From contig OX352322.1 in NCBI GenBank assembly GCA_947090765.1, forward strand, positions 4,881,501-4,945,500: a DNA stretch of 64,000 bases, given 5' to 3'. The stretch is from Pseudomonas sp. MM223 (GTDB lineage Bacteria; Pseudomonadota; Gammaproteobacteria; Pseudomonadales; Pseudomonadaceae). Each line of letters begins with the position of its first letter. The stretch's first letter is position 1. The notes beneath the pieces are model-generated. The model searched no databases. It saw only the letters and a program-made list of their open reading frames with translations, and was not told the origin of the DNA. The translations under genes were made by a program, and so were the position numbers. Shown in pieces: positions 1 through 64,000 of the stretch.

Positions 1-1
1 C

Positions 2-1693
2 GATGTCGGCAGCGGAGTGGATATAAAATTTGACTTGCCCGCACACTTGCGCAGAACTGGCACAAACGTTATATACTACCTTTTCTACGTCAGGGGCGGT
101 GTAGGTAACCCAACACAAAGTCCTCTAGCGTTTTTCAACGTCGACTTGACTTCGCCAGGACAGTTTGGCCTGCCCTCACTTGAAGTCAATTTCACCGCTG
201 ATGATGAACTGACAGAGGACAAACTCGAAGGCATTAAACCTAATCGCTTCTTGGCGACTACCATCCCCGGCTATGAAGGATTGGCCGCTGGAGATGTTAT
301 CAAAGCGTCGATAAGCGGAAACCTGGCTGACGGTAGCGTTTTTGAAATTCCCGCTATAACACCCAACCCGATCAGAATACTTTTCCCCGAAACAGCCTTT
401 CAAGGTATTGAAGACGGCGAGCATGAATTCACATATACCGTTAAGGATCGCGCGGGTAATGTATCCCCTGCATCTCCACCGCTAAAACTCTATGTGCGCC
501 TTAAGGGGGCTATTGGCGACCTTCGCAAGCCTGAGGTTCCGAAAGCCAACGACGGCATCATCAACGCTGCCGAAGCACGCGCCAAGCTACAAGTCATCAT
601 TCCTGAGCACTTGGGAGAACGCCCGATTTTACCGGATGACCAAATAGTGTTGGTGTGGGGGCAATTCCAGTCTGAACCGATCGATATCCCGCCCGGGCAG
701 GAAAACCGCCGAATCCCACTGACCATAGCATTCGAAGCACTTTACAAGGAGTGGAAAAGAGAAACAGACGGAGCCGACCGGGCAGTCGATACCGATGTTT
801 ATTACAAGATCGTTCGCGACCAGCGTCCCGCAGGCACCTCTGAAAAACTGCAAGTCCGTATCAACCTGTTCCACGTGGGCGGCGACCCGAGCCTGGACCC
901 GGACAACCTGCTGCACCCTAAACTCCTTGCAGCAGCGCTGGAATCGGCTTCTGGAAAGACTAACGAGATTCCGCCAGACGACTTCAATAACGCCAAAGAT
1001 GCCACAGTAAAAACGCCTTCAGTCAATTCGAACGGTGAGAGCATATTCTTAGCCGGAGACACGATAGACTTTTGGTATGGCAGTTACAATTTCAAACATC
1101 CTGTTAAAGCAGGGGAAGGTGTGAACGGAAAACCCATCGAGACAACATTACTGGGTAGCGCAATCAAAGCCGAGGGGACTGGCATCAAGTTCCTTGAGTA
1201 TGCCATTACTCGCGAAGTTGATGGCCCTACCGAAAATACTTCACAGGGTCCGCAGACACCGATATTTGTAGACGGCGATGGCGGCGGAACCGGGCCAGAA
1301 AAACCTCCAACTGGGAGTTACGACCCTCCCGAGTCCGCCACGCCCGAAGGCTATTACACCATACGCTTTATTAATGAACATGATATTTACTTCATCGCAC
1401 CCGCTTACGAAGGCAAGGCGGAAGGCGACATCATGACGCTTCAACTGATTCAGTACTGGGGTGCCCATCATGGTGAGGGGGAAACAAGATCGATTCCAGC
1501 TACGCTCATCACCGACAGAAAAACAGTCGAGAAAGGTGAAGAAGGGGAGGTTTGGAAAGTCTTGCTTCCCAAAGAAAAGTTATTGGCAGGTGAGGCGCTC
1601 AGTCACATGCACTCCATATGGACCGTTACCCGAAACGGTATTACCGAGCAGAGCGATTCACTCCCCCACATCCGGTTTCAAACCCAAGGATGA
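2..1693 (+). CDS. Uncharacterised modular (Ig-like?) protein, 5' end missing
   Basis: The frame is open to the left edge, so the gene begins outside the window. A GTG at 17 is in frame but has no ribosome site that could be judged. About 563 residues are visible. I recognise no named family. A motif of the kind YEGLAAGD, ILPDDQIVLVWG, IFLAGDTIDFWYG or YEGKAEGD recurs roughly every 120-135 residues (near residues 86, 205, 343 and 464 counting from the GTG). This suggests four tandem beta-sandwich modules. There is no membrane segment in the visible part. It is clearly paralogous to the next gene: both have a GGDP/GGRP-D segment before a proline-histidine stretch, and both end with a TVTR(N/D)G segment. 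Its composition looks less GC-rich than the ccm genes next door. Function unknown. A surface or secreted role is only a guess. Confidence 0.7.
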   Translation, partial: DVGSGVDIKFDLPAHLRRTGTNVIYYLFYVRGGVGNPTQSPLAFFNVDLTSPGQFGLPSLEVNFTADDELTEDKLEGIKPNRFLATTIPGYEGLAAGDVIKASISGNLADGSVFEIPAITPNPIRILFPETAFQGIEDGEHEFTYTVKDRAGNVSPASPPLKLYVRLKGAIGDLRKPEVPKANDGIINAAEARAKLQVIIPEHLGERPILPDDQIVLVWGQFQSEPIDIPPGQENRRIPLTIAFEALYKEWKRETDGADRAVDTDVYYKIVRDQRPAGTSEKLQVRINLFHVGGDPSLDPDNLLHPKLLAAALESASGKTNEIPPDDFNNAKDATVKTPSVNSNGESIFLAGDTIDFWYGSYNFKHPVKAGEGVNGKPIETTLLGSAIKAEGTGIKFLEYAITREVDGPTENTSQGPQTPIFVDGDGGGTGPEKPPTGSYDPPESATPEGYYTIRFINEHDIYFIAPAYEGKAEGDIMTLQLIQYWGAHHGEGETRSIPATLITDRKTVEKGEEGEVWKVLLPKEKLLAGEALSHMHSIWTVTRNGITEQSDSLPHIRFQTQG

Positions 1694-1728
1694 AAACTAA
1701 CGCCTGACGTGTACAGCAGGCACCTTGA

Positions 1729-1767
1729 AGGTGTACTTCGATTTGTATCGAAGTACGCCTTTTTTTT
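1729..1767 (+). terminator. Rho-independent terminator
   Basis: The arms GTACTTCGAT (1733-1742) and ATCGAAGTAC (1747-1756) form a perfect 10-bp stem with a TTGT loop. Pairing can be extended outward to about 1729-1760. A run of eight T follows at 1760-1767. It lies 35 bases after the stop of the left-end gene, so the two paralogous genes are probably separate transcription units. Confidence 0.9.
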
Positions 1768-2078
1768 CATAAACAGCGCCCCTGCCTAAAGGATGACGAC
1801 TGCATCAAGGTCGAAACTCTTGCAGGCTGCATAATGTGAGCGCGGCGGCGTTTGGCCATCACCGCTCGGCAATACACCTTCCCGACGCTACTGCAAGCGC
1901 ATACGAACTAGTATTTTTGCCAGGTTACAACTGCACCATTTTTTTCCATCATCAACCTGCAATCGCGTCGACACGCCTCACCATCAAAAGCAAGCGCGAA
2001 CCTGACATTCTGAATATTGGCAGCGCCAGCAGGCCCGCCCTTGTACTGATCCGCCAAAACCTAAATAGGGAAACAGCC
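1768..2078 (+). other. Intergenic region, no gene seen
   Basis: This is the leader between the two paralogous genes. The frame of the downstream gene stays open back to a GTG at 1836, giving a possible 760-residue form. The extra 81 residues are of low complexity and have no ribosome site, so I treat the stretch as non-coding leader. A promoter for the downstream gene should lie here, but I see no convincing -35/-10 pair. Confidence 0.4.
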
Positions 2079-4118
2079 ATGTCCAAGCAACTGTTCAACC
2101 TCCCCCGAAATCACGTCAACCGTCAGCATTCAGCCTGTCGTTGCGACAACCGCAAATCAATCCGTGTATCGACCTACGGAAAGAAAAAATTAGGCGCCCC
2201 GTACGGTCGTCTTGAGTTTGATGAGGCGCTCATGGCAGAACTGCCCGACGGCCATGAGCTGGAAAACTTGCTGCTTGCTAGCGCAGCAAACGACAATCTC
2301 GCGCTTACATTACAGCTATGGGGTGACGTCTACAGCGGTGACATTTTCGTCCTCTTGGTAAATGATGAAGAGGTAGGCGCAAGGATTAGAGTAGAAGATG
2401 ATGATCAACCTTCACTTCAACTTATACTCCCTGCTCCGCATCGAGAGGGTAATTACATCATCAGTTATACCCATTACCTCGACGGCACCACCCCTAAACC
2501 TGGCCCCACACAGCTTTTCACCGTCCTTCTAACTCCCCCAGGCGGGGATTCTCCGCCGCCACTTTACGTTACCGCTGATATTCGACTGGGCCTGACGAAG
2601 GACAAGCTTGAACCGCGAGGTGGTAAAAACTACCTGGCCACCGAAGTACATAACTATTCACACGAGATGCAAGGTGATACTTTTGCAGGACAGATCAATG
2701 GTGAGAAGGTTACGGTATTAGTCGAAACCGATACCGGGAAAACTTTATTGCTGTTCGCCGAAGACGATATCGTTCGATTTGAAGAACTCTCGCGCACGCG
2801 CAGCCCCCAAAACACCATGCTGGAATTTAACTACACTATCACTAGCCTGACCGGCCTCTCGTCAAACGATCCTGTTCCACTGGCACTTGAAGTACTCATT
2901 GCCGCCGCTATCCCAGACCTCAAGGAACCGAGCCTGTCTGCCAAAGTCGACCCCATCGGCGAAAAGGACGCGCGCAATAACCTGGAGATTATCATCCCTG
3001 CACATACGGGTGATAACAAAATCCTTCCAGGGGACACAATCATAGTATCCATGGGCGAATTCAATTTCCCACCCACTCCAATTCCCGATGACCAAGAAAA
3101 CAAAGAATTTTCTTTAACGCTGATGTTCAGGAATATCTATTTAGAGTGGGAGCGAGCATCGGCAGGGGCCAACACTGTGATTGCTACGGCCTTTTCTTAT
3201 ACCATCATGCGGGACACCCTGAAGGTTGGCACATCGGGGGAGATGAGTGTAGGCTTCAACCTGTTCATGGTCGGCGGCAGGCCGGACCTCGATAGCCAGC
3301 TCCCTCGTACACCACACCCTCAACTATGGAGGCCGACCCTTATGGGCAACAATGCCCATGGTATTCCTAACTACATTACCGAAACCGAGATGAACGCCAA
3401 GCTGCCCGCCACCCTCTGGATCCCCGGTTTCGACGTGAATGATCAACCCATCTTCGCCGCCAATGACCATGTAAAGATTTCTTATGATGGTGAAGTCGTC
3501 GTAGATGAACAAGTTGACCCTGCCGACCTCGATTCAGATAAGATGTTTAGCTTTACTCTAGACGGGGAAACAATTTACAGTCACGGTCTAGGCCCCATGC
3601 TCCTTGACGCATCTGTCACACGCGTTGTGGCTGGCGGCGCAAATAACACATCCTATATGGATTATACTGTTGTCGCCGTGGAAAACGTGGAAGACCTTCC
3701 AGCCAAGCCGGGCACTGGCACATATACACCTGCGACGGGGGATCCAAACTTCAGTCTTGAAGCCGATGTATACACGACCGCTTGGCTCCTGGAGCATGAG
3801 TTAACACTTACAATTGCTGCATATGATGGCATGGCCGAAGGCGACATCATTAATGTCTACGGCGAGCAATATCAGAATTTTGATCACAACGATGGTGAAG
3901 GAGACGCGGAACATCTCGTGGATGGCGACTTCCATGCTGATCACGTCGTCAAAAACACCGAAGTTGGAAGCAGTGCGGTGATCGACCTTCCAGTAGCGAG
4001 AATACTGAAGCCCAACACCCGAAGCCACTTGCACGTTACTGTGACCGTCACTCGTGATGGTAAAGAATCACGACCAAACAGCGATACACCTCTCATCAAG
4101 ATCAGCAGCCGCAGTTAG
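2079..4118 (+). CDS. Uncharacterised modular (Ig-like?) protein, paralogue of the left-end gene
   Basis: 679 residues starting MSKQLFNLPRNH. ATG at 2079 was chosen because AGGGA lies about eight bases upstream. A GTG at 1836 is in frame but poorly supported. No known family recognised and no signal peptide. Modules recur with the motifs YLATEVHNY, ILPGDTIIVSMGEF, IFAANDHVKISYDGE and AAYDGMAEGDIINVYGEQ, in the same order as in the upstream paralogue. This points to a tandem duplication followed by divergence. The stretch from KDKLE to about GGRPDLD aligns best by eye. The N-terminal 25 residues are basic and differ from the rest, which could be a targeting or export segment. It is followed by its own terminator. 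Function unknown. Confidence 0.75.
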   Translation: MSKQLFNLPRNHVNRQHSACRCDNRKSIRVSTYGKKKLGAPYGRLEFDEALMAELPDGHELENLLLASAANDNLALTLQLWGDVYSGDIFVLLVNDEEVGARIRVEDDDQPSLQLILPAPHREGNYIISYTHYLDGTTPKPGPTQLFTVLLTPPGGDSPPPLYVTADIRLGLTKDKLEPRGGKNYLATEVHNYSHEMQGDTFAGQINGEKVTVLVETDTGKTLLLFAEDDIVRFEELSRTRSPQNTMLEFNYTITSLTGLSSNDPVPLALEVLIAAAIPDLKEPSLSAKVDPIGEKDARNNLEIIIPAHTGDNKILPGDTIIVSMGEFNFPPTPIPDDQENKEFSLTLMFRNIYLEWERASAGANTVIATAFSYTIMRDTLKVGTSGEMSVGFNLFMVGGRPDLDSQLPRTPHPQLWRPTLMGNNAHGIPNYITETEMNAKLPATLWIPGFDVNDQPIFAANDHVKISYDGEVVVDEQVDPADLDSDKMFSFTLDGETIYSHGLGPMLLDASVTRVVAGGANNTSYMDYTVVAVENVEDLPAKPGTGTYTPATGDPNFSLEADVYTTAWLLEHELTLTIAAYDGMAEGDIINVYGEQYQNFDHNDGEGDAEHLVDGDFHADHVVKNTEVGSSAVIDLPVARILKPNTRSHLHVTVTVTRDGKESRPNSDTPLIKISSRS

Positions 4119-4152
4119 TAGGAAGTCCGTACAACACTGCAATTAGCTAATG

Positions 4153-4184
4153 AAGCACCTCGGCAAACGCCGAGGTGCTTTTTT
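4153..4184 (+). terminator. Rho-independent terminator
   Basis: A perfect 12-bp stem AAGCACCTCGGC / GCCGAGGTGCTT (4153-4164 and 4169-4180) with an AAAC loop runs into six T. It closes the transcript of the uncharacterised gene 34 bases after its stop. The complementary strand also ends in T-rich sequence after a mirror stem, so it may serve the convergent lipoprotein/ccm transcript as well. Confidence 0.9.
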
Positions 4185-4245
4185 ACATCCCTACCGCAGC
4201 ATCTGATCAACCCATTACGGCTGACCAATTGCCAACGCCTGAAAA

Positions 4246-4665
4246 CTACTGCCCAAAGGCCCGCCCCAAGCCACCCGGCACACCACTGCTGTCGGTGTCC
4301 TGCCAAGGCCCATCCGGGCTCAGCGACCAGCTCCAGCCATTGTCAAAACGGTAGTAGGTACGCTGCCGGTAGAACGTATTGGGCTTTTTCTCCAGCACAT
4401 ATACACCCAGCTTCGGGTCCCAGTGGCTGGCACCGCCCGGTGGCGGCGCAAAGCTGGCCGAGGTGCGCGGCATCGGCTTAGGGCTGGTGGCCGGTTTGCT
4501 CGGCTGGGTGGACGGCTGCCCACCCGGCAACGGTTTGACCACCGGCCCCTTGTGCGGCGGCACCGTTTCGATCGGCGGTGCGGGCTGCTCGTACGGCTCA
4601 TGCACCGTACACGCAGACAAACCCAGGGCCAGGGTAATCAGGGCTAGGCGGACGGTGCTGTGCAT
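4246..4665 (-). CDS. Small proline-rich lipoprotein, function unknown
   Basis: 139 residues. The N-terminus MHSTVRLALITLALGLSAC is a lipoprotein signal with lipobox LSAC (Cys19). A proline- and threonine-rich linker follows to about residue 70. The folded part contains WDPKLGVYVLEKKPNTFYR and a tryptophan-rich tail with WSWSLSPDGPW. This WDxxxGxYxxxxxxxxYYR arrangement is seen in small YXWGXW-type and related outer-membrane lipoproteins, but I cannot assign a family firmly. It starts 12 bases after ccmI and is likely the last gene of the ccm operon. A direct role in haem handling is not shown. Confidence 0.75.
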   Translation of the reverse strand: MHSTVRLALITLALGLSACTVHEPYEQPAPPIETVPPHKGPVVKPLPGGQPSTQPSKPATSPKPMPRTSASFAPPPGGASHWDPKLGVYVLEKKPNTFYRQRTYYRFDNGWSWSLSPDGPWQDTDSSGVPGGLGRAFGQ

Positions 4666-4677
4666 GGCATTGCTCTC

Positions 4678-5874
4678 TTACGGGTCGGGGCTGTCGATGG
4701 TCAGGCGCTGGGTAGCCTGGGTGGCGCTGGGCAGTGGTGCGCCCTGGCCAATCCACTCGCCATGGGTGGGTTGGCCAGCGCGTGATACGCGTGCAACCAG
4801 TTGGACTTCGGCAAATTGCGACAGTTTCATCTGCGGCATCATCGCGTCAGCATCCGTCAGCTCCACCTCGATCGGCAACTGCGCCACCGTCACCCGCTTG
4901 GCCGCCAATGGCATAGGCGGGCCATTGCTGGCGCGGGCGAAGATGAACACCGTGTCGTCTGGCTTGACCTTGTCCTTCAGCGCCGCCGCCAGCTCCACCC
5001 GCACCTTCAAGCGGGCTGCCACAGGTGCAGGCTCCGCAGCCTGCGCTGGCGAACCACCCAGGCGCTCGGTAGCGCGGTCGATACCACCTTGCAAGGCTGC
5101 ACGCGATGCATCGCCCTCCGGCAGCTGCGCCAGCAGGCGCTTCCAGTAGTCGATGGCTTCCTGGTAACGCTCGCCTTCAAAGGCAGCAATACCACGCAGG
5201 CCCAGGCTGGTCACTTCGTTGGGGTCGGCTTTCAGGGCTTCATCCGTCAGCGCCTGCAACTGCGGGCTCCACTGTTTGTTGGCGGCAAAGTACAAGGCCT
5301 GGGCCCACTGCCCCAACAGCTCGGGCTGGCGCCCTGCCAGGGCCACGGCCCGCTCGAAGGTGCGCGCGGCATCGGCCGGGCGCTGCTCGGCCATGTAGGC
5401 ACGGCCCAGGAAGTACAAGGCCTCGGCCGAATCCGGCTGGGCCTGCACCACACGTTCCAGGCGGGTGGTCATTTCTTCCATCGACTTGGGCGCCTCGGCA
5501 AACTCCTGGGTCAGGGCCACTTTGTCTGCCGCACCAAAATGCAGGTAAAGCCCTAGCGCCATCAGCGGCACCAGCACCGCCGCCAGCAGCGGCAGGGCCT
5601 TGCCCAGGTGGCCTTGGCGCAGGGGCTCGGCGCCTTCGGTATCGGCCAGCAGTTCGCGGGCGGCTTCGTCACGGCCCTTGGCCATTTGCGCTGCATCCAG
5701 CACACCGGCTGCCTGCTGGGTTGCCAGCTCGGCAACGCGCTCCTGGTACAGGGCTACGTTCAGGGCGGTGCGGTCTTCTTCCTGCTGGCGGCGACGGCCA
5801 CGCAGGATCGGGATCAGCAAAAAGCTGAGGGCAGCGAGCAGCAACAGGCCCGCGCTAAGCCAGAATTCAATCAT
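4678..5874 (-). CDS. ccmI: Cytochrome c maturation protein CcmI (CycH), apocytochrome chaperone
   Basis: 398 residues from [13 protein letters not shown] longer reading from 5958 adds residues with no match and runs deep into ccmH. The protein has two N-terminal membrane segments (about 4-20 and 95-115), then a periplasmic TPR region beginning near residue 130 (motifs [20 protein letters not shown] and [20 protein letters not shown]), and a C-terminal beta domain with [24 protein letters not shown]. CcmI holds the C-terminus of apocytochrome c for haem attachment with CcmF and CcmH. It overlaps ccmH by 8 bases, showing translational coupling. Length and order match the gamma-proteobacterial System I operon. 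Confidence 0.95.
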
Positions 5875-6343
5875 GGGTCTGTTCTTTATCCAGCAGTTTG
5901 GCGAGACGCTCGCGTTCTTCGGCAGACAACTCACTACCGCCCTGCACGGCCGTGCCACGGCGCCGGCGCACGATCACCGCCAGCACCACAAAGCCACCGG
6001 CCAGCAAGATGCCCGGGCCGAACCACAGCAGCCAGGTACGCCCGCTGAGCGCCGGCTTGTAGCGCACAAAGTCGCCATAGCGGTCGACCATGAAGTCGAC
6101 GATCTGCTGGTTGCTCTTGCCCTCGCCCAGCATGCGGAAGATTTCCCGGCGCAGGTCGGCGGCAATCGGCGCGTTGGAGTCGGCAATGTCCTGGTTCTGG
6201 CACTTGGGGCAGCGCAGTTCCTTGGTCAGTTGCTGATAACGCTCGCGCTCGGCGTCGTCGCGGAACTGGTAGGTGTCGATGGCCGCCTTGGCCACGCCGG
6301 CCAGGCTCATGCCCAGCACGGCGGCTGCCAGCCAACGCCTCAT
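5867..6343 (-). CDS. ccmH: Cytochrome c maturation thiol-disulfide oxidoreductase CcmH (CycL)
   Basis: 158 residues with a cleavable signal ending near AKA (about residue 20). The family signature [16 protein letters not shown] carries the redox pair Cys45 and Cys48, and a C-terminal membrane anchor lies near 105-125. CcmH reduces or holds the apocytochrome CXXCH thiols in the periplasm before haem ligation. This is the short, separate CcmH form of pseudomonads; the TPR part found in E. coli CcmH is encoded here by ccmI. The ATG overlaps the ccmG stop by 4 bases. Confidence 0.96.
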
Positions 6344-6876
6344 GGCCTGGCCTCATCGACCAGGCCCTGATACAGCGGTGCCAACTGCTCACGCCACACA
6401 GTGGCGTCGACAATGCCCACGTGCTTGTAGCGGATGATGCCCTTGGCGTCGATCAGGAAGGTTTCCGGCGCGCCGTACACGCCCAGGTCCAGGCCCAGGC
6501 TGCCCTGCTCGTCGCGGATGTCCAGCTGGTAGGGGTTGTGGAACTCGGCCAGCCATTTAAGCGCGGCGGCGTTGTCGTCCTTGTAGTTGACCCCGTGTAT
6601 CACCACGCCCTGCTGCGCCAGCTGGTTCAGGTACGGGTGCTCCACCTTGCACGACGGGCACCAGGTGGCCCACACGTTGACCAGTGCCGGGCGGCCCACC
6701 AGGTCGGCCTGGGTCAGGGTACGGTCGCCCTGGGTCGAAGCCAGGGTAAACGCAGGGAACGGTTTGCCGATCATTGCCGAAGGCAGCTCGTCGGGCTTGA
6801 GGAACAGCCCTTTGTAGAGGAACACCGCCACCAGCAGGAACACTGCCAGGGGGACTACCATGATCCAACGCTTCAT
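6340..6876 (-). CDS. ccmG: Thiol-disulfide interchange protein CcmG (DsbE)
   Basis: 178 residues. One N-terminal membrane anchor (residues 4-22) precedes a periplasmic thioredoxin fold. The active site is WATWCPSC (Cys73 and Cys76) and the cis-proline region is YGAPETFLID. CcmG passes electrons from DsbD/CcdA to the apocytochrome or CcmH. It overlaps ccmF (6873-6876) and ccmH (6340-6343) by 4 bases on each side, which is the ATGA arrangement used throughout this operon. Confidence 0.97.
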   Translation of the reverse strand: MKRWIMVVPLAVFLLVAVFLYKGLFLKPDELPSAMIGKPFPAFTLASTQGDRTLTQADLVGRPALVNVWATWCPSCKVEHPYLNQLAQQGVVIHGVNYKDDNAAALKWLAEFHNPYQLDIRDEQGSLGLDLGVYGAPETFLIDAKGIIRYKHVGIVDATVWREQLAPLYQGLVDEARP

Positions 6877-8861
6877 GCAGCTGCTCCAGACACGCCCAGG
6901 GCATCACGTACCCGGGTCTTGACCTTGACGCGGTAACGCCGGTCGAGGGCCGCCAGCAACCCGCCCAGGCCGGTCAGCAGACCGCCCAGCCAGATCCAGC
7001 GAACGTAAGGCTTGATGTGTACGCGCACGGCCCAGGCGCCGTTTTCCAGCGGCTCGCCCAGGGCGACGTACAGGTCGCGGGTAAAGCCGGCGTCGATGCC
7101 GGCTTCGGTCATCATCGACTGCTGCACGGTGTACAGGCGCTTTTCCGGGTGCAGGGTGGTTATTTCACGGCCATCGCGGCTGACCACCACGGTGCCCTTG
7201 TCGGAGATGAAGTTCGGCCCTTCGAAGTGCTTGGCGCCCTGGAACAGGAAGTGGTAGCCGCCCAGCTCCACGCTTTCGCCCGGGGCCATGCGCAGGTCGC
7301 GTTCGGCGCTGTTGTTGCTCGACAGCACCACACCCAGCGCACACACCGCCAGGCCCAGGTGCGCCAACTGCATGCCCCAGTAGCTGCGGCCCAGGCCAGG
7401 CAGGCCCTTCAGCAGGCCTTTGTGGCGGGTTTTGTCGAGGATGTCGCGCAGCCCGCCCAGCACTACCCAGGCAGCCAGGGCGAAGGCGGTCAGGGTCGGC
7501 CAGTCAAAGTCATCGACGATAAAGCCGGCCACCGGGGCCAGGATGGCACTGCCGATCAGCACCGGGGTCATCATGCTGGCCAGCCATTTGCCCGGGGTGT
7601 CCTTCCAGCGCACCACCACGCCCACGCTCATTACCACCATCAGCAATGCCATCAGCGGCAGGAACAAGGCATCGAAGTACGGCGGGCCGACTGACAGCTT
7701 GGCCCCGGTGAGGGCATCCAGCACCAGCGGGTACAGGGTGCCGAGCAGAATCATCGACGCGGCCACCACCAGCACCAGGTTGTTGGCCAGCAGCAGCGTC
7801 TCGCGTGACCACAGGGCAAAGCCGACCTGGCTCTTGACTACCGGTGCGCGCAAGGCGAACAGGGTGAGCGAACCACCCACCACGAACAGCAGGAAGAACA
7901 GGATGAAAATGCCCCGCGACGGGTCTGCGGCAAAGGCGTGCACCGAGGTCAGCACGCCAGAACGTACCAGGAAGGTACCCAGCAGGCTCAGCGAGAAGGC
8001 AGCAATGGCCAGCAGTACGGTCCAGCTTTTGAACACCCCACGCTTTTCGGTCACCGCCAGCGAGTGGATCAGCGCCGTGCCCACCAGCCAGGGCATGAAC
8101 GAGGCGTTTTCCACCGGGTCCCAGAACCACCAGCCACCCCAGCCCAGCTCGTAGTAGGCCCACCACGAGCCCAGGGTGATGCCCACGCCCAGGAAGGCCC
8201 AGGCGACGATGGTCCACGGCCGTGACCAGCGTGCCCAGGCCGCGTCCAGGCGGCCGCCGAGCAAGGCGGCGATGGCGAAGGCAAAGGCCACCGAGAAGCC
8301 CACGTAGCCCATGTACAGCATCGGCGGGTGCACGATCAGGCCAAAGTCCTGCAACAGCGGGTTGAGGTCGCGACCGTCGGTGGGCACTTGCGGCAGCAGG
8401 CGCTGGAACGGGTTGGAGGTGATGATCAGGAAGCTCAGGAAGCCCACGCTGATCATGCCCATCACTGCCAGCACGCGGGCCAACATCACCTGCGGCAACT
8501 GACGCGAAAACACCGACACGGCAAAGGTCCAGCCGCCCAGGATCAGCGCCCACAGCAGCAACGAACCTTCGTGGGCGCCCCACACGGCGCTGAACTTGTA
8601 GTACCAGGGCAAGGCGCTGTTGGAGTTGCTGGCCACGTAGGCGACCGAGAAGTTGTCGGTCATGAAGGCATGGGTCAGGCAGGCGAAGGCGAAGGCCAGG
8701 AAGGCAAATTGCCCCCAGGCTGCCGGCCGCGCCAGGCTCATCCACAGGCTGTCGCCACGCCAGGCGCCGAGCAGCGGCACGCTGGCCTGCACGACGGCAA
8801 AGCAGATGGCCAGGATCATCGCCAGCTGGCCCAGTTCGGGGATTACCAGCGCGGCGTTCAT
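6873..8861 (-). CDS. ccmF: Haem lyase subunit CcmF
   Basis: 662 residues, the usual length for the family, with many membrane segments. The tryptophan-rich haem-handling loop [18 protein letters not shown] is near residues 225-245. Conserved periplasmic regions with VTSNPFQR and [12 protein letters not shown] are present. The large soluble loop before the last membrane segment contains [13 protein letters not shown]. CcmF with CcmH/CcmI forms the enzyme that ligates haem, delivered by holo-CcmE, to apocytochrome c. No break was seen across its length. Confidence 0.97.
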
Positions 8862-9313
8862 GGCTTGGCCTCCGTGCCGGCAGCGGCCTGGCCGCTTTCC
8901 TTCAGGGCCTTGGTGACTTCGGGCGGCATGTACTTCTCGTCATGCTTGGCCAGCACTTCATCGGCCACTACCACGCCTTCGGCGTTGACCTTGCCCAGGG
9001 CGACAATGCCCTGCCCTTCGCGGAACAGGTCGGGCAGGATGCCGCGATAGGTAATGGGCACCGACTTGTTGAAGTCGGTGACCACAAAGCGCACGTCCAG
9101 CGAGTCGGCCGAGCGCTGCACCGAGCCCTTCTCGACCATGCCGCCGGCGCGGATGCGGGTGTCGTGCGGCGCTTCACCGTTGGCGATCTGGGTGGGCGTG
9201 TAGAACAGGTTGATGTTCTGCTGCAATGCGCTCAAGGCAAAGCCGACGGCAACCCCGACACCGGCCAGCAGGCCGACGATGAGCAACAGGCGTTTCTTGC
9301 GCTGCGGATTCAC
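8858..9313 (-). CDS. ccmE: Haem chaperone CcmE
   Basis: 151 residues from a GTG start ([14 protein letters not shown]). This start gives the typical four-base overlap with ccmD and puts a basic residue cluster just before the membrane anchor (about 8-28). The haem-binding signature [12 protein letters not shown] has the covalent ligand His124 and Tyr128. CcmE takes haem from the CcmABCD complex and carries it through the periplasm to CcmF. A reading from 9430 would add 39 unrelated residues lying inside ccmD. Confidence 0.95.
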
Positions 9314-9486
9314 TGGTTGTTCTCCCGGCGCAAACGGCGCGCCTCTTCTTGCAGGTAGCGACGGCGGGCCAGCAGCGGCGCGGCAACATTCAGCGCCAGC
9401 ACCGCCAGGCAGATGCCATAGGCCGACCACACGTACAGGCCATGGTGGCCCATGGCGAGAAAGTCACCGAAGGTGGCAAAGCTCAT
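9310..9486 (-). CDS. ccmD: Haem exporter accessory protein CcmD
   Basis: 58 residues from [17 protein letters not shown] single membrane helix (about 17-37) with the family pattern [12 protein letters not shown] is followed by a basic tail [16 protein letters not shown]. CcmD stabilises the CcmABC-holo-CcmE complex and is needed to release CcmE. It overlaps ccmC and ccmE by four bases each. The start at 9486 was chosen over 9534 because the longer form lies inside ccmC and has no family match. Confidence 0.94.
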
Positions 9487-10250
9487 TGTGCGGCCCTCCG
9501 CCCCAGGCTGTTCAACACTTCGTCCTTGACCCAACTGGCGCGCGCCTCGCGCTTGAGCACTTCAAGGCGCATGCGTAGCAACAGCACCGCGCCGAAGAAG
9601 CAGTAGAAACCCAGCGCCGTGCACAGCAACGGCAGCCACATTTCGGCGGGCATCGCCGGCTTTTCGGTAAGGGTGAAGGTGGCGCCCTGGTGCAGGGTGT
9701 TCCACCACTCCACCGAATACTTGATGATCGGGATATTCACCACGCCGACAATCGCCAGCACCGCGCAGGCCTTGGCCGCACTGTCACGATTACTGATTGC
9801 CTGGCCCAGCGCAATAATGCCGAAGTACAGGAACAGCAAAATGAGCATGGACGTAAGGCGGGCATCCCACACCCACCAGCTGCCCCAGGTCGGCTTGCCC
9901 CAGATGGCGCCGGTCACCAGCGCCACGGCGGTCATCCAGGCGCCGATGGGCGCGGCGCATTGCAGGGCGACGTCGGCCAGTTTCATCTTCCACACCAGCC
10001 CCACCACCCCGGCCACCGCCAGCAGCACGTAGCAGGACTGCGCCAGCATCGCCGCCGGCACGTGAATGTAGATGATGCGGAAGCTGTTGCCTTGCTGGTA
10101 GTCCTGGGGGGCGAACGCCAGGCCCCAGGTAATGCCGACCAGCAACAGCAGCACGGCAGCGCCGGCCAGCCATGGCAGCATGCGGCCGCTGATGGCATAG
10201 AACCATTTCGGGGAGCCCAGCTTGTGGAACCACGTCCAGCTTATTTTCAT
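9483..10250 (-). CDS. ccmC: Haem transporter subunit CcmC
   Basis: 255 residues from [18 protein letters not shown], with six predicted membrane segments. The tryptophan-rich motif [17 protein letters not shown] (near residues 125-142) binds haem and hands it to CcmE. Conserved histidines flank it (IYIHVPAA and WWNTLHQG). A longer reading to 10307 adds 19 residues with no support. The spacing of 46 bases to ccmB is the largest gap within this operon. Confidence 0.96.
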
Positions 10251-10296
10251 CAGGGTACATCCAGGGTATTGGCCGGGCTTGAGAGCCCGGGACTCG

Positions 10297-10965
10297 TTAT
10301 TCGCCAACGCTGATCTTCAGGCCGGCCGCTATCGCAAAGGGTGCCAGGGTCACGGCCAGGGCCGTGAGGCTGGCAAGCCAGAGCAAGTGGCCGGTTGCCG
10401 GCATATTTTGCAACGCCGCTTGCAACGCACCACTGCCCAGGATCAATACAGGGATATACAACGGCAGAATCAGCAACGCCAGCAGCAAACCACCGCGCTT
10501 CAGGCCGACCGTCAGTGCTGCGCCCACCGCACCCAGCAGGCTCAACACCGGTGTGCCCAGCAGCAGGGAGCCGAGCAGCACCGGCAGGCAATGGCTCGGC
10601 AGCCCCAGCATCAGCGCCAGCAGCGGCGCCAACAATACCAGCGCCAGCCCGGAAAAGATCCAGTGCGCCAGCACCTTGGCCAGCACCAGCAGCGCCAGCG
10701 GGTGCGGCGACAGCACCCATTGTTCCAGCGAACCGTCCTCGAAATCGCTACGGAACAGGCCGTCCAGCGACAACAATACCGCCAGCAATGCCGCCACCCA
10801 GACCAGGCCCGGCGACAAGGTTTGCAACAATTGGCTTTCCGGGCCAACCGCCAAGGGAAACAACGCTACCACGATGGCAAAGAACACCAGCGGGTTGGCC
10901 AGCTCGGCCGGGCGACGGACCAGCAGGCGCGCTTCGCGGCGCAACAACAAAATGAAAACGCTCAT
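10297..10965 (-). CDS. ccmB: ABC transporter permease CcmB
   Basis: 222 residues from [19 protein letters not shown], with six hydrophobic helices, matching the approximately 220-residue family. The conserved segment [16 protein letters not shown] is present near residue 58. CcmB pairs with CcmA in the ATPase module that releases holo-CcmE from CcmC. The ATG at 10965 overlaps the ccmA stop by four bases, and this decided the start over the in-frame ATG three codons earlier. Confidence 0.95.
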
Positions 10966-11594
10966 GCCGCCCATTGCCCCAGGTTCAGTTCACGGTATCC
11001 GGAGGGCTTGCGTTCCAGCGTGTGGTGGGTGGTGAGCACCACCGTGCCGCCCTGCTCGCAATGGGCCGCCAGGTGCGCTTCAAGCTGCGCGACGCCCTGC
11101 TTGTCCAGGGCGGTGAACGGTTCGTCGAGAATCCACAGCGGCGGGCAGGCCAGGTGCAGCCGGGCCAGGGCCACGCGGCGCTGCTGGCCCGCTGACAGGG
11201 TATGGCAAGGTACGTCTTCGAAACCGCGCAAGCCAACGGCCTCCAGCGCCGCCCAGATCGCCTCGCGGCTGGCGGGTTGGTGCAGGGCGCACAGCCAGGT
11301 GAGGTTTTCTTCGGCGGTGAGCAGGTCCTTGATGCCGGCGGCGTGGCCGATCCACAGCAGGATGCTGGCCAGGGCATGGCGCTGCTCGGCCAGCGGCTTG
11401 CCACCCAGCAGAATCTGCCCGGCGGTCGGCTGCATCAACCCGGCCAGCAACCGCAGCAGGCTGGTCTTGCCGCTGCCGTTGGGGCCGCTGATCTGCAGCA
11501 TGTCGCCGGCGCCCAGCTCGAAATCGAGCTGTTCGAACAGCAGGCGCCAGTCGCGCTCGCAGGCCAGGCCTGCGGCTTGGAGGTGAAGGGTCAC
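10962..11594 (-). CDS. ccmA: ABC transporter ATP-binding protein CcmA
   Basis: 210 residues. Walker A is GPNGSGKTS (about 38-46), the signature is [14 protein letters not shown], Walker B is LWILDEPF and the switch histidine is in TTHH. It powers the CcmAB module that releases haem-loaded CcmE. It is the first gene of the ccm operon, so the promoter should lie between 11595 and about 11700, divergent from the FliK-like gene. No unambiguous -35/-10 was found there. Confidence 0.96.
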
Positions 11595-11638
11595 GGTTTC
11601 GCCTTATCTTTGTAGGGCTTCGGGTCGGTGTTGCCTGC

Positions 11639-11657
11639 TTCGCGGGTGAACCCGCTC
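11639..11657. repeat. Single REP palindrome
   Basis: TTCGCGGGTGAACCCGCTC contains the small palindrome GCGGG-TGAA-CCCGC. This is the core of the P. putida-type REP that also occurs at 49302-49331 and 55921-56007. It sits alone, not as an inverted pair, in the divergent ccmA / FliK-like intergenic region. Confidence 0.7.
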
Positions 11658-11672
11658 CAAAGCCCCTATGTC

Positions 11673-11699
11673 TCAAGTCGCCCCGCACGCTGCCGTTAT
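11673..11699 (+). promoter_or_regulatory. Putative FliA (sigma-28) promoter of the FliK-like gene
   Basis: TCAAGTCG, 11 bases, GCCGTTAT. The family pattern is TAAAGTTT-N11-GCCGATAA, and pseudomonads often have TCAAG in the -35. The spacing is exact and the -10 matches 6 of 8. The start codon of the FliK-like gene is 82 bases downstream. This would place that gene among the late flagellar genes. Confidence 0.6.
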
Positions 11700-11780
11700 A
11701 CTGGCAACCACAGGCGGTCGGCATTATTACACGCGCCACCGCGCTGCCAAGAGGCCGGGCCCCACAGGTTGTATACAATC

Positions 11781-13322
11781 ATGACTGAAATCAATAGTCT
11801 CGGCACACAAACCGCCGTCAGCAGCCAGGCCATGAAGGCGGGCATGACCGGCGAGCTGCTGCGCCTGATCCAGGCGCAGCCCGGCCTGCTGGCACCCGGC
11901 GAGACCGCGCAGGTCGAAGTGGTGTCGTTGCGCCAGACGGGCCAGGAGTTTCAGCTGGTGCTGCGGCTTATACAGGCCAACGGTGTGCAGACCCAACTGC
12001 AGGCCAACGCCAGCCAGCCCCTGCCCCAAGGCAGCCAGGTCACCGTCAGCCAGACCGAAAGCAATCGCCTGGCGATCATGCTGCAACAAGCCAATGCCAG
12101 CCAGATTGCCACGCTCACTCGCCTGGACACCAGCAAGGTGCCGGTCGGCACCCTGCTGCAAGGCAAGGTACTGACCAACCAGGCGCTACCTCAGGCGCCG
12201 GGCCAACCCGCGGTCTACCGGGCGCTGGTCAGCTTGCTCAACAGTGCCCAGGCCGGTGCCACCCTAAGCATCGACAGCCCGCGCCCTCTGGCCATTGGCA
12301 GCCTGCTCAGCGCACTGGTGCAGGGCGACCAGTCGCTGCGCTTCGTGCCGCTTAGCGGCAGGCAGGACCAGCTCAGCATTGCCCAGCAACTGTTAACCCA
12401 GCAAAACCGCCAGGCCTCGCTGCCCGGCCTGCTCAACGCCCTGCAACAGCTCACCCGCGACCCGGGGGTGGACGGTGACCTGCGCGCCAGCGCCGAACGC
12501 CTGCTGGCCGGCCTGCCGGACGCCCGCCAACTGGGCGACGCCAAGGCCGTGGCCCAGGCCCTGAACAACAGCGGCACCTTCCTTGAAGCAAAACTGCTGG
12601 GCGGCTTTCCTGCCAGCGTGGCCACCGACCTGAAGGCACACCTGCTGCGCCTGATTACCCAGGCCCCGGCCAGCACACCCGGCACGCCCAACCTGGCGCC
12701 TGCCAGCCTGGCCGTGACCATGCCGGCGCTGGCCCGCAGCGCGCTGGGCATGCTCGAACGGGTCAGCCCCAAGCCGCAGCCAGGCGCGTTCCCCCTGCCG
12801 TTGCGCCTGCTCAAGGCCATGGAAGACGAAGGCGACCTGCAACAACTGCTGCGCCTGGCTGCCGCGGCCATCTCGCGCCTGCAAAGCCATGCCATGAGCA
12901 GCCTGCAACAAACCGGCACGCTGGAAAACGGCAACCTGCAAACCACCTGGCAAACCGAAGTGCCAATCCGTCACGGCCAGGAGTTCATCCCGCTGCAGGT
13001 CAAGCTACAGCGCGAGGAAACCCCGCAACAGCAGGCCGACCGCCAGCACGAAGCGCAAGACCCGTTGCAAGCCCTGTGGCGCATCGAGCTGGCTTTCGAC
13101 CTGTCGCCCCTTGGCCCGTTGCAAGTACAGGCACAGTTCAGCCAAGGCCGCCTGAGCGGGCACCTGTGGGCAGAACGCGAACAAACCGCCAGGCTGATCG
13201 ACACCCAGCTCGGCGCCCTGCGCCAGCGCCTGCTGGACCGCGGCCTGGACGTTGGCGACCTGGAATGCCACCCGGGCATCCCCCTCAAGGCCCGCGCACG
13301 CGGGTGGAGCAACGCTGGGTAG
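11781..13322 (+). CDS. FliK-type hook-length-control domain protein (second FliK-like gene)
   Basis: 513 residues from MTEINSLGTQTAVSSQ. Longer upstream reading is unsupported. The body is glutamine- and alanine-rich. The C-terminal approximately 90 residues match the FliK C-domain (Flg_hook) pattern: WRIELAFDLSPLGPLQVQAQFSQG, then an ARLIDTQLGALRQRLLDRGL helix. In FliK this domain contacts FlhB to switch export from hook to filament subunits. A bona fide FliK is encoded at 36534-37790, so this is a paralogue. It sits 10 bases before a gene for an isolated FlhB C-domain, which suggests a working pair. A ribosome site is weak or absent. Confidence 0.85.
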   Translation: MTEINSLGTQTAVSSQAMKAGMTGELLRLIQAQPGLLAPGETAQVEVVSLRQTGQEFQLVLRLIQANGVQTQLQANASQPLPQGSQVTVSQTESNRLAIMLQQANASQIATLTRLDTSKVPVGTLLQGKVLTNQALPQAPGQPAVYRALVSLLNSAQAGATLSIDSPRPLAIGSLLSALVQGDQSLRFVPLSGRQDQLSIAQQLLTQQNRQASLPGLLNALQQLTRDPGVDGDLRASAERLLAGLPDARQLGDAKAVAQALNNSGTFLEAKLLGGFPASVATDLKAHLLRLITQAPASTPGTPNLAPASLAVTMPALARSALGMLERVSPKPQPGAFPLPLRLLKAMEDEGDLQQLLRLAAAAISRLQSHAMSSLQQTGTLENGNLQTTWQTEVPIRHGQEFIPLQVKLQREETPQQQADRQHEAQDPLQALWRIELAFDLSPLGPLQVQAQFSQGRLSGHLWAEREQTARLIDTQLGALRQRLLDRGLDVGDLECHPGIPLKARARGWSNAG

Positions 13323-13332
13323 ACGAAAACGC

Positions 13333-13665
13333 ATGACGCATAAACCACCCCGCCAGGCCATTGCCCTGACCTACGACGGCCAGCAGGCCCCCACCCTCAG
13401 CGCCAAGGGCGACGATGCGCTGGCCGAAGCCATCCTGGCCTTGGCCCGCGAGCACGAAGTGCCCATCTACGAAAACGCCGAGCTGGTACGCCTGCTGGCA
13501 CGCCTGGAGCTGGGCGAGCAGATCCCCGAGGCGCTGTACCTGACCATTGCCGAGATCATCGCGTTTGCCTGGCAATTGCGCGGCAAAGTCCCGCCAGGCT
13601 TCAACGACTGCGCCGAACAACCGCGTGATGTAACGCCGGAGTTGCTACGCCTGCCACCCGGGTAG
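13333..13665 (+). CDS. FlhB C-terminal-domain homologue (FlhX/EscU-type, membrane part absent)
   Basis: 110 residues from MTHKPPRQAIALTYDGQQ. It covers only the cytoplasmic C-domain of the FlhB/YscU family: AIALTYDG...APTLSAKGDDALAEAILALAREHEVPIYENAELVRLLARLELGEQIPEALY. In FlhB this stretch follows the NPTH cleavage site. Here the protein starts where the autocleaved fragment would start, and there are no membrane helices. The full FlhB lies at 30893-32035. Homologues of this stand-alone type (FlhX, FhlB) can partly replace the FlhB C-domain in some bacteria. The pairing with the adjacent FliK-like gene is the main contextual clue. Confidence 0.88.
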   Translation: MTHKPPRQAIALTYDGQQAPTLSAKGDDALAEAILALAREHEVPIYENAELVRLLARLELGEQIPEALYLTIAEIIAFAWQLRGKVPPGFNDCAEQPRDVTPELLRLPPG

Positions 13666-13738
13666 TAATCCTGTACAGAAGCTTGAGCCATCGCCTTCGC
13701 TACGGTTGCGCATCACTCAGCCCTACAGGTCGACTTCA

Positions 13739-16432
13739 ATGGCTTCCACTTTGGTAAACGCAGCGGGTGAGCAGTTCATCCGCAACCACCTGCAGAACAT
13801 TCCTCGCCCCGACCAACACGCCGCTGCCGCCATCCGGGAATGGGCCCAGTTGCAAGGCCATGACCTTGACCCCGACCTGACTGAAGTTGTCACCCTGCAC
13901 TACCGGGGCAACGAGGCCGCCATCGCCCAGCGCCTTTCGCTGACCCAAGCGGTGCTCGCGGACTGGCAAGGTGAAACCGACAAGAACCTGATCGGCCAGC
14001 TGTTCCCAGGCGGCTGGGCTGGCACGCTGCCAGATGGCCCGCTGACGATCGTTGAGCACCTGCCAAAGCCAGCAGTGCTGGACAACAGCGCCCCCTACTC
14101 GGTCTTCAACGGCCTGTTCCGCAAAACGTCCCCAGCCCGCTACGACAGCACCACGCGCGTGTCGATCGATGTCGAGGCCATGCAGCAGTTCATCTGGAAC
14201 CTGGACTTCCATACCCGCTTTACCCAGATGCTGGATGAATACTGGCAACAAGCTACAAACACCCATAAGCAGTCCCTGCAAATAAGCTTCATCGCCGCCT
14301 GCAACAAACAGGTTCAGGAAGGCTCGTTGAGCGAAACCGGCCGCCAACTGGCCTGGCAGGCTGCGGGGCTCATGCAGGTTGCGCCTGGCCTTGAAATCAG
14401 GCCCCTGAACGTTTATGGCTACGCTGCCACCGACCTGATCTGTATCGCTGACCAGGCACAACCCAACGCCCTGTTGTACCTGCCGGGCAACGCATCGCCC
14501 TTCCATGAATTCGACAGCATGGCAGCGATGAAGGACTGGTTTGCCGAACAGTGCCGTAACAGCGATAAACGCCAACGCCTGCGCCAGTATTTCAAACTGG
14601 CCGACACCCCTGACGGCCTGGAATTCAGCGGGCTGGATACCGCACTGGATGGCCTTGCCGTTTACCCGGGCTTTCACACGCGCTCGCCCAACCGCCCAGG
14701 CTTCACCGACGATGGCCCCTGGCCTCCCCAGGAATACGTGAATTACAAGCCCGGCGAGTACAGCCCTTCGATCAAAGGTGACCTGTTCGCAGGCCTCACC
14801 CAGCGCCAGCGCGAACGCAGCTATGCCGATGCCGACTTCATCATCACCCGCGACGCACAGGTGACCAAGGCACGCTGGCGCGGCTACCTGGTGGCCTCGA
14901 TCAACCTGCTGGCGCCCTTGGCCCTGGTAGTTCCCGAACTCATCCCACTGCTGGCAGCCGGTGGTGTCGCGCAGTTTGGCCTGGGGATCGATCAGGCGGT
15001 CAACGGCAAGACGCCAGAGGACAAGGCCAATGGTGTAAGCAACATCGCGTTTGGCCTGCTTAATGCCGCACCGCTTGCCTTGCTGCCCGCTACGCGCCTG
15101 CAAATGCTGTATCCGGGCAAAGATTCGCGGTTCGTCATGCCAACACGCCTGAACGATCAGTTGGGCTACCCCTTAAGCCCGATAAAACCACCCGCTTTAC
15201 CAGAACACTACTTCTCCTTGCCTGCGGCTCGAGTGCAACCTGTTCTTACGGGAAGCGCCGCAGTGGCCATGCGGGTTACCAGGCTGGCCATCGATGAAAT
15301 ACACAGAATCGAGCGTTTGCAGGCCGTGCTGGAAGAGCGCAGCGTCGACCTGCTGTACGACACTGAACACGATGCGTTCATACTCAAATCGGATGCCAAC
15401 GAGGTGCTACCGACCTATTACGAGGTCAGTGAAGAAACCCACGACCTGACGCCAATTGCCCCCTCCAGCCGCTCCGTCACCAGTGAGATGCGCATGAGCA
15501 CATTGCGCGCATTGGGTGTAGATATCCCACTGCCCATCGAAATGCCCACGGTCAGCGGGCCTGCATATTCGCTTCCCAAGCAAATCCTCAGCATCTGGAT
15601 AGGCGACAAGGTTATCCCCGATGAACTTCTGGACGTGGTCGCCACCAACAGCAGACGCTTGCAAAAGAGCAAATATGCTTATCGACTGTATCTGTCAAAA
15701 GCCGATCCGGAGATATACGAGATCAACAAGGGCAAGCTCGAAACACAGTCTCCGCGGCTACAGGTAGTGCCCCTGGAAGACCAACCGTTCTACAGCGACT
15801 TCAAAAAGACCGAGTATTTCGAGCAATACCAAAAAGCCCTCGATGGAACACACTACGCTTCGGCCAGTGACGTACTTCGCTACCCGCTGCTCAATGCTGA
15901 AGGCGGGCTCTACATGGACATCGACGACACCTTGCGCACCCTTGGTGATAACCCGGACACCGAAGCGGTGATCGACTACGCCCGTTTGGCCACGACGCAG
16001 GACGGCTTGGTACTGGGTGCCCCGGTGAACAACGAACTGTTGGAAATGCACTGCGCCTATAACACCAACATGATCGGCAGCCATGCCGATAACTCGACCC
16101 TGGATATTATCTCCGAGACGATGCGTGAACGCTTCATTGATAACCCAACGTTCTATGACACCAGGCCGTTGCGTGGCGAACGCGGGTACGATGACTACGC
16201 CATAACCTTAAGCAGGATGACCGGGCCAGGGCTACTGAATCATGTGGTTGACCAGGAACTGCCCAGGCTGAGCATGCTGCGCCATCTCACCAACCTCGAA
16301 ACACTTCCTCAGAACAACCCACAGTTCCTAACAGCAGGCTTGACCGACAGCATTAACCAGGCAAGGCAAAGCGACCAGGCGCTGAGCCAAGTGGTGACCA
16401 TCGGCAACTACCATTCGTGGGGCAAACCCTGA
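13739..16432 (+). CDS. TcdA/TcdB-type glycosyltransferase toxin-like protein with N-terminal dermonecrotic-toxin-like region
   Basis: 897 residues from ATG 13739; an upstream GTG-type start at 13706 adds 11 residues. The N-terminal half contains LLYLPGNASPFHEFDSMAAM and resembles the DUF6543 region of Pseudomonas dermonecrotic-toxin-like proteins. A hydrophobic stretch lies near residues 390-420 (LVASINLLAPLALVVPELIP). The C-terminal third is a glycosyltransferase of the clostridial-toxin type. It starts at PKQILSIWIGDKVIPDELL, and YASASDVLRYPLLNAEGG leads to the sugar-nucleotide and metal-binding DXD at Asp727-Ile-Asp729. No signal peptide, no adjacent immunity gene and no secretion genes are in view. 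It is likely an effector or toxin. The target and activity are not known from the sequence. Confidence 0.82.
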   Translation: MASTLVNAAGEQFIRNHLQNIPRPDQHAAAAIREWAQLQGHDLDPDLTEVVTLHYRGNEAAIAQRLSLTQAVLADWQGETDKNLIGQLFPGGWAGTLPDGPLTIVEHLPKPAVLDNSAPYSVFNGLFRKTSPARYDSTTRVSIDVEAMQQFIWNLDFHTRFTQMLDEYWQQATNTHKQSLQISFIAACNKQVQEGSLSETGRQLAWQAAGLMQVAPGLEIRPLNVYGYAATDLICIADQAQPNALLYLPGNASPFHEFDSMAAMKDWFAEQCRNSDKRQRLRQYFKLADTPDGLEFSGLDTALDGLAVYPGFHTRSPNRPGFTDDGPWPPQEYVNYKPGEYSPSIKGDLFAGLTQRQRERSYADADFIITRDAQVTKARWRGYLVASINLLAPLALVVPELIPLLAAGGVAQFGLGIDQAVNGKTPEDKANGVSNIAFGLLNAAPLALLPATRLQMLYPGKDSRFVMPTRLNDQLGYPLSPIKPPALPEHYFSLPAARVQPVLTGSAAVAMRVTRLAIDEIHRIERLQAVLEERSVDLLYDTEHDAFILKSDANEVLPTYYEVSEETHDLTPIAPSSRSVTSEMRMSTLRALGVDIPLPIEMPTVSGPAYSLPKQILSIWIGDKVIPDELLDVVATNSRRLQKSKYAYRLYLSKADPEIYEINKGKLETQSPRLQVVPLEDQPFYSDFKKTEYFEQYQKALDGTHYASASDVLRYPLLNAEGGLYMDIDDTLRTLGDNPDTEAVIDYARLATTQDGLVLGAPVNNELLEMHCAYNTNMIGSHADNSTLDIISETMRERFIDNPTFYDTRPLRGERGYDDYAITLSRMTGPGLLNHVVDQELPRLSMLRHLTNLETLPQNNPQFLTAGLTDSINQARQSDQALSQVVTIGNYHSWGKP

Positions 16433-16440
16433 CAAGACAA

Positions 16441-16462
16441 GGGCGACTTGCGTCGCCCTTTT
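16441..16462 (+). terminator. Rho-independent terminator between convergent genes
   Basis: GGGCGAC / GTCGCCC (16441-16447 and 16452-16458) form a 7-bp stem with loop TTGC, followed by TTTT at 16459-16462. It lies 8 bases after the toxin-like gene and 3 bases from the stop of the convergent DUF2802 gene, so it may serve both strands. Confidence 0.85.
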
Positions 16463-16464
16463 CA

Positions 16465-16860
16465 TCACCCGCTGCGGTGCAGCTTGCTCATCAACTCTGC
16501 CTCGGCCTGGGTCAGGCCGCAGCTTTCGGTCAATTCGGCCACGCTGGCGCCCATGCCCACTAACTTGGCTGCCTGGCTGAAGGTGACATTGTTGGGGTCG
16601 CGCTGCTCCAGCTGCTGGATCTTGTCCGGCAGCGGCGTCACCACCAGGCTCAGTTCGTGCAGGGCCTCGCCCATGCGCACGGTACCGTTCTGGTAATCGT
16701 CCAGGCGCTTGGCCAGGTCCTTGATGCGCTGGTCACGCAGGGCATCGCCCTCGGCCTGCTGCGCGGCCAGCTCGCGCTGGCGCTTGCTGTAGTTGAGGAA
16801 GAACCACAGGCTCAGCGCCCACACCAGCGCCAGGAAGATGACAGCAACCTGTAGGATCAA
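16465..16860 (-). CDS. DUF2802 membrane-anchored protein
   Basis: 131 residues. One N-terminal membrane helix (about 3-23) is followed by a coiled-coil stretch (RQRELAAQQAEGDALRDQRIKDLAKRLDDY). The C-terminal helical segment FSQAAKLVGMGASVAELTESCGLTQAEAELMSKLH is the hallmark of DUF2802 and resembles a helix-turn-helix. It is the last gene downstream of cheW, separated by a single base. The constant association with cheW suggests a role in the polar chemotaxis or flagellar apparatus, but the function is unknown. Confidence 0.88.
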   Translation of the reverse strand: MILQVAVIFLALVWALSLWFFLNYSKRQRELAAQQAEGDALRDQRIKDLAKRLDDYQNGTVRMGEALHELSLVVTPLPDKIQQLEQRDPNNVTFSQAAKLVGMGASVAELTESCGLTQAEAELMSKLHRSG

Positions 16861-16861
16861 C

Positions 16862-17341
16862 TCAGATATTCTCCAGCTCGGACCACTCTTCCTCGGTCAT
16901 CATCTTGTCCAGCTCGACCAGGATCAGCAGTTCGCCATTCTTGTTGCACACGCCCTGGATGAACTTGGCCGACTCTTCGTTGCCCACGTTCGGCGCGGTC
17001 TCGATCTCGGACTGACGCAGGTACACCACCTCGGCCACGCTATCGACCAAAATGCCGACCACTTGCTTGTCGGCCTCGATGATGACGATACGGGTATTGT
17101 CGGTGACTTCGGTCGGCATCAGGCCAAAACGCTGACGGGTGTCGATCACCGTCACCACGTTGCCGCGCAGGTTGATGATGCCCAGCACATAGCTTGGCGC
17201 ACCCGGCACCGGGGCGATCTCGGTGTAGCGCAGCACTTCCTGTACCTGCATCACATTGATGCCGTAGGACTCATTGTCCAGGCGGAAGGTAACCCACTGC
17301 AGGATCGGATCTTCGGAACCTTGTGCAGACGACTTTTTCAT
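16862..17341 (-). CDS. cheW: Chemotaxis coupling protein CheW
   Basis: 159 residues from MKKSSAQGSEDPILQWVTF. This start was chosen because GGGGA lies just upstream and the homologous region begins here; upstream in-frame Mets lie in unrelated sequence. A single CheW/SH3-like fold runs through INVMQVQEVLRYTEIAPVPG, YVLGIINLRGNVVTVID and IIEADKQVVGILVDSVAEVV. It links chemoreceptors to the CheA P5 domain in the array. It follows parP by 41 bases in the cheYZAB-motCD-parCP-cheW cluster. Confidence 0.97.
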   Translation of the reverse strand: MKKSSAQGSEDPILQWVTFRLDNESYGINVMQVQEVLRYTEIAPVPGAPSYVLGIINLRGNVVTVIDTRQRFGLMPTEVTDNTRIVIIEADKQVVGILVDSVAEVVYLRQSEIETAPNVGNEESAKFIQGVCNKNGELLILVELDKMMTEEEWSELENI

Positions 17342-17382
17342 TCCCCTACCCTCAAAATCCGCCATTGGCGGTGTGTTCGGTG

Positions 17383-18270
17383 TCATTTCTGTTTGGCATG
17401 CATCTGCTTGACCGCACCGCTGGCGATCAGCTCGGCCAATGCGGCGACGTCGAGCAGTGCACACATGTGTTCGATCACCGTGCCGGCCAGCCACGGGCGC
17501 TGGCCACGTTGGCTACGCCACTTGATCTCGGACGGGTCCAGGCGCAACGAGCGGCTGACCTGGTGCACGGCCAGCCCCCATTCGTAGCCCTGCACGGAAA
17601 TTACATAATTCAGGCCTTGACGAAAATCGTCGCGGTAGCGGTCGGGCATTACCCAACGCGCGGTGTCCAGCACCTTCAGGTTGCCGGCCTGGCAGGTCAG
17701 GATGCCCAGGAACCAGTCGGGCTGGCCGAACAGCGGCGTCAGCTCCTGGCCGGCCAAGGTGTAGATCGAGCCCAGGCACACCAACGGCACCGCCAGGGTC
17801 AGGCCGGCGACGTCGAACAACAGGCATTCGAACGGCTCGGCCGCCCACATCGGGCGCCCGTCGACGGTGGCCGGGGGTACCGGCAGGTTGGGTGCCGGCA
17901 GGTGCACATCCACCAGCGGCACTGCGGGTTCCACGGCGTGTTCTTCGACCAGCACCGGAATGGCGGCTTCGGCCACCACCTGCTGCTCGACCACCGTGAC
18001 CACCGGCGCTTCCACCGGCAAGACGCTGGGCAGCACCGCCAGCTTGGGTTCGGCAAACGGGCGCGGGCTGACTGTCGTTTCAATCGCCGCCGGTTTCACC
18101 GGCTGGCGGGCATCACGCGCTTGTTCTTCGCGCACCGCTTCGGCGAACTCATCCACCACTGCTGGCGGTTCGAACAAATCTTCGGCCTCGGTAGCTTCCT
18201 GCAACAGGCCGTCGAGGTACGACTGCAGGGCCATCTGTGGCCGGGTGCCGGTTTTCTGGGTCTGGGTCAT
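17383..18270 (-). CDS. parP: ParP-type CheW-domain protein for polar placement of chemosensory arrays
   Basis: 295 residues from MTQTQKTGTRPQMALQSYLD. An N-terminal approximately 150-residue region rich in Pro, Val, Ala and Glu, predicted to be disordered, leads to a C-terminal CheW-like domain (WAAEPFECLLFDVAGLTLAVPLVCLGSIY, FLGILTCQAGNLKVLDTARWVMP). This architecture and the position directly after a ParA-like gene match ParP of polar flagellates. ParP there joins ParC to CheA and retains arrays at the pole. Its start overlaps the parC stop by one base (TGATG). The symbol rests on architecture and synteny. Confidence 0.85.
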   Translation of the reverse strand: MTQTQKTGTRPQMALQSYLDGLLQEATEAEDLFEPPAVVDEFAEAVREEQARDARQPVKPAAIETTVSPRPFAEPKLAVLPSVLPVEAPVVTVVEQQVVAEAAIPVLVEEHAVEPAVPLVDVHLPAPNLPVPPATVDGRPMWAAEPFECLLFDVAGLTLAVPLVCLGSIYTLAGQELTPLFGQPDWFLGILTCQAGNLKVLDTARWVMPDRYRDDFRQGLNYVISVQGYEWGLAVHQVSRSLRLDPSEIKWRSQRGQRPWLAGTVIEHMCALLDVAALAELIASGAVKQMHAKQK

Positions 18271-19070
18271 CAGGCTACCTGCACTGCAGTCTTGTAGGTC
18301 AGCAGGTGCTTGAGCAGCGCCCGGTATGCAATCAGCCCGCGGCTCTTGCTGTCGAACTGCGAGGGCGTTACGCCCTTGCGGCTGGCGTCGCGCAGGCGCG
18401 TGTCCACCGGAATGTAGCCTTGCCACACCTGCTGGCCGTAGCTGTCACGCAACTGCTTGAGCGTGCCCAGCGAGGCCTGGGTACGGCGGTCGAACAGGGT
18501 GGGCACGATCTGGTACGGCAGCGCCTGCTTGCGCGAGCGGTTGACCATGGCCAGGGTACCGACCATGCGCTCCAGGCCCTTCACCGCCAAAAACTCGGTT
18601 TGTACCGGGATCACCAACTGCTGGCTGGCGGCCAGGGCGTTGACCATCAGCACACCGAGCAAGGGTGGGCTGTCGATCAGGGCAAAGTCGAAATCCTGCC
18701 ACAGCTGCGCCAAGCTCTTGGCGATCACCAGGCCAAGGCCATTCTGCCCCGGCGACTGGCGCTCCAGCACCGCCAGCGCGGTACTCGACGGCAACAGCGA
18801 AATGCGCTCGTCGCTGGTGGGCAGCAGCAACTGCCCGGGCAGGCCGTCCGGCACTGCGCCCTTGTGCAGGAACAGGTCGTAGCAGCTGTGCTCCAGGGCA
18901 TCGGGGTTGTGCCCGAAATAGCTGGTCATCGAACCGTGCGGATCAAGATCGACGACGACCACGCGCTTGCCGGCCTCGGCCAGCAGGCCCGCCAAAGCGA
19001 TGGTTGTGGTGGTCTTGCCGACGCCACCTTTTTGATTGGCTACTGCCCAGACTCTCATAGGACGACTCAT
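18270..19070 (-). CDS. parC: ParA-like ATPase ParC, polar localisation of chemotaxis proteins
   Basis: 266 residues; an ATG four codons later (MRVWAV) is an equally good start. Deviant Walker A KGGVGKTTTT is near residue 15, Walker A' is VVVVDLDPHGS and Walker B is FDFALIDSPPLLG. It is an orphan ParA: there is no parB or parS-like array nearby. In Vibrio and Pseudomonas ParC places chemosensory arrays at the old pole through ParP, whose gene is coupled to it here. It is separate from topoisomerase IV ParC, with which it shares only the name. Confidence 0.88.
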   Translation of the reverse strand: MSRPMRVWAVANQKGGVGKTTTTIALAGLLAEAGKRVVVVDLDPHGSMTSYFGHNPDALEHSCYDLFLHKGAVPDGLPGQLLLPTSDERISLLPSSTALAVLERQSPGQNGLGLVIAKSLAQLWQDFDFALIDSPPLLGVLMVNALAASQQLVIPVQTEFLAVKGLERMVGTLAMVNRSRKQALPYQIVPTLFDRRTQASLGTLKQLRDSYGQQVWQGYIPVDTRLRDASRKGVTPSQFDSKSRGLIAYRALLKHLLTYKTAVQVA

Positions 19071-19093
19071 GACTCATACATTTCGCCGGACAC

Positions 19094-19180
19094 CTGTGGG
19101 CGCTGGCTTGCCGGCGATCACCGGCGAAGCCGGTGCCAAACACCGCGCTGCCTGCATCGCCGGCAAGCCAGCTCCCACAA
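19094..19180. repeat. REP inverted pair (GTGGGAGCTGGCTTGCC family)
   Basis: Two arms face each other at 19094-19118 and 19156-19179, sharing CTGGCTTGCCGGCGAT and its complement. An inner palindrome CACCGGCGAAGCCGGTG lies between them. It fills the gap between motD and parC, so it may lower transcription into parCP-cheW. Confidence 0.85.
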
Positions 19181-19207
19181 GGTAAGCGGTGACAGAGAAT
19201 TGACGAG

Positions 19208-20065
19208 TTACTGCCCCGCCACCGTTGCTGGCGTTGCAGGTGCACTTTGTGTGCCAGCCCGGCGCAATGCGGCATCCGGCGTTGCATGGGCGCTGCCCGA
19301 GCCGGTCAGGCTGCGGCGCACTTCGAGGTTACGGGAAATCACCAGCACCACGCGGCGGTTACGCGCGCGGCCTTCGGCGGTGTCATTGCCGGCCACCGGC
19401 TGGTACTCGCCATAACCCACCGAGGCCATGCGCGCCGGGTTCACCCCTTCCATGGCCAGCAGCCGTACGATGCTCGCCGCTCGCGCCGACGACAGCTCCC
19501 AGTTGGTGGGGTACTGCGCCGTGCGGATCGGCAGGTTGTCGGTGAAGCCTTCGACGTGCACCGGGTTGGCGAACGGCTTGAGGATGTTGGCCACCTTCTC
19601 AATGATCGCAAATGCCTTGTCGCTGGGCATGGCATCGCCACTGCCAAACAGCAGCGACGAATTCAGCTCGATCTCGATCCACAGTTCGTTGCCGCGCACG
19701 GTCATCTGGTTACTGTTGATCAGGTCGCCAAAGGCATCGCGCACGTCATCGCTGATGGTTTTCAGCGGGTCGACATTGGTCGCGGCCAGGCCGGCTTCGG
19801 TCTGCTCGCTGTCCTTCACCAGCGGCTCTGCCGGGCGCACGCTCAACGGCTGCTCATCACCGATGGGGATGGGTTTCATGCTGCGCTCAGGGTCGTTGAA
19901 CACCCCAAGCAAGGCCTGGGAAATAACCTTGTACTTGCCCTCGTTGATCGAGGAAATCGAGTACATCACCACGAAAAAAGCGAACAGCAAGGTGATGAAG
20001 TCGGCGTACGACACCAGCCAGCGTTCGTGGTTTTCGTGTTCCTCGGTATGACGACGGCGACGCAT
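19208..20065 (-). CDS. motD: Flagellar stator protein MotD (MotB family)
   Basis: 285 residues. After a basic N-terminus comes the single membrane helix with the ion-path aspartate Asp22 (SYADFITLLFAFFVVMYSISS). A periplasmic linker and an OmpA-like peptidoglycan-binding domain follow (VHVEGFTDNLPI, NWELSSARAASIVRLL, GYGEYQPVAGN). With MotC it forms the second, proton-driven stator set of pseudomonads, besides MotAB. It begins 3 bases after motC. Confidence 0.96.
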   Translation of the reverse strand: MRRRRHTEEHENHERWLVSYADFITLLFAFFVVMYSISSINEGKYKVISQALLGVFNDPERSMKPIPIGDEQPLSVRPAEPLVKDSEQTEAGLAATNVDPLKTISDDVRDAFGDLINSNQMTVRGNELWIEIELNSSLLFGSGDAMPSDKAFAIIEKVANILKPFANPVHVEGFTDNLPIRTAQYPTNWELSSARAASIVRLLAMEGVNPARMASVGYGEYQPVAGNDTAEGRARNRRVVLVISRNLEVRRSLTGSGSAHATPDAALRRAGTQSAPATPATVAGQ

Positions 20066-20068
20066 GGG

Positions 20069-20809
20069 TTACTCCATGAAGCCTTGCAGCTTCAACTCGA
20101 TCGAGCGCGGGTTTTCACCCTCGGCAATCGACAACAAGCCTTCAAGCAGCATTTCGCGGTAGCGCGACTGGCGCATGACGTTGGCCTTGAGCTTGTTGGC
20201 AATCGGCAGCAGGATCAGGTTGGCGCTGGCCACCCCGTAGATGGTGGCGACAAAGGCCACGGCAATGCCGTTGCCCAGCTGCGAGGGGTCGGCCAGGTTA
20301 CCCATCACGTGGATCAGGCCCATCACCGCACCAATGATGCCGATGGTCGGCGCGTAGCCGCCCATGCTCTCGAACACCTTGGCAGCCTGGATGTCACGGC
20401 TTTCCTGGGTGAGGAAGTCGACTTCAAGGATACTGCGGATGGCCTCTGGCTCAGCACCGTCCACCAGCAACTGCAAGCCCTTGCGCGCATACGGGTCGGG
20501 CTCGGCATCGGCCACCCCTTCCAGACCCAGCAGGCCTTCTTTGCGCGCAGTCAGGCTCCAGTTCACCACGCGGTCGATGCCACCCGCCAGGTCGACCCGT
20601 GGCGGGAACAGGATCCAGCGCAAAATCTGCAAGGCGCGCTTGAAGGAGGACAGCGGCGACTGCAACAAGGCAGCCGCCAGGGTGCCACCCAACACGATCA
20701 GCGCCGCCGGGCCGTTGACCAGGGCGCCGACATGGCCGCCTTCAAGGAAGTTGCCACCGACGATGGCGACAAAGGCGAGAATCAGGCCGATCAGGCTGAG
20801 GACGTCCAT
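20069..20809 (-). CDS. motC: Flagellar stator protein MotC (MotA family)
   Basis: 246 residues with four membrane segments. The MotA/TolQ-type region contains GGYAPTIGIIGAVMGLIHVMGNLADPSQLG and VAFVATIYGVASANLILLPIANKLK. It is the inner-membrane stator partner of MotD. Its ATG overlaps the cheB stop by one base, so the stator genes ride on the chemotaxis transcript. Confidence 0.96.
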   Translation of the reverse strand: MDVLSLIGLILAFVAIVGGNFLEGGHVGALVNGPAALIVLGGTLAAALLQSPLSSFKRALQILRWILFPPRVDLAGGIDRVVNWSLTARKEGLLGLEGVADAEPDPYARKGLQLLVDGAEPEAIRSILEVDFLTQESRDIQAAKVFESMGGYAPTIGIIGAVMGLIHVMGNLADPSQLGNGIAVAFVATIYGVASANLILLPIANKLKANVMRQSRYREMLLEGLLSIAEGENPRSIELKLQGFME

Positions 20810-21939
20810 CAGACGCAGGCCTCCACCAGGTGCTTGCCGATTTCGTCCAGGCTGTACACCGCATCGGCCAGGTTGGCCTTGACGATGGCCATGGGCATGC
20901 CGTAGATCACGCAGCTGGCTTCATCCTGGGCCCACACGGTGCTGCCACCCTGCTTGAGCAGGCGAGCACCTTCGCGGCCGTCGGCACCCATGCCGGTCAG
21001 CACGACCGACAGCACCTTGTCGCCGTACGACTTCGCTGCCGAACCGAAGGTGATGTCCACGCATGGCTTGTAGTTCAGGCGCTCGTCACCGGGCAGGATC
21101 TTCACCGTGCCACGGCCATCGATCATCATCTGCTTGCCGCCGGGGGCCAGCAGGGCCAGGCCTGGGCGCAGCATGTCACCGTCCTCGGCTTCCTTCACGC
21201 TGATGCGGCACAGCTTGTCCAGGCGCTCGGCAAAGGCTTTGGTGAACGCCGCCGGCATGTGCTGGATCAGCACGATCGGCGCCGGGAAGTTGGCCGGCAG
21301 CTGGGTCAACACCCGCTGCAGGGCCACCGGGCCGCCCGTGGAGGTGCCGATGGCCACCAGCTTGTAAGGTTTGCGCTTGGGGGCTGGCGAATGGGCTGTC
21401 GCCGGGGCCGGGGCCGCAGCACGGGCAGGCGCCGCAGGGCGGGCCGGCGCGGTGCTGGCAAAGCTGCTGGCGGGCGCAGGGTTGCTGGCAGGCGCGGGTG
21501 CAGCGACCGGTGCCGTGCGGGCATAGCTGCCGAGGCGGCGGTTGCTGCGCGAAAGGGTGTGCACCTTCTCGCACAGCATCTGCTTGACCTTGTCGGGGTT
21601 GCGCGAGATGTCCTCGAAGTTTTTCGGCAGGTAATCCACCGCGCCAGCATCCAGCGCGTCAAGGGTGACGCGAGCGCCTTCGTGGGTCAGCGAGGAGAAC
21701 ATCAACACTGGCGTCGGGCAGCGCTGCATGATGTGCCGCACCGCGGTAATGCCGTCCATCATGGGCATTTCGTAGTCCATGGTGATGACATCGGGCTTGA
21801 GCGCCAGCGCCTGGTCGATTGCTTCCTTGCCATTGGTCGCGGTACCCACTACCTGGATCGTCGGGTCCGCCGAGAGGATTTCCGAGACGCGGCGGCGGAA
21901 GAAACCGGAATCATCCACCACCAGGACCTTGACTGCCAT
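20809..21939 (-). CDS. cheB: Chemotaxis methylesterase CheB
   Basis: 376 residues from [17 protein letters not shown]. The receiver domain has Asp55 ([10 protein letters not shown]). An alanine/proline-rich linker spans about 145-190. The methylesterase domain has the catalytic set AIGTSTGGP (Ser), [12 protein letters not shown] (His) and [10 protein letters not shown] (Asp). It demethylates or deamidates chemoreceptors and is stimulated by CheA. No cheR is present in the window. Confidence 0.97.
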
Positions 21940-21985
21940 AAACACTCCATTAGGCGGCGCAACCCGCCAGGGTGCGCCACCGAAA

Positions 21986-24229
21986 TCAAATACGCCGCGC
22001 GGCGTAACGCTTGAGCATGCTCGGGACGTCGAGAATCAACGCAATGCGCCCGTCACCGGTGATGGTGGCCCCGGACATGCCCGGGGTGCCCTGCAGCATC
22101 TTGCCCAGCGGCTTGATTACCACTTCTTCCTGGCCAACCAGTTGATCGACGACAAAGCCGATGCGTTGCGTGCCAACCGAAAGGATCACCACGTGGCCCT
22201 CGTGCTGCTCTTCGTGCACCTGGCCCTGTACCAGCCAGCGCTTGAGGTAGAACAGCGGCAGCGCCTTGTCGCGCACGATCACCACTTCCTGGCCGTCGAC
22301 CACGTTGGTGCGCGACAGGTCGAGGTGGAAGATTTCGTTGACGTTGACCAGCGGGAAGGCAAACGCCTGGTTGCCCAGCATCACCATCAGGGTGGGCATG
22401 ATCGCCAGGGTCAGCGGCACCTTGATGACGATCTTCGAGCCCTGGCCCTTGGCCGAGTAGATGTTGATCGAGCCATTGAGCTGGGAAATCTTGGTTTTCA
22501 CCACGTCCATGCCCACGCCGCGGCCCGACACGTCAGAAATCTCGGTCTTGGTCGAGAAGCCCGGGGCGAAGATCAGGTTGTAGCAGTCCGATTCGCTCAG
22601 GCGATCAGCGGCATCCTTGTCCATCAGGCCTTTTTCCACGGCCTTGGCGCGCAGGATGTTCGGGTCCATGCCCTTGCCGTCGTCCGAGATCGACAGCAGG
22701 ATGTGGTCACCTTCCTGTTCGGCTGACAGCACAACGCGGCCGGTGCGGGCCTTGCCGGACGCTTCACGCTCGTCGGGCATTTCCACGCCATGGTCAACGG
22801 CGTTGCGCACCAAGTGCACCAACGGGTCGGCCAAGGCCTCGACCAGGTTCTTGTCCAGGTCGGTTTCTTCGCCGACCAGCTCCAGGTTGATCTCTTTCTT
22901 CAACTGGCGGGCCAGGTCGCGTACCAGCCGTGGGAAGCGGCCGAACACTTTCTTGATCGGCTGCATGCGGGTTTTCATCACCGCCGTCTGCAGGTCGGCA
23001 GTGACCACGTCAAGGTTGGACACGGCCTTGGACATGGCCTCGTCGCCGCTGTTCAGGCCAAGGCGTACCAGGCGGTTACGCACCAGCACCAGTTCGCCAA
23101 CCATGTTCATGATTTCGTCCAGGCGTGCGGTGTCGACGCGCACGGTGGTTTCCGCTTCGCTGACGGCGTGCTTCTCGGCGGCCGGCGCCGGCGCACGGGG
23201 GGCCGGTGCAGGCTTGCTGGCGGCCGCAGGCGCAGGTGCAGCAGCGGCTGGCTTGGCCACCGGCTGGCTGTCGGCCAAAGCCTGGGCAGGCGCTTGCACC
23301 TTGGCGACAGCCGGGGCCTCGACCGCAGCAACATCACTTCCAAACTTGCCCTTGCCGTGCAACTGGTCCAGCAGGGCCTCAAACTCGTGCTCGCTGATTT
23401 CGTCGCTGGCGGCGCTGTTGTCAACGGCGACCGGCGCTGGCGCTTTGGCGGCGGGCAAGGCATCGGCCTGGAACGTGCCCTTGCCATGCAACTGGTCGAG
23501 CAACGACTCAAATTCTTCGTCGGTAATTTCGTCGCTTACCGCTTCTGCAGCCACGGCAACAGGCTGTGCCACAACTTCGACGCTGAACTGGCCTTTGCCG
23601 TGCAACTGGTCGAGCAGCGACTCAAACTCGGCGTCAGTGATTTCGTCACTTTCACCAGTGGGAGCCTCGCCCTGCATCTGCTCGTCGACCGCAGCTTGTG
23701 CCTTGACCGCATCGAGCGAATCGAGCAGCTGTTCAAACTCGCTGTCGGTGATGTCCTGGTCATCGGCCGGCGCCACGGCCGCAACAGGCGCCTCAACTAC
23801 CGGCGCCGCTGCAACAGGCGTTTCAGCGGGTTGGGCGCCACCGGGTTCTGCCAGGCGCGACAAGGCCGCCAGCAGTTCGGGAGTGGCCGGGGTGACCTCG
23901 GCGCGCTCGCGCACCTGGCCAAACATGCTGTTGACCGTATCCAGTGCCTCAAGCACTACGTCCATCAGTTCCGCATCGACCCGGCGCTCACCTTTGCGCA
24001 GGATGTCGAACACGTTCTCGGCGATATGGCAGCACTCCACCAGCTCGTTCAGCTGAAGGAAGCCGGCGCCCCCTTTTACAGTGTGGAAACCGCGAAAAAT
24101 CGCATTGAGCAGGTCGGAATCGTCGGGCCGGCTTTCCAGCTCGACCAGTTGCTCGGACAGTTGCTCAAGTATTTCGCCGGCCTCTACCAGGAAATCCTGG
24201 AGGATTTCTTCATCGGCGCCGAAGCTCAT
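21986..24229 (-). CDS. cheA: Chemotaxis histidine kinase CheA
   Basis: 747 residues from ATG 24229, which overlaps the cheZ stop by one base. The Hpt domain carries the phosphoryl site His49 ([13 protein letters not shown]). Then comes an unusual linker (about 115-360) with four repeats of [17 protein letters not shown] and no evident P2 fold. Dimerisation follows ([21 protein letters not shown]), then the HATPase ([39 protein letters not shown]) and a C-terminal CheW-like P5. It phosphorylates CheY and CheB. In polar flagellates the linker also carries the ParP-interacting region. Confidence 0.97.
23345..23755 (-). repeat. Four imperfect approximately 40-residue repeats inside cheA
   Basis: Within the CheA linker the units [49 protein letters not shown] and [17 protein letters not shown] begin at about residues 160, 197, 236 and 278. 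The DNA is also conserved (GTGCAACTGGTC on the + strand recurs about every 120 bases), which points to recent internal duplication. Confidence 0.9.
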
Positions 24230-25029
24230 CAAACGTGCTCCTTAAAACCCAGGCTGGACAGCAGATCATCGACATCGTCCTGACCGGACACAACGTCTTC
24301 ACGCTTATCGGCATGAATCTGCGGACCTTCACCCCGAGTCGGATGTTTTTCTGCATCTTTTTCTGCGCGCAGTTGATCGTGGTCATGCTGGATACCGGCA
24401 AAGCGGTCGACCTGGCTGGCCATCAGCACCAGTTTGAGCAGGTTGCTTTCCACCTCGGTCACCAGGCTGGTGACGCGTTTGATCACCTGGCCGGTCAGGT
24501 CCTGATAGTCCTGAGCCAGCAAAATGTCGTTGAGATGCCCGGCAACCTTGCGGTTACCTTCAGCGCTGTGCGTCAGGAAACTGTCGACGCGCTTGACCAG
24601 GTCACGAAACTCCGGCGCAGCCACTTCGCGGCGCATGAAACGCTGCCAGTCGGTGCTCAGGGCCTTGGCTTCGCTGGCCAGGTCGTTGAGCACCGGTGTG
24701 CTTTCCTCGACCAGGTCCATGGTGCGGTTGGCCGCACCCTCGGTCAGCTTGACCACGTACGACAGGCGCTCGGTAGCGTCGGTAATTTGCGACACCTCCT
24801 CGGCCTGCGGCATGGTCGGGTCGATCTGGAAGCTGACGATAGCGCTGTGCAACTCGCGGGTCAGCTTGCCGACTTCCTGGTACAGGCCGCGGTCGCGGGT
24901 CTGGTTCAGCTCGTGAATCAGCTGTACCGCCTCGCCGAAACGGCCCCGCTCCAGGCTTTCGACCAACTCCTGGGCATGCTTCTTCAGGGTCGATTCGAAC
25001 TCGCCCAAAGACGTTTGTGATGAATCCAT
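24229..25029 (-). CDS. cheZ: CheY phosphatase CheZ
   Basis: 266 residues. The long helical hairpin core includes ATERLSYVVKLTEGAANRTMDLVEE and the catalytic region HLNDILLAQDYQDLTGQVIKRV, whose glutamine in DYQDLTGQ is the active-site residue. The C-terminal peptide GQDDVDDLLSSLGF is the CheY-docking tail. It terminates CheY signalling. It follows cheY by 20 bases and overlaps cheA by one base. Confidence 0.97.
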   Translation of the reverse strand: MDSSQTSLGEFESTLKKHAQELVESLERGRFGEAVQLIHELNQTRDRGLYQEVGKLTRELHSAIVSFQIDPTMPQAEEVSQITDATERLSYVVKLTEGAANRTMDLVEESTPVLNDLASEAKALSTDWQRFMRREVAAPEFRDLVKRVDSFLTHSAEGNRKVAGHLNDILLAQDYQDLTGQVIKRVTSLVTEVESNLLKLVLMASQVDRFAGIQHDHDQLRAEKDAEKHPTRGEGPQIHADKREDVVSGQDDVDDLLSSLGFKEHV

Positions 25030-25049
25030 GGCGCGCCCCCTGACGTGAC

Positions 25050-25424
25050 TCAGCCGTTGACGCGTTCGAAGATCTTCTCGATCTTTTCTTTGAGCACCTG
25101 GGCGGTGAACGGCTTGACCACATAGCCATTGACGCCGGCCTGGGCCGCTTCGATGATCTGGTCGCGCTTGGCTTCAGCGGTCACCATCAACACTGGCAAG
25201 GTCTTCAGTTGATCGTCGGCACGCACTTTGCGCAGCAGGTCGATGCCGGACATGCCGGGCATGTTCCAGTCGGTCACCAGGAAGTCGTAGGCGCCCCTTT
25301 GCAGCATCGGCAGCGCCGTGATGCCATCGTCGGCTTCGTCGGTGTTGGTGAAGCCAAGGTCACGCAACAGGTTCTTGATGATCCGCCGCATCGTCGAAAA
25401 GTCGTCAACGATGAGGATTTTCAT
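25050..25424 (-). CDS. cheY: Chemotaxis response regulator CheY
   Basis: 124 residues from [21 protein letters not shown] single receiver domain with phosphoacceptor Asp52 ([12 protein letters not shown]), the acid pair DD at 7-8, Thr in MVTAEAK and Lys in VVKPF. A TTG four codons upstream is also in frame, but ATG is the usual start of the family. Phospho-CheY binds FliM and changes motor rotation. It is the first gene of the chemotaxis run. A 119-base gap separates it from fliA. Confidence 0.97.
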
Positions 25425-25543
25425 GTTCTTGTCCAATTAGACCTCCAAGCAGTCTCAAACGCGCCCGGCCGACCGGGCACGCACTTATTCAATTCGGTAC
25501 AACGTGGAAACGCACGCGGAAAACGACTGCAACGACACCGGGC

Positions 25544-26284
25544 TCAACGTGCCCGCCATTCCCCCAGGCGGCTACGCAGGCGCGCGGCACACTGGCTGTG
25601 CAGCTGGCTGACCCGCGACTCGCTGACCCCAAGCACCTCGCCGATTTCCTTGAGGTTCAGCTCTTCGTCGTAGTACAGCGCCAGCACCAGGCGCTCACGC
25701 TCCGGCAGGTTGGCGATGGCCTCGGTCAGGGCAGCCTGGAAGCGTTCATCCTCCAGGCCACGCGCAGGCTCGACATGGCCACTGGCGCCATCCTCATGCA
25801 GCCCTTCGTGCTCGCCGTCCTGCAACAGGTCGTCAAAGCTGAACAGGCGGCTGCCCAGGGTATCGTTCAAGATCCCGTAGTAATCATCGAGACTCAATTG
25901 GAGTTCGGCAGCAACTTCATGATCTTTAGCGTCGCGGCCGGTTCTGGCTTCAACGGCACGCATCGCGTCACTGACCATACGGGTGTTGCGGTGCACCGAA
26001 CGCGGCGCCCAGTCGCCCTTGCGCACCTCGTCCAGCATGGCCCCGCGGATACGGATGCCGGCATAGGTTTCAAAGCTGGCGCCTTTGCTGGCGTCATACT
26101 TGTTGGCCACTTCAAGCAGGCCGATCATGCCGGCCTGGATCAGGTCCTCGACCTGCACGTTGGCCGGCAAGCGCGCCAACAGGTGGTAGGCAATGCGCTT
26201 CACCAGCGGGGCGTAGCGTTCGATCAGCTCGTACTGGGCGTCTTTCGCTGCCCGGCTGTACATCTTGAAGCCGCTGGCGTTCAT
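25544..26284 (-). CDS. fliA: Flagellar sigma factor FliA (sigma-28)
   Basis: 246 residues. Region 2 is YAPLVKRIAYHLLARLPANVQVEDLIQAGMIGLLEVANKYD followed by FETYAGIRIRGAMLDEVRKGDWAPRSV. Region 4 is LPERERLVLALYYDEELNLKEIGEVLGVSESRVSQLHSQ. It transcribes late flagellar genes such as fliC, and is held by FlgM until hook completion. It overlaps fleN by four bases. Confidence 0.98.
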   Translation of the reverse strand: MNASGFKMYSRAAKDAQYELIERYAPLVKRIAYHLLARLPANVQVEDLIQAGMIGLLEVANKYDASKGASFETYAGIRIRGAMLDEVRKGDWAPRSVHRNTRMVSDAMRAVEARTGRDAKDHEVAAELQLSLDDYYGILNDTLGSRLFSFDDLLQDGEHEGLHEDGASGHVEPARGLEDERFQAALTEAIANLPERERLVLALYYDEELNLKEIGEVLGVSESRVSQLHSQCAARLRSRLGEWRAR

Positions 26285-27114
26285 AGCACGGGGCCTGCGC
26301 TGGTGGGCTGCACCAAGCGCTCGACAAAGAACTCAAGGTGGCCGCGCGGGTTGGCCGGCAGCGGCCAGCTGTCGACCTTCTGGGCAATGGCCTTGAAGGC
26401 CAGCGCGCACTTGGAGCGTGGGAACGCTTCGTACACGGCGCGCTGCTTCTGCACCGCCTTGCGCACGCACTCGTCGTACGGCACGGCGCCCACGTACTGC
26501 AGGGCCACGTCAAGGAAGCGGTCGGTGACCTTGGTCAGCTTGGCGAACAGGTTGCGCCCTTCCTGCGGGCTCTGCGCCATGTTGGCCAGCACACGGAAAC
26601 GATTCATCCCGTAGTCGCGGTTGAGCAGTTTGATCAGTGCGTAGGCATCGGTGATCGAGGTGGGCTCGTCACAGACCACCAGCAGCACTTCCTGGGCGGC
26701 GCGAACAAAGCTGACCACCGACTCGCCAATCCCCGCCGCCGTGTCGATCACCAAAACGTCGAGGTTGTCGCCGATTTCACTGAACGCCTGGATCAACCCG
26801 GCATGCTGGGCCGGGGCCAGGTGCACCATGCTCTGGGTGCCCGAGGCCGCCGGTACGATGCGCACGCCACCAGGGCCTTGCAACATCACGTCACGCAGCT
26901 CGCAGCGCCCTTCGATGACATCGGCCAGGGTACGTTTGGGGGTAAGGCCCAGCAATACGTCGACGTTGGCCAGGCCCAGGTCGGCGTCCAGCAGCATGAC
27001 CCTGCGGCCAAGCTCGGCCAGCGCCAGGGACAGGTTCACTGAAACGTTAGTCTTGCCGACGCCACCTTTGCCACCGGTCACGGCGATCACCTGTACGGGA
27101 TGCATGCTACCCAT
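26281..27114 (-). CDS. fleN: Flagellar number regulator FleN (FlhG), MinD-like ATPase
   Basis: 277 residues with deviant Walker A GGKGGVGKTNVSVN, the A' motif MLLDADLGLANVD and Walker B LDVLVIDTAAGIGESV. FleN binds FleQ and restrains flagellar gene expression, keeping flagellar number low. It acts together with FlhF, encoded just upstream. The ATG at 27114 was taken; another lies three codons in (MHPVQV). Confidence 0.97.
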   Translation of the reverse strand: MGSMHPVQVIAVTGGKGGVGKTNVSVNLSLALAELGRRVMLLDADLGLANVDVLLGLTPKRTLADVIEGRCELRDVMLQGPGGVRIVPAASGTQSMVHLAPAQHAGLIQAFSEIGDNLDVLVIDTAAGIGESVVSFVRAAQEVLLVVCDEPTSITDAYALIKLLNRDYGMNRFRVLANMAQSPQEGRNLFAKLTKVTDRFLDVALQYVGAVPYDECVRKAVQKQRAVYEAFPRSKCALAFKAIAQKVDSWPLPANPRGHLEFFVERLVQPTSAGPVL

Positions 27115-27207
27115 GTCTGTTCTTTACCTTGTCTCGCTGGGACTCAGGCCACACGTGGGGCAATTCTGCGTACCCCTTGGCATAGCTACTTTGCACACGC
27201 TTCATGG

Positions 27208-28515
27208 TCAACCCGCCCGCCGGGGGTTGTGATAGAGATCAGCGAACATGTCGGCCATGGCCTCTTCGCTGGGCTCGTCCTGCAGCTGCACATTGACCGC
27301 ACGAGACACCAGCTGGTGGCCGCGCGGCAGGTGCAGGTCGTCTGGAATGCGCGGGCCATCGGTGAGATAGGCCACGGGCAGTTCATGACTGATGGCAAGG
27401 CTCAGCACATCGCCAAGGCTTGCCGTTTCATCCAGCTTGGTCAGGATGCAACCGGCCAGGCCGCAGCGTTTGTAGCTGTGGTAGGCGGCGGTCAGCACCT
27501 GCTTCTGGCTGGTGGTGGCCAGCACCAGGTAATTCTTCGCGGCAATGCCACGCCCGGCCAGGGTTTCCAGCTGCATGCGCAATGCCGGGTCGCTGGCCTG
27601 CAGGCCGGCGGTATCGATCAGCACCACACGCTTGCGCAGCAGTGGCTCCAGCGCCGCTGCCAGCGACTGGCCCGGGTCGACGTAGGTCACTGGCACGTTG
27701 AGAATGCGGCCCAGGGTTTTGAGCTGCTCCTGGGCGCCGATACGAAAACTGTCCATGCTCACCAGCGCCAGGTTCTGCGCGCCGTACTTGAGCACGTAGC
27801 GGGCAGCCAGCTTGGCCAGGGTGGTGGTTTTGCCCATGCCGGCCGGGCCGACCATGGCAATCACCCCACCCTCTTCGATCGGCTCGATTTCGGGGATTTC
27901 GATCATCCGCGCCAGGTGCGCCAACAGCATGCGCCAGGCCTGGCGAGGCTCTTCGATCTCGGTGGTCAGGTCCAGCAGCTCACGGGCAATCGGCCCGGAC
28001 AGGCCAATGCGCTGCAGGCGGCGCCAGAGGTTGGCCTGCTGTGGCTTGCTGCCCTGCAGTTGGGTCCAGGCCAGCGAACCAAGCTGCACTTCCAGCAGCT
28101 CGCGCAGGCCCGACAGTTCGGAGCGCATGGCATCGAACAGGCGCGGGTCTACCGGCGCAGCAGCAGGTGCAGCAACTGCCTCAGGGGCATCGACGTGCGG
28201 CTCGATCAACGGCTCGGCGGCCGTCAGCGACTGCCCGGCAAACAATTGGCGGTTGTTGTCGCTGCTGTCCTGGCGGTGGTCCAGCTCGGCCTGGGCAGTG
28301 GCGATGCGCGTATGGGTCTTGCGCAGCTCTTCTTCCAGCTCGGCGTTGGGCACGCGCGGGGCCAGTGCGGACAGCTTGTAGTCCAGCGCGGCCGTCAGTT
28401 CGACACCACCGGCAATGCGGCGGTTGCCAATGATCGCGGCATCGGCGCCCAGCTCGTCCCGGACCAGCTTCATGGCCTGACGCATATCGGCGGCGAAAAA
28501 TCGCTTAACTTGCAT
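27208..28515 (-). CDS. flhF: Flagellar placement GTPase FlhF (SRP-like)
   Basis: 435 residues. The N-terminal B domain starts MQVKRFFAADMRQAMKLVRDELG. A variable linker of about 100 residues precedes the N and G domains with P-loop GPAGMGKTTTLAKLA, then DTAG (LIDTAGLQASDP) and TKLDE. FlhF marks the pole where the flagellum is built and recruits FliF. AGGTAG sits ahead of the ATG. It follows flhA by 11 bases and precedes fleN by 93 bases; that gap holds no gene I could support. Confidence 0.97.
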   Translation of the reverse strand: MQVKRFFAADMRQAMKLVRDELGADAAIIGNRRIAGGVELTAALDYKLSALAPRVPNAELEEELRKTHTRIATAQAELDHRQDSSDNNRQLFAGQSLTAAEPLIEPHVDAPEAVAAPAAAPVDPRLFDAMRSELSGLRELLEVQLGSLAWTQLQGSKPQQANLWRRLQRIGLSGPIARELLDLTTEIEEPRQAWRMLLAHLARMIEIPEIEPIEEGGVIAMVGPAGMGKTTTLAKLAARYVLKYGAQNLALVSMDSFRIGAQEQLKTLGRILNVPVTYVDPGQSLAAALEPLLRKRVVLIDTAGLQASDPALRMQLETLAGRGIAAKNYLVLATTSQKQVLTAAYHSYKRCGLAGCILTKLDETASLGDVLSLAISHELPVAYLTDGPRIPDDLHLPRGHQLVSRAVNVQLQDEPSEEAMADMFADLYHNPRRAG

Positions 28516-28526
28516 TATCCACTACC

Positions 28527-30656
28527 TCAGCCGTTAGGGCCCACGGTGGCAACGATGGTGACTTGCTTGTTGTCAGGTATTTCCTGATACGCCAGAACAT
28601 GCAAATTCGGTACAGCCAGGCGACCGAAACGCGACAGCATGGCGCGGATCGGGCCGGCGACCAGCAGGATGGCCGGCTGGCCCTGCATTTCCTGACGCTG
28701 GGCCGCTTCGATCAGCGAACGTTGCAGCTTCTCGGCCATGCTCGGCTCCAGAAGAACACCATCTTCCTGACCCTGCCCGGCCCTTTGCAGACTATTCAGC
28801 AAAATCTGTTCCAACCTTGGCTCCAGGGTAATCACTGGCAGCTCAGACTCAACGCCGACAATGCTTTGCACGATGGCGCGACACAATCCGACGCGTACCG
28901 CCGCCACCAGCGCGGCGGTATCTTGACTCTTGCCAGCGTTGTTCGCGATGGCTTCGGCAATACTGCGAATATCGCGCACCGGCACCTGTTCCGACAACAG
29001 GGCTTGCAGCACCTTGAGCAGGCCCGACAAGGAAATGACACCCGGCACCAGCTCTTCGGCAAGTTTAGGCGATGCCTTGGACAGCACCTGTAGTAGCTGT
29101 TGAACCTCTTCGTGGCCGATCAGCTCGTGGCAGTGCTTCTGCAAGATCTGGTTGAGGTGGGTGGCCACCACGGTGCTTGCGTCAACCACGGTGTAGCCCA
29201 GCGACTGGGCCTGGGAACGCTGGCCGACGTCGATCCACACAGCCTCCAGGCCAAACGCCGGGTCACGTGCGGCAATGCCGTTGAGGGTGCCGAACACTTG
29301 TCCGGGGTTGATCGCCAGCTCCCGGTCCGGGTAAATCTCCGCTTCGGCCAGGATCACCCCCATCAGGGTCAGGCGATAGGCACTGGGCTGCAAGTCGAGG
29401 TTGTCGCGGATATGCACGGTGGGCATGAGGAAGCCCAGGTCCTGGGACAGCTTCTTGCGCACACCCTTGATCCGCGCCAGCAACTGGCCGCCCTGGTTGC
29501 GGTCGACCAGCGGGATCAGCCGGTAGCCGACTTCCAGGCCGATCATGTCGATGGGCGTCACGTCGTCCCAGCCCAGCTCCTTGGTATCCAGCGCGCGCTG
29601 CGGCGAGGGCAGCAGGTCTTGCTGGCGCTGCGCCTCCTGCTGCGCGTCCAGCTTGGCCTTGTGCTGCTTCTTCCACACCAGGTAGGCGCCACCACAGGCC
29701 AGCAGGCCAAGGCTGAGGAAGGCAATGTGGGGCATGCCGGGCACCAGCCCCATGACGATCATCAGCGCGCCGGACACCGCCAGGGCCTTGGGCGAATCGA
29801 ACATCTGCCGGTTGATCAGCTTGCCCATGTCCTCGGAGCCCGAGGCACGGGTGACCATGATTGCGGCAGCGGTGGACAGCAGCAGTGATGGCAATTGCGC
29901 CACCAAACCGTCACCGATGGTCAGCAAGGCGTACACCTTGCCGGCATCGCCAAAGCTCATGCCGTGTTGCAACATGCCGATCAGCATGCCACCAATGAGG
30001 TTGATGAACAGGATCAGCAGGCCGGCGATGGCGTCACCGCGCACGAACTTGCTGGCACCGTCCATCGAGCCGTAGAACTCGGCCTCTTGTGCCACTTCGG
30101 CACGGCGGTGCTTGGCCTGGGCCTGATCAATCAGGCCGGCGTTAAGGTCGGCATCGATGGCCATCTGCTTGCCGGGCATGGCGTCAAGGGTGAAACGCGC
30201 GCTCACCTCCGAAATACGCCCGGCACCCTTGGTCACCACCACGAAGTTGATGATCATGAGGATGGCAAACACCACGCCACCGACCACGTAGTTGCCGCCG
30301 ATCACCACCTCACCGAAGGCCTGGATCACCTTACCGGCAGCGCCGTGGCCCTCCTGGCCATGCAGCATGACCACGCGGGTGGACGCCACGTTCAGGGCCA
30401 GGCGCAGCAACGTGGCCACCAGCAGGATGGTCGGGAAGGCGGCGAAGTCCAGCGGGCGCAGGGCGTACACGCACACCAGCAGCACCACGATCGACAAGGC
30501 GATGTTGAAGGTGAAGAACACGTCGAGCAGGAACGGCGGTATCGGCAACATCATCATTGCCAACATCACCAGCAGCAGCAGCGGCACGCCCAGGTTGCCC
30601 CGGCCGAGACCGGCCAGGTTGTTGCGGGCGTTGCTGATTAACTGAGTGCGATCCAC
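28527..30656 (-). CDS. flhA: Flagellar export gate protein FlhA
   Basis: 709 residues from a GTG (VDRTQLISNARNNLAGLGRG). The alternative at 30728 adds 24 residues that do not belong to the family. About eight N-terminal membrane helices contain the FHIPEP-type loop (SARFTLDAMPGKQMAIDADLNAGLI). A cytoplasmic four-subdomain ring starts near residue 350 (WDDVTPIDMIGLEVGYRLIPL). It forms the nonameric export gate that engages chaperone-substrate complexes. A sigma-54 type promoter and a hairpin lie in its leader. Confidence 0.97.
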   Translation of the reverse strand: MDRTQLISNARNNLAGLGRGNLGVPLLLLVMLAMMMLPIPPFLLDVFFTFNIALSIVVLLVCVYALRPLDFAAFPTILLVATLLRLALNVASTRVVMLHGQEGHGAAGKVIQAFGEVVIGGNYVVGGVVFAILMIINFVVVTKGAGRISEVSARFTLDAMPGKQMAIDADLNAGLIDQAQAKHRRAEVAQEAEFYGSMDGASKFVRGDAIAGLLILFINLIGGMLIGMLQHGMSFGDAGKVYALLTIGDGLVAQLPSLLLSTAAAIMVTRASGSEDMGKLINRQMFDSPKALAVSGALMIVMGLVPGMPHIAFLSLGLLACGGAYLVWKKQHKAKLDAQQEAQRQQDLLPSPQRALDTKELGWDDVTPIDMIGLEVGYRLIPLVDRNQGGQLLARIKGVRKKLSQDLGFLMPTVHIRDNLDLQPSAYRLTLMGVILAEAEIYPDRELAINPGQVFGTLNGIAARDPAFGLEAVWIDVGQRSQAQSLGYTVVDASTVVATHLNQILQKHCHELIGHEEVQQLLQVLSKASPKLAEELVPGVISLSGLLKVLQALLSEQVPVRDIRSIAEAIANNAGKSQDTAALVAAVRVGLCRAIVQSIVGVESELPVITLEPRLEQILLNSLQRAGQGQEDGVLLEPSMAEKLQRSLIEAAQRQEMQGQPAILLVAGPIRAMLSRFGRLAVPNLHVLAYQEIPDNKQVTIVATVGPNG

Positions 30657-30683
30657 CGCGAGTCCTCTTGATGCAAAACTTTG

Positions 30684-30706
30684 ACGCCCAGGGGGCGCCT
30701 GGGCGT
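30684..30706 (-). other. GC-rich hairpin in the flhA leader
   Basis: ACGCCCAGG (30684-30692) and CCTGGGCGT (30698-30706) make a perfect 9-bp stem with a 5-base loop. It lies between the flhA promoter and the GTG start, ending 28 bases before the start. No T run follows on either strand, so it is unlikely to be a terminator. It may affect leader stability or translation. Confidence 0.6.
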
Positions 30707-30711
30707 GGCTT

Positions 30712-30727
30712 TGCAAGAAGCCTTCCA
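30712..30727 (-). promoter_or_regulatory. Putative sigma-54 (RpoN) promoter of flhA
   Basis: On the minus strand TGGAAGGCTTCTTGCA has GG and GC at the canonical -24/-12 spacing of the TGGCACG-N4-TTGCW pattern. It lies 56 bases before the flhA start. FleQ-dependent transcription is expected from the known Pseudomonas hierarchy. Confidence 0.65.
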
Positions 30728-30754
30728 ACTTTGCACTGGACAGGTTGCGTTTTT

Positions 30755-30868
30755 GTAGGAGCGGCCTTGCGCCGCGAAAGGGGCGCGCAGCGGCCCCAGG
30801 ATTTCAGCGTCACGACCCCCATCAAGGGGCCGCTTCGCGCCCCTTTCGCGGCGCAAGGCCGCTCCTAC
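30755..30868. repeat. REP inverted pair (GTAGGAGCGGCCTTGC family)
   Basis: Arms 30755-30783 and 30840-30868 are exact inverted copies over 29 bases and carry CGCCGCGAAAGGGG. They lie between flhB and flhA and may end the fliL-flhB transcript. Confidence 0.88.
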
Positions 30869-30892
30869 ACAGGCCTTGCATCGGCCATGAGG

Positions 30893-32035
30893 TCAGCTGT
30901 CGCGCCGCAGGTCTGGCGGGATCGGCAGGTCGTCTTTCAGCGGCTCTGGCCGCTTGCCCCTGCCGGCACGGTACTGGCGGATCTGGAACACATAGGCCAG
31001 CACCTGCGCCACGGCCAGGTACAGGCCGGCGGGGATTTCCTGCTCTGGCTCGGTGGAGTAGTAGATTGCCCGCGCCAACGCCGGCGATTCGAGGATCTGG
31101 ATCTTGTGCTCCATGCCAATCTCACGAATCTTCAAGGCCATGAAGTCGGTGCCCTTGGCCAGCAGCAAGGGGGCTGTCCCGCCCTTCTCCGGGTCGTACT
31201 GCAGGGCCACCGCATAGTGCGTCGGGTTGGTGATGATCACATCGGCCTGCGGCACCGCTGCCATCATGCGCCGCTGCGACATCTCGCGCTGCAACTGGCG
31301 AATGCGTTGCTTGACCTCGGGCTTGCCTTCGCTGTCCTTGTACTCGTCACGCACTTCCTGCTTGGTCATCTTCATTTTCTTGTGCGTCTGGTACAGCTGG
31401 AACGGCACATCCGCCGCTGCAATCAGCAACAGCCCGGCCGACATCCACAAGGCACTCCAACCCACCACCTGCAAGCTATGGATGATCGCCTGCTCCGGCG
31501 GCTCATTGGCAATCGCCAGCAACGCCTGACGGTCGCTGGACAGTACCACCACCGCGACTATCAAGATCACGAAGAACTTGGCCAGCGCCTTGAGCAGCTC
31601 GGTCAGGCTGTTCATCGAGAACATGCGTTTGATGCCCGACAGCGGGTTCATGCGGCTGAATTTTGGCTGTAGCAGGCTGCCAGAGAACAAGAAGCCGCTG
31701 AGGGCAATGGGCGCCACGAAAGAAATCACGAACAGCAGGATCAGCACCGGCTGCACCGCCCATATCGCCATCTTGCCCGAAGCCAGCAAGAAGGCGCCCA
31801 TGGCCCGCTCGTCGACAATCATGTCGCGGGTCAGGCTGAAGTTCATGCGCATGATGCTCAGCAACGTCTCGGCCATATGCCCGCCGAACGCCAGCAGGCC
31901 GCCGGCGCCAGCCAGGGTCACCGCCACCGTGTTCAGCTCCTTGGAGCGGGCGATCTCGCCTTTCTCGCGGGCATCGCGCTTGCGCTTGTCGGTGGGGTCT
32001 TCTGTCTTGTCCTGACCGCTCTCGCTTTCTGCCAT
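30893..32035 (-). CDS. flhB: Flagellar export switch protein FlhB
   Basis: 380 residues. A charged N-terminus (QDKTEDPTDKRKRDAREKGEIARSKE) is followed by four membrane helices and a cytoplasmic domain with the autocleavage site Asn270-Pro-Thr-His273. The C-domain carries VALQYDPEKGGTAPLLLAKG. FlhB interacts with FliK to switch export specificity. It starts 2 bases after the fliR stop. A second, stand-alone FlhB C-domain is encoded at 13333-13665. Confidence 0.97.
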   Translation of the reverse strand: MAESESGQDKTEDPTDKRKRDAREKGEIARSKELNTVAVTLAGAGGLLAFGGHMAETLLSIMRMNFSLTRDMIVDERAMGAFLLASGKMAIWAVQPVLILLFVISFVAPIALSGFLFSGSLLQPKFSRMNPLSGIKRMFSMNSLTELLKALAKFFVILIVAVVVLSSDRQALLAIANEPPEQAIIHSLQVVGWSALWMSAGLLLIAAADVPFQLYQTHKKMKMTKQEVRDEYKDSEGKPEVKQRIRQLQREMSQRRMMAAVPQADVIITNPTHYAVALQYDPEKGGTAPLLLAKGTDFMALKIREIGMEHKIQILESPALARAIYYSTEPEQEIPAGLYLAVAQVLAYVFQIRQYRAGRGKRPEPLKDDLPIPPDLRRDS

Positions 32036-32037
32036 GC

Positions 32038-32813
32038 TCAGCGCGCCCTCGCCAGTTCACGCAGCCATTGCAGCGCTTCGCTGGCCAATGCCTGGTAGTG
32101 GGACAGCACATCGGCCAGGCCGACCCAGAAAATGAACATGCCCATGACCAGCGTCAGCGGAAAGCCAATGGAGAAGATGTTCAACTGCGGCGCGGCGCGG
32201 GTCATCACACCAAAGGCAATGTTCACTACCAGCAACGCAGCAATCACCGGCAGGATCAGCAACAGGCCGGCAGAAAACACCCAGCCCAGCCGCCCGGCCA
32301 GCCCCAGAACTGGTTGACCACCAGGGCATTGCCCACCGGCAAGGTGGTGAAGCTTTCGGTCAGCACCTCGAACACCACCAGGTGCCCGTTCATCAACAGG
32401 AACAGCGTGCTCACCAGCATGGTCATGAACTGGCTGATTACCGTGACGTTCACGCCGTTGGCGGGGTCAACCATCGAGGCGAAGGCCATACCCATCTGCA
32501 CCGCGACGATTTGCCCGGCAATCACGAAAGCCTGGAACAGCAACTGCAAGGCCAGGCCAAACAGCGCACCGACAATGATCTGCTCGGCGCACAGCAGCAG
32601 GCCACGCAGGCTCAGCGGGTCGAATTCGGGCAACGGCGGCAGCGCAGGCACGATCACCACGGTGATTGCCACCGCGACGTACAGGCGCACCCGCGCCGGC
32701 AGCATGCGCGTGCCAAGAATCGGCATGGTCATCAGCACCGCAGTCACCCGGAACAACGGCAGGATGAAGGTGGCGACCCAGGTACCGATCTGCGTGTCCG
32801 TCAGCTCCAGCAT
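32038..32813 (-). pseudogene. fliR: fliR with an apparent single-base deletion (export gate protein FliR)
   Basis: The reading from 32813 (MLELTDTQIGTWVATFILPL) follows FliR for about 168 residues to NQFW, then changes to a non-family tail and stops at 32256. The family sequence resumes one frame over (GWVFSAGLLLILPVIAALLVVN ... QWLRELARAR) and ends at 32038. Adding one base in the run of four C (32302-32305; GGGG on the coding strand) gives a continuous 258-residue FliR, the usual length. FliR is part of the FliPQR export gate, so a real lesion would block flagellar assembly. A sequencing error in the homopolymer is at least as likely. Confidence 0.9.
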
Positions 32814-32820
32814 GCGCGCG

Positions 32821-33090
32821 TCAACCGATAAGCTGCGGGATGTTGGTGTAGAGGGTGGTGATGTACTCCATGAACTTCTGCACCAGCCAAGGCCCGGCGA
32901 TGATCAACGTAATCAGCATTACCAGCAGGCGCGGCAGAAAGCTCAAGGTCTGTTCGTTGATCTGGGTGGCGGCCTGGAACATCGCCACCACCAGGCCCAC
33001 CAACAGGCTCGGCACCACCAGCACGGCCACCATCAGGGTGGTTAGCCACAGGGCATCACGGAACAGGTCGACAGCTACTTCAGGTGTCAT
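32821..33090 (-). CDS. fliQ: Flagellar export gate protein FliQ
   Basis: 89 residues with two membrane helices separated by a short loop (LLVGLVVAMFQAATQINEQTLSFLPRLLVMLITLIIAG). This is the typical length and pattern of FliQ/SpaQ. Four copies join five FliP and one FliR in the export gate. It lies 7 bases before fliR and 21 bases after fliP. Confidence 0.97.
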   Translation of the reverse strand: MTPEVAVDLFRDALWLTTLMVAVLVVPSLLVGLVVAMFQAATQINEQTLSFLPRLLVMLITLIIAGPWLVQKFMEYITTLYTNIPQLIG

Positions 33091-33111
33091 CGGCGGCTCT
33101 CCTTGACGGCG

Positions 33112-33879
33112 TCAGACGCCGCCGAAACTGCTGGCCAGGGTACCCATGATCAGCGCCCAGCCATCCACCAGCACGAACAGCATGATCTTGAACGGCAGCG
33201 AGATGATCAGCGGCGACAACATCATCATACCCATGGCCATCAACACACTGGCCACCACCATGTCGATGATCAGGAACGGGATGAAGATCATGAAACCGAT
33301 CTGGAACGCGGTTTTCAGCTCGGAGGTGACGAACGACGGCACCAGGATCGTCAGCGGCACCTGGTCGGGGCCGGCGATGTCGGTGCGTTTGGACAGGCGC
33401 ATGAACAGGTCGAGGTCGCTTTGCCGGGTTTGCGCCAGCATGAAGTCCTTGAGCGGCACCTGCGCCTTTTCGATGGCCTGCTGCGCGGTCAATTGCTCCT
33501 TGAGGTACGGCTGCAGGGCGTCCGTGTTCACCCGGTCGAACACCGGCGCCATGATGAACATGGTCAGGAACAACGCCATGCCGGTCAGGATCTGGTTCGA
33601 CGGTGTTTGTTGCAGGCCCAGGGCCTGACGCAGGATCGAAAAGACGATGATGATGCGGGTAAAGCTGGTCATCAGGATGACAAACGCCGGGATGAAGCTG
33701 AGCGCCGTCATGATCAGCAGGATTTGCAGGCTGACCGAATACTCCTGCTGCCCGTCCGCACCGTTGGACAGGGTAATGGCCGGGATCGACAACGGGTCGG
33801 CGGCCAGGGCCAGCGGCGCAGCCAGCAGCAGCGCCACACCCAATAAAGAGCTCAACAACGTACGCAGCGGGCCGCTCAT
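33112..33879 (-). CDS. fliP: Flagellar export gate protein FliP
   Basis: 255 residues from [15 protein letters not shown] signal peptide (to about AALAADP) is followed by membrane helices with the family segments [29 protein letters not shown] and [32 protein letters not shown] at 33879 was taken over a GTG one codon earlier. It forms the pentameric core of the export gate. Confidence 0.97.
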
Positions 33880-33891
33880 CACAACTTGTCC

Positions 33892-34314
33892 TTAGGGTCC
33901 TTGCCCATCAGGCTCCATCAACCGCTGGGCAAATTCCGGCGTTGCCTGACGTGCGCCAGCCGGCACTTCCACGGGTTCGGCCAGCACATGCAAGGCCTCG
34001 ATGCTACCAGGGGTATGGCCAATCAGGATCTGCTCCTTGCCTACCTGTACCAGCAGCAGGCGGTCACGCGGGCCGATGGCCCGGCTGCCGACAATCTCGA
34101 TCACCTGCCCGCCCTTCACTGCCGTGCTCTGCATGCGCCGCAGCACCCAGGCCAGGAAGAAGATCAGGCCCACCACCAGCAGCAGCCCGAAGACCATCTG
34201 CGCCAACTGGCCGCCTAGGCTGCCAGGTGCCGTCGCCGGGGTGGCCGCTGGCGTGGCCGCGGCCAGGCAGGCCTGGCTGGCCAGCAGCGCAGCGAACGCC
34301 GCGATGGCGCGCAT
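33892..34314 (-). CDS. fliO: Flagellar export assembly protein FliO
   Basis: 140 residues from MRAIAAFAALLASQ. A possible signal sequence is followed by an Ala/Thr/Pro stretch, one membrane helix (MVFGLLLVVGLIFFLAWVLRRM) and a small cytoplasmic beta domain (VIEIVGSRAIGPRDRLLLVQVGKEQILIG). FliO helps assemble the FliP ring. I chose ATG 34314 because AAGGG lies at good distance; a GTG at 34326 directly abuts the fliN stop. Confidence 0.92.
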   Translation of the reverse strand: MRAIAAFAALLASQACLAAATPAATPATAPGSLGGQLAQMVFGLLLVVGLIFFLAWVLRRMQSTAVKGGQVIEIVGSRAIGPRDRLLLVQVGKEQILIGHTPGSIEALHVLAEPVEVPAGARQATPEFAQRLMEPDGQGP

Positions 34315-34326
34315 CGTGCCCTTCAC

Positions 34327-34794
34327 TCAGCGCAGCTTCTTGATACGTTCGCTGGGGCTGATCACGTCGGTCAGGCGAATGCCGAACTTCTCGTTGACCA
34401 CCACCACTTCGCCATGGGCGATCAGCGTGCCGTTGACCAGCACATCGAGTGGTTCGCCGGCCAGGCGGTCAAGCTCGATGACCGAGCCCTGGTTGAGCTG
34501 CAGCAGGTTGCGGATATTGATCTCGGTGCTGCCCACTTCCATGGAAATGTTCACCGGGATATCCAGGATCACATCCAGATTCGGGCCTTCGAGGCTGACG
34601 TTTTCGTTCGGTTTTGGCGAGCTGGCAAACTCTTCCATCGGCATACGGCCTGCGCCGTTACTGCTGCCGGTGTCACCGCCCAGCAGCGCATCGATGTCGG
34701 CCTGCCCGGCCGAGCCGGTTTCCTCAAGGGCCGCAGCCCACTCATCGGCCAGCGCCTGGTCCTCTGCGGAGGTGATCTCGTTTTCGTTAGCCAT
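34327..34794 (-). CDS. fliN: Flagellar C-ring protein FliN
   Basis: 155 residues from MANENEITSAEDQALADEW, with GAGGAAACC directly upstream, which decides the start over MPVEET. The C-terminal SpoA domain contains LDVILDIPVNISMEVGSTEINIRNLLQLNQGSVIELDRLAGEPLDV. The extended N-terminus carries GQADIDALLGG, similar to the CheY-binding peptide of FliM. FliN forms the base of the switch ring and docks FliH-FliI. Confidence 0.97.
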   Translation of the reverse strand: MANENEITSAEDQALADEWAAALEETGSAGQADIDALLGGDTGSSNGAGRMPMEEFASSPKPNENVSLEGPNLDVILDIPVNISMEVGSTEINIRNLLQLNQGSVIELDRLAGEPLDVLVNGTLIAHGEVVVVNEKFGIRLTDVISPSERIKKLR

Positions 34795-34841
34795 GGTTTC
34801 CTCGACAGGCATTCAATTCGTTATGAGCGACCGGCACGCCG

Positions 34842-35810
34842 TCAGCGGCGTTCGATCGGGTCGATGATCTGCAGGGCCAGGTTGCCCTTGTGCGAACCCA
34901 GGCGCGCCTTGAACGACGGCACACCGTTGGCGCGCAGCACCAGGTGCTCGGGCAGCTCCACCGGGATCACGTCGCCAGGCTGCATGTGCAGGATGTCGCG
35001 CAGCTTCAGCTGGCGGCGGGCGACCGTGGCGGTCAGCGGCACGGCCACATCCAGTACGTCCTCGCGCAGGGCCTTGACCCAACGCTCGTCCTGGTCGTCC
35101 AGGTCGGACTGGAAACCGGCATCGAGCATTTCCCGCACCGGCTCGATCATCGAGTAAGGCATGGTCACGTGCAGGTCGCCGCCACCGCCGTCCAGTTCGA
35201 TATGGAAGGTGGACACCACCACCGCCTCGCTGGGGCCGACAATGTTGGCCATGGCCGGGTTGACCTCGGAGTTCATGTACTCGAAGGTGACCGGCATGAT
35301 TGCCTGCCAGGCTTCCTTGAGGTCGACGAAGCACTGGTCCAGCACCATGCGCACCACGCGCAGTTCGGTAGGGGTGAATTCGCGGCCTTCGATCTTGGCG
35401 TGGCGGCCATCGCCACCAAAAAAGTTGTCTACCAGCTTGAACACCAGCTTGGCATCCAGAATGAACAGCGAGGTGCCACGCAGCGGCTTGATCTTCACCA
35501 GGTTGAGGCTGGTCGGCACGTACAGCGAGTGCACGTATTCGCCGAACTTCATCACCTGCACGCCACCCACGGCCACGTCGGCAGAGCGGCGCAGCAGGTT
35601 GAACATGCTGATGCGGGTATAACGGGCGAAGCGCTCGTTGATCATTTCCAGGGTCGGCATGCGACCCCGCACGATACGGTCCTGACTGGTCAGGTCGTAG
35701 CTTTTGATACTGCCAGGCTCGGATGCACTTTCGGTCTGCACCAGCCCGTCGTCGACGCCGTGCAACAGGGCATCGATTTCATCCTGGGACAGCAGGTCCT
35801 GTACGGCCAT
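34842..35810 (-). CDS. fliM: Flagellar switch protein FliM
   Basis: 322 residues. The N-terminal CheY-P binding peptide LSQDEIDALLHG is followed by a linker, the middle domain (MINERFARYTRISMFNLLRRSADVAVGGVQVMKFGEYV, with the FFGGDGR turn) and a C-terminal SpoA domain that pairs with FliN. It converts CheY-P binding to rotational switching. It lies 9 bases downstream of fliL. Confidence 0.98.
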   Translation of the reverse strand: MAVQDLLSQDEIDALLHGVDDGLVQTESASEPGSIKSYDLTSQDRIVRGRMPTLEMINERFARYTRISMFNLLRRSADVAVGGVQVMKFGEYVHSLYVPTSLNLVKIKPLRGTSLFILDAKLVFKLVDNFFGGDGRHAKIEGREFTPTELRVVRMVLDQCFVDLKEAWQAIMPVTFEYMNSEVNPAMANIVGPSEAVVVSTFHIELDGGGGDLHVTMPYSMIEPVREMLDAGFQSDLDDQDERWVKALREDVLDVAVPLTATVARRQLKLRDILHMQPGDVIPVELPEHLVLRANGVPSFKARLGSHKGNLALQIIDPIERR

Positions 35811-35819
35811 TGCGGACTC

Positions 35820-36317
35820 CTACTGCAATACGAAATTGGTGAACAGCAACTGGTCGATGACCGGCTTGCCGACTTCCTTCTGCGCCACTTCCTGGACCAC
35901 CGCGGTGGCCTTCTGGCGCAGCATCTCCTGCCCCACAGGGCTGCTGGCCAGGGTGTCGAAGCCCTGCCCGGAGAACATCATCACCAGGTTGTTGCGGATC
36001 ACCGGCATGTGCACCTTCAGGGCATCCAGGTCGGCCTGGTTGCGTGCCTGCATGGTGATGCTCAGTTGCATGTAGCGCTGGCGGCCGTTCTGGTTGAAAT
36101 TCACCACGAATGCCGGGGTGAGCGCCTCGTAGATCGCCGCAGGCTTGACGTTGCTGGCCGCAGGCTCGGCGGCCGGGGCCGACTCGCTCTTGTGCATGAT
36201 GAACCAGGTAGCGCCCACCGAAAGGCCGATCGCCAGCAACAGGCCAACGACGGCCAGCAGGATCAGCTTGAGTTTGCCTTTAGTGGCGGGGTCTTTGACT
36301 GCTTCGCTCTTCGCCAT
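35820..36317 (-). CDS. fliL: Flagellar basal-body-associated protein FliL
   Basis: 165 residues. A lysine-rich cytoplasmic start is followed by one membrane helix (LKLILLAVVGLLLAIGLSVGATWFIM) and a periplasmic stomatin-like domain (VNFNQNGRQRYMQLSITMQARN ... IRNNLVMMFSGQGFDTLASSPVGQEMLRQKA). It surrounds and supports stators. It is the first gene of the fliLMNOPQR-flhB operon, below a sigma-54 type promoter. Confidence 0.97.
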   Translation of the reverse strand: MAKSEAVKDPATKGKLKLILLAVVGLLLAIGLSVGATWFIMHKSESAPAAEPAASNVKPAAIYEALTPAFVVNFNQNGRQRYMQLSITMQARNQADLDALKVHMPVIRNNLVMMFSGQGFDTLASSPVGQEMLRQKATAVVQEVAQKEVGKPVIDQLLFTNFVLQ

Positions 36318-36367
36318 GCCAATAATCCGTCGTCCATCGGGGGTTCAAGGGAGGATGGCTTGGCTTG

Positions 36368-36383
36368 AGCAAGTGTTATGCCA
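36368..36383 (-). promoter_or_regulatory. Putative sigma-54 promoter of the fliL operon
   Basis: On the minus strand TGGCATAACACTTGCT matches the -24/-12 pattern with correct GG-to-GC spacing. It lies 51 bases before the fliL ATG and downstream, in transcription direction, of the REP pair at 36422-36515. Confidence 0.75.
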
Positions 36384-36421
36384 GAATTTGCAGAGGGGCC
36401 CGATAACGTGCAGGCAGGCTC

Positions 36422-36515
36422 GGCCCTATCGCCGGCAAGCCAGCTCCCACAGGTACTGCACAAGGTTCAGGCCCTCTGCAGTACCTGTGGGAGCTGGCTT
36501 GCCGGCGATAGGGCC
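36422..36515. repeat. REP inverted pair with 39-bp perfect arms
   Basis: Arms 36422-36460 and 36477-36515 are exact inverted copies separated by 16 bases. The outer part holds GGCAAGCCAGCTCCCAC and the inner part extends to GTACTGCA. It is closely related to the doublet at 40341-40450, which is in the opposite orientation. It lies in the fliK-fliL gap. Confidence 0.92.
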
Positions 36516-36533
36516 AGTGCAGCCAATCGAGAT

Positions 36534-37790
36534 CTACGCGTAATAATCGACCGCACTGTCGCCGACAACCACCTGCTGCTCCACAGGCCGGGCACTGTCT
36601 ACCACCTCACCCCCACCCTGCTCCGCCTGCCGCGCCGCCACCCCGGACAGGTTGCTGCCCTGCGCCTGCCCCTGCTGCTGTTGCTGCCCGCGTGACTGGT
36701 CGGCCACGTTGACATCCGGCTGCGCCAGCCCCTGCTGGGCGAACAGTTCGCGCAGGCGGTGCACCTGGCTGTCGAGGGCATCACGCACACCGGCGTGACC
36801 GCTGATGAAAGTGACCTGGGTCGACTGGTCCGTCGCAACATTGACGCGAATGTCCAGGCGGCCCAGCTCGGCCGGCTCCAGCTGGATATCCGCCGACTTG
36901 AGGTTCTGGCTGGACAGGTACATGACCCGGTTGACCAGGCCCTCGGCCCAGGCGCCCTGGTTCATCGGCAAGGGTTGGTGCAACGGGCTGGCATTGGCCG
37001 GCACGGCGTTGGCGGTCTTGGCCGTGGCAGCCTGGGTCAGGCTGGCCAGGCGGTTGGCGAAGTCATCGATACGGGTGTCGCTACTGGCGCTCTTGGTGTC
37101 TTTCAGGCCATCTTCAAGCAAGGCACCAAAGGCCTTGTCACCGGGCTCACCCGCTTCACCCTCGGCATTGTCCACCAGGTTCGCCAAGGTATTGACGGCA
37201 GCCTGCCCATCCTCACCTTGAGCCCGGGACGGATCCAGGGCATGTGCCGAAGTCCCCCCCTTGGCCTGGGCGCTGCGCTCCAGCGCCAGGCGCAAGGTTG
37301 GCAGGTTGGCCAACGGGTCGGCATCAGGGTCGAAGGCTTCTTCGGCGGCGGGTTCTTCGGGCTGCGCCGCAACCTGCGCCGTGGCAGCCTGCAACACCGG
37401 CGCAACGGCCTCAGCCTGGGCCTGGATCAGTTGTGCGCCAGGCTGGGCGTCGGTGACCTGGCCGGCCACCAGGCGGGCATCACGCAGCCCGGTATCGGCC
37501 TGGGTAGCGTCATCAGCTGGCAATTTGTTGCCGTCATCGGCAACCGCCGTTTTGTCTGCGGGGTCTTTCTTGCCACCTGCTGCCGCTTCAGGTTTGTCCT
37601 TGGGCTTGGCCGAGGCCGCCTTGTCATCCTGCCCGGTGGCCTTGTCACGCCCTTGCCTGGCCATCACCTGGCCAAAACCGTCGCCCTTGTCACCCAGCGC
37701 CTGCAGCGGTTTATCCGCCTGCGTGGTGGCCGCACGCGAGGCGCCGGTAATAGCGTTGGCTTGCAACAAAGGGTTGGGTGCGACAGGCAT
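36534..37790 (-). CDS. fliK: Flagellar hook-length control protein FliK
   Basis: 418 residues. The N-terminal two thirds are disordered and rich in Ala, Gln, Lys and Asp. The C-terminal domain is of FliK type: GAWAEGLVNRVMYLSSQNLKSADIQLEPAELGRLDIRVNV, then VTFISGHAGVRDALDSQVHRLRELFAQQGL. A glutamine-rich tail follows. FliK measures the hook and triggers the FlhB switch. GGAG lies eight bases before the ATG. A sigma-54 type promoter sits just upstream, so it may be transcribed apart from hptB. Confidence 0.94.
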   Translation of the reverse strand: MPVAPNPLLQANAITGASRAATTQADKPLQALGDKGDGFGQVMARQGRDKATGQDDKAASAKPKDKPEAAAGGKKDPADKTAVADDGNKLPADDATQADTGLRDARLVAGQVTDAQPGAQLIQAQAEAVAPVLQAATAQVAAQPEEPAAEEAFDPDADPLANLPTLRLALERSAQAKGGTSAHALDPSRAQGEDGQAAVNTLANLVDNAEGEAGEPGDKAFGALLEDGLKDTKSASSDTRIDDFANRLASLTQAATAKTANAVPANASPLHQPLPMNQGAWAEGLVNRVMYLSSQNLKSADIQLEPAELGRLDIRVNVATDQSTQVTFISGHAGVRDALDSQVHRLRELFAQQGLAQPDVNVADQSRGQQQQQGQAQGSNLSGVAARQAEQGGGEVVDSARPVEQQVVVGDSAVDYYA

Positions 37791-37837
37791 TGAGCGGTCT
37801 CCGCGCCAGAAACAAAAAGATCATCCGGCCAGAGAGA

Positions 37838-37853
37838 GGCAAGACTCGCGCCA
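37838..37853 (-). promoter_or_regulatory. Putative sigma-54 promoter of fliK
   Basis: On the minus strand TGGCGCGAGTCTTGCC keeps the GG/GC spacing and most of the consensus, 48 bases before the fliK ATG. It lies between the hptB stop and fliK. Confidence 0.65.
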
Positions 37854-37862
37854 ACTCGCGCT

Positions 37863-38201
37863 TCAGCCTGCGGAAATACGCTGCTGCTCACCACGGTAAA
37901 AGTGCTGCACCTCGACATATTCCAGGTCGATTTTGTTGATCAGATCTTCAATGCCATACAGCGGGGGCCGCCGCGCGCGGTCTTCCAGTTGCTGGCACAG
38001 GCCAGCCAGAGCCACGGCGCCCATGTTGCTGCTGCTGCCCTTGAAACTGTGGGCGGCCGCACCGAGCTCTTCGGCACTTTTGGCCGCGTGCAGCTGGCTC
38101 AGGCGCCGCTCGGAGTCGTCGAGAAAAGTTTGCACCAACTGCAGGTAGCCATCTTCCATGACCTCACGCAGGTCGCTGAGTACCTTGTGGTCAATATGCA
38201 T
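37863..38201 (-). CDS. hptB: Histidine phosphotransfer protein HptB
   Basis: 112 residues from MHIDHKVLSDLREVMEDGY; a GTG three codons upstream is the alternative. An Hpt four-helix fold with the phospho-histidine in AAAHSFKGSSSNMGA (His51). In P. aeruginosa HptB receives phosphate from hybrid kinases (RetS, PA1611, SagS and others) and passes it to HsbR to control swimming versus biofilm. Here it is directly followed by fliK and preceded by hsbR (57-base gap). Confidence 0.93.
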   Translation of the reverse strand: MHIDHKVLSDLREVMEDGYLQLVQTFLDDSERRLSQLHAAKSAEELGAAAHSFKGSSSNMGAVALAGLCQQLEDRARRPPLYGIEDLINKIDLEYVEVQHFYRGEQQRISAG

Positions 38202-38258
38202 GTCAGTCACTTGTTCACTCCTTGATCAAGCCAGATTATGCCCGAGCCAGCCTGTGGC

Positions 38259-39950
38259 TCACCATACGAACTCCACATGCGCGCAACGCCCGCCTTCGCT
38301 CCAGCGGGCAGTATTGGCCAGCCGCTGAACCAGGTTCAGGCCACGCCCGCTCAAACCCTGCGTCAGCGAAGGGCGCGACAGCACATGCTGGACATCAAAA
38401 CCCGCGCCGCTATCGAGGACCTCGATCATCAGACGCCCGCCATCAGCATGCGGTTCAACCCTGAAGTCGATGCGCACAAAACCATCGCTCAACGCACCCA
38501 GGCGCCGGGCGCGCTCCTGATAATAATCGGCAAACCCGTGCACATCGCGCTTGAGCCGCGAATCCAGGCCCAGCACCCCATGCTCCAGCGCATTGGAATA
38601 CAGCTCGCTGAGCACACTGTGCAGGCTGCCGGTACGCGCCCGCAGGCCGTGAATTTCCTGCAACAGCTGCACCAGGTAAGGCACCGGGTTGAAGCGCTTG
38701 AGGCTTTCGCCACGCACCTCGAACCCCAGCGACCAGTCCAGCGGGCTGGAGCGGCCGCTATCAGCGTAGATCATCGGCGCAGGTACCCGCTCCTCAGCAC
38801 TGAACATGCGGATGTCACACAGGCTGATGTCGTCGCGCGGGCGCCCGCCAAAGCGCTCCAGCGCCTGCATCACTTCGTCGAACAGCCGCGCCGGGTCGCG
38901 ATTGTCGGCCAGTACCGCACGCAGGCGCTGCACGCCGAATAGCCGCTCCTGGTCGTCGGCGGTGTCCAGCACGCCGTCCGACAACAGCAACAGGCGCTCG
39001 CCCGGCGCCAACGGCAGCACTTCGGTGGTGTCGTCAAAACGCTCCGCAGCCAGGATGCCCAGTGGCAGGTGCCGTGAACTCAACGATGATAGCACTTGGC
39101 CGCTTACCGACAACCGATAGCCATCGGGCATGCCCCCGTTCCACACTTCTACCGAACCACGCTGCAAGCTGAGGTCGAGCAGCAGCGCACAGCAGAACAT
39201 GTCCACCGGCAGGATGCGTTTAAGCTTGGCGTTCATCTCGCGCAGGATCTGCGCCATGCCGTAGCCCTTGGCAGTCATGCCGTAGAACACCTCGGCCAGC
39301 GGCATGGCCCCTACCGCCGCCGGCAGGCCGTGGCCGGTGAAATCGCCGAGCAGCACGCGCATGTCACCGGCTGGCGTGAACGCGGCCAGCATCAGGTCAC
39401 CATTGAACAGCGCATAAGGCGATTGCAGGTAGCGGATGTTGGGGGCAGAAAGGCAGCCGGAGTGGGCCACCTTGTCGAATACTGCCTTGGCCACCCGCTG
39501 CTCGTTGAGCAAGTGGTGGTGGTGCCGGGCAATCTGGTCGCGCTGCGCCAGCACGGTAGCCTGCAGCCGGCGCAGGCGGTCCATGGCACGGATCTTGGCG
39601 CCGAGGATCACCGCACTGTAGGGCTTGGCCATGAAGTCATCGCCCCCGGCTTCCAGGCAACGCACCAGGCCTTCCTCTTCATTCAGCGAAGTCAGGAAAA
39701 TGATCGGCACCAGCGCCTCGCCGGCCAGGGCCTTGATCTGCCGCGCCGCCTCGAAGCCATCCATCACCGGCATCAGCGCATCCAGCAGCACCAGCTGCGG
39801 GCGCCGCTCAACGAACAGCGCCACCGCCTGCTCGCCGTTTTCTGCAGTGACCACCCGGTGGCCCTGGCGGCGTACGATCTGCGCCAGCAGCAGGCGGTCA
39901 GCGGCCCCGTCTTCGGCGACCAGCACGGTCAACGCCTGTTCGGCCGACAT
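38259..39950 (-). CDS. hsbR: HsbR: response regulator with PP2C phosphatase and kinase-like ATPase domains
   Basis: 563 residues from MSAEQALTVLVAEDG; the reading up to 40067 lies inside hsbA. The receiver domain has Asp57 (LVLLDALMPVMDG). A SpoIIE/PP2C phosphatase covers about 180-385 (GDFTGHGLPAAVGAMPLAEVFYG, LLLLSDGVLDTADDQ, DDISLCDIRMF). A C-terminal anti-sigma-type HATPase has SVLSELYSNALEHGVLGLDS and SGAGFDV...GRGLNLVQRL. In P. aeruginosa HsbR dephosphorylates or phosphorylates HsbA depending on its own phosphorylation by HptB. It begins 8 bases after the restored hsbA stop. Confidence 0.93.
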   Translation of the reverse strand: MSAEQALTVLVAEDGAADRLLLAQIVRRQGHRVVTAENGEQAVALFVERRPQLVLLDALMPVMDGFEAARQIKALAGEALVPIIFLTSLNEEEGLVRCLEAGGDDFMAKPYSAVILGAKIRAMDRLRRLQATVLAQRDQIARHHHHLLNEQRVAKAVFDKVAHSGCLSAPNIRYLQSPYALFNGDLMLAAFTPAGDMRVLLGDFTGHGLPAAVGAMPLAEVFYGMTAKGYGMAQILREMNAKLKRILPVDMFCCALLLDLSLQRGSVEVWNGGMPDGYRLSVSGQVLSSLSSRHLPLGILAAERFDDTTEVLPLAPGERLLLLSDGVLDTADDQERLFGVQRLRAVLADNRDPARLFDEVMQALERFGGRPRDDISLCDIRMFSAEERVPAPMIYADSGRSSPLDWSLGFEVRGESLKRFNPVPYLVQLLQEIHGLRARTGSLHSVLSELYSNALEHGVLGLDSRLKRDVHGFADYYQERARRLGALSDGFVRIDFRVEPHADGGRLMIEVLDSGAGFDVQHVLSRPSLTQGLSGRGLNLVQRLANTARWSEGGRCAHVEFVW

Positions 39951-39958
39951 GTCGACGC

Positions 39959-40263
39959 TCAACTGATGTCGAACAGTTTTTCGAAATTGGAAATGGCGAG
40001 GATCTTGCGCACGTCGGGCTGGCGTGCACCACGCGCACATCCGACTCATCGCCGCCCGCGTGGTCACGCAGCAACAGCAGCATGCCGAGCGCGGAACTGT
40101 CGAGGTAGGTGGTGTCTTTCAGGTCGACGACCACCGAATCGGGCCGGTCTGGCTGGCGTTCGTAGGCGTCACGAAATTCCTGATGCTTGCCGAAATCGAA
40201 ACGCCCCTTGATCTTGATCGTCAGCTTTTTCCCGTCCTGCGAAAAATCAGTTTCGACTGCCAT
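39959..40263 (-). pseudogene. hsbA: hsbA with an apparent single-base deletion (anti-anti-sigma factor, STAS)
   Basis: The reading MAVETDFSQDGKKLTIKIKGRFDFGKHQEF ... DTTYLDSSALGMLLLLRDHAGGDESDVRVVH is a clear STAS domain with the phosphorylatable serine in YLDSSALGM. After about residue 81 (near 40018-40023) the frame turns into an arginine-rich tail that overruns hsbR to 39898. One frame over, PDVRKILAISNFEKLFDIS and a stop at 39959 appear, exactly the expected C-terminus. One added base gives 101 residues. In P. aeruginosa HsbA partners FlgM or the diguanylate cyclase HsbD. Sequence error or true frameshift cannot be separated here. Confidence 0.88.
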
Positions 40264-40340
40264 GCTAGCGATTCCTTCGATGATGGCGGATGCAACTCCA
40301 TAAAGGTTTAGCAGGCTGTCGCAGGTGTAGCAAGGTCATA

Positions 40341-40450
40341 CCTGTACCGGCCCTATCGCCGGCAAGCCAGCTCCCACAGGCACTGCACGGGGCCTGAACC
40401 TTGTGCAGTGCCTGTGGGAGCTGGCTTGCCGGCGATAGGGCCGGTACAGG
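40341..40450. repeat. REP inverted pair with 48-bp perfect arms
   Basis: Arms 40341-40388 and 40403-40450 are exact inverted copies of 48 bases separated by 14 bases. They contain GGCAAGCCAGCTCCCAC and extend to CCTGTACCGG at the outside. The right arm ends on the base before the fliJ stop codon. It shares arms and the central GGCCTGAACCTTGTGCA with the doublet at 36422-36515, in reverse orientation. As a very long hairpin it may end the fliEFGHIJ transcript. Confidence 0.93.
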
Positions 40451-40903
40451 CTAAAAATGGTTTTGCCGGGGCAGGCGCTGGGACAATTCGTCCAGCAACC
40501 GCTGCTCACGCTTGTCTTCGGCGCGCCGGGCTTCGTCCATGTAGCGCTGCACCAGCTTGCGCAACCCCTCTACCCGGGCATACGCCTGCTGCCAGATGCC
40601 ACGGGCGTTGTTGAGGTTGTTCTGGTGCCATACCAGGCTTTGGCGCTGCTGGGTCATGGCCGTTTCCAGTTGCCCCAGAAAACGCTGGTAGTTGACCAGC
40701 CAGCTGCCGTTGACCCCCTGCCCACCGCGGTTTATCCACTGCAGCTGGTAATCCTCACGAAACCGTTCAAGCTCGGCCAGCTTGGCCTGGGCCGTGGCCA
40801 CTTGCTGCTGGAAATGCCCCAGGCGCTGGGCGGCCTTGCGCTCGGCCTCTTCGGCCATGTCCACCACCGGCGCCAGGCGCGCCGCGCGTCCGGGCAGCGC
40901 CAT
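40451..40903 (-). CDS. fliJ: Flagellar export chaperone FliJ
   Basis: 150 residues, almost wholly alpha-helical coiled coil (EEAERKAAQRLGHFQQQVATAQAKLAELERF ... KREQRLLDELSQRLPRQ). FliJ sits in the FliI hexamer like the gamma subunit of F1 and links to FlhA. It starts 6 bases after fliI and is the last gene of fliEFGHIJ. Confidence 0.94.
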   Translation of the reverse strand: MALPGRAARLAPVVDMAEEAERKAAQRLGHFQQQVATAQAKLAELERFREDYQLQWINRGGQGVNGSWLVNYQRFLGQLETAMTQQRQSLVWHQNNLNNARGIWQQAYARVEGLRKLVQRYMDEARRAEDKREQRLLDELSQRLPRQNHF

Positions 40904-40909
40904 GCCCTA

Positions 40910-42265
40910 TCAGCCTGCCGGGGGCGTGAAGATCGCCCCCAACTGATCGCGGCTCTGCGCCATGCCCACATTCTCATGCAGGCCTTGGCGCAAAAACTCC
41001 ACCAGCTTCGATTGCAAGGCAATGGCCAGGTCGGTTTCCGGGTCGCCGCCAGCCACATAGGCGCCCACGCTGATCAGGTCGCGGCTTTGCGACAGGCGCG
41101 ACCACAGCTGCTTGAACTTCTGCGCCTGGCGCAAGTGGTCGGCATCGACCACCTGGGGCATGACCCGGCTGATCGACGCTTCGATGTCGATCGCGGGGTA
41201 ATGCCCTTCCTCAGCCAACCGGCGCGACAGCACGAAGTGGCCGTCGAGCACACCCCGCGCCGAGTCGGCGATCGGGTCCTGCTGGTCATCACCTTCGGAC
41301 AACACCGTGTAGAAGGCGGTAATCGAACCACCGCCCGGCTCGCCATTGCCCGCCCGCTCCACCAGTTTGGGCAGCTTGGCAAACACCGACGGTGGGTAAC
41401 CCCGGGTGGCCGGCGGCTCGCCGATGGCCAGGGCAATTTCCCGCTGGGCCTGGGCGAAACGGGTAAGCGAGTCCATCAGCAACAGCACGTTCTTGCCTTT
41501 GTCGCGGAAGTACTCGGCTATGCGCGTGCAATACATGGCCGCACGCAGGCGCATCAGCGGCGCATCATCGGCAGGCGATGCAACCACCACCGAACGCTTG
41601 AGGCCCTCTTCACCCAGAATGTGCTCGATGAACTCCTTCACCTCACGGCCACGTTCGCCAATCAGGCCAACCACGATGATTTCGGCTTCGGTGAAGCGGG
41701 TCATCATGCCCAGCAACACCGACTTACCCACACCGGTACCGGCGAACAGGCCCAGGCGTTGGCCGCGGCCAACGGTAAGCAGCCCATTGATACTGCGGAT
41801 GCCCACGTCCAGCGGCTTGCTGATGGGGTCACGGTTGAGCGGGTTGATCACAGGGCCGTCCATCGGCACCCAGTCCTCAGCCTTCATCCCGCCCTTGCCG
41901 TCCAACGCACGCCCGGCGCCGTCCAGTACCCGGCCGAGCATGCTCATGCCCATGGGCAGCCGGCCGCCGTCATCCAGCGGCACCACCCGGGCGCCAGGGG
42001 CGATACCGACAATGCTGCCAACCGGCATGAGGAACACCTTGGGCCCGGCAAAACCCATGACTTCGGCCTCTACCTGGACCGGGTGGTAACTGTCGTCGTT
42101 GATCACCAGGCAACGGCTACCCACGGCGGCGCGCAGGCCTTCGGCCTCCAGGGTAAGCCCGACCATGCGCAGCAGGCGGCCTTCGACGATGGGCTGGCCC
42201 GGCAGCTCGATGGTCTCGGCATAACTGCCCAGGCGCTTGCCAAAGCTGGTGCGTTTAAGGTGCAT
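40910..42265 (-). CDS. fliI: Flagellar export ATPase FliI
   Basis: 451 residues. Walker A is [12 protein letters not shown] (about 175-186), Walker B is [37 protein letters not shown], and the export-ATPase signature region follows with the [14 protein letters not shown] loop. It forms a hexamer with FliJ under regulation by FliH. It overlaps fliH by 11 bases. Confidence 0.98.
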
Positions 42266-43049
42266 CAGGGCTGTCCACGGAGCGTTCGACCGGGGCGTCC
42301 AGGTCTACCGACAGGTCTGGTGCCGCCGGGTGCAGGGAATGGTCGTGCAACTGGTCAAACAGCTGCGCCACGGTTTTCTCGATGCGCGTTTCCATGGTTG
42401 CATCAATGCGGCTATGGGCCGTCTCGATGCGGCAGCCCCCCGGCAGAAGTGCGCTGTCTTCCAGCAGCCGCCAGTTTTCCTCGTGGCGTTCGCGCAGGGC
42501 CTTGGCCAGCTCGAAGTCCTGAGGGTTGAGGTGGATGCGGATATTGTCCGCCCCCATCGGCAGCAACTTGAGTGCTTCGCACAGTACCTGGGTGATCTGG
42601 CTGGAGTCGTTGCGCAATTCGCGGCCGATCACCTGGCGGGTCATGTGCGCCACCAGGTGTACAAGGGTTTTCTCGATCTGCGTGTCTTGCTCGGCAATCG
42701 GCTCCATCAGGTTGGCCATCAGCTTTTCGAGGCTGCCCAGCTTGGCGTTCAGGGCCGCTTCGGCCTCCTGGCGAACCTTGAGCTGGGTGCTGTGAAAGCC
42801 CTCACGCTCGCCAGTGGCGAAGCCTTCGTTGTAGGCCTCCTGGCGGATGGCCTCGAGCTCTTCCAGGGTCAGCGGCTGGACTTCTTCCAGCGGCACTTCC
42901 TCGATTTCTTCCTCGACCACCTCGGGCTCCGGCTCAGGCTCGGGTACGTGCTCTGGCTCCGGGTCGAAGCTGGGCAGCGCCCACACGTCCACGCCCTCGA
43001 GGTCGCGGGCACGGATCAGGTCGCTGGGGTGGTGTTCTTTGCTGGACAT
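42255..43049 (-). CDS. fliH: Flagellar export ATPase regulator FliH
   Basis: 264 residues. The acidic [12 protein letters not shown] N-terminal region (about 28-60) is followed by [20 protein letters not shown] with GxxxG-type helix repeats and by the C-terminal HrpE/FliH domain binding the FliI N-terminus ([26 protein letters not shown]). It anchors FliI to the C ring through FliN. It follows fliG across a REP pair of about 100 bases. Confidence 0.95.
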
Positions 43050-43092
43050 GTTTTCAGATACTCAACAAGCATGTTCGACCGACACGGACCTC

Positions 43093-43187
43093 TGTGGGAG
43101 CTGGCTTGCCGGCGATCAAGGGCGCAGCCCTTGCCAGGCAACTCCGGTGCCTGGGCTGGCCTCATCGCCGGCAAGCCAGCTCCCACA
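43093..43187. repeat. REP inverted pair (GTGGGAGCTGGCTTGCC family) inside the fliE-J operon
   Basis: Arms 43093-43116 and 43164-43187 are exact 24-base inverted copies. They separate fliG from fliH within what should be a single operon, so they could set a step-down in transcript abundance between fliEFG and fliHIJ. Confidence 0.88.
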
Positions 43188-43230
43188 ATGACCGCACCAG
43201 CCCCACAATTATTTTTCCAGACCTGAAGGA

Positions 43231-44250
43231 TCAGATCATTTCCTCGGCGCCCTTGCCGCCGAGCACGATCTCGCCGGCCTCGGCCATGCGGCGGGCGATG
43301 GTGAGGATTTCCTTCTGCGCCGTTTCCACGTCGCTGACCCGCACCGGCCCTTTGGCCTCCAGGTCGTCGCGCAGCAGTTCCGAGGCACGCTTGGACATGT
43401 TCTTGAAAATCTTGTCCTTGACCCGCTCGTCGGCGCCCTTGAGCGACACCACCAGCACGTCGGACGACACTTCGCGCAGCAGCGCCTGGATACCACGGTC
43501 GTCGACGTCGGCCAGGTTGTTGAAGACGAACATCAGGTCTTCGATCTGCTCCGACAGGTCGCTGTCCACTTCGCGGATCGCATCCATCAGTGCACCTTCC
43601 ACGGAGCTGTCGAGGAAGTTCATGATGTCGGCAGCGCGCTTGATGCCACCCAAGGTGGTGCGCGCGGCGTTGGAGTTGCCCGAGAACTGCTTCTCGAGGA
43701 TCTGGTTCAACTCCTTCAACGCCGCCGGCTGCACGGTGTTCAGCGACGACACGCGCAGGACGATGTCCAGGCGCACCTTGTGGTCGAAGTTGCTCAACAC
43801 TTCACCGGCCTGGTCAGGGTCGAGGTAGGCAACCACGATGGCCTGGATCTGCGGGTGCTCATAGCGGATCACATCAGCTACCGCGCGCGGCTCCATCCAC
43901 TTCAGGCTGTCCAGGCCGCTGGTGTTGCCACCCAGCAGGATGCGGTCGACCAGCCCATTGGCCTTGTCCTCGCCCAGCGCCTGGTTGAGCATCTTGCGGA
44001 TGTAGGCATCGGAGCCCACGCCCAGGCTGGTCTGGTCGCCGACAATCTCGACGAACTCGCTCATCACCTGCTCGACCTGGTCACGGTGCACATTGCCCAT
44101 TTGCGCCATGGCCACACCCACCCGCTGCACTTCCTTGGGGCCCATGTGCCGCAGCACCTGGGCCGCATCGGTCTCGCCCAGCGAGAGCAGAAGGATCGCC
44201 GCCTTGTCGACACGACTCAGCTTGGCGGTAACGGCTCGGTTATCACTCAT
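43231..44250 (-). CDS. fliG: Flagellar switch protein FliG
   Basis: 339 residues. It has the N-terminal FliF-binding domain (KAAILLLSLGETDAAQVLRHMGPKEVQ), the middle domain with the EHPQ motif (RYEHPQIQAIVVAYLDPDQAGEVL) and the C-terminal torque domain with the charged helix (DDRGIQALLREVSSDVLVVSLKGADERVKDKIFKNMSKRASELLRDDLEAKGPVR). It interacts with MotA/MotC and forms the rotor. It overlaps fliF by 8 bases. Confidence 0.98.
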   Translation of the reverse strand: MSDNRAVTAKLSRVDKAAILLLSLGETDAAQVLRHMGPKEVQRVGVAMAQMGNVHRDQVEQVMSEFVEIVGDQTSLGVGSDAYIRKMLNQALGEDKANGLVDRILLGGNTSGLDSLKWMEPRAVADVIRYEHPQIQAIVVAYLDPDQAGEVLSNFDHKVRLDIVLRVSSLNTVQPAALKELNQILEKQFSGNSNAARTTLGGIKRAADIMNFLDSSVEGALMDAIREVDSDLSEQIEDLMFVFNNLADVDDRGIQALLREVSSDVLVVSLKGADERVKDKIFKNMSKRASELLRDDLEAKGPVRVSDVETAQKEILTIARRMAEAGEIVLGGKGAEEMI

Positions 44251-46021
44251 CGGCGTTGATCCAGTCTTTGACGACCTGGGCTACACGGCCCGGGTCTTCG
44301 GCCACCAGGCCTTTGATTGCGTTGAGCTGTGCCTCGTAACCCTCGCTCGGGCTAGGCAGCAGAATGCTTGTCGGGCCACCCAGGCTGACGCGGTCGTTGG
44401 CCAGTTCGCCATCCAACCCCACCATGCCGCCCAGCTCCATGTCGCTATCAGAAGCAGCCTGCTTGCCGCCCCCTGTAATGTTGTTCAGCACCGGCCGCAG
44501 CACGCCGAACACCAGCACCAGGATGAACACCACACCCAGCACTTGCTTGACTATGTCCCAGAACCACGGCTGCTGGTAGAAGGCGATATCGGCAATTTCT
44601 TCGCCGCGGTCGGCGGCAAATGGCACGTTGATCACCGTCACGCTGTCGCCACGGCTGGCATCGAAGCCGACCGCGTCCTGCACCAGGCGTGTGAAGCGCG
44701 CCAGGTCCTCGGCAGCCCACGGCGCACGGCTGGTGTTGCCGGTGGCCGGGTCGATCTTGACCTGGTCGTCCACTACCACCGCCACCGACAGGCGGGTCAT
44801 GCGCCCCTGCTGCTGGCGGGTGTGGCTGATGGAGCGGTCCAGCTCGAAGTTCTTGGTGCTTTGCTGGCGTTTGTCCGACGGGTACGGCGCAAGCATTGGC
44901 TGGCCGGTGGCCGGGTCCATGATTTGCTGGCCGTTGGCGTCCACCAGCGGTTGGCCAGGCTGAATGGCTGCGGCCGGGGTAGCGGCGCCACCGGTGGTTT
45001 GCGGTGCCGAAGCGGCGCCTGGCGGCTGGTTGCTCAGCGCACCTGGCACACCTTGCGGGCCTTGGCTGCTGGCACGCTGCTCGTCAACCGACTGCTCGCT
45101 GCGCAGCGCTGGCTGGTCGGGGTTGAACTGCTCGGCGGTGGACTCGACGGCACTGAAGTCCAGGTCGGCAGACACTTCGGCCTTGTATCGGTCATTGCCC
45201 AGCACGGGTTGCAGGATGTTGCGCACGCGTTGGGTGAGCATGCTTTCCATGCGGCGGCTGTAGTCGTACTGCTTGCCAGCCTCGGTCAGGGCAGAATCCT
45301 GCACCTGCTCGGACAGCAAGTTACCCTTCTGGTCGACCACGGTGACCTGGGATTTGTCCAGCTCTGGCACACTGGTGGCCACCAGGTTGACGATGGCCAA
45401 CACCTGGCCGGCTTCCAGCGCACGGCCTGGGTACAGCTCGACCAGTACCGAAGCGCTGGGCTTGCGGTCGTCGCGCACGAACACCGAGCTTTTCGGGATG
45501 GCCAGGTGCACGCGTGCGGCCTTGACGTTGTTCAGGCTCGAAACGGTACGCGCCAGCTCGCCTTCAAGGCTGCGGCGGTAACGCGTGGCTTCCATGAACT
45601 GGCTGGTGCCCAGGCCCTGCTCCTTGTCGAGCAGTTCGAAGCCGACATTGCCATCGCTGGGCGCCACGCCGGCAGCCGCCAGTTTCAGGCGCGCACGGGA
45701 GAGGTCGTCGGCCTTGACCAGCAGAGCACCGGAATTGGGCTCAACGTTATAGGGGATGTCAGCAGCACTCAGGGTGTCCATGACCTGCTTGGTGTCCATG
45801 CCCGACAGGCTGCCGTACAGCGGACGGTAATCGGGTTGTTGCGACCACAGCACCACGGCAAAGCCGATTGCCACGCTGGCCGCCAGGCCGACCATGAGGC
45901 CGACTTGGCGCAGCATGGGCATCTGCGAGATGTTTTCCAGGAACGACATGCCTGGCAACGGGCGTTTGGCCGCTGCCGAGCCCGTCTTGGCGGGGGCGTT
46001 GTCGACGACTGCTTCAGCCAT
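44243..46021 (-). CDS. fliF: Flagellar MS-ring protein FliF
   Basis: 592 residues. Two membrane helices (about 34-53 and 470-490) frame the periplasmic ring-building domains (YRPLYGSLSGMDTKQVMDTLSAADIPYNVEPNSGALLVKAD; ARVHLAIPKSSVFVRDDRKPSASVLVEL). The C-terminal cytoplasmic tail binds FliG (YEAQLNAIKGLVAEDPGRVAQVVKDWIN). It is the base on which the rotor forms, and FlhF recruits it to the pole. Confidence 0.98.
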   Translation of the reverse strand: MAEAVVDNAPAKTGSAAAKRPLPGMSFLENISQMPMLRQVGLMVGLAASVAIGFAVVLWSQQPDYRPLYGSLSGMDTKQVMDTLSAADIPYNVEPNSGALLVKADDLSRARLKLAAAGVAPSDGNVGFELLDKEQGLGTSQFMEATRYRRSLEGELARTVSSLNNVKAARVHLAIPKSSVFVRDDRKPSASVLVELYPGRALEAGQVLAIVNLVATSVPELDKSQVTVVDQKGNLLSEQVQDSALTEAGKQYDYSRRMESMLTQRVRNILQPVLGNDRYKAEVSADLDFSAVESTAEQFNPDQPALRSEQSVDEQRASSQGPQGVPGALSNQPPGAASAPQTTGGAATPAAAIQPGQPLVDANGQQIMDPATGQPMLAPYPSDKRQQSTKNFELDRSISHTRQQQGRMTRLSVAVVVDDQVKIDPATGNTSRAPWAAEDLARFTRLVQDAVGFDASRGDSVTVINVPFAADRGEEIADIAFYQQPWFWDIVKQVLGVVFILVLVFGVLRPVLNNITGGGKQAASDSDMELGGMVGLDGELANDRVSLGGPTSILLPSPSEGYEAQLNAIKGLVAEDPGRVAQVVKDWINADE

Positions 46022-46036
46022 GGTTTACGTCCGTCC

Positions 46037-46369
46037 TCAAACCGGCATCTGCATGATGTCCTGGTACGCCTGGACCAGCTTGTTGCGTACCTGGGTCATG
46101 GCCTGCATCGACACGCTGGCCTTTTGCGAAGCAATCATCACGTCGGTCAGGTCGACGCCACTCTTGCCGATCTCGAAGGCATTGGCCAGCTGGGTGGAGG
46201 CCTGCTGGGTCTCATGCACCTTGCCAATGGCCTGGCCAAGCATGTCGGCAAAGGTACTCTGCCCCGGCGCCAGCTCAGGGGCGGCGGTGACCTTGGGCAG
46301 CGACATTGCATCGGCCTGCATGGCCCGCATGTCCAACATCAGACGATTGAATTCAACACCTTGGCTCAT
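46037..46369 (-). CDS. fliE: Flagellar hook-basal body complex protein FliE
   Basis: 110 residues from [17 protein letters not shown], with GGAGAGAA upstream. The helical C-terminal part is typical: [40 protein letters not shown] in family pattern. It joins the MS ring to the rod. It is first in fliEFGHIJ, under a near-consensus sigma-54 promoter. Confidence 0.96.
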
Positions 46370-46430
46370 GACCCTTCTCTCTCCTGCGGCCGCATTTTTT
46401 TGACACTCATGCGGCGGATAGCCTACGTAA

Positions 46431-46446
46431 AGCAACAAAGGTGCCA
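46431..46446 (-). promoter_or_regulatory. Sigma-54 promoter of fliEFGHIJ
   Basis: On the minus strand TGGCACCTTTGTTGCT fits TGGCACG-N4-TTGCW at all positions except one. It lies 62 bases before the fliE ATG. FleQ is the expected activator in Pseudomonas. Confidence 0.88.
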
Positions 46447-46484
46447 GCCTCTGCGGACACGCCCACTTGGTTTAACACGCCCCT

Positions 46485-46597
46485 GTAGGAGCGGCCTTGC
46501 GCCGCGAAAGGGCGCGCAGCGGCCCCAGGTTTCAGCATCGCCGCAGAGAGTGCCGGGGCCGCTGCGCGACCCTTTCGCGGCGCAAGGCCGCTCCTAC
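46485..46597. repeat. REP inverted pair (GTAGGAGCGGCCTTGC family)
   Basis: Arms 46485-46512 and 46570-46597 are exact 28-base inverted copies. They lie between fleR and the fliE promoter and may end the fleSR transcript. Confidence 0.88.
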
Positions 46598-46631
46598 AAG
46601 GGATCGCGACTGGTGCCAGGCGAGGTGATCG

Positions 46632-47986
<1,355 letters not shown>

Positions 47987-47987
<1 letters not shown>

Positions 47988-49204
47988 TACACGCCCCCCG
48001 CCAATTGCCCGTCGATCAACGGCAGCTCTACCCGCACACAGGTGCCACGGCCCACTTTCGAGCGCAGGTGCACATGGCCCTGATGCGCACGCACCACGGC
48101 CTTCACCACAGCCAGGCCCAGGCCGGTGCCGGTGGCCTTGGTGGTGAGGAACGGCTCGCCCAGACGCGCCAACAACTCGGCGGCGATACCGCTGCCGGCA
48201 TCACTGACACACAGGTGCAGGGTGCGTTCGCGACGGAACAGGTGCACCTTCAAGCGCGCCGGGCCGTCGCTGGCCTGCAGGGCATTTTCGATCAGGTTGA
48301 GCAAGGCACCGACCAGGGTGTCGCGGTTACACAGCAACTCGCCCAGGTGGCTGTCGCACTGCCAGCGTACCGCATGGCCCTGAACATGGGCCTGGGCCGC
48401 CTGCTGCAAGGCCTGGAACAATGCCTTGGCCGTAACCCGATCACCCAGCGGCAGCTCGCCACGGGCAAACACCAGCATGTCGCGCACCTGGTGCTCCAGT
48501 TCGTGCAGGCGCTCCTTCAGGGTACCGGCGAAGCGCTGGCGGGTTTCTGCACTCAATGCTTGCTCGCTATCGGCCAGGTGGCTGGCGTAGAGCATGGCTG
48601 CCGACAGCGGCGTGCGTATTTGGTGGGCCAGCGAGGCGACCATGCGCCCCAGCGACGACAGCCGCTCGTGGCGGGCCAGCTGGTCTTGCAGGCGACGGGT
48701 TTCAGTCAGGTCGTTGAGCAGCACCAACTGGCCGGGTTCGGCATCCAGTGAGCGGGTGGCGATGGACAGCCGGCGGCCGTCGCGCAGCGAGATTTCATGG
48801 CCATCGTCCTTGCGCGGCGCAAAGCTGCGGGCAATCACCTGGCGCCACAATTCGCCGATCAGTGGCTGGCCAAGCAGTTCGCAGGCGGCCGGGTTGGCTT
48901 CGCGCACCAGGCCCTGGCCATCGATCACGATCACCCCACCGGGCAGCAGGTCCAGCAGGTTCTGCAGGCGGTTGGCCAAACGTTCCTTTTCGCTCAGTTC
49001 TTCGATGCGCTGGGCACTGACCACCGCCAGCTCGCCCTTGAGCTCGCTGACCCGGGCCTCAAGCAGGCTGTACGACTGGCTGAGTTGGCTGGACACCTGG
49101 TTGAACAGGGCGAAGGCTTGCTCGATACCCTGGTGGCTGTCCTGCTCGATCGGGGTGTGCCCCTGATGATCGGGGGCTCGGGTTACGTGGGCGGCCTGGG
49201 GCAT
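47987..49204 (-). CDS. fleS: Sensor histidine kinase FleS
   Basis: 405 residues, with no membrane helix, so it is cytoplasmic. A coiled coil (about 30-85) leads into a PAS domain (LLPGGVIVIDGQGLVREANPAACELLGQPLIG), then HisKA with His194 (VASLAHQIRTPLSAAM) and HATPase (NLIENALQASDG, SDAGSGIAAELLARLGEPF, TGLGLAVVKAVV). It phosphorylates FleR. A near-consensus sigma-54 promoter lies upstream. Confidence 0.97.
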
Positions 49205-49257
49205 CGTGCTCTCTCGCGTGGCTGACCGTCATAAAAACGGTGTGTTGCCAGCGGTGT

Positions 49258-49273
49258 AGCAATAGCCGTGCCG
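49258..49273 (-). promoter_or_regulatory. Sigma-54 promoter of fleSR
   Basis: On the minus strand CGGCACGGCTATTGCT matches TGGCACG-N4-TTGCW except for the first base. It lies 54 bases before the fleS start. FleQ activates fleSR in P. aeruginosa, which fits. Confidence 0.85.
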
Positions 49274-49301
49274 GGGATGGGGATTTGTGATGTTTGTGCC
49301 G

Positions 49302-49331
49302 GCCTCTTCGCGGGTTCACCCGCGAAGAGGC
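49302..49331. repeat. Compact REP palindrome (TTCGCGGG family)
   Basis: GCCTCTTCGCGGG (49302-49314) and CCCGCGAAGAGGC (49319-49331) pair perfectly around TTCA. It stands 15 bases beyond the fleQ stop and just upstream of the fleS promoter. It has no T run. Confidence 0.88.
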
Positions 49332-49345
49332 CTCGACAGGCAACA

Positions 49346-50821
49346 TCAATCCTCTGCCTGGTCCTCACCGCCTTGGCGGCTCATGCCGTACTTGCGCATC
49401 TTCTCGACCAGGGTGGTACGGCGAATACGCAAACGTTCAGCCGCACGCGCAACGATACCGTTGGCATCGTCCAGCGCCTGCTGGATCAGCCCCTGCTCCA
49501 GGCTACCGAGGTAGTCCTTCAGGTCCAGGCCTTCGGGCGGCAGCATCGCAGGGTTGCTGAAGTTTGGCGTGTGGCCATTGATGGCCACGCGCTCTTCCAG
49601 GTCGCTGCGCAGGCTGTCGACCATCTGCTCGTCTTCGTCATCGACGTAGCGGAATTTCTTCGGCAGCTCGGACACGCCAATCACCCCGTACGGGTGCATG
49701 ATCGCCATGCGCTCGACCAGGTTGGCCAGCTCACGTACGTTACCCGGCCAGCCGTGACGGCACAGCGACATGATCGAGGCCGAGTTGAAGCGGATGGAAC
49801 CGCGCTTCTCGTGCTCCATGCGCGAAATCAGCTCGTTCATCAGCAACGGGATGTCTTCCACCCGCTCACGCAGCGGCGCCATCTCGATGGGGAACACGTT
49901 CAGGCGGTAGTACAAGTCTTCACGGAAGGTGCCGTCCTCGATCATGGTCTCGAGGTTTTTGTGCGTCGCGGCAATGATGCGCACATCGATGCTCTGGGTC
50001 TTGTTGCTACCCACACGCTCGAAGGTACGTTCCTGCAGCACGCGCAGCAGCTTGACCTGCATCGGCAGCGGCATGTCGCCGATTTCGTCGAGGAACAGGG
50101 TTCCGCCATTGGCCAGCTCGAAACGCCCGGCACGGCTGGTGATCGCCCCGGTAAAGGCGCCCTTTTCGTGGCCGAACAGTTCGCTTTCCAGCAGCTCGGC
50201 CGGGATCGCGCCACAGTTGACCGGCACAAACGGCGCTTCGCGGCGCTTGGAGTGGTAGTGCAGGTTGCGCGCCACCACTTCCTTGCCAGTGCCCGACTCA
50301 CCCAGGATCAGCACACTGGCATCGGTATCGGCCACTTGCTGCATCATCTGCCGCACGTGCTGGATGGCACGGCTGGTGCCGACCAGGCTGCGGAACAGGT
50401 TGGGCTCGCGCTGGCGGCCGCGCTCGCGCGCCTGGTCGTACATCTCGCGATAGACCTGGGCACGGTGCAGCGAATCCAGCAGCTGGCTGTAGCTGGGTGG
50501 CATCTCCAGGTTGGAAAGCACCCGGCGGCGAAGGTCTTCCGGGAACTCCGCAGAAGAAATTTCACCTAAAAGCAGCACCGGAAGGAACTCATCCCACCCT
50601 GCCACTGTCTTAACGAGCCCAAGGAGATTGCCCGGGGCGTTTACGCTGCCGATGAGCACGCACAATATTTCACGGCTCGAAGACAACGACTCGACCGCCT
50701 GCTGCCAGTCATGGCTCGAGCAAGCGAGGTTTTCTTCGCCGAGGAAGTTCAGCACCACCGCCAGATCGCGGCGGCGCGCGTTGTCGTCATCGATCAGCAG
50801 AATCTTGGTTTCACGCCACAT
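49346..50821 (-). CDS. fleQ: Flagellar master regulator FleQ
   Basis: 491 residues. The N-terminal receiver-like FleQ domain lacks the phosphoacceptor ([11 protein letters not shown] in its place). The AAA+ domain has Walker A GESGTGKE (about 174-181), GAFTGA, and the c-di-GMP contacts known from P. aeruginosa: LFRS at 142-145 and Arg185-Asn186. The C-terminal Fis helix-turn-helix is [25 protein letters not shown]. It activates early flagellar operons with sigma-54, represses or activates exopolysaccharide genes, and is held by FleN. It has its own promoter region upstream. Confidence 0.98.
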
Positions 50822-50927
50822 GCAATAGCAACTTCCCTAGTCATATCGCCGCCCTGCAGGGGCATGCTCGACATCGTTCTGACTGAATGGTCAGTGTTCG
50901 GACGTCTGAAATTCGAGAACAGCCACT

Positions 50928-50956
50928 AGTAAAGTCAAAAACTTAAAGGCAGTCAA
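50928..50956 (-). promoter_or_regulatory. Putative sigma-70 promoter of fleQ
   Basis: On the minus strand TTGACT (50951-50956), a 17-base spacer and TTTACT (50928-50933). The -35 matches 5 of 6 and the -10 4 of 6. It is 107 bases before the fleQ ATG. A small inverted repeat ACTGA-ATGG-TCAGT lies in the leader (50882-50895), a possible regulator site. The housekeeping-type promoter fits the place of fleQ at the top of the hierarchy. Confidence 0.5.
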
Positions 50957-50992
50957 ATTAATGGCGCCGAAACGATGCAATCGTGCCCTGCT

Positions 50993-51286
50993 TCAGCTGA
51001 ACAGATGGTATACCTTTGTGGCGTGTTTCGCTTGGTTGATAGACGACATTTGCGTGACCAAGGATTGACGCTCGTCACTTGCAACGTCGATCAGTTGACG
51101 ATAAACCGCCATCAAGGCCTCTAGGTTGGCCCTTACAGCCGCCTCATCTTCTTGCGCCTCCTGCAGCACTTCATCCATCAACGCGCGACAAGCCAGGTCC
51201 AGCTCACCGATGGCCGCCCAGTCGCGCGCTTGCAGGGCCTCGCTCAGGGCCTGACGGGTGTCTTCGATTTGCTGCAACGCGCTCAT
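50993..51286 (-). CDS. fliT: Flagellar export chaperone FliT
   Basis: 97 residues, all helical (MSALQQIEDTRQALSEALQARDWAAIGELD ... RQSLVTQMSSINQAKHATKVYHLFS). Size and position after fliS fit FliT, the chaperone for FliD. It follows fliS by 14 bases. FliT sequences are poorly conserved, so the assignment leans on context. Confidence 0.82.
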   Translation of the reverse strand: MSALQQIEDTRQALSEALQARDWAAIGELDLACRALMDEVLQEAQEDEAAVRANLEALMAVYRQLIDVASDERQSLVTQMSSINQAKHATKVYHLFS

Positions 51287-51300
51287 GGGGGCTCCTAGGG

Positions 51301-51696
51301 TTATTGCTCGGCGGAGGCGATGGCGTCCCAGCCGCTTTTGACGGTGATCATCAATTGGGCGACTTCGTCGATCATGGCCGGGTCGCTGTGCAGGTTGGCT
51401 TGGGTCAGGCGACGCGCCATGTAGTCGTACAGGCTGTCGAGGCGATCCAGCTCGTCCGGGTTGTCGGTCTTTTCCTTGTCCAGCCCCTCACGCAGGCCGC
51501 CGATGATGTCGATGGCCTTGCCCAGCATCAGCCCCTTCTGCGCGACATCGCCGCGAGTAATGGCGCCCTTCGCCTGAGCCATGCGATCGAGCGAGCCCTC
51601 CATCAGCATTTGCACCAGGCGGTGCGGAGTGGCTTCGGAAATTTGGGCGTGGGAATTGACCTTCTGGTACTGGCGAAGGGCTCTCATCGGGTGCAT
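51301..51696 (-). CDS. fliS: Flagellin export chaperone FliS
   Basis: 131 residues with the FliS signature: MRALRQYQKVNSHAQISEATPHRLVQMLMEG at the start, then LGKAIDIIGGLREGLD and LDSLYDYMARRLTQANLHSD. It binds the flagellin C-terminus and prevents early assembly. It lies 79 bases after fliD. Confidence 0.96.
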   Translation of the reverse strand: MHPMRALRQYQKVNSHAQISEATPHRLVQMLMEGSLDRMAQAKGAITRGDVAQKGLMLGKAIDIIGGLREGLDKEKTDNPDELDRLDSLYDYMARRLTQANLHSDPAMIDEVAQLMITVKSGWDAIASAEQ

Positions 51697-51775
51697 GGGG
51701 GATCCTCAGTGAACGGGGCTGGACAGGGGCCGCATACTCAAGTCATCGGCCCTGCCCCGGTTTTCTTTAGTGCGA

Positions 51776-53131
51776 TCAGTCGTCGCTGTTTGACTTGTTC
51801 AGCGCATTGAGCGTGGTCATAACGCTATCACTGGTAGCATTTAACTGCGCAACCAGAGTGTCCATAGCATTGTATTTTTTTGTCAAAGTCTCGGTTAAGG
51901 ACTCGATACGGCGATCCAAAGCAGCTTGAGACTCTTCCAGCTGCTTAAGCTGATTGGTCAAACTGGTCTGGCGAGAGGCGAGAATCCCGCCAGTTTTGGC
52001 GTACTCCTCGGTGCTTTCCGTCATGCGAGTCAGCAGGCCTTCCTTGCCAGTGAAGAGATTGCTGATATCCGCACCATAAGTCTTAACCGACGCCTCCCAC
52101 TTTGTGTCGTTGAACTCAAGCAGGCCAGTTTTCTGGGCAGTATTGATGCCCAACTGCGACAGGGTTCGCAGACCAGCACTGCCAACACTGCGAGTGATTT
52201 CGCTACGGATGGAGTTAACCATGGAGCGCATAGTTGCGTCACCAGTCAGTGCAGCAGCGCCCGTGGCAGCACCGTCAGCCCCGGTCGTGACTTTTGTCTG
52301 AGCATTGATGGTAGTCATAAGTGCGTTGTAGGCATTAACGAACGATTGCACCGATGTTTTAAGCGTATCGCTGTTGCTACTTAGCGCGAGACTAGCCTTA
52401 CCTTCTTTCACCAAAGTAATGTCTACGCCACTGACAGCACCGGTTACAGTATTAGACGCTGACTCCAATTCTAAGCCGTCCAGGGTGTATTTAGCATTCT
52501 GCGGCTTGGCGATAGTGGTCACACTCGACGCCATACTGGCAGTACCGCCCAAGGTGAGCTCGGTCCCCTCCCCCATTTTCGTAGACGAGAAAATCAATCG
52601 CGAACCACCTGCGTCGGTCACGATGTTCGCTGTGATACCCTTGGACTGCAGTTGCCCGTTAATCGTGTCGCGGGCTTGCTGCAAGGTGGCCCCGGCGGCG
52701 ATGGTCACGCTATGCGAAGCGCTGCCTTGGTTGATGATCAGCGTCTGCGATTCACCTGAATCATTAACAACCGTTGAGGTCTTCTCGTAAACCTGCGTCG
52801 AAATCTTTGAAGCGGTCGCCAGCTGCTTGATTTCCAACGCATAATTGCCAGAAGACGCGCCGTCACCTAGCTTAATTTTTGCGACGCTTTCATCCGAAGA
52901 GGTAGATGCGAGACCGGTGAAGCTCGACGCCGCATTTAGCTTGGCTATGGCTGATCGGAAGGTGTCCAATGCGCTCTTGACTGTACCGATAGCCGAAAGC
53001 GAGGTAGAAGCTGTAGTCGTTTGCTTGTTGATCTGAGTCTGCTTGGGGGCTTTTTCGGCGTCAGCCAACGCGGAAACGATTTCGCCGATCTTGAGGCCAG
53101 AACCCAGCCCGGTAATAGTTGAACTCGCCAT
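51776..53131 (-). CDS. fliD: Flagellar cap protein FliD
   Basis: 451 residues from MASSTITGLGSGLKIGEIVSAL; ATG 53131 was chosen since GGAG lies eight bases upstream. Conserved N-terminal cap helix region, flagellin-like insert (ATLQQARDTINGQLQSKGITANIV) and C-terminal coiled coil (QTSLTNQLKQLEESQAALDRRIESLTETLTKKYNAMDTLVAQLNAT). It caps the filament and helps flagellin insertion. It has its own sigma-54 type promoter overlapping the end of flaG. Confidence 0.97.
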   Translation of the reverse strand: MASSTITGLGSGLKIGEIVSALADAEKAPKQTQINKQTTTASTSLSAIGTVKSALDTFRSAIAKLNAASSFTGLASTSSDESVAKIKLGDGASSGNYALEIKQLATASKISTQVYEKTSTVVNDSGESQTLIINQGSASHSVTIAAGATLQQARDTINGQLQSKGITANIVTDAGGSRLIFSSTKMGEGTELTLGGTASMASSVTTIAKPQNAKYTLDGLELESASNTVTGAVSGVDITLVKEGKASLALSSNSDTLKTSVQSFVNAYNALMTTINAQTKVTTGADGAATGAAALTGDATMRSMVNSIRSEITRSVGSAGLRTLSQLGINTAQKTGLLEFNDTKWEASVKTYGADISNLFTGKEGLLTRMTESTEEYAKTGGILASRQTSLTNQLKQLEESQAALDRRIESLTETLTKKYNAMDTLVAQLNATSDSVMTTLNALNKSNSDD

Positions 53132-53193
53132 CTTCACGCTCCTTTTCCGGTGACCGTCGAAAAACCGACGAAAACGCGCCCGTACTGCCCTCT

Positions 53194-53209
53194 ATCAAAA
53201 GTCGTGCCA
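53194..53209 (-). promoter_or_regulatory. Putative sigma-54 promoter of fliD
   Basis: On the minus strand TGGCACGACTTTTGAT matches TGGCACG-N4-TTGCW except that the -12 GC is GA. It starts 2 bases after the flaG stop and lies 63 bases before the fliD ATG. Confidence 0.7.
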
Positions 53210-53211
53210 AC

Positions 53212-53562
53212 TCACACCTGCGTATTGAACAACAGGCTGTTAGCATCCTTGAGATTTTCCGCTAGTTTCAGTGCCTCTTCAGAGGGCAACTGGCGGATCA
53301 CTTCCCCACTCTGACGGGCAATGACCTTGACCACCACCTGACCAGTGGAGTCATCAATTGAAAAATCGAGTTGTCGCTCTGAAGCCTTAACGAAATCCTG
53401 GATGGCATTGACGGCGCTTTCCAGATCTTGCCGGGCCGCAGACTTGGATTCTTTGCTGCCTAGCTCTTTGGCCGACTGCTCATTGGCTAGCCGCTTGCTC
53501 GATAATGAGTCGGGCGCAGCGGAGGCGGGATAGGACAGGCCTAGTTTCACGCTCATATCCAT
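53212..53562 (-). CDS. flaG: FlaG family protein
   Basis: 116 residues. Start ATG 53562 has AGAGGTG six bases upstream; a second ATG follows two codons later. The C-terminal FlaG fold is FVKASERQLDFSIDDSTGQVVVKVIARQSGEVIRQLPSEEALKLAENL. FlaG limits filament length in several species. It begins 20 bases after the end of the fliC terminator, so it probably depends on read-through from fliC. Confidence 0.93.
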   Translation of the reverse strand: MDMSVKLGLSYPASAAPDSLSSKRLANEQSAKELGSKESKSAARQDLESAVNAIQDFVKASERQLDFSIDDSTGQVVVKVIARQSGEVIRQLPSEEALKLAENLKDANSLLFNTQV

Positions 53563-53581
53563 TTCTTACACCTCTTTTTCG

Positions 53582-53618
53582 TGAAAAGACGAAAGGGTAC
53601 GTCACCGTACCCTTCGTC
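53582..53618 (-). terminator. Terminator after fliC
   Basis: On the minus strand the stem is GACGAAGGGTACG / CGTACCCTTTCGTC with a GTGA loop and one bulged base, followed by TTTTC (+ strand 53582-53586). It lies 20 bases past the fliC stop and partly insulates flaG. Confidence 0.85.
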
Positions 53619-53638
53619 AAATTACTCAGCTTTTGGTA

Positions 53639-55705
53639 TTAGCCCAGCAGTTTCAGTACCGAAGACGGCAACTGGTTGGCCTGAGACAGGATCGCGGTGG
53701 AAGCCTGTTGCAGGGTTTGCTGCTTGGTCAGTTCGGCAGTTTCAGCAGCGAAGTCAGCATCCTGCACCCGGCTGCGAGCAGCAGTGGAGTTTTCGGAGAT
53801 GCTGTTCAAGTTCGAAACGGTGGAGTCAAAGCGGTTCTGCACTGCACCCAACGACGCCCGCTGGCTGTCAACCTGCTGCATAGCACCATCCAGTGCCTGA
53901 ATCGCTTGCTGGGCGGACGCAGCATCCAAAATGCTCAGGCTGCTCACACTGGTTTCCTGAGTTACAGCTTTAGTCGTGGAGGCAGCAAGGCCCAAGGCAG
54001 CCAGGCCAGTGCCATTGCTACCATCTGCAATGGTAATGTCTTCATCTGCACTGAATTCAAGCGTACCAGTCTCAGCATTGACGCTAGCAGTAACACCGGT
54101 GCTGGAGCTATTGATAGCCTCAGCAATATCGGACATATCCGACCCTTTGGTGAACTTAACTTCAACGCCATTGACCGAAATCGAGGTGTCTGCAACCAGT
54201 TTCGCCTTGGTGGTCCCCGAAGTCAGGCCCAGACTATCCAAAGCACCAGCAGTCGCATTTTCCAGCTTGACATCTTTGCCATCAGCCGAAGTCAAAATCA
54301 GACGACCATCAGAGCTGGCGCTTGCAGTCACACCATTTTTCGCAGTAGTCGAAGCAGTATTGATTGCTGAAACGATAGCATCCATCGTGCTGCCCGCATT
54401 GATATCGACTTGAGTACCGTTGACCTTAATGGAAGCAGATGAGGTCAATCCGCTTGCGGTATTCTTCACCAGATCGGTACGTGCGACGAACGTGCCAGCA
54501 CCAAACAAGCCGTTTACAGTAGCAGCAGTTGACGAGCGACCAACTGTAAAGTCGGTTTTAGAGCTCAGCGACAGGGTCCCAGTAGTACCATCCGCGCTTT
54601 TCTCAATCTTCGCAGTTACACCGGTATTGGCAGATTCAGCATTGATCTTACTTACAACCTGATCAAGCGTGTCGGAACCTTTCACAGCGATCACACTACT
54701 ACCAATGACCAAGTCACCAGCTGCTGCGTTGCCTACCGGCTCAGCTTTAAGCGAAATTTTACCATCGAGTGATTTATTAGTGGTGGTATCCGAACCGTCT
54801 CCAGCATTACCGGCAGTTACACCCAACTTCGTAAGTACAGCGGCACCATCCGTACCAGTGCCAGCGACAGCTACGGAGCCACCTGTGGACGCAGCGCGAA
54901 CGCTCAGCTTCCCATCTACAACCGACGCCACTACTTGGTTGGCTGCCGCGAAGGAAGAAGAAGCATCGTTGATTTTCTTCACGACCGAATCAAGAGTATC
55001 GGTCGACTCCACATTTACCTTGTTGGCTGCACCACCGAAGGTGAGCTCGCCAGCGGCGCCAATTTGTTTATCACCAACAACAAAACTTGTAGAGCCCGCA
55101 AGGCTTGCTGCAGTCGTGACCACATCCGCTTTACCGGTAACAACGGCACTCAGCTTGGAAGCACCGCCAGAAACAGAGGCCTCCGTGTAGTTACCTTTCA
55201 GATCGCTAGCGCTAATTGAACGCATGCCAAACGAAATAGTTTCATTCGCATTGGCACCAACTTGGAACGAAGTGCTGCTGAAGGTTCCATCCAGCAGATT
55301 ACGACCACCGAAAGTTGTGGTATTGGCAATACGGGTTAGCTCACCCGACAGTGCAGTAAATTCCTGCTGCAGGGAAGAACGATCTTCATCGCTGTTCGAA
55401 CCGTTAGCGGATTGCAGAGCCAGTTCACGCATACGCTGCAGGATATCGGTCGAAGCCTGCATCGCGCCTTCAGCGGTCTGGGCGATCGAAATACCATCGT
55501 TGGCGTTCTTTACAGCAACGGTGAGACCTTTGACTTGGCTGGTCAGACGGTTGGCGATCTGCAGGCCAGCGGCGTCGTCTTTGGCGCTGTTGATTTTCAG
55601 GCCAGAGGACAGGCGGGACATCGAGGTGCCCAGCGCGTCGGAAGCACGGTTCAGGTTCTTCTGAACGCCCAAGGAGGTGATGTTAGTGTTAACGGTCAAA
55701 GCCAT
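53639..55705 (-). CDS. fliC: Flagellin FliC (long form)
   Basis: 688 residues. Conserved D0/D1 parts are at residues 1 to about 140 ([55 protein letters not shown]) and about 595-688 ([33 protein letters not shown] ... [10 protein letters not shown]). The 450-residue centre is Ser/Thr/Ala/Gly-rich with several flagellin_IN-like segments ([49 protein letters not shown]). Long flagellins of this size occur in the P. putida group. It has GAGGAA before the ATG, a sigma-28 promoter upstream and a strong terminator. Confidence 0.98.
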
Positions 55706-55785
55706 GACGAATTCCTCGTTGAATGGATACAGCGGCTTCCGGCCCTGGCGACAGCCGGGTGTGGCCTAGAGAACCTTCGTAATGG

Positions 55786-55812
55786 TTATCGTCGGGTGCG
55801 CGGGTTGCTTGA
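55786..55812 (-). promoter_or_regulatory. FliA (sigma-28) promoter of fliC
   Basis: On the minus strand TCAAGCAA, 11 bases, GACGATAA. This keeps the sigma-28 spacing, and the -10 matches GCCGATAA at 7 of 8. The fliC ATG is 80 bases downstream of the -10. Confidence 0.88.
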
Positions 55813-55920
55813 GGGGTTTTTCGAAAAAAAAATGCTGGCATGGGGCCAGCCTCGGGAAATCAAGGGGTTAGGGGCGGATTATTGGCGTCAAAAACCGTTC
55901 AAAACCGGCTGAACACCACC

Positions 55921-56007
55921 CTGTGGGAACGGGTTCACCCGCGAAGAAGGCGACTCGGTGGATGGCACCGGCTTTGCCGGTGTTCGCGGGTAAACCCGCT
56001 CCTACAG
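55921..56007. repeat. REP inverted pair (GGGTTCACCCGCGAA family)
   Basis: Arms 55921-55945 and 55983-56007 face each other and share GGGTTCACCCGCGAA-type sequence with a few differences (TAAACCC in the right arm). GCACCGGCTTTGCCGGTG lies between them. It fills the gap between the fliC promoter and the upstream gene. Confidence 0.82.
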
Positions 56008-56045
56008 GGATGGCACGCGGATCTGCGAGCATTTGTACAGGCATG

Positions 56046-56080
56046 AAAAAAGCGCCGGGCGGTGGCCGCCGGGCGCTTTT
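56046..56080 (-). terminator. Terminator after the KAS III-like gene
   Basis: On the minus strand AAAAGCGCCCGGCGG / CCGCCCGGCGCTTTTTT pairs over about 15 bases with one internal mismatch and ends in a T run. The mirror arm also gives T4 on the + strand. It lies 18 bases past the KAS III-like stop. Confidence 0.82.
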
Positions 56081-56097
56081 CTTGAGACTACGAGGGA

Positions 56098-57027
56098 TCA
56101 GTCGCGGTACAGGATGGCCGAGCCCCACGACAGGCCCACGCCAAAGCCGCTGATCGCCACACGCTTCCAGCTGCCGTCAAGCATGTGCTTCTGCAACAGC
56201 AGCGGCACGCTGGAGGACACGGTATTGCCGGTTTCCAGCATGTCCTTGACGAACTTCTCCGGGTGCTGCTCTTCAAAGCGCCGGGCCACAGCATCGACAA
56301 TCGCCGCACTGCCCTGGTGGATGCAGAAGGCGTCGATATCCGACGACTTCAGGCCGCTGGCATCCAGCAGCTCGTGCAAGTGCGCAGGCACCTTGACCAA
56401 GGCAAAGTTGAACACCTGGCGGCCATTCATGAAGAACTTGCCGTCAGTGACTTTAAGGTGCTCGGCACCCGAGCCGTCGGTGCCGAAACGCGCCTGGCCC
56501 AGGTTCCATACCGCATCTTCACCCATCCAGGTTGCCGTGGCGGCATCGCCGAACAGCATGGTGGTGTTGCGGTCTTCCGGGTCGACGATTTTCGAATACG
56601 GGTCGGCTGTGATCAGCAGGCCATTTTTCAGCCCTGCGGCTTCCATGAAGCCTTTGATCGCGTACAGGCCATACACGTAGCCAGAGCAGCCCAGCGACAC
56701 GTCAAACGCCGCCACACGGGTGGACAGGCCAAGCTTGCTCTGGACGATGGCGGCGGTGTGCGGCAGGCCTTCTTCATCACCGTTCTGGGTGACCACGATC
56801 AGCGCATCGATCGACTGCGGATCAAGGTCAGGGTTGCTGGCGAACAGGGCCCGGGCGGCTTCTACGCACAGGTCGGAGGTTTCCTGCTCTTCGGCCTTGC
56901 GCGGCAGGAACGAGGCGCCGATCTTGCCGAACATGAACTCTTCGTCCTTGCCGAACTTCGCACCCTGGACGTAGTTGTCCAGGCCAGCGGTAGGCACGTA
57001 ACTCGCAATGCTTTTGATGCCAATCAT
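56098..57027 (-). CDS. 3-oxoacyl-ACP synthase III-like protein (FabH family)
   Basis: 309 residues from MIGIKSIASYVPTAG, with GGGAAG upstream. The thiolase-fold catalytic triad is present: Cys114 (DVSLGCSGYVYGL), His237 (DAFCIHQGSA) and Asn268 (LETGNTVSSSVP), plus the GFGVGLSWGSAIL C-terminus. It therefore looks active. It lies between flgL and fliC, where pseudomonads keep flagellin-modification genes, so it may make an acyl group for a flagellin glycan rather than serve in fatty acid start-up. That role is inferred only from position. Confidence 0.88.
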   Translation of the reverse strand: MIGIKSIASYVPTAGLDNYVQGAKFGKDEEFMFGKIGASFLPRKAEEQETSDLCVEAARALFASNPDLDPQSIDALIVVTQNGDEEGLPHTAAIVQSKLGLSTRVAAFDVSLGCSGYVYGLYAIKGFMEAAGLKNGLLITADPYSKIVDPEDRNTTMLFGDAATATWMGEDAVWNLGQARFGTDGSGAEHLKVTDGKFFMNGRQVFNFALVKVPAHLHELLDASGLKSSDIDAFCIHQGSAAIVDAVARRFEEQHPEKFVKDMLETGNTVSSSVPLLLQKHMLDGSWKRVAISGFGVGLSWGSAILYRD

Positions 57028-57280
57028 TCTGGCTTCCCAATGAAAACAGCCAAAGACCACCACTCGATGAATTGAGGGCGCCAAATACCGGGGCGTCACC
57101 GCCAGGGGTTGAAGGCAGAGCTCACCTGCGCACCGGTAACAAAATGCTGCAACAGCTGCTGCATAGAATACAGGGAAGATGATCGTTTTGACTCATTGGT
57201 CACATTGAAATGCTACGAAAGCCGTGGCGAGGGTGTGGAGACTGGGGAATTCGGGGAATGACCAGGCGGGCACAAATCCC
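57028..57280. other. Leader of the KAS III-like gene, no gene seen
   Basis: Together with the REP pair that follows, this makes a 403-base gap between flgL and the KAS III-like gene. It is less GC-rich around 57140-57200, as expected of a promoter region. I could not settle on one -35/-10 pair, and no sigma-54 or sigma-28 pattern was seen. Confidence 0.35.
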
Positions 57281-57396
57281 TGTAGGAGCGGCCTTGTGCC
57301 GCGAAAGGGTGGCGAAGCAACCCCAGGTTTGCGCTTTAACAATGAGATCGCCGGGGCTGCTTCGCAGCCCTTTCGCGACGCAAGGCCGCTCCCACA
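57281..57396. repeat. REP inverted pair (GTAGGAGCGGCCTTGC family)
   Basis: Arms 57281-57309 and 57368-57396 are inverted copies of about 29 bases with three differences (GTGCC against GACGC; TGTAGG against TGTGGG). It lies 34 bases after the flgL stop and may end the flgHIJKL transcript. Confidence 0.85.
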
Positions 57397-57430
57397 AGGC
57401 AATACCAGCCTGATGGGGCAGCGAAGCGGA

Positions 57431-58996
57431 TCAGATCTTGTCGAACAGGCTCAGCTGCGAAATACGCGCAAACGCCAACTGCGAGGCTTCGAGCATGGCC
57501 TGCTGCAGGGTCAGCTGAATGGTCGCCGAGGCCATGTCGGTATCGCCAATAGCACTTTGCGTGCTTTTGTTGGCCAGCCCCAGGCTTTCGTTTTCCTGCG
57601 CTTGAATGTCCAGCGAGTTACCACGCGCACCGATCGAGCCGCGGGTAATGTCGATGCGATCCCGGGCGCTGGACAGGTTGGAAATCGCCGAATCGGTGGC
57701 AGCCTTAAGCGCGGCCTGCGCTTCTGGCGTGTCCAACGGCTTTTCCAGGGCGCTGCGCAACTGCCCCAGCGTATCCAGCACGTTTTGCGTGCGGTGGGTG
57801 TTGGCGTTCACCGAGAACTGGTCACCCTCGGACGGCGCGCTGTCGAACTGATAGGTCACACCGGCCACCGTGACGGCATTCCCCGCCCCTACCGTGCCCG
57901 TGGCAATCGCCTTGCTGTCGGCGGTATACGGCTGCGCATACAGCGCGTACTCGGTATCGCTGGTGAAGCGGATCACCGCGCCATCGCTGGGGAAGGTGCT
58001 GCGGTAGGCTTCAGGGTCGGTAACGCTGGTACCGGTCACCTGTGCCGTCGACGGGTTACCGGCGCTGCGCGTTGCGGTGAGCGTGTCCGGCTTGCCCTGA
58101 AGGGTGAACACATGGCCAGCCACCACCGCGTCGGCATCGTCACCTTCGGCGAGGTTCAGGTTGACCTCGAAATCGACACCCCGCAGCGAGATCATCTTGC
58201 CGCCTTCGGTGTTGACGTCGAACTTGCCCTTACCGGCGGTTTCGTTGGTAATGTCATTGCCAGCGGCATCCTTCACGCTGTACTCCGTGGCACTGGTGAA
58301 GGTGACGGTGTACGGCTGGCCAGCGGCAAACTGGTTGCTGTAGGTGTTGGCCGACGTCAACAAGCCATCAGACAACAGCACCTTGCCGTCATTTGGCGTC
58401 GGCGCCTGCAAGTTCGACTGGGTGCGGCTATTGTTGGTGGCCTGGTCGAAAATGCTGTAGCCGGTGTCGTTGGTGGCCAGGCGCAGGGTATCGGACACCT
58501 GCAGGCTCAACTGGGTCTGGTCACCCTGGTAGCTGTAGGTGCCGTCGGCATTGCGCACATAAGGCGGCGTCGACGACTTGGAGCCGCCGAACATGTAGTC
58601 GCCGTTGGCGTCGCGCGAGTTCAGCAGGCCAAACACGTTGGCTTCGATTTCCTTGATCTCGCTGGCAATCGAGGTGCGGTCGGCATCGCTCAGGCCACCG
58701 TTACCGGCCTGGATCGCCAGCTCACTGGCGCGCTGCAGGGCGTCGTTGATGGTGGAGAGCACACTCTCTTCCTGCAGCAATGCATTCTTGACCGTGGTCA
58801 TGTTGCCGCTGTATTGGTCCAGCAACGCGCTTTGTTGCTGCAACACCAACAGCCGCGCAGCACCGACCGGGTCATCGCCGGCAGACTGGATACGCGACTT
58901 GGAGGTCACCTGTTCGGTGGTTTTGGCCAGGTCCGAGTAGTTCTTGGAGTAGCTGTTGGCGCTGGTCTCATAGAACTGAGCAGTCGAAATTCGCAC
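57431..58996 (-). CDS. flgL: Hook-filament junction protein FlgL (HAP3)
   Basis: 521 residues. The N-terminus is MRISTAQFYETSANSYSKNYSDLAKTTEQVTSKSRIQSAGDDPVGAARLL, with the flagellin-type helix LQRASELAIQAGNGGLSDADR. The C-terminus is MASATIQLTLQQAMLEASQLAFARISQLSLFDKI. The central about 250 residues are variable beta-rich sequence. It forms the ring between FlgK and flagellin. It lies 13 bases after flgK and is the end of the flg operon. Confidence 0.96.
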   Translation of the reverse strand: MRISTAQFYETSANSYSKNYSDLAKTTEQVTSKSRIQSAGDDPVGAARLLVLQQQSALLDQYSGNMTTVKNALLQEESVLSTINDALQRASELAIQAGNGGLSDADRTSIASEIKEIEANVFGLLNSRDANGDYMFGGSKSSTPPYVRNADGTYSYQGDQTQLSLQVSDTLRLATNDTGYSIFDQATNNSRTQSNLQAPTPNDGKVLLSDGLLTSANTYSNQFAAGQPYTVTFTSATEYSVKDAAGNDITNETAGKGKFDVNTEGGKMISLRGVDFEVNLNLAEGDDADAVVAGHVFTLQGKPDTLTATRSAGNPSTAQVTGTSVTDPEAYRSTFPSDGAVIRFTSDTEYALYAQPYTADSKAIATGTVGAGNAVTVAGVTYQFDSAPSEGDQFSVNANTHRTQNVLDTLGQLRSALEKPLDTPEAQAALKAATDSAISNLSSARDRIDITRGSIGARGNSLDIQAQENESLGLANKSTQSAIGDTDMASATIQLTLQQAMLEASQLAFARISQLSLFDKI

Positions 58997-59009
58997 GGTC
59001 AGCCACTCC

Positions 59010-61051
59010 TTACAATGCGTTGATCAAGGTCGAAAAGGTTTCTTGCGCCGCCTTGATAATCTGCGACGACGCCGTGTAGTAGTGCTGGAACTTCACCAGG
59101 CTGGCCGCTTCGTCATCGAGGTTGACGCCCGACACCGCGCTGCGGCTTTCAGTGGCAGACTTGAGCACGGCCTGGGTCGCCGTGGTGTCGATGGTGGCCT
59201 GACTGGCCTTGGCCCCTACCCGCTCGACCAGCGCAGCATAGGCCGAGGTGAAGCTGGTGCCGGTGCCGGAGTTGGTACCCACTGTCGACTTGGTTTGCAG
59301 GTCCAGCAGGGCATTGGCGTTGCGGTTGTCGGCCTTGCCGTCGGCATTGAACGACAGGGTGAAGCTGTCGTTGGTTGCCGGGCTGCCGCCAATGGTGGTC
59401 TCCACCGCAAAAGTGCGCGGGTTGCCGCTGCCATCCAGTATCGGGTTGCCACTGGCATCGCGCATCGGCACGGCGATGGACAGCTTGTTGTCCTGGCCAG
59501 GCACAACACTGCCGGTACCAATCTGCGTACCTTTGGCGTCGTACAGTTTGTAGCCTTGGGAACCGCCACTGGCAGCGTCGAACACGACGCGCACCGGCAT
59601 GGAGTCGCTGATTGCCTTTTGCACCAGCGCAGTATCGGCACCGCCGTAGATGTCCAGCGATTCGCCCAGCGTAGGCTGGGTGATGGTACCCGTGCCGCTG
59701 TTGCCACTGCCTGCGGTGGCGCTGATCGGCCCGGCAAAGGCCAGCTTGTTGGCATCGGTCAGGGTAGTGGTAATGCTGCCTGCCGCGGCACGGGTGGGGA
59801 TCACCTTGAAGCTGTCGCCTGCCGCCAGGCCACCGCCGTTCAGCGACAGGCTGAAGCCGTCGATCACCGGTGCCGGGTTGGTGCTGAGGTCGAAGCTGCC
59901 CATGTCAGTGCCGTCGGAACGGCGCACGCTGTACTGGTTGGCGCTGGTGAACTTCACTTCGTAGTCGTAGGTGGTGAGCGCACCGCTGTTGGCGATGGTC
60001 ACATCCAGGTTGCCGGAGCCGGTGCTGTTGTTCGACGAGGCCAAGCTGCGCTGGGCAACGGCGGTGGCGCTGTTGATGCTGGAGAACAGCGAGCTGCCGA
60101 ACTGGCCATTGGCATCCAGGCCCTGGCCCAACTGGCTGTTGATGCTGTCCGACACCACCAGGGCGACACGGCCCAGTTCGTTCATGGACGGCATCAGCAC
60201 GTCCTGGCGGTAGCGCACCAGCCCGCCGATCGCACCACCGGTCACTACCGAGGTCACGTCGGAGCTGAACGATTCGTAGTTGATGCGCAGGCTGGCCTGG
60301 CTCTTGTCCGCGGCACTCGGCTGCACCGACAAGGTGTTGGCCTTGTTGCCGGTAACCAGCGACTGGCCGCTGCCCAGGTACACGTCGTAGTTGCCGTCAC
60401 GCTCCTGCACGGTCACGCCAACCAGCTCGTTGAGCTGGCGTACCGCTTCGCTGCGCGCATCCAGCAGGCTGTTGGGCGTGTTGCCAGTGCCCGAGGCCGC
60501 CGCAATCTGCTTGTTGTACTCGGCGATGTTGGCCGTCAGCTTGTTGACCTGGCCCGCCATGGTGTCGAGCTGGGAGTTGATCGTGTCGTTCTGCTGGGAC
60601 AGCTGTGCGCTTACCGCGTTGAAGCGGTTGCTGAGGGTTTGCGCCTGGGTCAGCAACAGCTGCCGGGAGGCAACGTCACCTGGCTTGGCGCGGCAGTCTG
60701 CAAGGCAGAGAAGAATGCGGTGAGCACCGGCTCGATGCCGGTGTCACGGTCGGCCAGCAGCTTGTCGACACTGGTGATCTGGTCCTGGAAGGTGACCGAG
60801 TCGGCCTGCAACGAGGTGGCGGTCTGCAGCTGGTTGTCCAGGTAGGAGCTGTAGATGCGACGCACGTCAGACAGCGTGGTACCGGTACCCAGGAACCCCG
60901 CGCCGATGTTGTGCGAAGGCCCCGCCGCCTGAATCGTCTGCTGGCGCGAATAGCCACTGGTCGCGGCGTTGGCGATGTTGTTACTGGTTACCGACAATGC
61001 CGCCTGGCTGGCATTCAGGCCACTCAGGCCAATCGAAATCAGGCTCGACAT
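59010..61051 (-). pseudogene. flgK: flgK with an apparent single-base deletion (hook-filament junction protein HAP1)
   Basis: The reading from 61051 (MSSLISIGLSGLNASQAALSVTSNNIANAATSGYSRQ) follows FlgK to FFSALQTAA, then runs into a short wrong tail and stops at 60650. The true sequence KPGDVASRQLLLTQAQTLSNRFNAVSAQLSQQ continues one frame over and ends at 59010 (EETFSTLINAL-like end). One base added near 60683-60692 (coding GCGCCAAG) gives 680 residues, the normal length. FlgK joins hook and filament, so a real break would prevent filament growth. Sequencing error is the more likely reading. Confidence 0.9.
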
Positions 61052-61063
61052 GATTTAGTCCTT

Positions 61064-62218
61064 TTATAGATTCGTGGTTCTGCCAGCCATGGCGTATTGC
61101 GGGGTTGTCTGCATTTGCTGGGCGATACTGATGATCTTCTTCGCATAGCCCGGGTCGGTCGCATAACCTGCCTTTTGCAGCTCTCTTGCAAACTGCTCAG
61201 GGTTATCGGCCGAGTCCAGCGCATCTTGATAGCGAGAGTTGCCCTGCAGCAGGTTTACCAGGTCGTGGAAGCTGTCCTGGTACGAGTCATAGCTGCGGAA
61301 CGCTGCGGTTTCCTTGACGAACTGGCCATCGCGGAACTCGCTGGTGATCGCCCGCGCCTGCTCCCCCTGCCAGTTACCGGTGGCTTTGATGCCAAACAGG
61401 TTGTGGCTGCTGCTGCCATCGGTGTTGCGCATCACCGATTTGCCCCAACCGGTTTCCAGTGCGGCCTGGGCCACCAGGTAGCGTGGGTCGATGCCAATGC
61501 GCTTGGCGGCTTGCTCGGCCATCGGCAGCATGGTGGCGACGAATTCGTCACTGTCGGCAAAGGCCTTGTTCGGCGCCAGCGGCGGCTGGGCCACGGCGCG
61601 GCCGACAATGCGCAGGCCGTTGTCCGGCACGGCAAAAGCCTTGGCCACTTGCTGGCCGTCACGGGCCGGCACGGCAGCGCTATTGGCCGTGGCGGCCGAT
61701 GGCACGATACCCGCCAGCAGGCGGTCGGTAAGCTTGCTCGGCAACGCCAGGCGCCGCGAGTTGAGCGCTGCGACGTCGTTACGCGTGGCGGACGACTGCG
61801 TGGCATGCACCGGGTCCGCTACCTTGTTACCCCACAGGGCTGGGCCACTGCCATCGGCACGCGGGAACGGGCTGGTATTTACCGACGCACTGCGGCCCTT
61901 GGTCAACTGGCGCACCAGCACGTCCTGCAGGCCAATACCGCCACCTTCGCGGGACATGCTAACGGCCAGCTGCTGGTCGTACATGTCGCGGTACTGCTTG
62001 ACCGTTTCGGTGTTCATCGGGTTGTCATCGGCCAGCACGTCGCCGGCCTTGCGCGAGGCCTTGAGCATTTCGCTGATGAACAACGACTCGAACTCCTGGG
62101 CCACCTTGCGCACGTTGGCTTCGCTGTCGCGGTCACCGTGCTTGAGCGCATTCAGGCGGTTGAGGTCGGTATAGGCGCCGCTGTCGGCACTGCCGGAGAC
62201 CTGGCTTTTGATATTCAT
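61064..62218 (-). CDS. flgJ: Rod assembly protein and peptidoglycan hydrolase FlgJ
   Basis: 384 residues. The N-terminal rod-binding domain is KVAQEFESLFISEMLKASRKAG...YRDMYDQQLAVSMSREGGGIGL. The C-terminal glucosaminidase domain has the catalytic glutamate in QAALETGWGKS and the YDSYQDSFHDLVNLLQGNSRY segment. A variable linker lies at about 115-220. It opens the cell wall for the rod. It follows flgI by 11 bases. Confidence 0.97.
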   Translation of the reverse strand: MNIKSQVSGSADSGAYTDLNRLNALKHGDRDSEANVRKVAQEFESLFISEMLKASRKAGDVLADDNPMNTETVKQYRDMYDQQLAVSMSREGGGIGLQDVLVRQLTKGRSASVNTSPFPRADGSGPALWGNKVADPVHATQSSATRNDVAALNSRRLALPSKLTDRLLAGIVPSAATANSAAVPARDGQQVAKAFAVPDNGLRIVGRAVAQPPLAPNKAFADSDEFVATMLPMAEQAAKRIGIDPRYLVAQAALETGWGKSVMRNTDGSSSHNLFGIKATGNWQGEQARAITSEFRDGQFVKETAAFRSYDSYQDSFHDLVNLLQGNSRYQDALDSADNPEQFARELQKAGYATDPGYAKKIISIAQQMQTTPQYAMAGRTTNL

Positions 62219-62229
62219 CCGCGCCGTCC

Positions 62230-63339
62230 TCAGATCACGATCAGGTCGGCTTGCAAGGCGCCGGCCTGTTTCAGGGCTTCGAGGATGGCCATCAGGTCGC
62301 CGGGCGCTGCGCCCACCTGGTTCACCGCGCGGACAATCTCATCCAGCGTGGTACCCGGGCCGAACTTGAACATCGGCTTGGCTTCCTGCTCGGCGTTTAC
62401 CCGCGAGCGTGGCACAACGGCGGTCTGGCCATTGGAGAAGGCCCCCGGCTGGCTGACGATCGGGTCTTCGGTAATGGTCACGGTCAGGCTGCCGTGAGTG
62501 ACCGCCGCCGGCGACACCTTGACGTTCTGGCCAATGACGATGGTGCCGGTACGTGAGTTGATGATGACCTTGGCCACCGCCTGGCCCGGGTCGATTTCGA
62601 GGTTTTCGAGGATCGACAGGTAATCCACGCGCTGGCTTGGGTCCATCGGCGCACTGACCCGCACCGAACCACCGTCCACGGCCTGGGCCACACCCGGGCC
62701 GAGCAGCTCGTTGACTTTGTCGACCACGCGCTTGGCAGTGGTGAAGTCGGGGCGATTGAGGTTCAGGGTCAGGGTGTTGCCCTGGTTGAAGCCGCTCGGC
62801 ACGGCCCGCTCGACACTGGCACCACCCGGGATACGGCCGGCCGACGGAACGTTGACGGTGATCTTCGAGCCGTCACGGCCTTCGGCGTCAAAGCCACCCA
62901 CCACCAGGTTGCCCTGGGCGATGGCGTAGACGTTGCCGTCGATACCCTTGAGCGGGGTCATCAGCAGGCTGCCACCACGCAGGCTCTTGGAGTTACCGAT
63001 CGACGACACGGTAATGTCCACCACCTGGCCGGGCTTGGCGAACGCCGGCAGGTCGGCATGCACCGACACCGCCGCGACGTTTTTCAGCTGCACGTTGCCG
63101 GAACCGGCCGGCACCTTGATGCCGAACTGCGACAGCATGTTGTTGAAGGTTTGCAGGGTGAACGGCGTCTGGGTGGTCTGGTCACCCGTACCGTTCAGCC
63201 CCACCACCAGGCCGTAACCAATCAACTGGTTGGAACGCACGCCAGAAATGCTGGCGATGTCCTTCAGGCGCTCTGCCTGCGCACCAAAGGCACAGGACAG
63301 AAGCAGGGTTGCGGCAATCAGCTGCCTCACGTTGAACAT
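62230..63339 (-). CDS. flgI: Flagellar P-ring protein FlgI
   Basis: 369 residues from [22 protein letters not shown], a Sec signal peptide. ATG 63339 was preferred to 63345 (MTM...) because GGA lies five bases upstream; the choice changes only two residues. The mature part [31 protein letters not shown] and the end [23 protein letters not shown] are standard. It forms the periplasmic bushing around the rod. Confidence 0.97.
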
Positions 63340-63351
63340 GGTCATCCGTAC

Positions 63352-64000
63352 TCAGAAAGGCCAAAGCGGGCTGATGAAGAAGCGGTCCAGCCACCCGGGC
63401 TGGCTGGCATCGGCGAACGAGCCAGTACCGGAATAAGTGATGCGCGCATCGGCCACGCGGGTGGACGGCACGGTGTTGTCGGTGGCGATGTCGTCGGCGC
63501 GGACCATGCCGGCAATGCGCACCAGCTCTTCGCCGGTGTTCAGGGTCAACCACTTCTCACCGCGCACGGCGATGATGCCGTTGGGCAGCACTTCGGCCAC
63601 GGTCACGGTAATCGAACCGGTCAGGGTGTTGCCCTGGGTGGCCTTGCTGTCGCCTTTGGTGGCGCGCTCGCCGTTGTAGCCGGCCTCCAGCGACAGGTCA
63701 CCACCGCCGAACGGGTTGTTGGTGTTCGGTGTGCTGCCAAACAGCGAGGTCAGGCCGATGTCGGCCTTGCTGTTCTTCTGGATTTGCGAACCTGCGTTCT
63801 TGCTGGCCGAGGTTTTCTCGTTAAGGGTGATGGTAATGATGTCACCCACCCGGAACGCCTTGCGGTCGCTGTACAGGTTTTGCTCAAAACCGGCCTGGTA
63901 GATGGAACCGTTGTTGGCCGCTGCCGGCAACGGGGTGCGCGGCAGTACCGGCGCGTAGTACGGGTCGTTGGGCTTGGGCGTCGGGCCGACGCAACCTGCC
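63352..64000 (-). CDS. flgH: Flagellar L-ring lipoprotein FlgH, 5' end missing
   Basis: About 216 residues are visible. The window ends exactly at the lipobox (A-G-C, with the lipidated Cys codon at 63991-63993), so only the signal peptide is missing. The sequence has [45 protein letters not shown] and the C-terminus [13 protein letters not shown]. It forms the outer-membrane ring. It lies 12 bases upstream of flgI. Confidence 0.97.

Follow-up and report, generated by a model that had tools for sequence, protein, structure and literature searches.

The chemotaxis locus of Pseudomonas sp. MM223 raises the question of what a row of short repeats does in the linker of its CheA histidine kinase. 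The window analyzed here is the whole stretch of 64,000 nucleotides around this locus, taken from a genome of 6.7 Mb (G000). A first-pass annotation proposed that these repeats resemble the CheY-binding peptides of CheZ and FliM, and that they act either as a multivalent CheY dock in place of the P2 domain or as repeated ParP-binding sites. The genes of the local cluster are arranged in the order cheY-cheZ-cheA-cheB-motC-motD-parC-parP, and the distance from cheA to parC and parP, which follow downstream, is about 3 to 4.6 kb. CheA, CheZ, and CheY were named by Pfam, and ParC and ParP by Pfam family and position; the CheB, MotC, and MotD proteins were recognized from their sequences and are presumably what these names imply. 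The features of this cluster are as follows:

25050..25436, minus strand: cheY, candidate partner of the repeats (Pfam Response_reg, 5.3e-31)
24229..25029, minus strand: cheZ (Pfam CheZ, 8.7e-75), with the tail QDDVDDLLSSLGF
21986..24232, minus strand: cheA, F6-type chemotaxis histidine kinase of 748 aa (ORF list and Pfam), with TTG at 24232 and ATG at 24229
23933..24208, minus strand: P1 (Hpt) domain of CheA, residues 9-100 (Pfam PF01627, E 1.6e-17)
23150..23902, minus strand: P1-P3 linker of CheA, residues about 111-361 (composition, Pfam, and hhalign)
18270..19070, minus strand: parC, ParA/MinD-type ATPase (Pfam AAA_31, 9.8e-41; match of 407 bits to the ParC alignment; named by position and family)
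17383..18270, minus strand: parP, with a short N-terminal motif, a linker, and a C-terminal CheW-like (AIF) domain (Pfam CheW, 6.1e-16, and alignment; named by position and domain)

The start codon of parP was picked by us from the alignment. Pfam assigns Hpt, H-kinase_dim, HATPase_c, and CheW domains to CheA, and the label F6 denotes likeness to cluster II of Vibrio cholerae, with no classifier behind it; kinases of this class are the principal CheAs for chemotaxis in polar-flagellated Gammaproteobacteria. In the spacers of the linker, Ala, Pro, Val, and Glu together make up 66% of the residues, and the P1-P3 arm is probably disordered. Within this arm we found four copies of a 19-residue repeat:

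23699..23755, minus strand: repeat 1, type A (19-mer starting at residue 161, without the HGKG end)
23588..23644, minus strand: repeat 2, type B (19-mer starting at residue 198)
23474..23530, minus strand: repeat 3, type B (19-mer starting at residue 236)
23345..23401, minus strand: repeat 4, type B (19-mer starting at residue 279)

Copies whose 19-mer reads [LIMV][HYQN]G in columns 15-17 were classified as type B and all others as type A. The first-pass annotation had placed four repeats at 23345..23755, about 40 residues apart. Both statements hold, as the outer limits are those of the 19-mers and the starts are 37, 38, and 43 residues apart; the distinction of repeat 1 from repeats 2-4, by the absence of the HGKG end, is a refinement. 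The pattern I[TS][DE]x[ED]F[ED]xLLD matched four times in the linker and in none of 20,000 shuffles of the same linker. Of the 19 residues, 17 are identical between repeats 2 and 3, and 6 of these 17 have different codons.

These repeats are strongly maintained within the genus. The best 80 related loci all belong to Pseudomonas, with P. putida W15Oct28 as the nearest, and parC and parP are both present at 79 of these 80 named loci. Together with 30 loci drawn from 59 genomes, the window's included (L012-L041), the 80 best kept (L042-L121) form a set of 110 Pseudomonas CheA loci. Alignment of the linkers and counting of the repeats, the check named in the first-pass annotation, gave exactly four copies in 110/110 fetched loci with their sequence kept, in the order A-B-B-B in 106 and B-B-B-B in the other four. 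In the 105 unique sequences, the commonest residue reaches a mean frequency of 0.938 in P1, against 0.914 for the repeats and 0.636 for the spacers; the repeats are nearly as conserved as P1, and the spacers are variable. Same-numbered copies have cross-species identities of 0.83, 0.96, 0.90, and 0.83 for copies 1-4, each above every other pairing of that copy, and the copies thus retain their positional identity across species. Because of this pattern and of the codon differences between identical residues, a recent tandem duplication is not favored as the source of the likeness among copies.

To place the repeats in a wider context, we surveyed 276 Gammaproteobacteria (in the GTDB sense), of which 146 have a relative of this CheA at E 1e-80 or better. 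We fetched 120 regions targeting those CheAs or the places of ParC and ParP, plus 20 regions with CheAs of other classes. Six of the 120 regions have no CheA core. Among the 114 loci with a core, 98 have a complete P1-to-P3 stretch and a core identity of at least 49%, and these constitute the F6-type set. The loci left out comprise 12 in which P1-P3 is not complete in one ORF (L142, L194, L197, L203, L208, L209, L210, L212, L219, L231, L232, and L233) and four with a core identity below 49% (L193, L195, L196, and L240).

All 98 complete F6-type CheAs of other Gammaproteobacteria have one to four repeats. Phe is found in 251 of their 254 repeats and Glu in the position before it in 247, a Phe count that is somewhat favored by the detection profile, which was seeded with the window's own repeats and used at a score cut-off of 11, near the scores of reversed linkers (up to 10.9), such that weak copies may be missed. 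In CheAs with at least three repeats, the first copy is of type A in 45 of 56 and later copies are of type B in 109 of 120. The gap from the last repeat to P3 is 39-90 residues (median 55) among the 98 CheAs, and in a 79-row alignment every column conserved at 90% or more beyond residue 123 falls in the repeats. Repeats are also visible in L142, L193, L203, L212, L232, and L233 among the dropped loci, and L209 has one motif in a separate upstream ORF; L195 and L196 have another P2-like segment and no repeats by profile search.

The repeat was found in 0/20 sampled CheAs of other classes. Among the best 120 of 132 matches to the repeat, those with a name or domain annotation are mostly CheA pieces, and none is convincing as an element of a non-CheA protein (12 of the 120 sequences were inspected). 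Two of the matched sequences are unusual. P0003, 199 residues long and annotated as a "hypothetical protein", carries repeats and is encoded on a 46-kb Enterobacterales contig, perhaps by a split cheA, and P0054 is a lipoyl domain fused to CheA repeats on a 1.3-kb contig, which looks like an assembly chimera.

The closest known counterpart is the localization and inheritance domain (LID) of Vibrio CheA. According to published work, the AIF domain of V. cholerae ParP binds this LID and requires its W305 to bind CheA (PMC5706961), and the LID sits between P2 and P3, directly before P3, and is restricted to species that have ParC and ParP (PMC7534058). The repeats in the window are placed in the linker ahead of P3, as expected of a LID. 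Because a CheA fragment named as V. cholerae (P0058) has three B repeats, the B-type repeats are most likely the ParP-binding LID; this fragment stops before P3, so its match to the LID position is by homology. We presume that the ParP of the window is the partner of the B repeats and that its ParC is the polar anchor of ParP. Two Trp residues, W276 and W285 in the numbering of the first sequence, are nearly invariant in the CheW-like part of the ParP alignment, and either may correspond to W305. The two systems share the CheA class (F6, by likeness), the place before P3, the B repeats in the V. cholerae fragment, and parC and parP in the cluster. However, the LID is described in the papers cited above as one extra domain limited to ParC/ParP species, whereas we found three or four motifs of two types, also where ParC and ParP were not detected.

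We found ParC in 103/276 genomes and ParP in 88/276. When the 98 CheAs are sorted by the ParC and ParP of their genomes, repeats are present with both proteins (75/75), with ParC and no detected ParP (13/13), with ParP and no detected ParC (1/1), and with neither detected (9/9). In the group with ParC alone, ParP may have diverged rather than been lost. A tenth CheA from a genome with neither protein, at L203 of G212, has two repeats as read from its N-terminal ORF, and 10/10 F6-type CheAs whose genomes have neither ParC nor ParP detected therefore keep the repeats. These genomes (G059, G066, G078, G081, G082, G195, G210, G212, G230, and G319) represent seven families. Completeness is given as 99-100% for G078, G081, G082, G212, G230, and G319, while the absence is less sure in G059 and G195, with a completeness of 91% and 95% and with ParC-bearing relatives in their genus or family. 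With all candidates scored in G059, G066, G078, G081, G195, and G210, none exceeded 211 bits for ParC (accepted from about 281) or 42 for ParP (accepted from about 57); for G082, G212, G230, and G319, the top ParC and ParP candidates were scored. At L201 and L205, cheY, cheA, cheB, motC, and motD are grouped together, and BLAST with the window's proteins did not find cheZ, parC, or parP there, a search in which a diverged cheZ could be missed.

The B-type end is associated with ParP. At least one B copy is present in 75/76 CheAs from genomes with ParP vs. 18/22 from genomes without it (Fisher p 0.009, with related genomes not independent and G212 left out). In family f51 (G230 and G319), the repeats GEITDDEFEALLNQRD and DITDEEFEQLLQMRE retain the FliM-like N-terminal half and have lost the LHGKG end. 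Because 8/10 of the CheAs without ParC and ParP hold at least one copy with the B-type end, a split into B for ParP and A for CheY is not clean.

These findings bear on one alternative, namely that the repeats are only a LID. According to this explanation, multiple ParP-AIF sites would anchor CheA to ParP at the pole and retain it in the array, and the likeness to FliM and CheZ would be a convergence of acidic amphipathic helices. The Vibrio literature (PMC5706961; PMC7534058), the V. cholerae fragment with three B repeats, the proximity of parC and parP to cheA in the window and their presence at nearly all named Pseudomonas loci, the enrichment of the B type with ParP, and a match to the SHOCT domain (see below), which indicates that the motif is partly generic, all argue for it. 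If the ten genomes truly lack ParC and ParP, ParP binding cannot be the only role, since all of them keep the repeats, six of them being at least 99% complete, and the clusters at L201 and L205 are also difficult to accommodate. Moreover, the limitation of the LID to ParC and ParP species in PMC7534058 is contradicted if the repeats are the LID: ten of ten such genomes are exceptions to it, and the window itself encodes both proteins. This result bears on the distribution as published more than on whether the copies in the window belong to the LID. We regard this explanation as rather unlikely. The ParP option of the first-pass annotation is thus supported as one role by the Vibrio literature, the fragment P0058, the CheW-domain and ParA-type genes at the parP and parC positions, and the B-type enrichment, and could not be the sole role if those ten genomes truly lack both proteins. 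The reading that we tentatively favor is that the repeats are LID-type docking motifs with the B type serving ParP, and that the half shared by both types may also be a CheY dock replacing P2.

Part of the evidence for a CheY dock is the resemblance to known CheY-binding peptides. Two flagellar genes in the window are relevant:

34845..35819, minus strand: fliM ORF, with the N-terminal LSQDEIDALLHGV, the CheY-binding peptide most like the repeats
34330..34812, minus strand: fliN ORF, with the N-terminal QADIDALLGGD

The peptides quoted in the first-pass annotation for the CheZ tail (QDDVDDLLSSLGF), FliM (SQDEIDALLHGV), and FliN (QADIDALLGGD) all agree with the ORFs, and by homology the CheZ tail is a probable CheY-binding peptide. 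We searched 24 genomes for FliM, obtained a match in 23, and scored the FliM 10-mers of these against the repeat profile, with 9,587 LL-ending 10-mers of other ORFs as the null. The median FliM score was 24.8, at the 99.96th percentile, and was reached by 0.01% of 20,000 column permutations; since the FliM motif was located with a loose pattern applied to the first 110 residues of the ORF, part of its shape is a product of this selection step. Among the null 10-mers, four of 9,587 outscored FliM, three of them in ORFs taken as CheA pieces by position (L203 and L209) and one not (27.0, L234). Both FliM and the repeats have hydrophobic residues at positions 0, 5, 8, and 9, a Ser/Thr N-cap, Glu at position 4, and an acidic residue at position 6. 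They differ in that the FliM peptide is a single N-terminal copy, whereas the repeats are internal and repeated and type B adds LHGKG. They also differ at the core hydrophobic, which is Ile or Val in 23/23 FliM peptides and Phe in 251/254 repeats; the repeats thus lack the Ile/Val typical of FliM and CheZ ligands, which suggests a pocket of their own.

The likeness to CheZ is less clear. The CheZ tail shares the register [DE]-[VF]-[DE]-x-LL-x-x-L with the repeats, and differs in that it ends in GF at or near the C-terminus whereas the repeats are internal. In this register, the tails have a mean percentile of 99.96 and 72% of 69 lie above the null 99%, values that are not independent because the tails are nearly identical to each other. 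Only 34/69 CheZ proteins have their top-scoring site in the tail, and with the full 19-column profile CheZ is unremarkable, as 65 CheZs ranked 13th to 1,422nd of 9,721 ORFs.

Part of the motif is also found in an unrelated context. The short C-terminal domain SHOCT (PF09851) matches 75/79 F6 N-halves at E up to 1 (best 3.9e-9), and the N-half of the window CheA scores 24.0 bits, below the Pfam gathering cut-off of 27. The likeness lies in the IT-x-EF helix start, and SHOCT differs in its sub-threshold score in the window and in its protein context. These matches suggest that the IT-x-EF segment is in part a generic way of capping a helix. Beyond the SHOCT consensus, what FliM shares with the repeats is presumably the Leu-Leu. 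The SHOCT domain is not known to be linked to chemotaxis. The CheY option of the first-pass annotation is thus strengthened by the match to FliM and CheZ and by the lack of a detectable P2, and weakened by the helix-cap resemblance, which may explain part of that match.

Evidence from P. aeruginosa is relevant to this question. A published study reports that CheY-EYFP overlaps CheA-CFP at the arrays of this species (PMC12410967). Among 148 genomes of the family, our search for P. aeruginosa gave one match, which is 88% identical. Two P. aeruginosa CheA fragments (P0084 and P0097, their overlap being our reading) have four repeats and no P2 among the precomputed domains. The presence of CheY at these arrays, with no P2 seen in the fragments, fits a dock elsewhere in CheA, and P1 or P4 alone could also hold CheY there.

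The departure from FliM at the core position leaves room for a different second partner. The repeats may bind ParP together with a partner other than CheY (CheW, CheV, CheB, CheZ, or the P4/P5 of CheA itself), or regulate the kinase in cis. Such a role would account for their persistence without detectable ParP and for a near-invariant Phe unlike the residue in FliM and CheZ ligands, and another CheW-like domain would be a natural candidate because the AIF domain of ParP is CheW-like. However, we found no sequence lead to such a partner, and FliM is near the top of all non-CheA motif matches. We consider this alternative unlikely, and retain CheY as the candidate second partner in the tentative reading above.

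Pfam detected no P2 in the window CheA (PF07194 or PF09078, E up to 0.1), no P2 is among the 25 of 100 Pfam families listed for 79 F6 N-halves, and hhalign gave a probability of 0.2% when the F6 linker was compared with a profile built on the P2-like segments of other CheA classes. A hidden P2 was thus found neither by Pfam nor by profile comparison. The first-pass annotation had the repeats in the place of a P2, which agrees with these results, and a P2 elsewhere in the linker, named there as a counter-indication, was not detected by sequence. The Pfam P2 models are weak, and most P2-like segments are missed by them too: PF09078 matches 1/22 such segments, and PF07194 matches 1/14 at E 0.1. 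A GNDP...DPE-type segment, which we took as P2, is present in 15/20 CheAs of other classes, an identification that is weak because it is based on a sequence pattern recognized by eye and one Pfam match in 22; a PDB search with the P2-like segments of these classes returned no CheA. Berry and colleagues report in their survey that over half of all CheAs are without P2 and have a long unstructured stretch in its place (PMC10542144). The CheY-binding P2 of Escherichia coli and Thermotoga maritima shares with the repeats the position between P1 and P3 and the proposed role, but is a folded domain, and nothing P2-like was detected in the window CheA. Both the profile comparison and the composition of the linker make a folded domain between P1 and P3 less likely here.

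A more restricted explanation is that the repeats dock CheY only and that ParP touches another part of the linker. It is consistent with the lack of a detected P2, with the persistence of repeats where ParP was not detected, and with the pattern in other CheA classes, in which no repeat and mostly a segment taken as P2 were found. Yet the Vibrio LID lies in the linker, where all columns conserved at 90% or more beyond residue 123 are in the repeats, and the B type is associated with ParP; this makes the explanation very improbable. That the repeats are a functionless low-complexity by-product, as their position in an Ala/Pro-rich linker might suggest, can be dismissed as a chance or low-complexity origin is rejected by the shuffles, by a conservation nearly like that of P1 in 105 Pseudomonas sequences with varying spacers, by the positional identity kept between species, and by the identical residues that are often on different codons.

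Taken at its tentative strength, the favored combination of LID and CheY dock would work as follows. F6-class CheA would carry the repeats as short linear motifs for docking along its disordered P1-P3 arm, and each repeat would form a short amphipathic helix when bound, starting with Ile and a Ser/Thr N-cap and continuing with Glu-Phe, Leu-Leu, and one more Leu. The LID would consist of the B-type copies, and ParP, fixed to the pole by ParC, would grip them with its CheW-like AIF domain. The half common to A and B (IT-D/E-x-EFExLL) may also catch CheY via the face used by FliM and CheZ (alpha4-beta5-alpha5), and three or four low-affinity sites next to P1 could stand in for the missing P2. This second role is plausible on the basis of sequence comparisons; distinct partners for A and B, an interaction with CheY, and multivalent binding are likewise predicted from these patterns.

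With regard to novelty, the repeats are most likely a known element, the LID, in a multi-copy and two-type form. This form and its presence without detectable ParP were not found in the literature searched, the original description of the LID being outside the reach of that search, and the exact repeat motif had no match there. If the repeats are the LID, its published restriction to species with ParC and ParP would need revision. The LID could also be defined by a sequence (I-T/S-D/E-x-E-F-E-x-L-L-D-x-L-H-G), by its copy number, and by its two types, which makes copy-by-copy mutation possible. If the repeats bind ParP only, their survival where ParP was not detected needs another partner. If they dock CheY, the recruitment of CheY in kinases that lack P2 becomes testable with short peptides. 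F6-class CheAs without P2 may then, as we cautiously propose, use a string of FliM-like peptides that catches CheY, with the LHGKG-extended motif doubling as the ParP anchor and the two roles competing for the repeats or dividing them.

Relatives of the window's ParC and ParP, both named by position and by domain and family, were found at 79 of the 80 related named Pseudomonas cheA loci (L042-L121); the remaining locus is L083, where the stored stretch is short. According to one study, P. aeruginosa has no genes related to ParC/ParP (PMC12410967), whereas these relatives are present at nearly all of these 80 Pseudomonas loci.

ParP (17383-18270, reverse strand) begins with a short conserved motif, AL..YLD.LL.E, located ahead of the linker (alignment A1). 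Published work assigns ParC binding to the N-terminal part of ParP, and this motif is probably the ParC-binding peptide.

Variants of the CheA repeats, the four short motifs in the P1-P3 linker of the window's F6-type CheA, were found at loci where neither ParC nor ParP was detected. In L202 and L204 (family f51), they sit inside longer repeats of the form LxLPExxDPDxxITDxEFExLL, which is an alternative repeat form. The CheA of L192 (genome G081) carries the degenerate repeats DDDLEAILDQVHG and ELDFEALLDAAHG, and its gene is adjoined by a CheZ-like gene whose product ends in SQDDADSLLDDLGI. Segments resembling GEILVQxG lie between P1 and P3 in some CheAs of other classes (L250, L253, and L242).

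Among the listed matches to the CheA repeats is P0003, a 199-residue "hypothetical protein" from an Enterobacterales MAG (46-kb contig), which bears CheA repeats, gave no P1 hit, and is perhaps a split cheA. Another protein, P0054 (205 residues; 1.3-kb contig), has a lipoyl domain fused to two CheA repeats and is likely an assembly chimera formed via Ala/Pro-rich linkers.

In FliN (34330-34812, reverse strand), the N-terminal QADIDALLGGD resembles the CheY-binding peptide of FliM, so that the motor may have a further docking point for CheY in addition to FliM.
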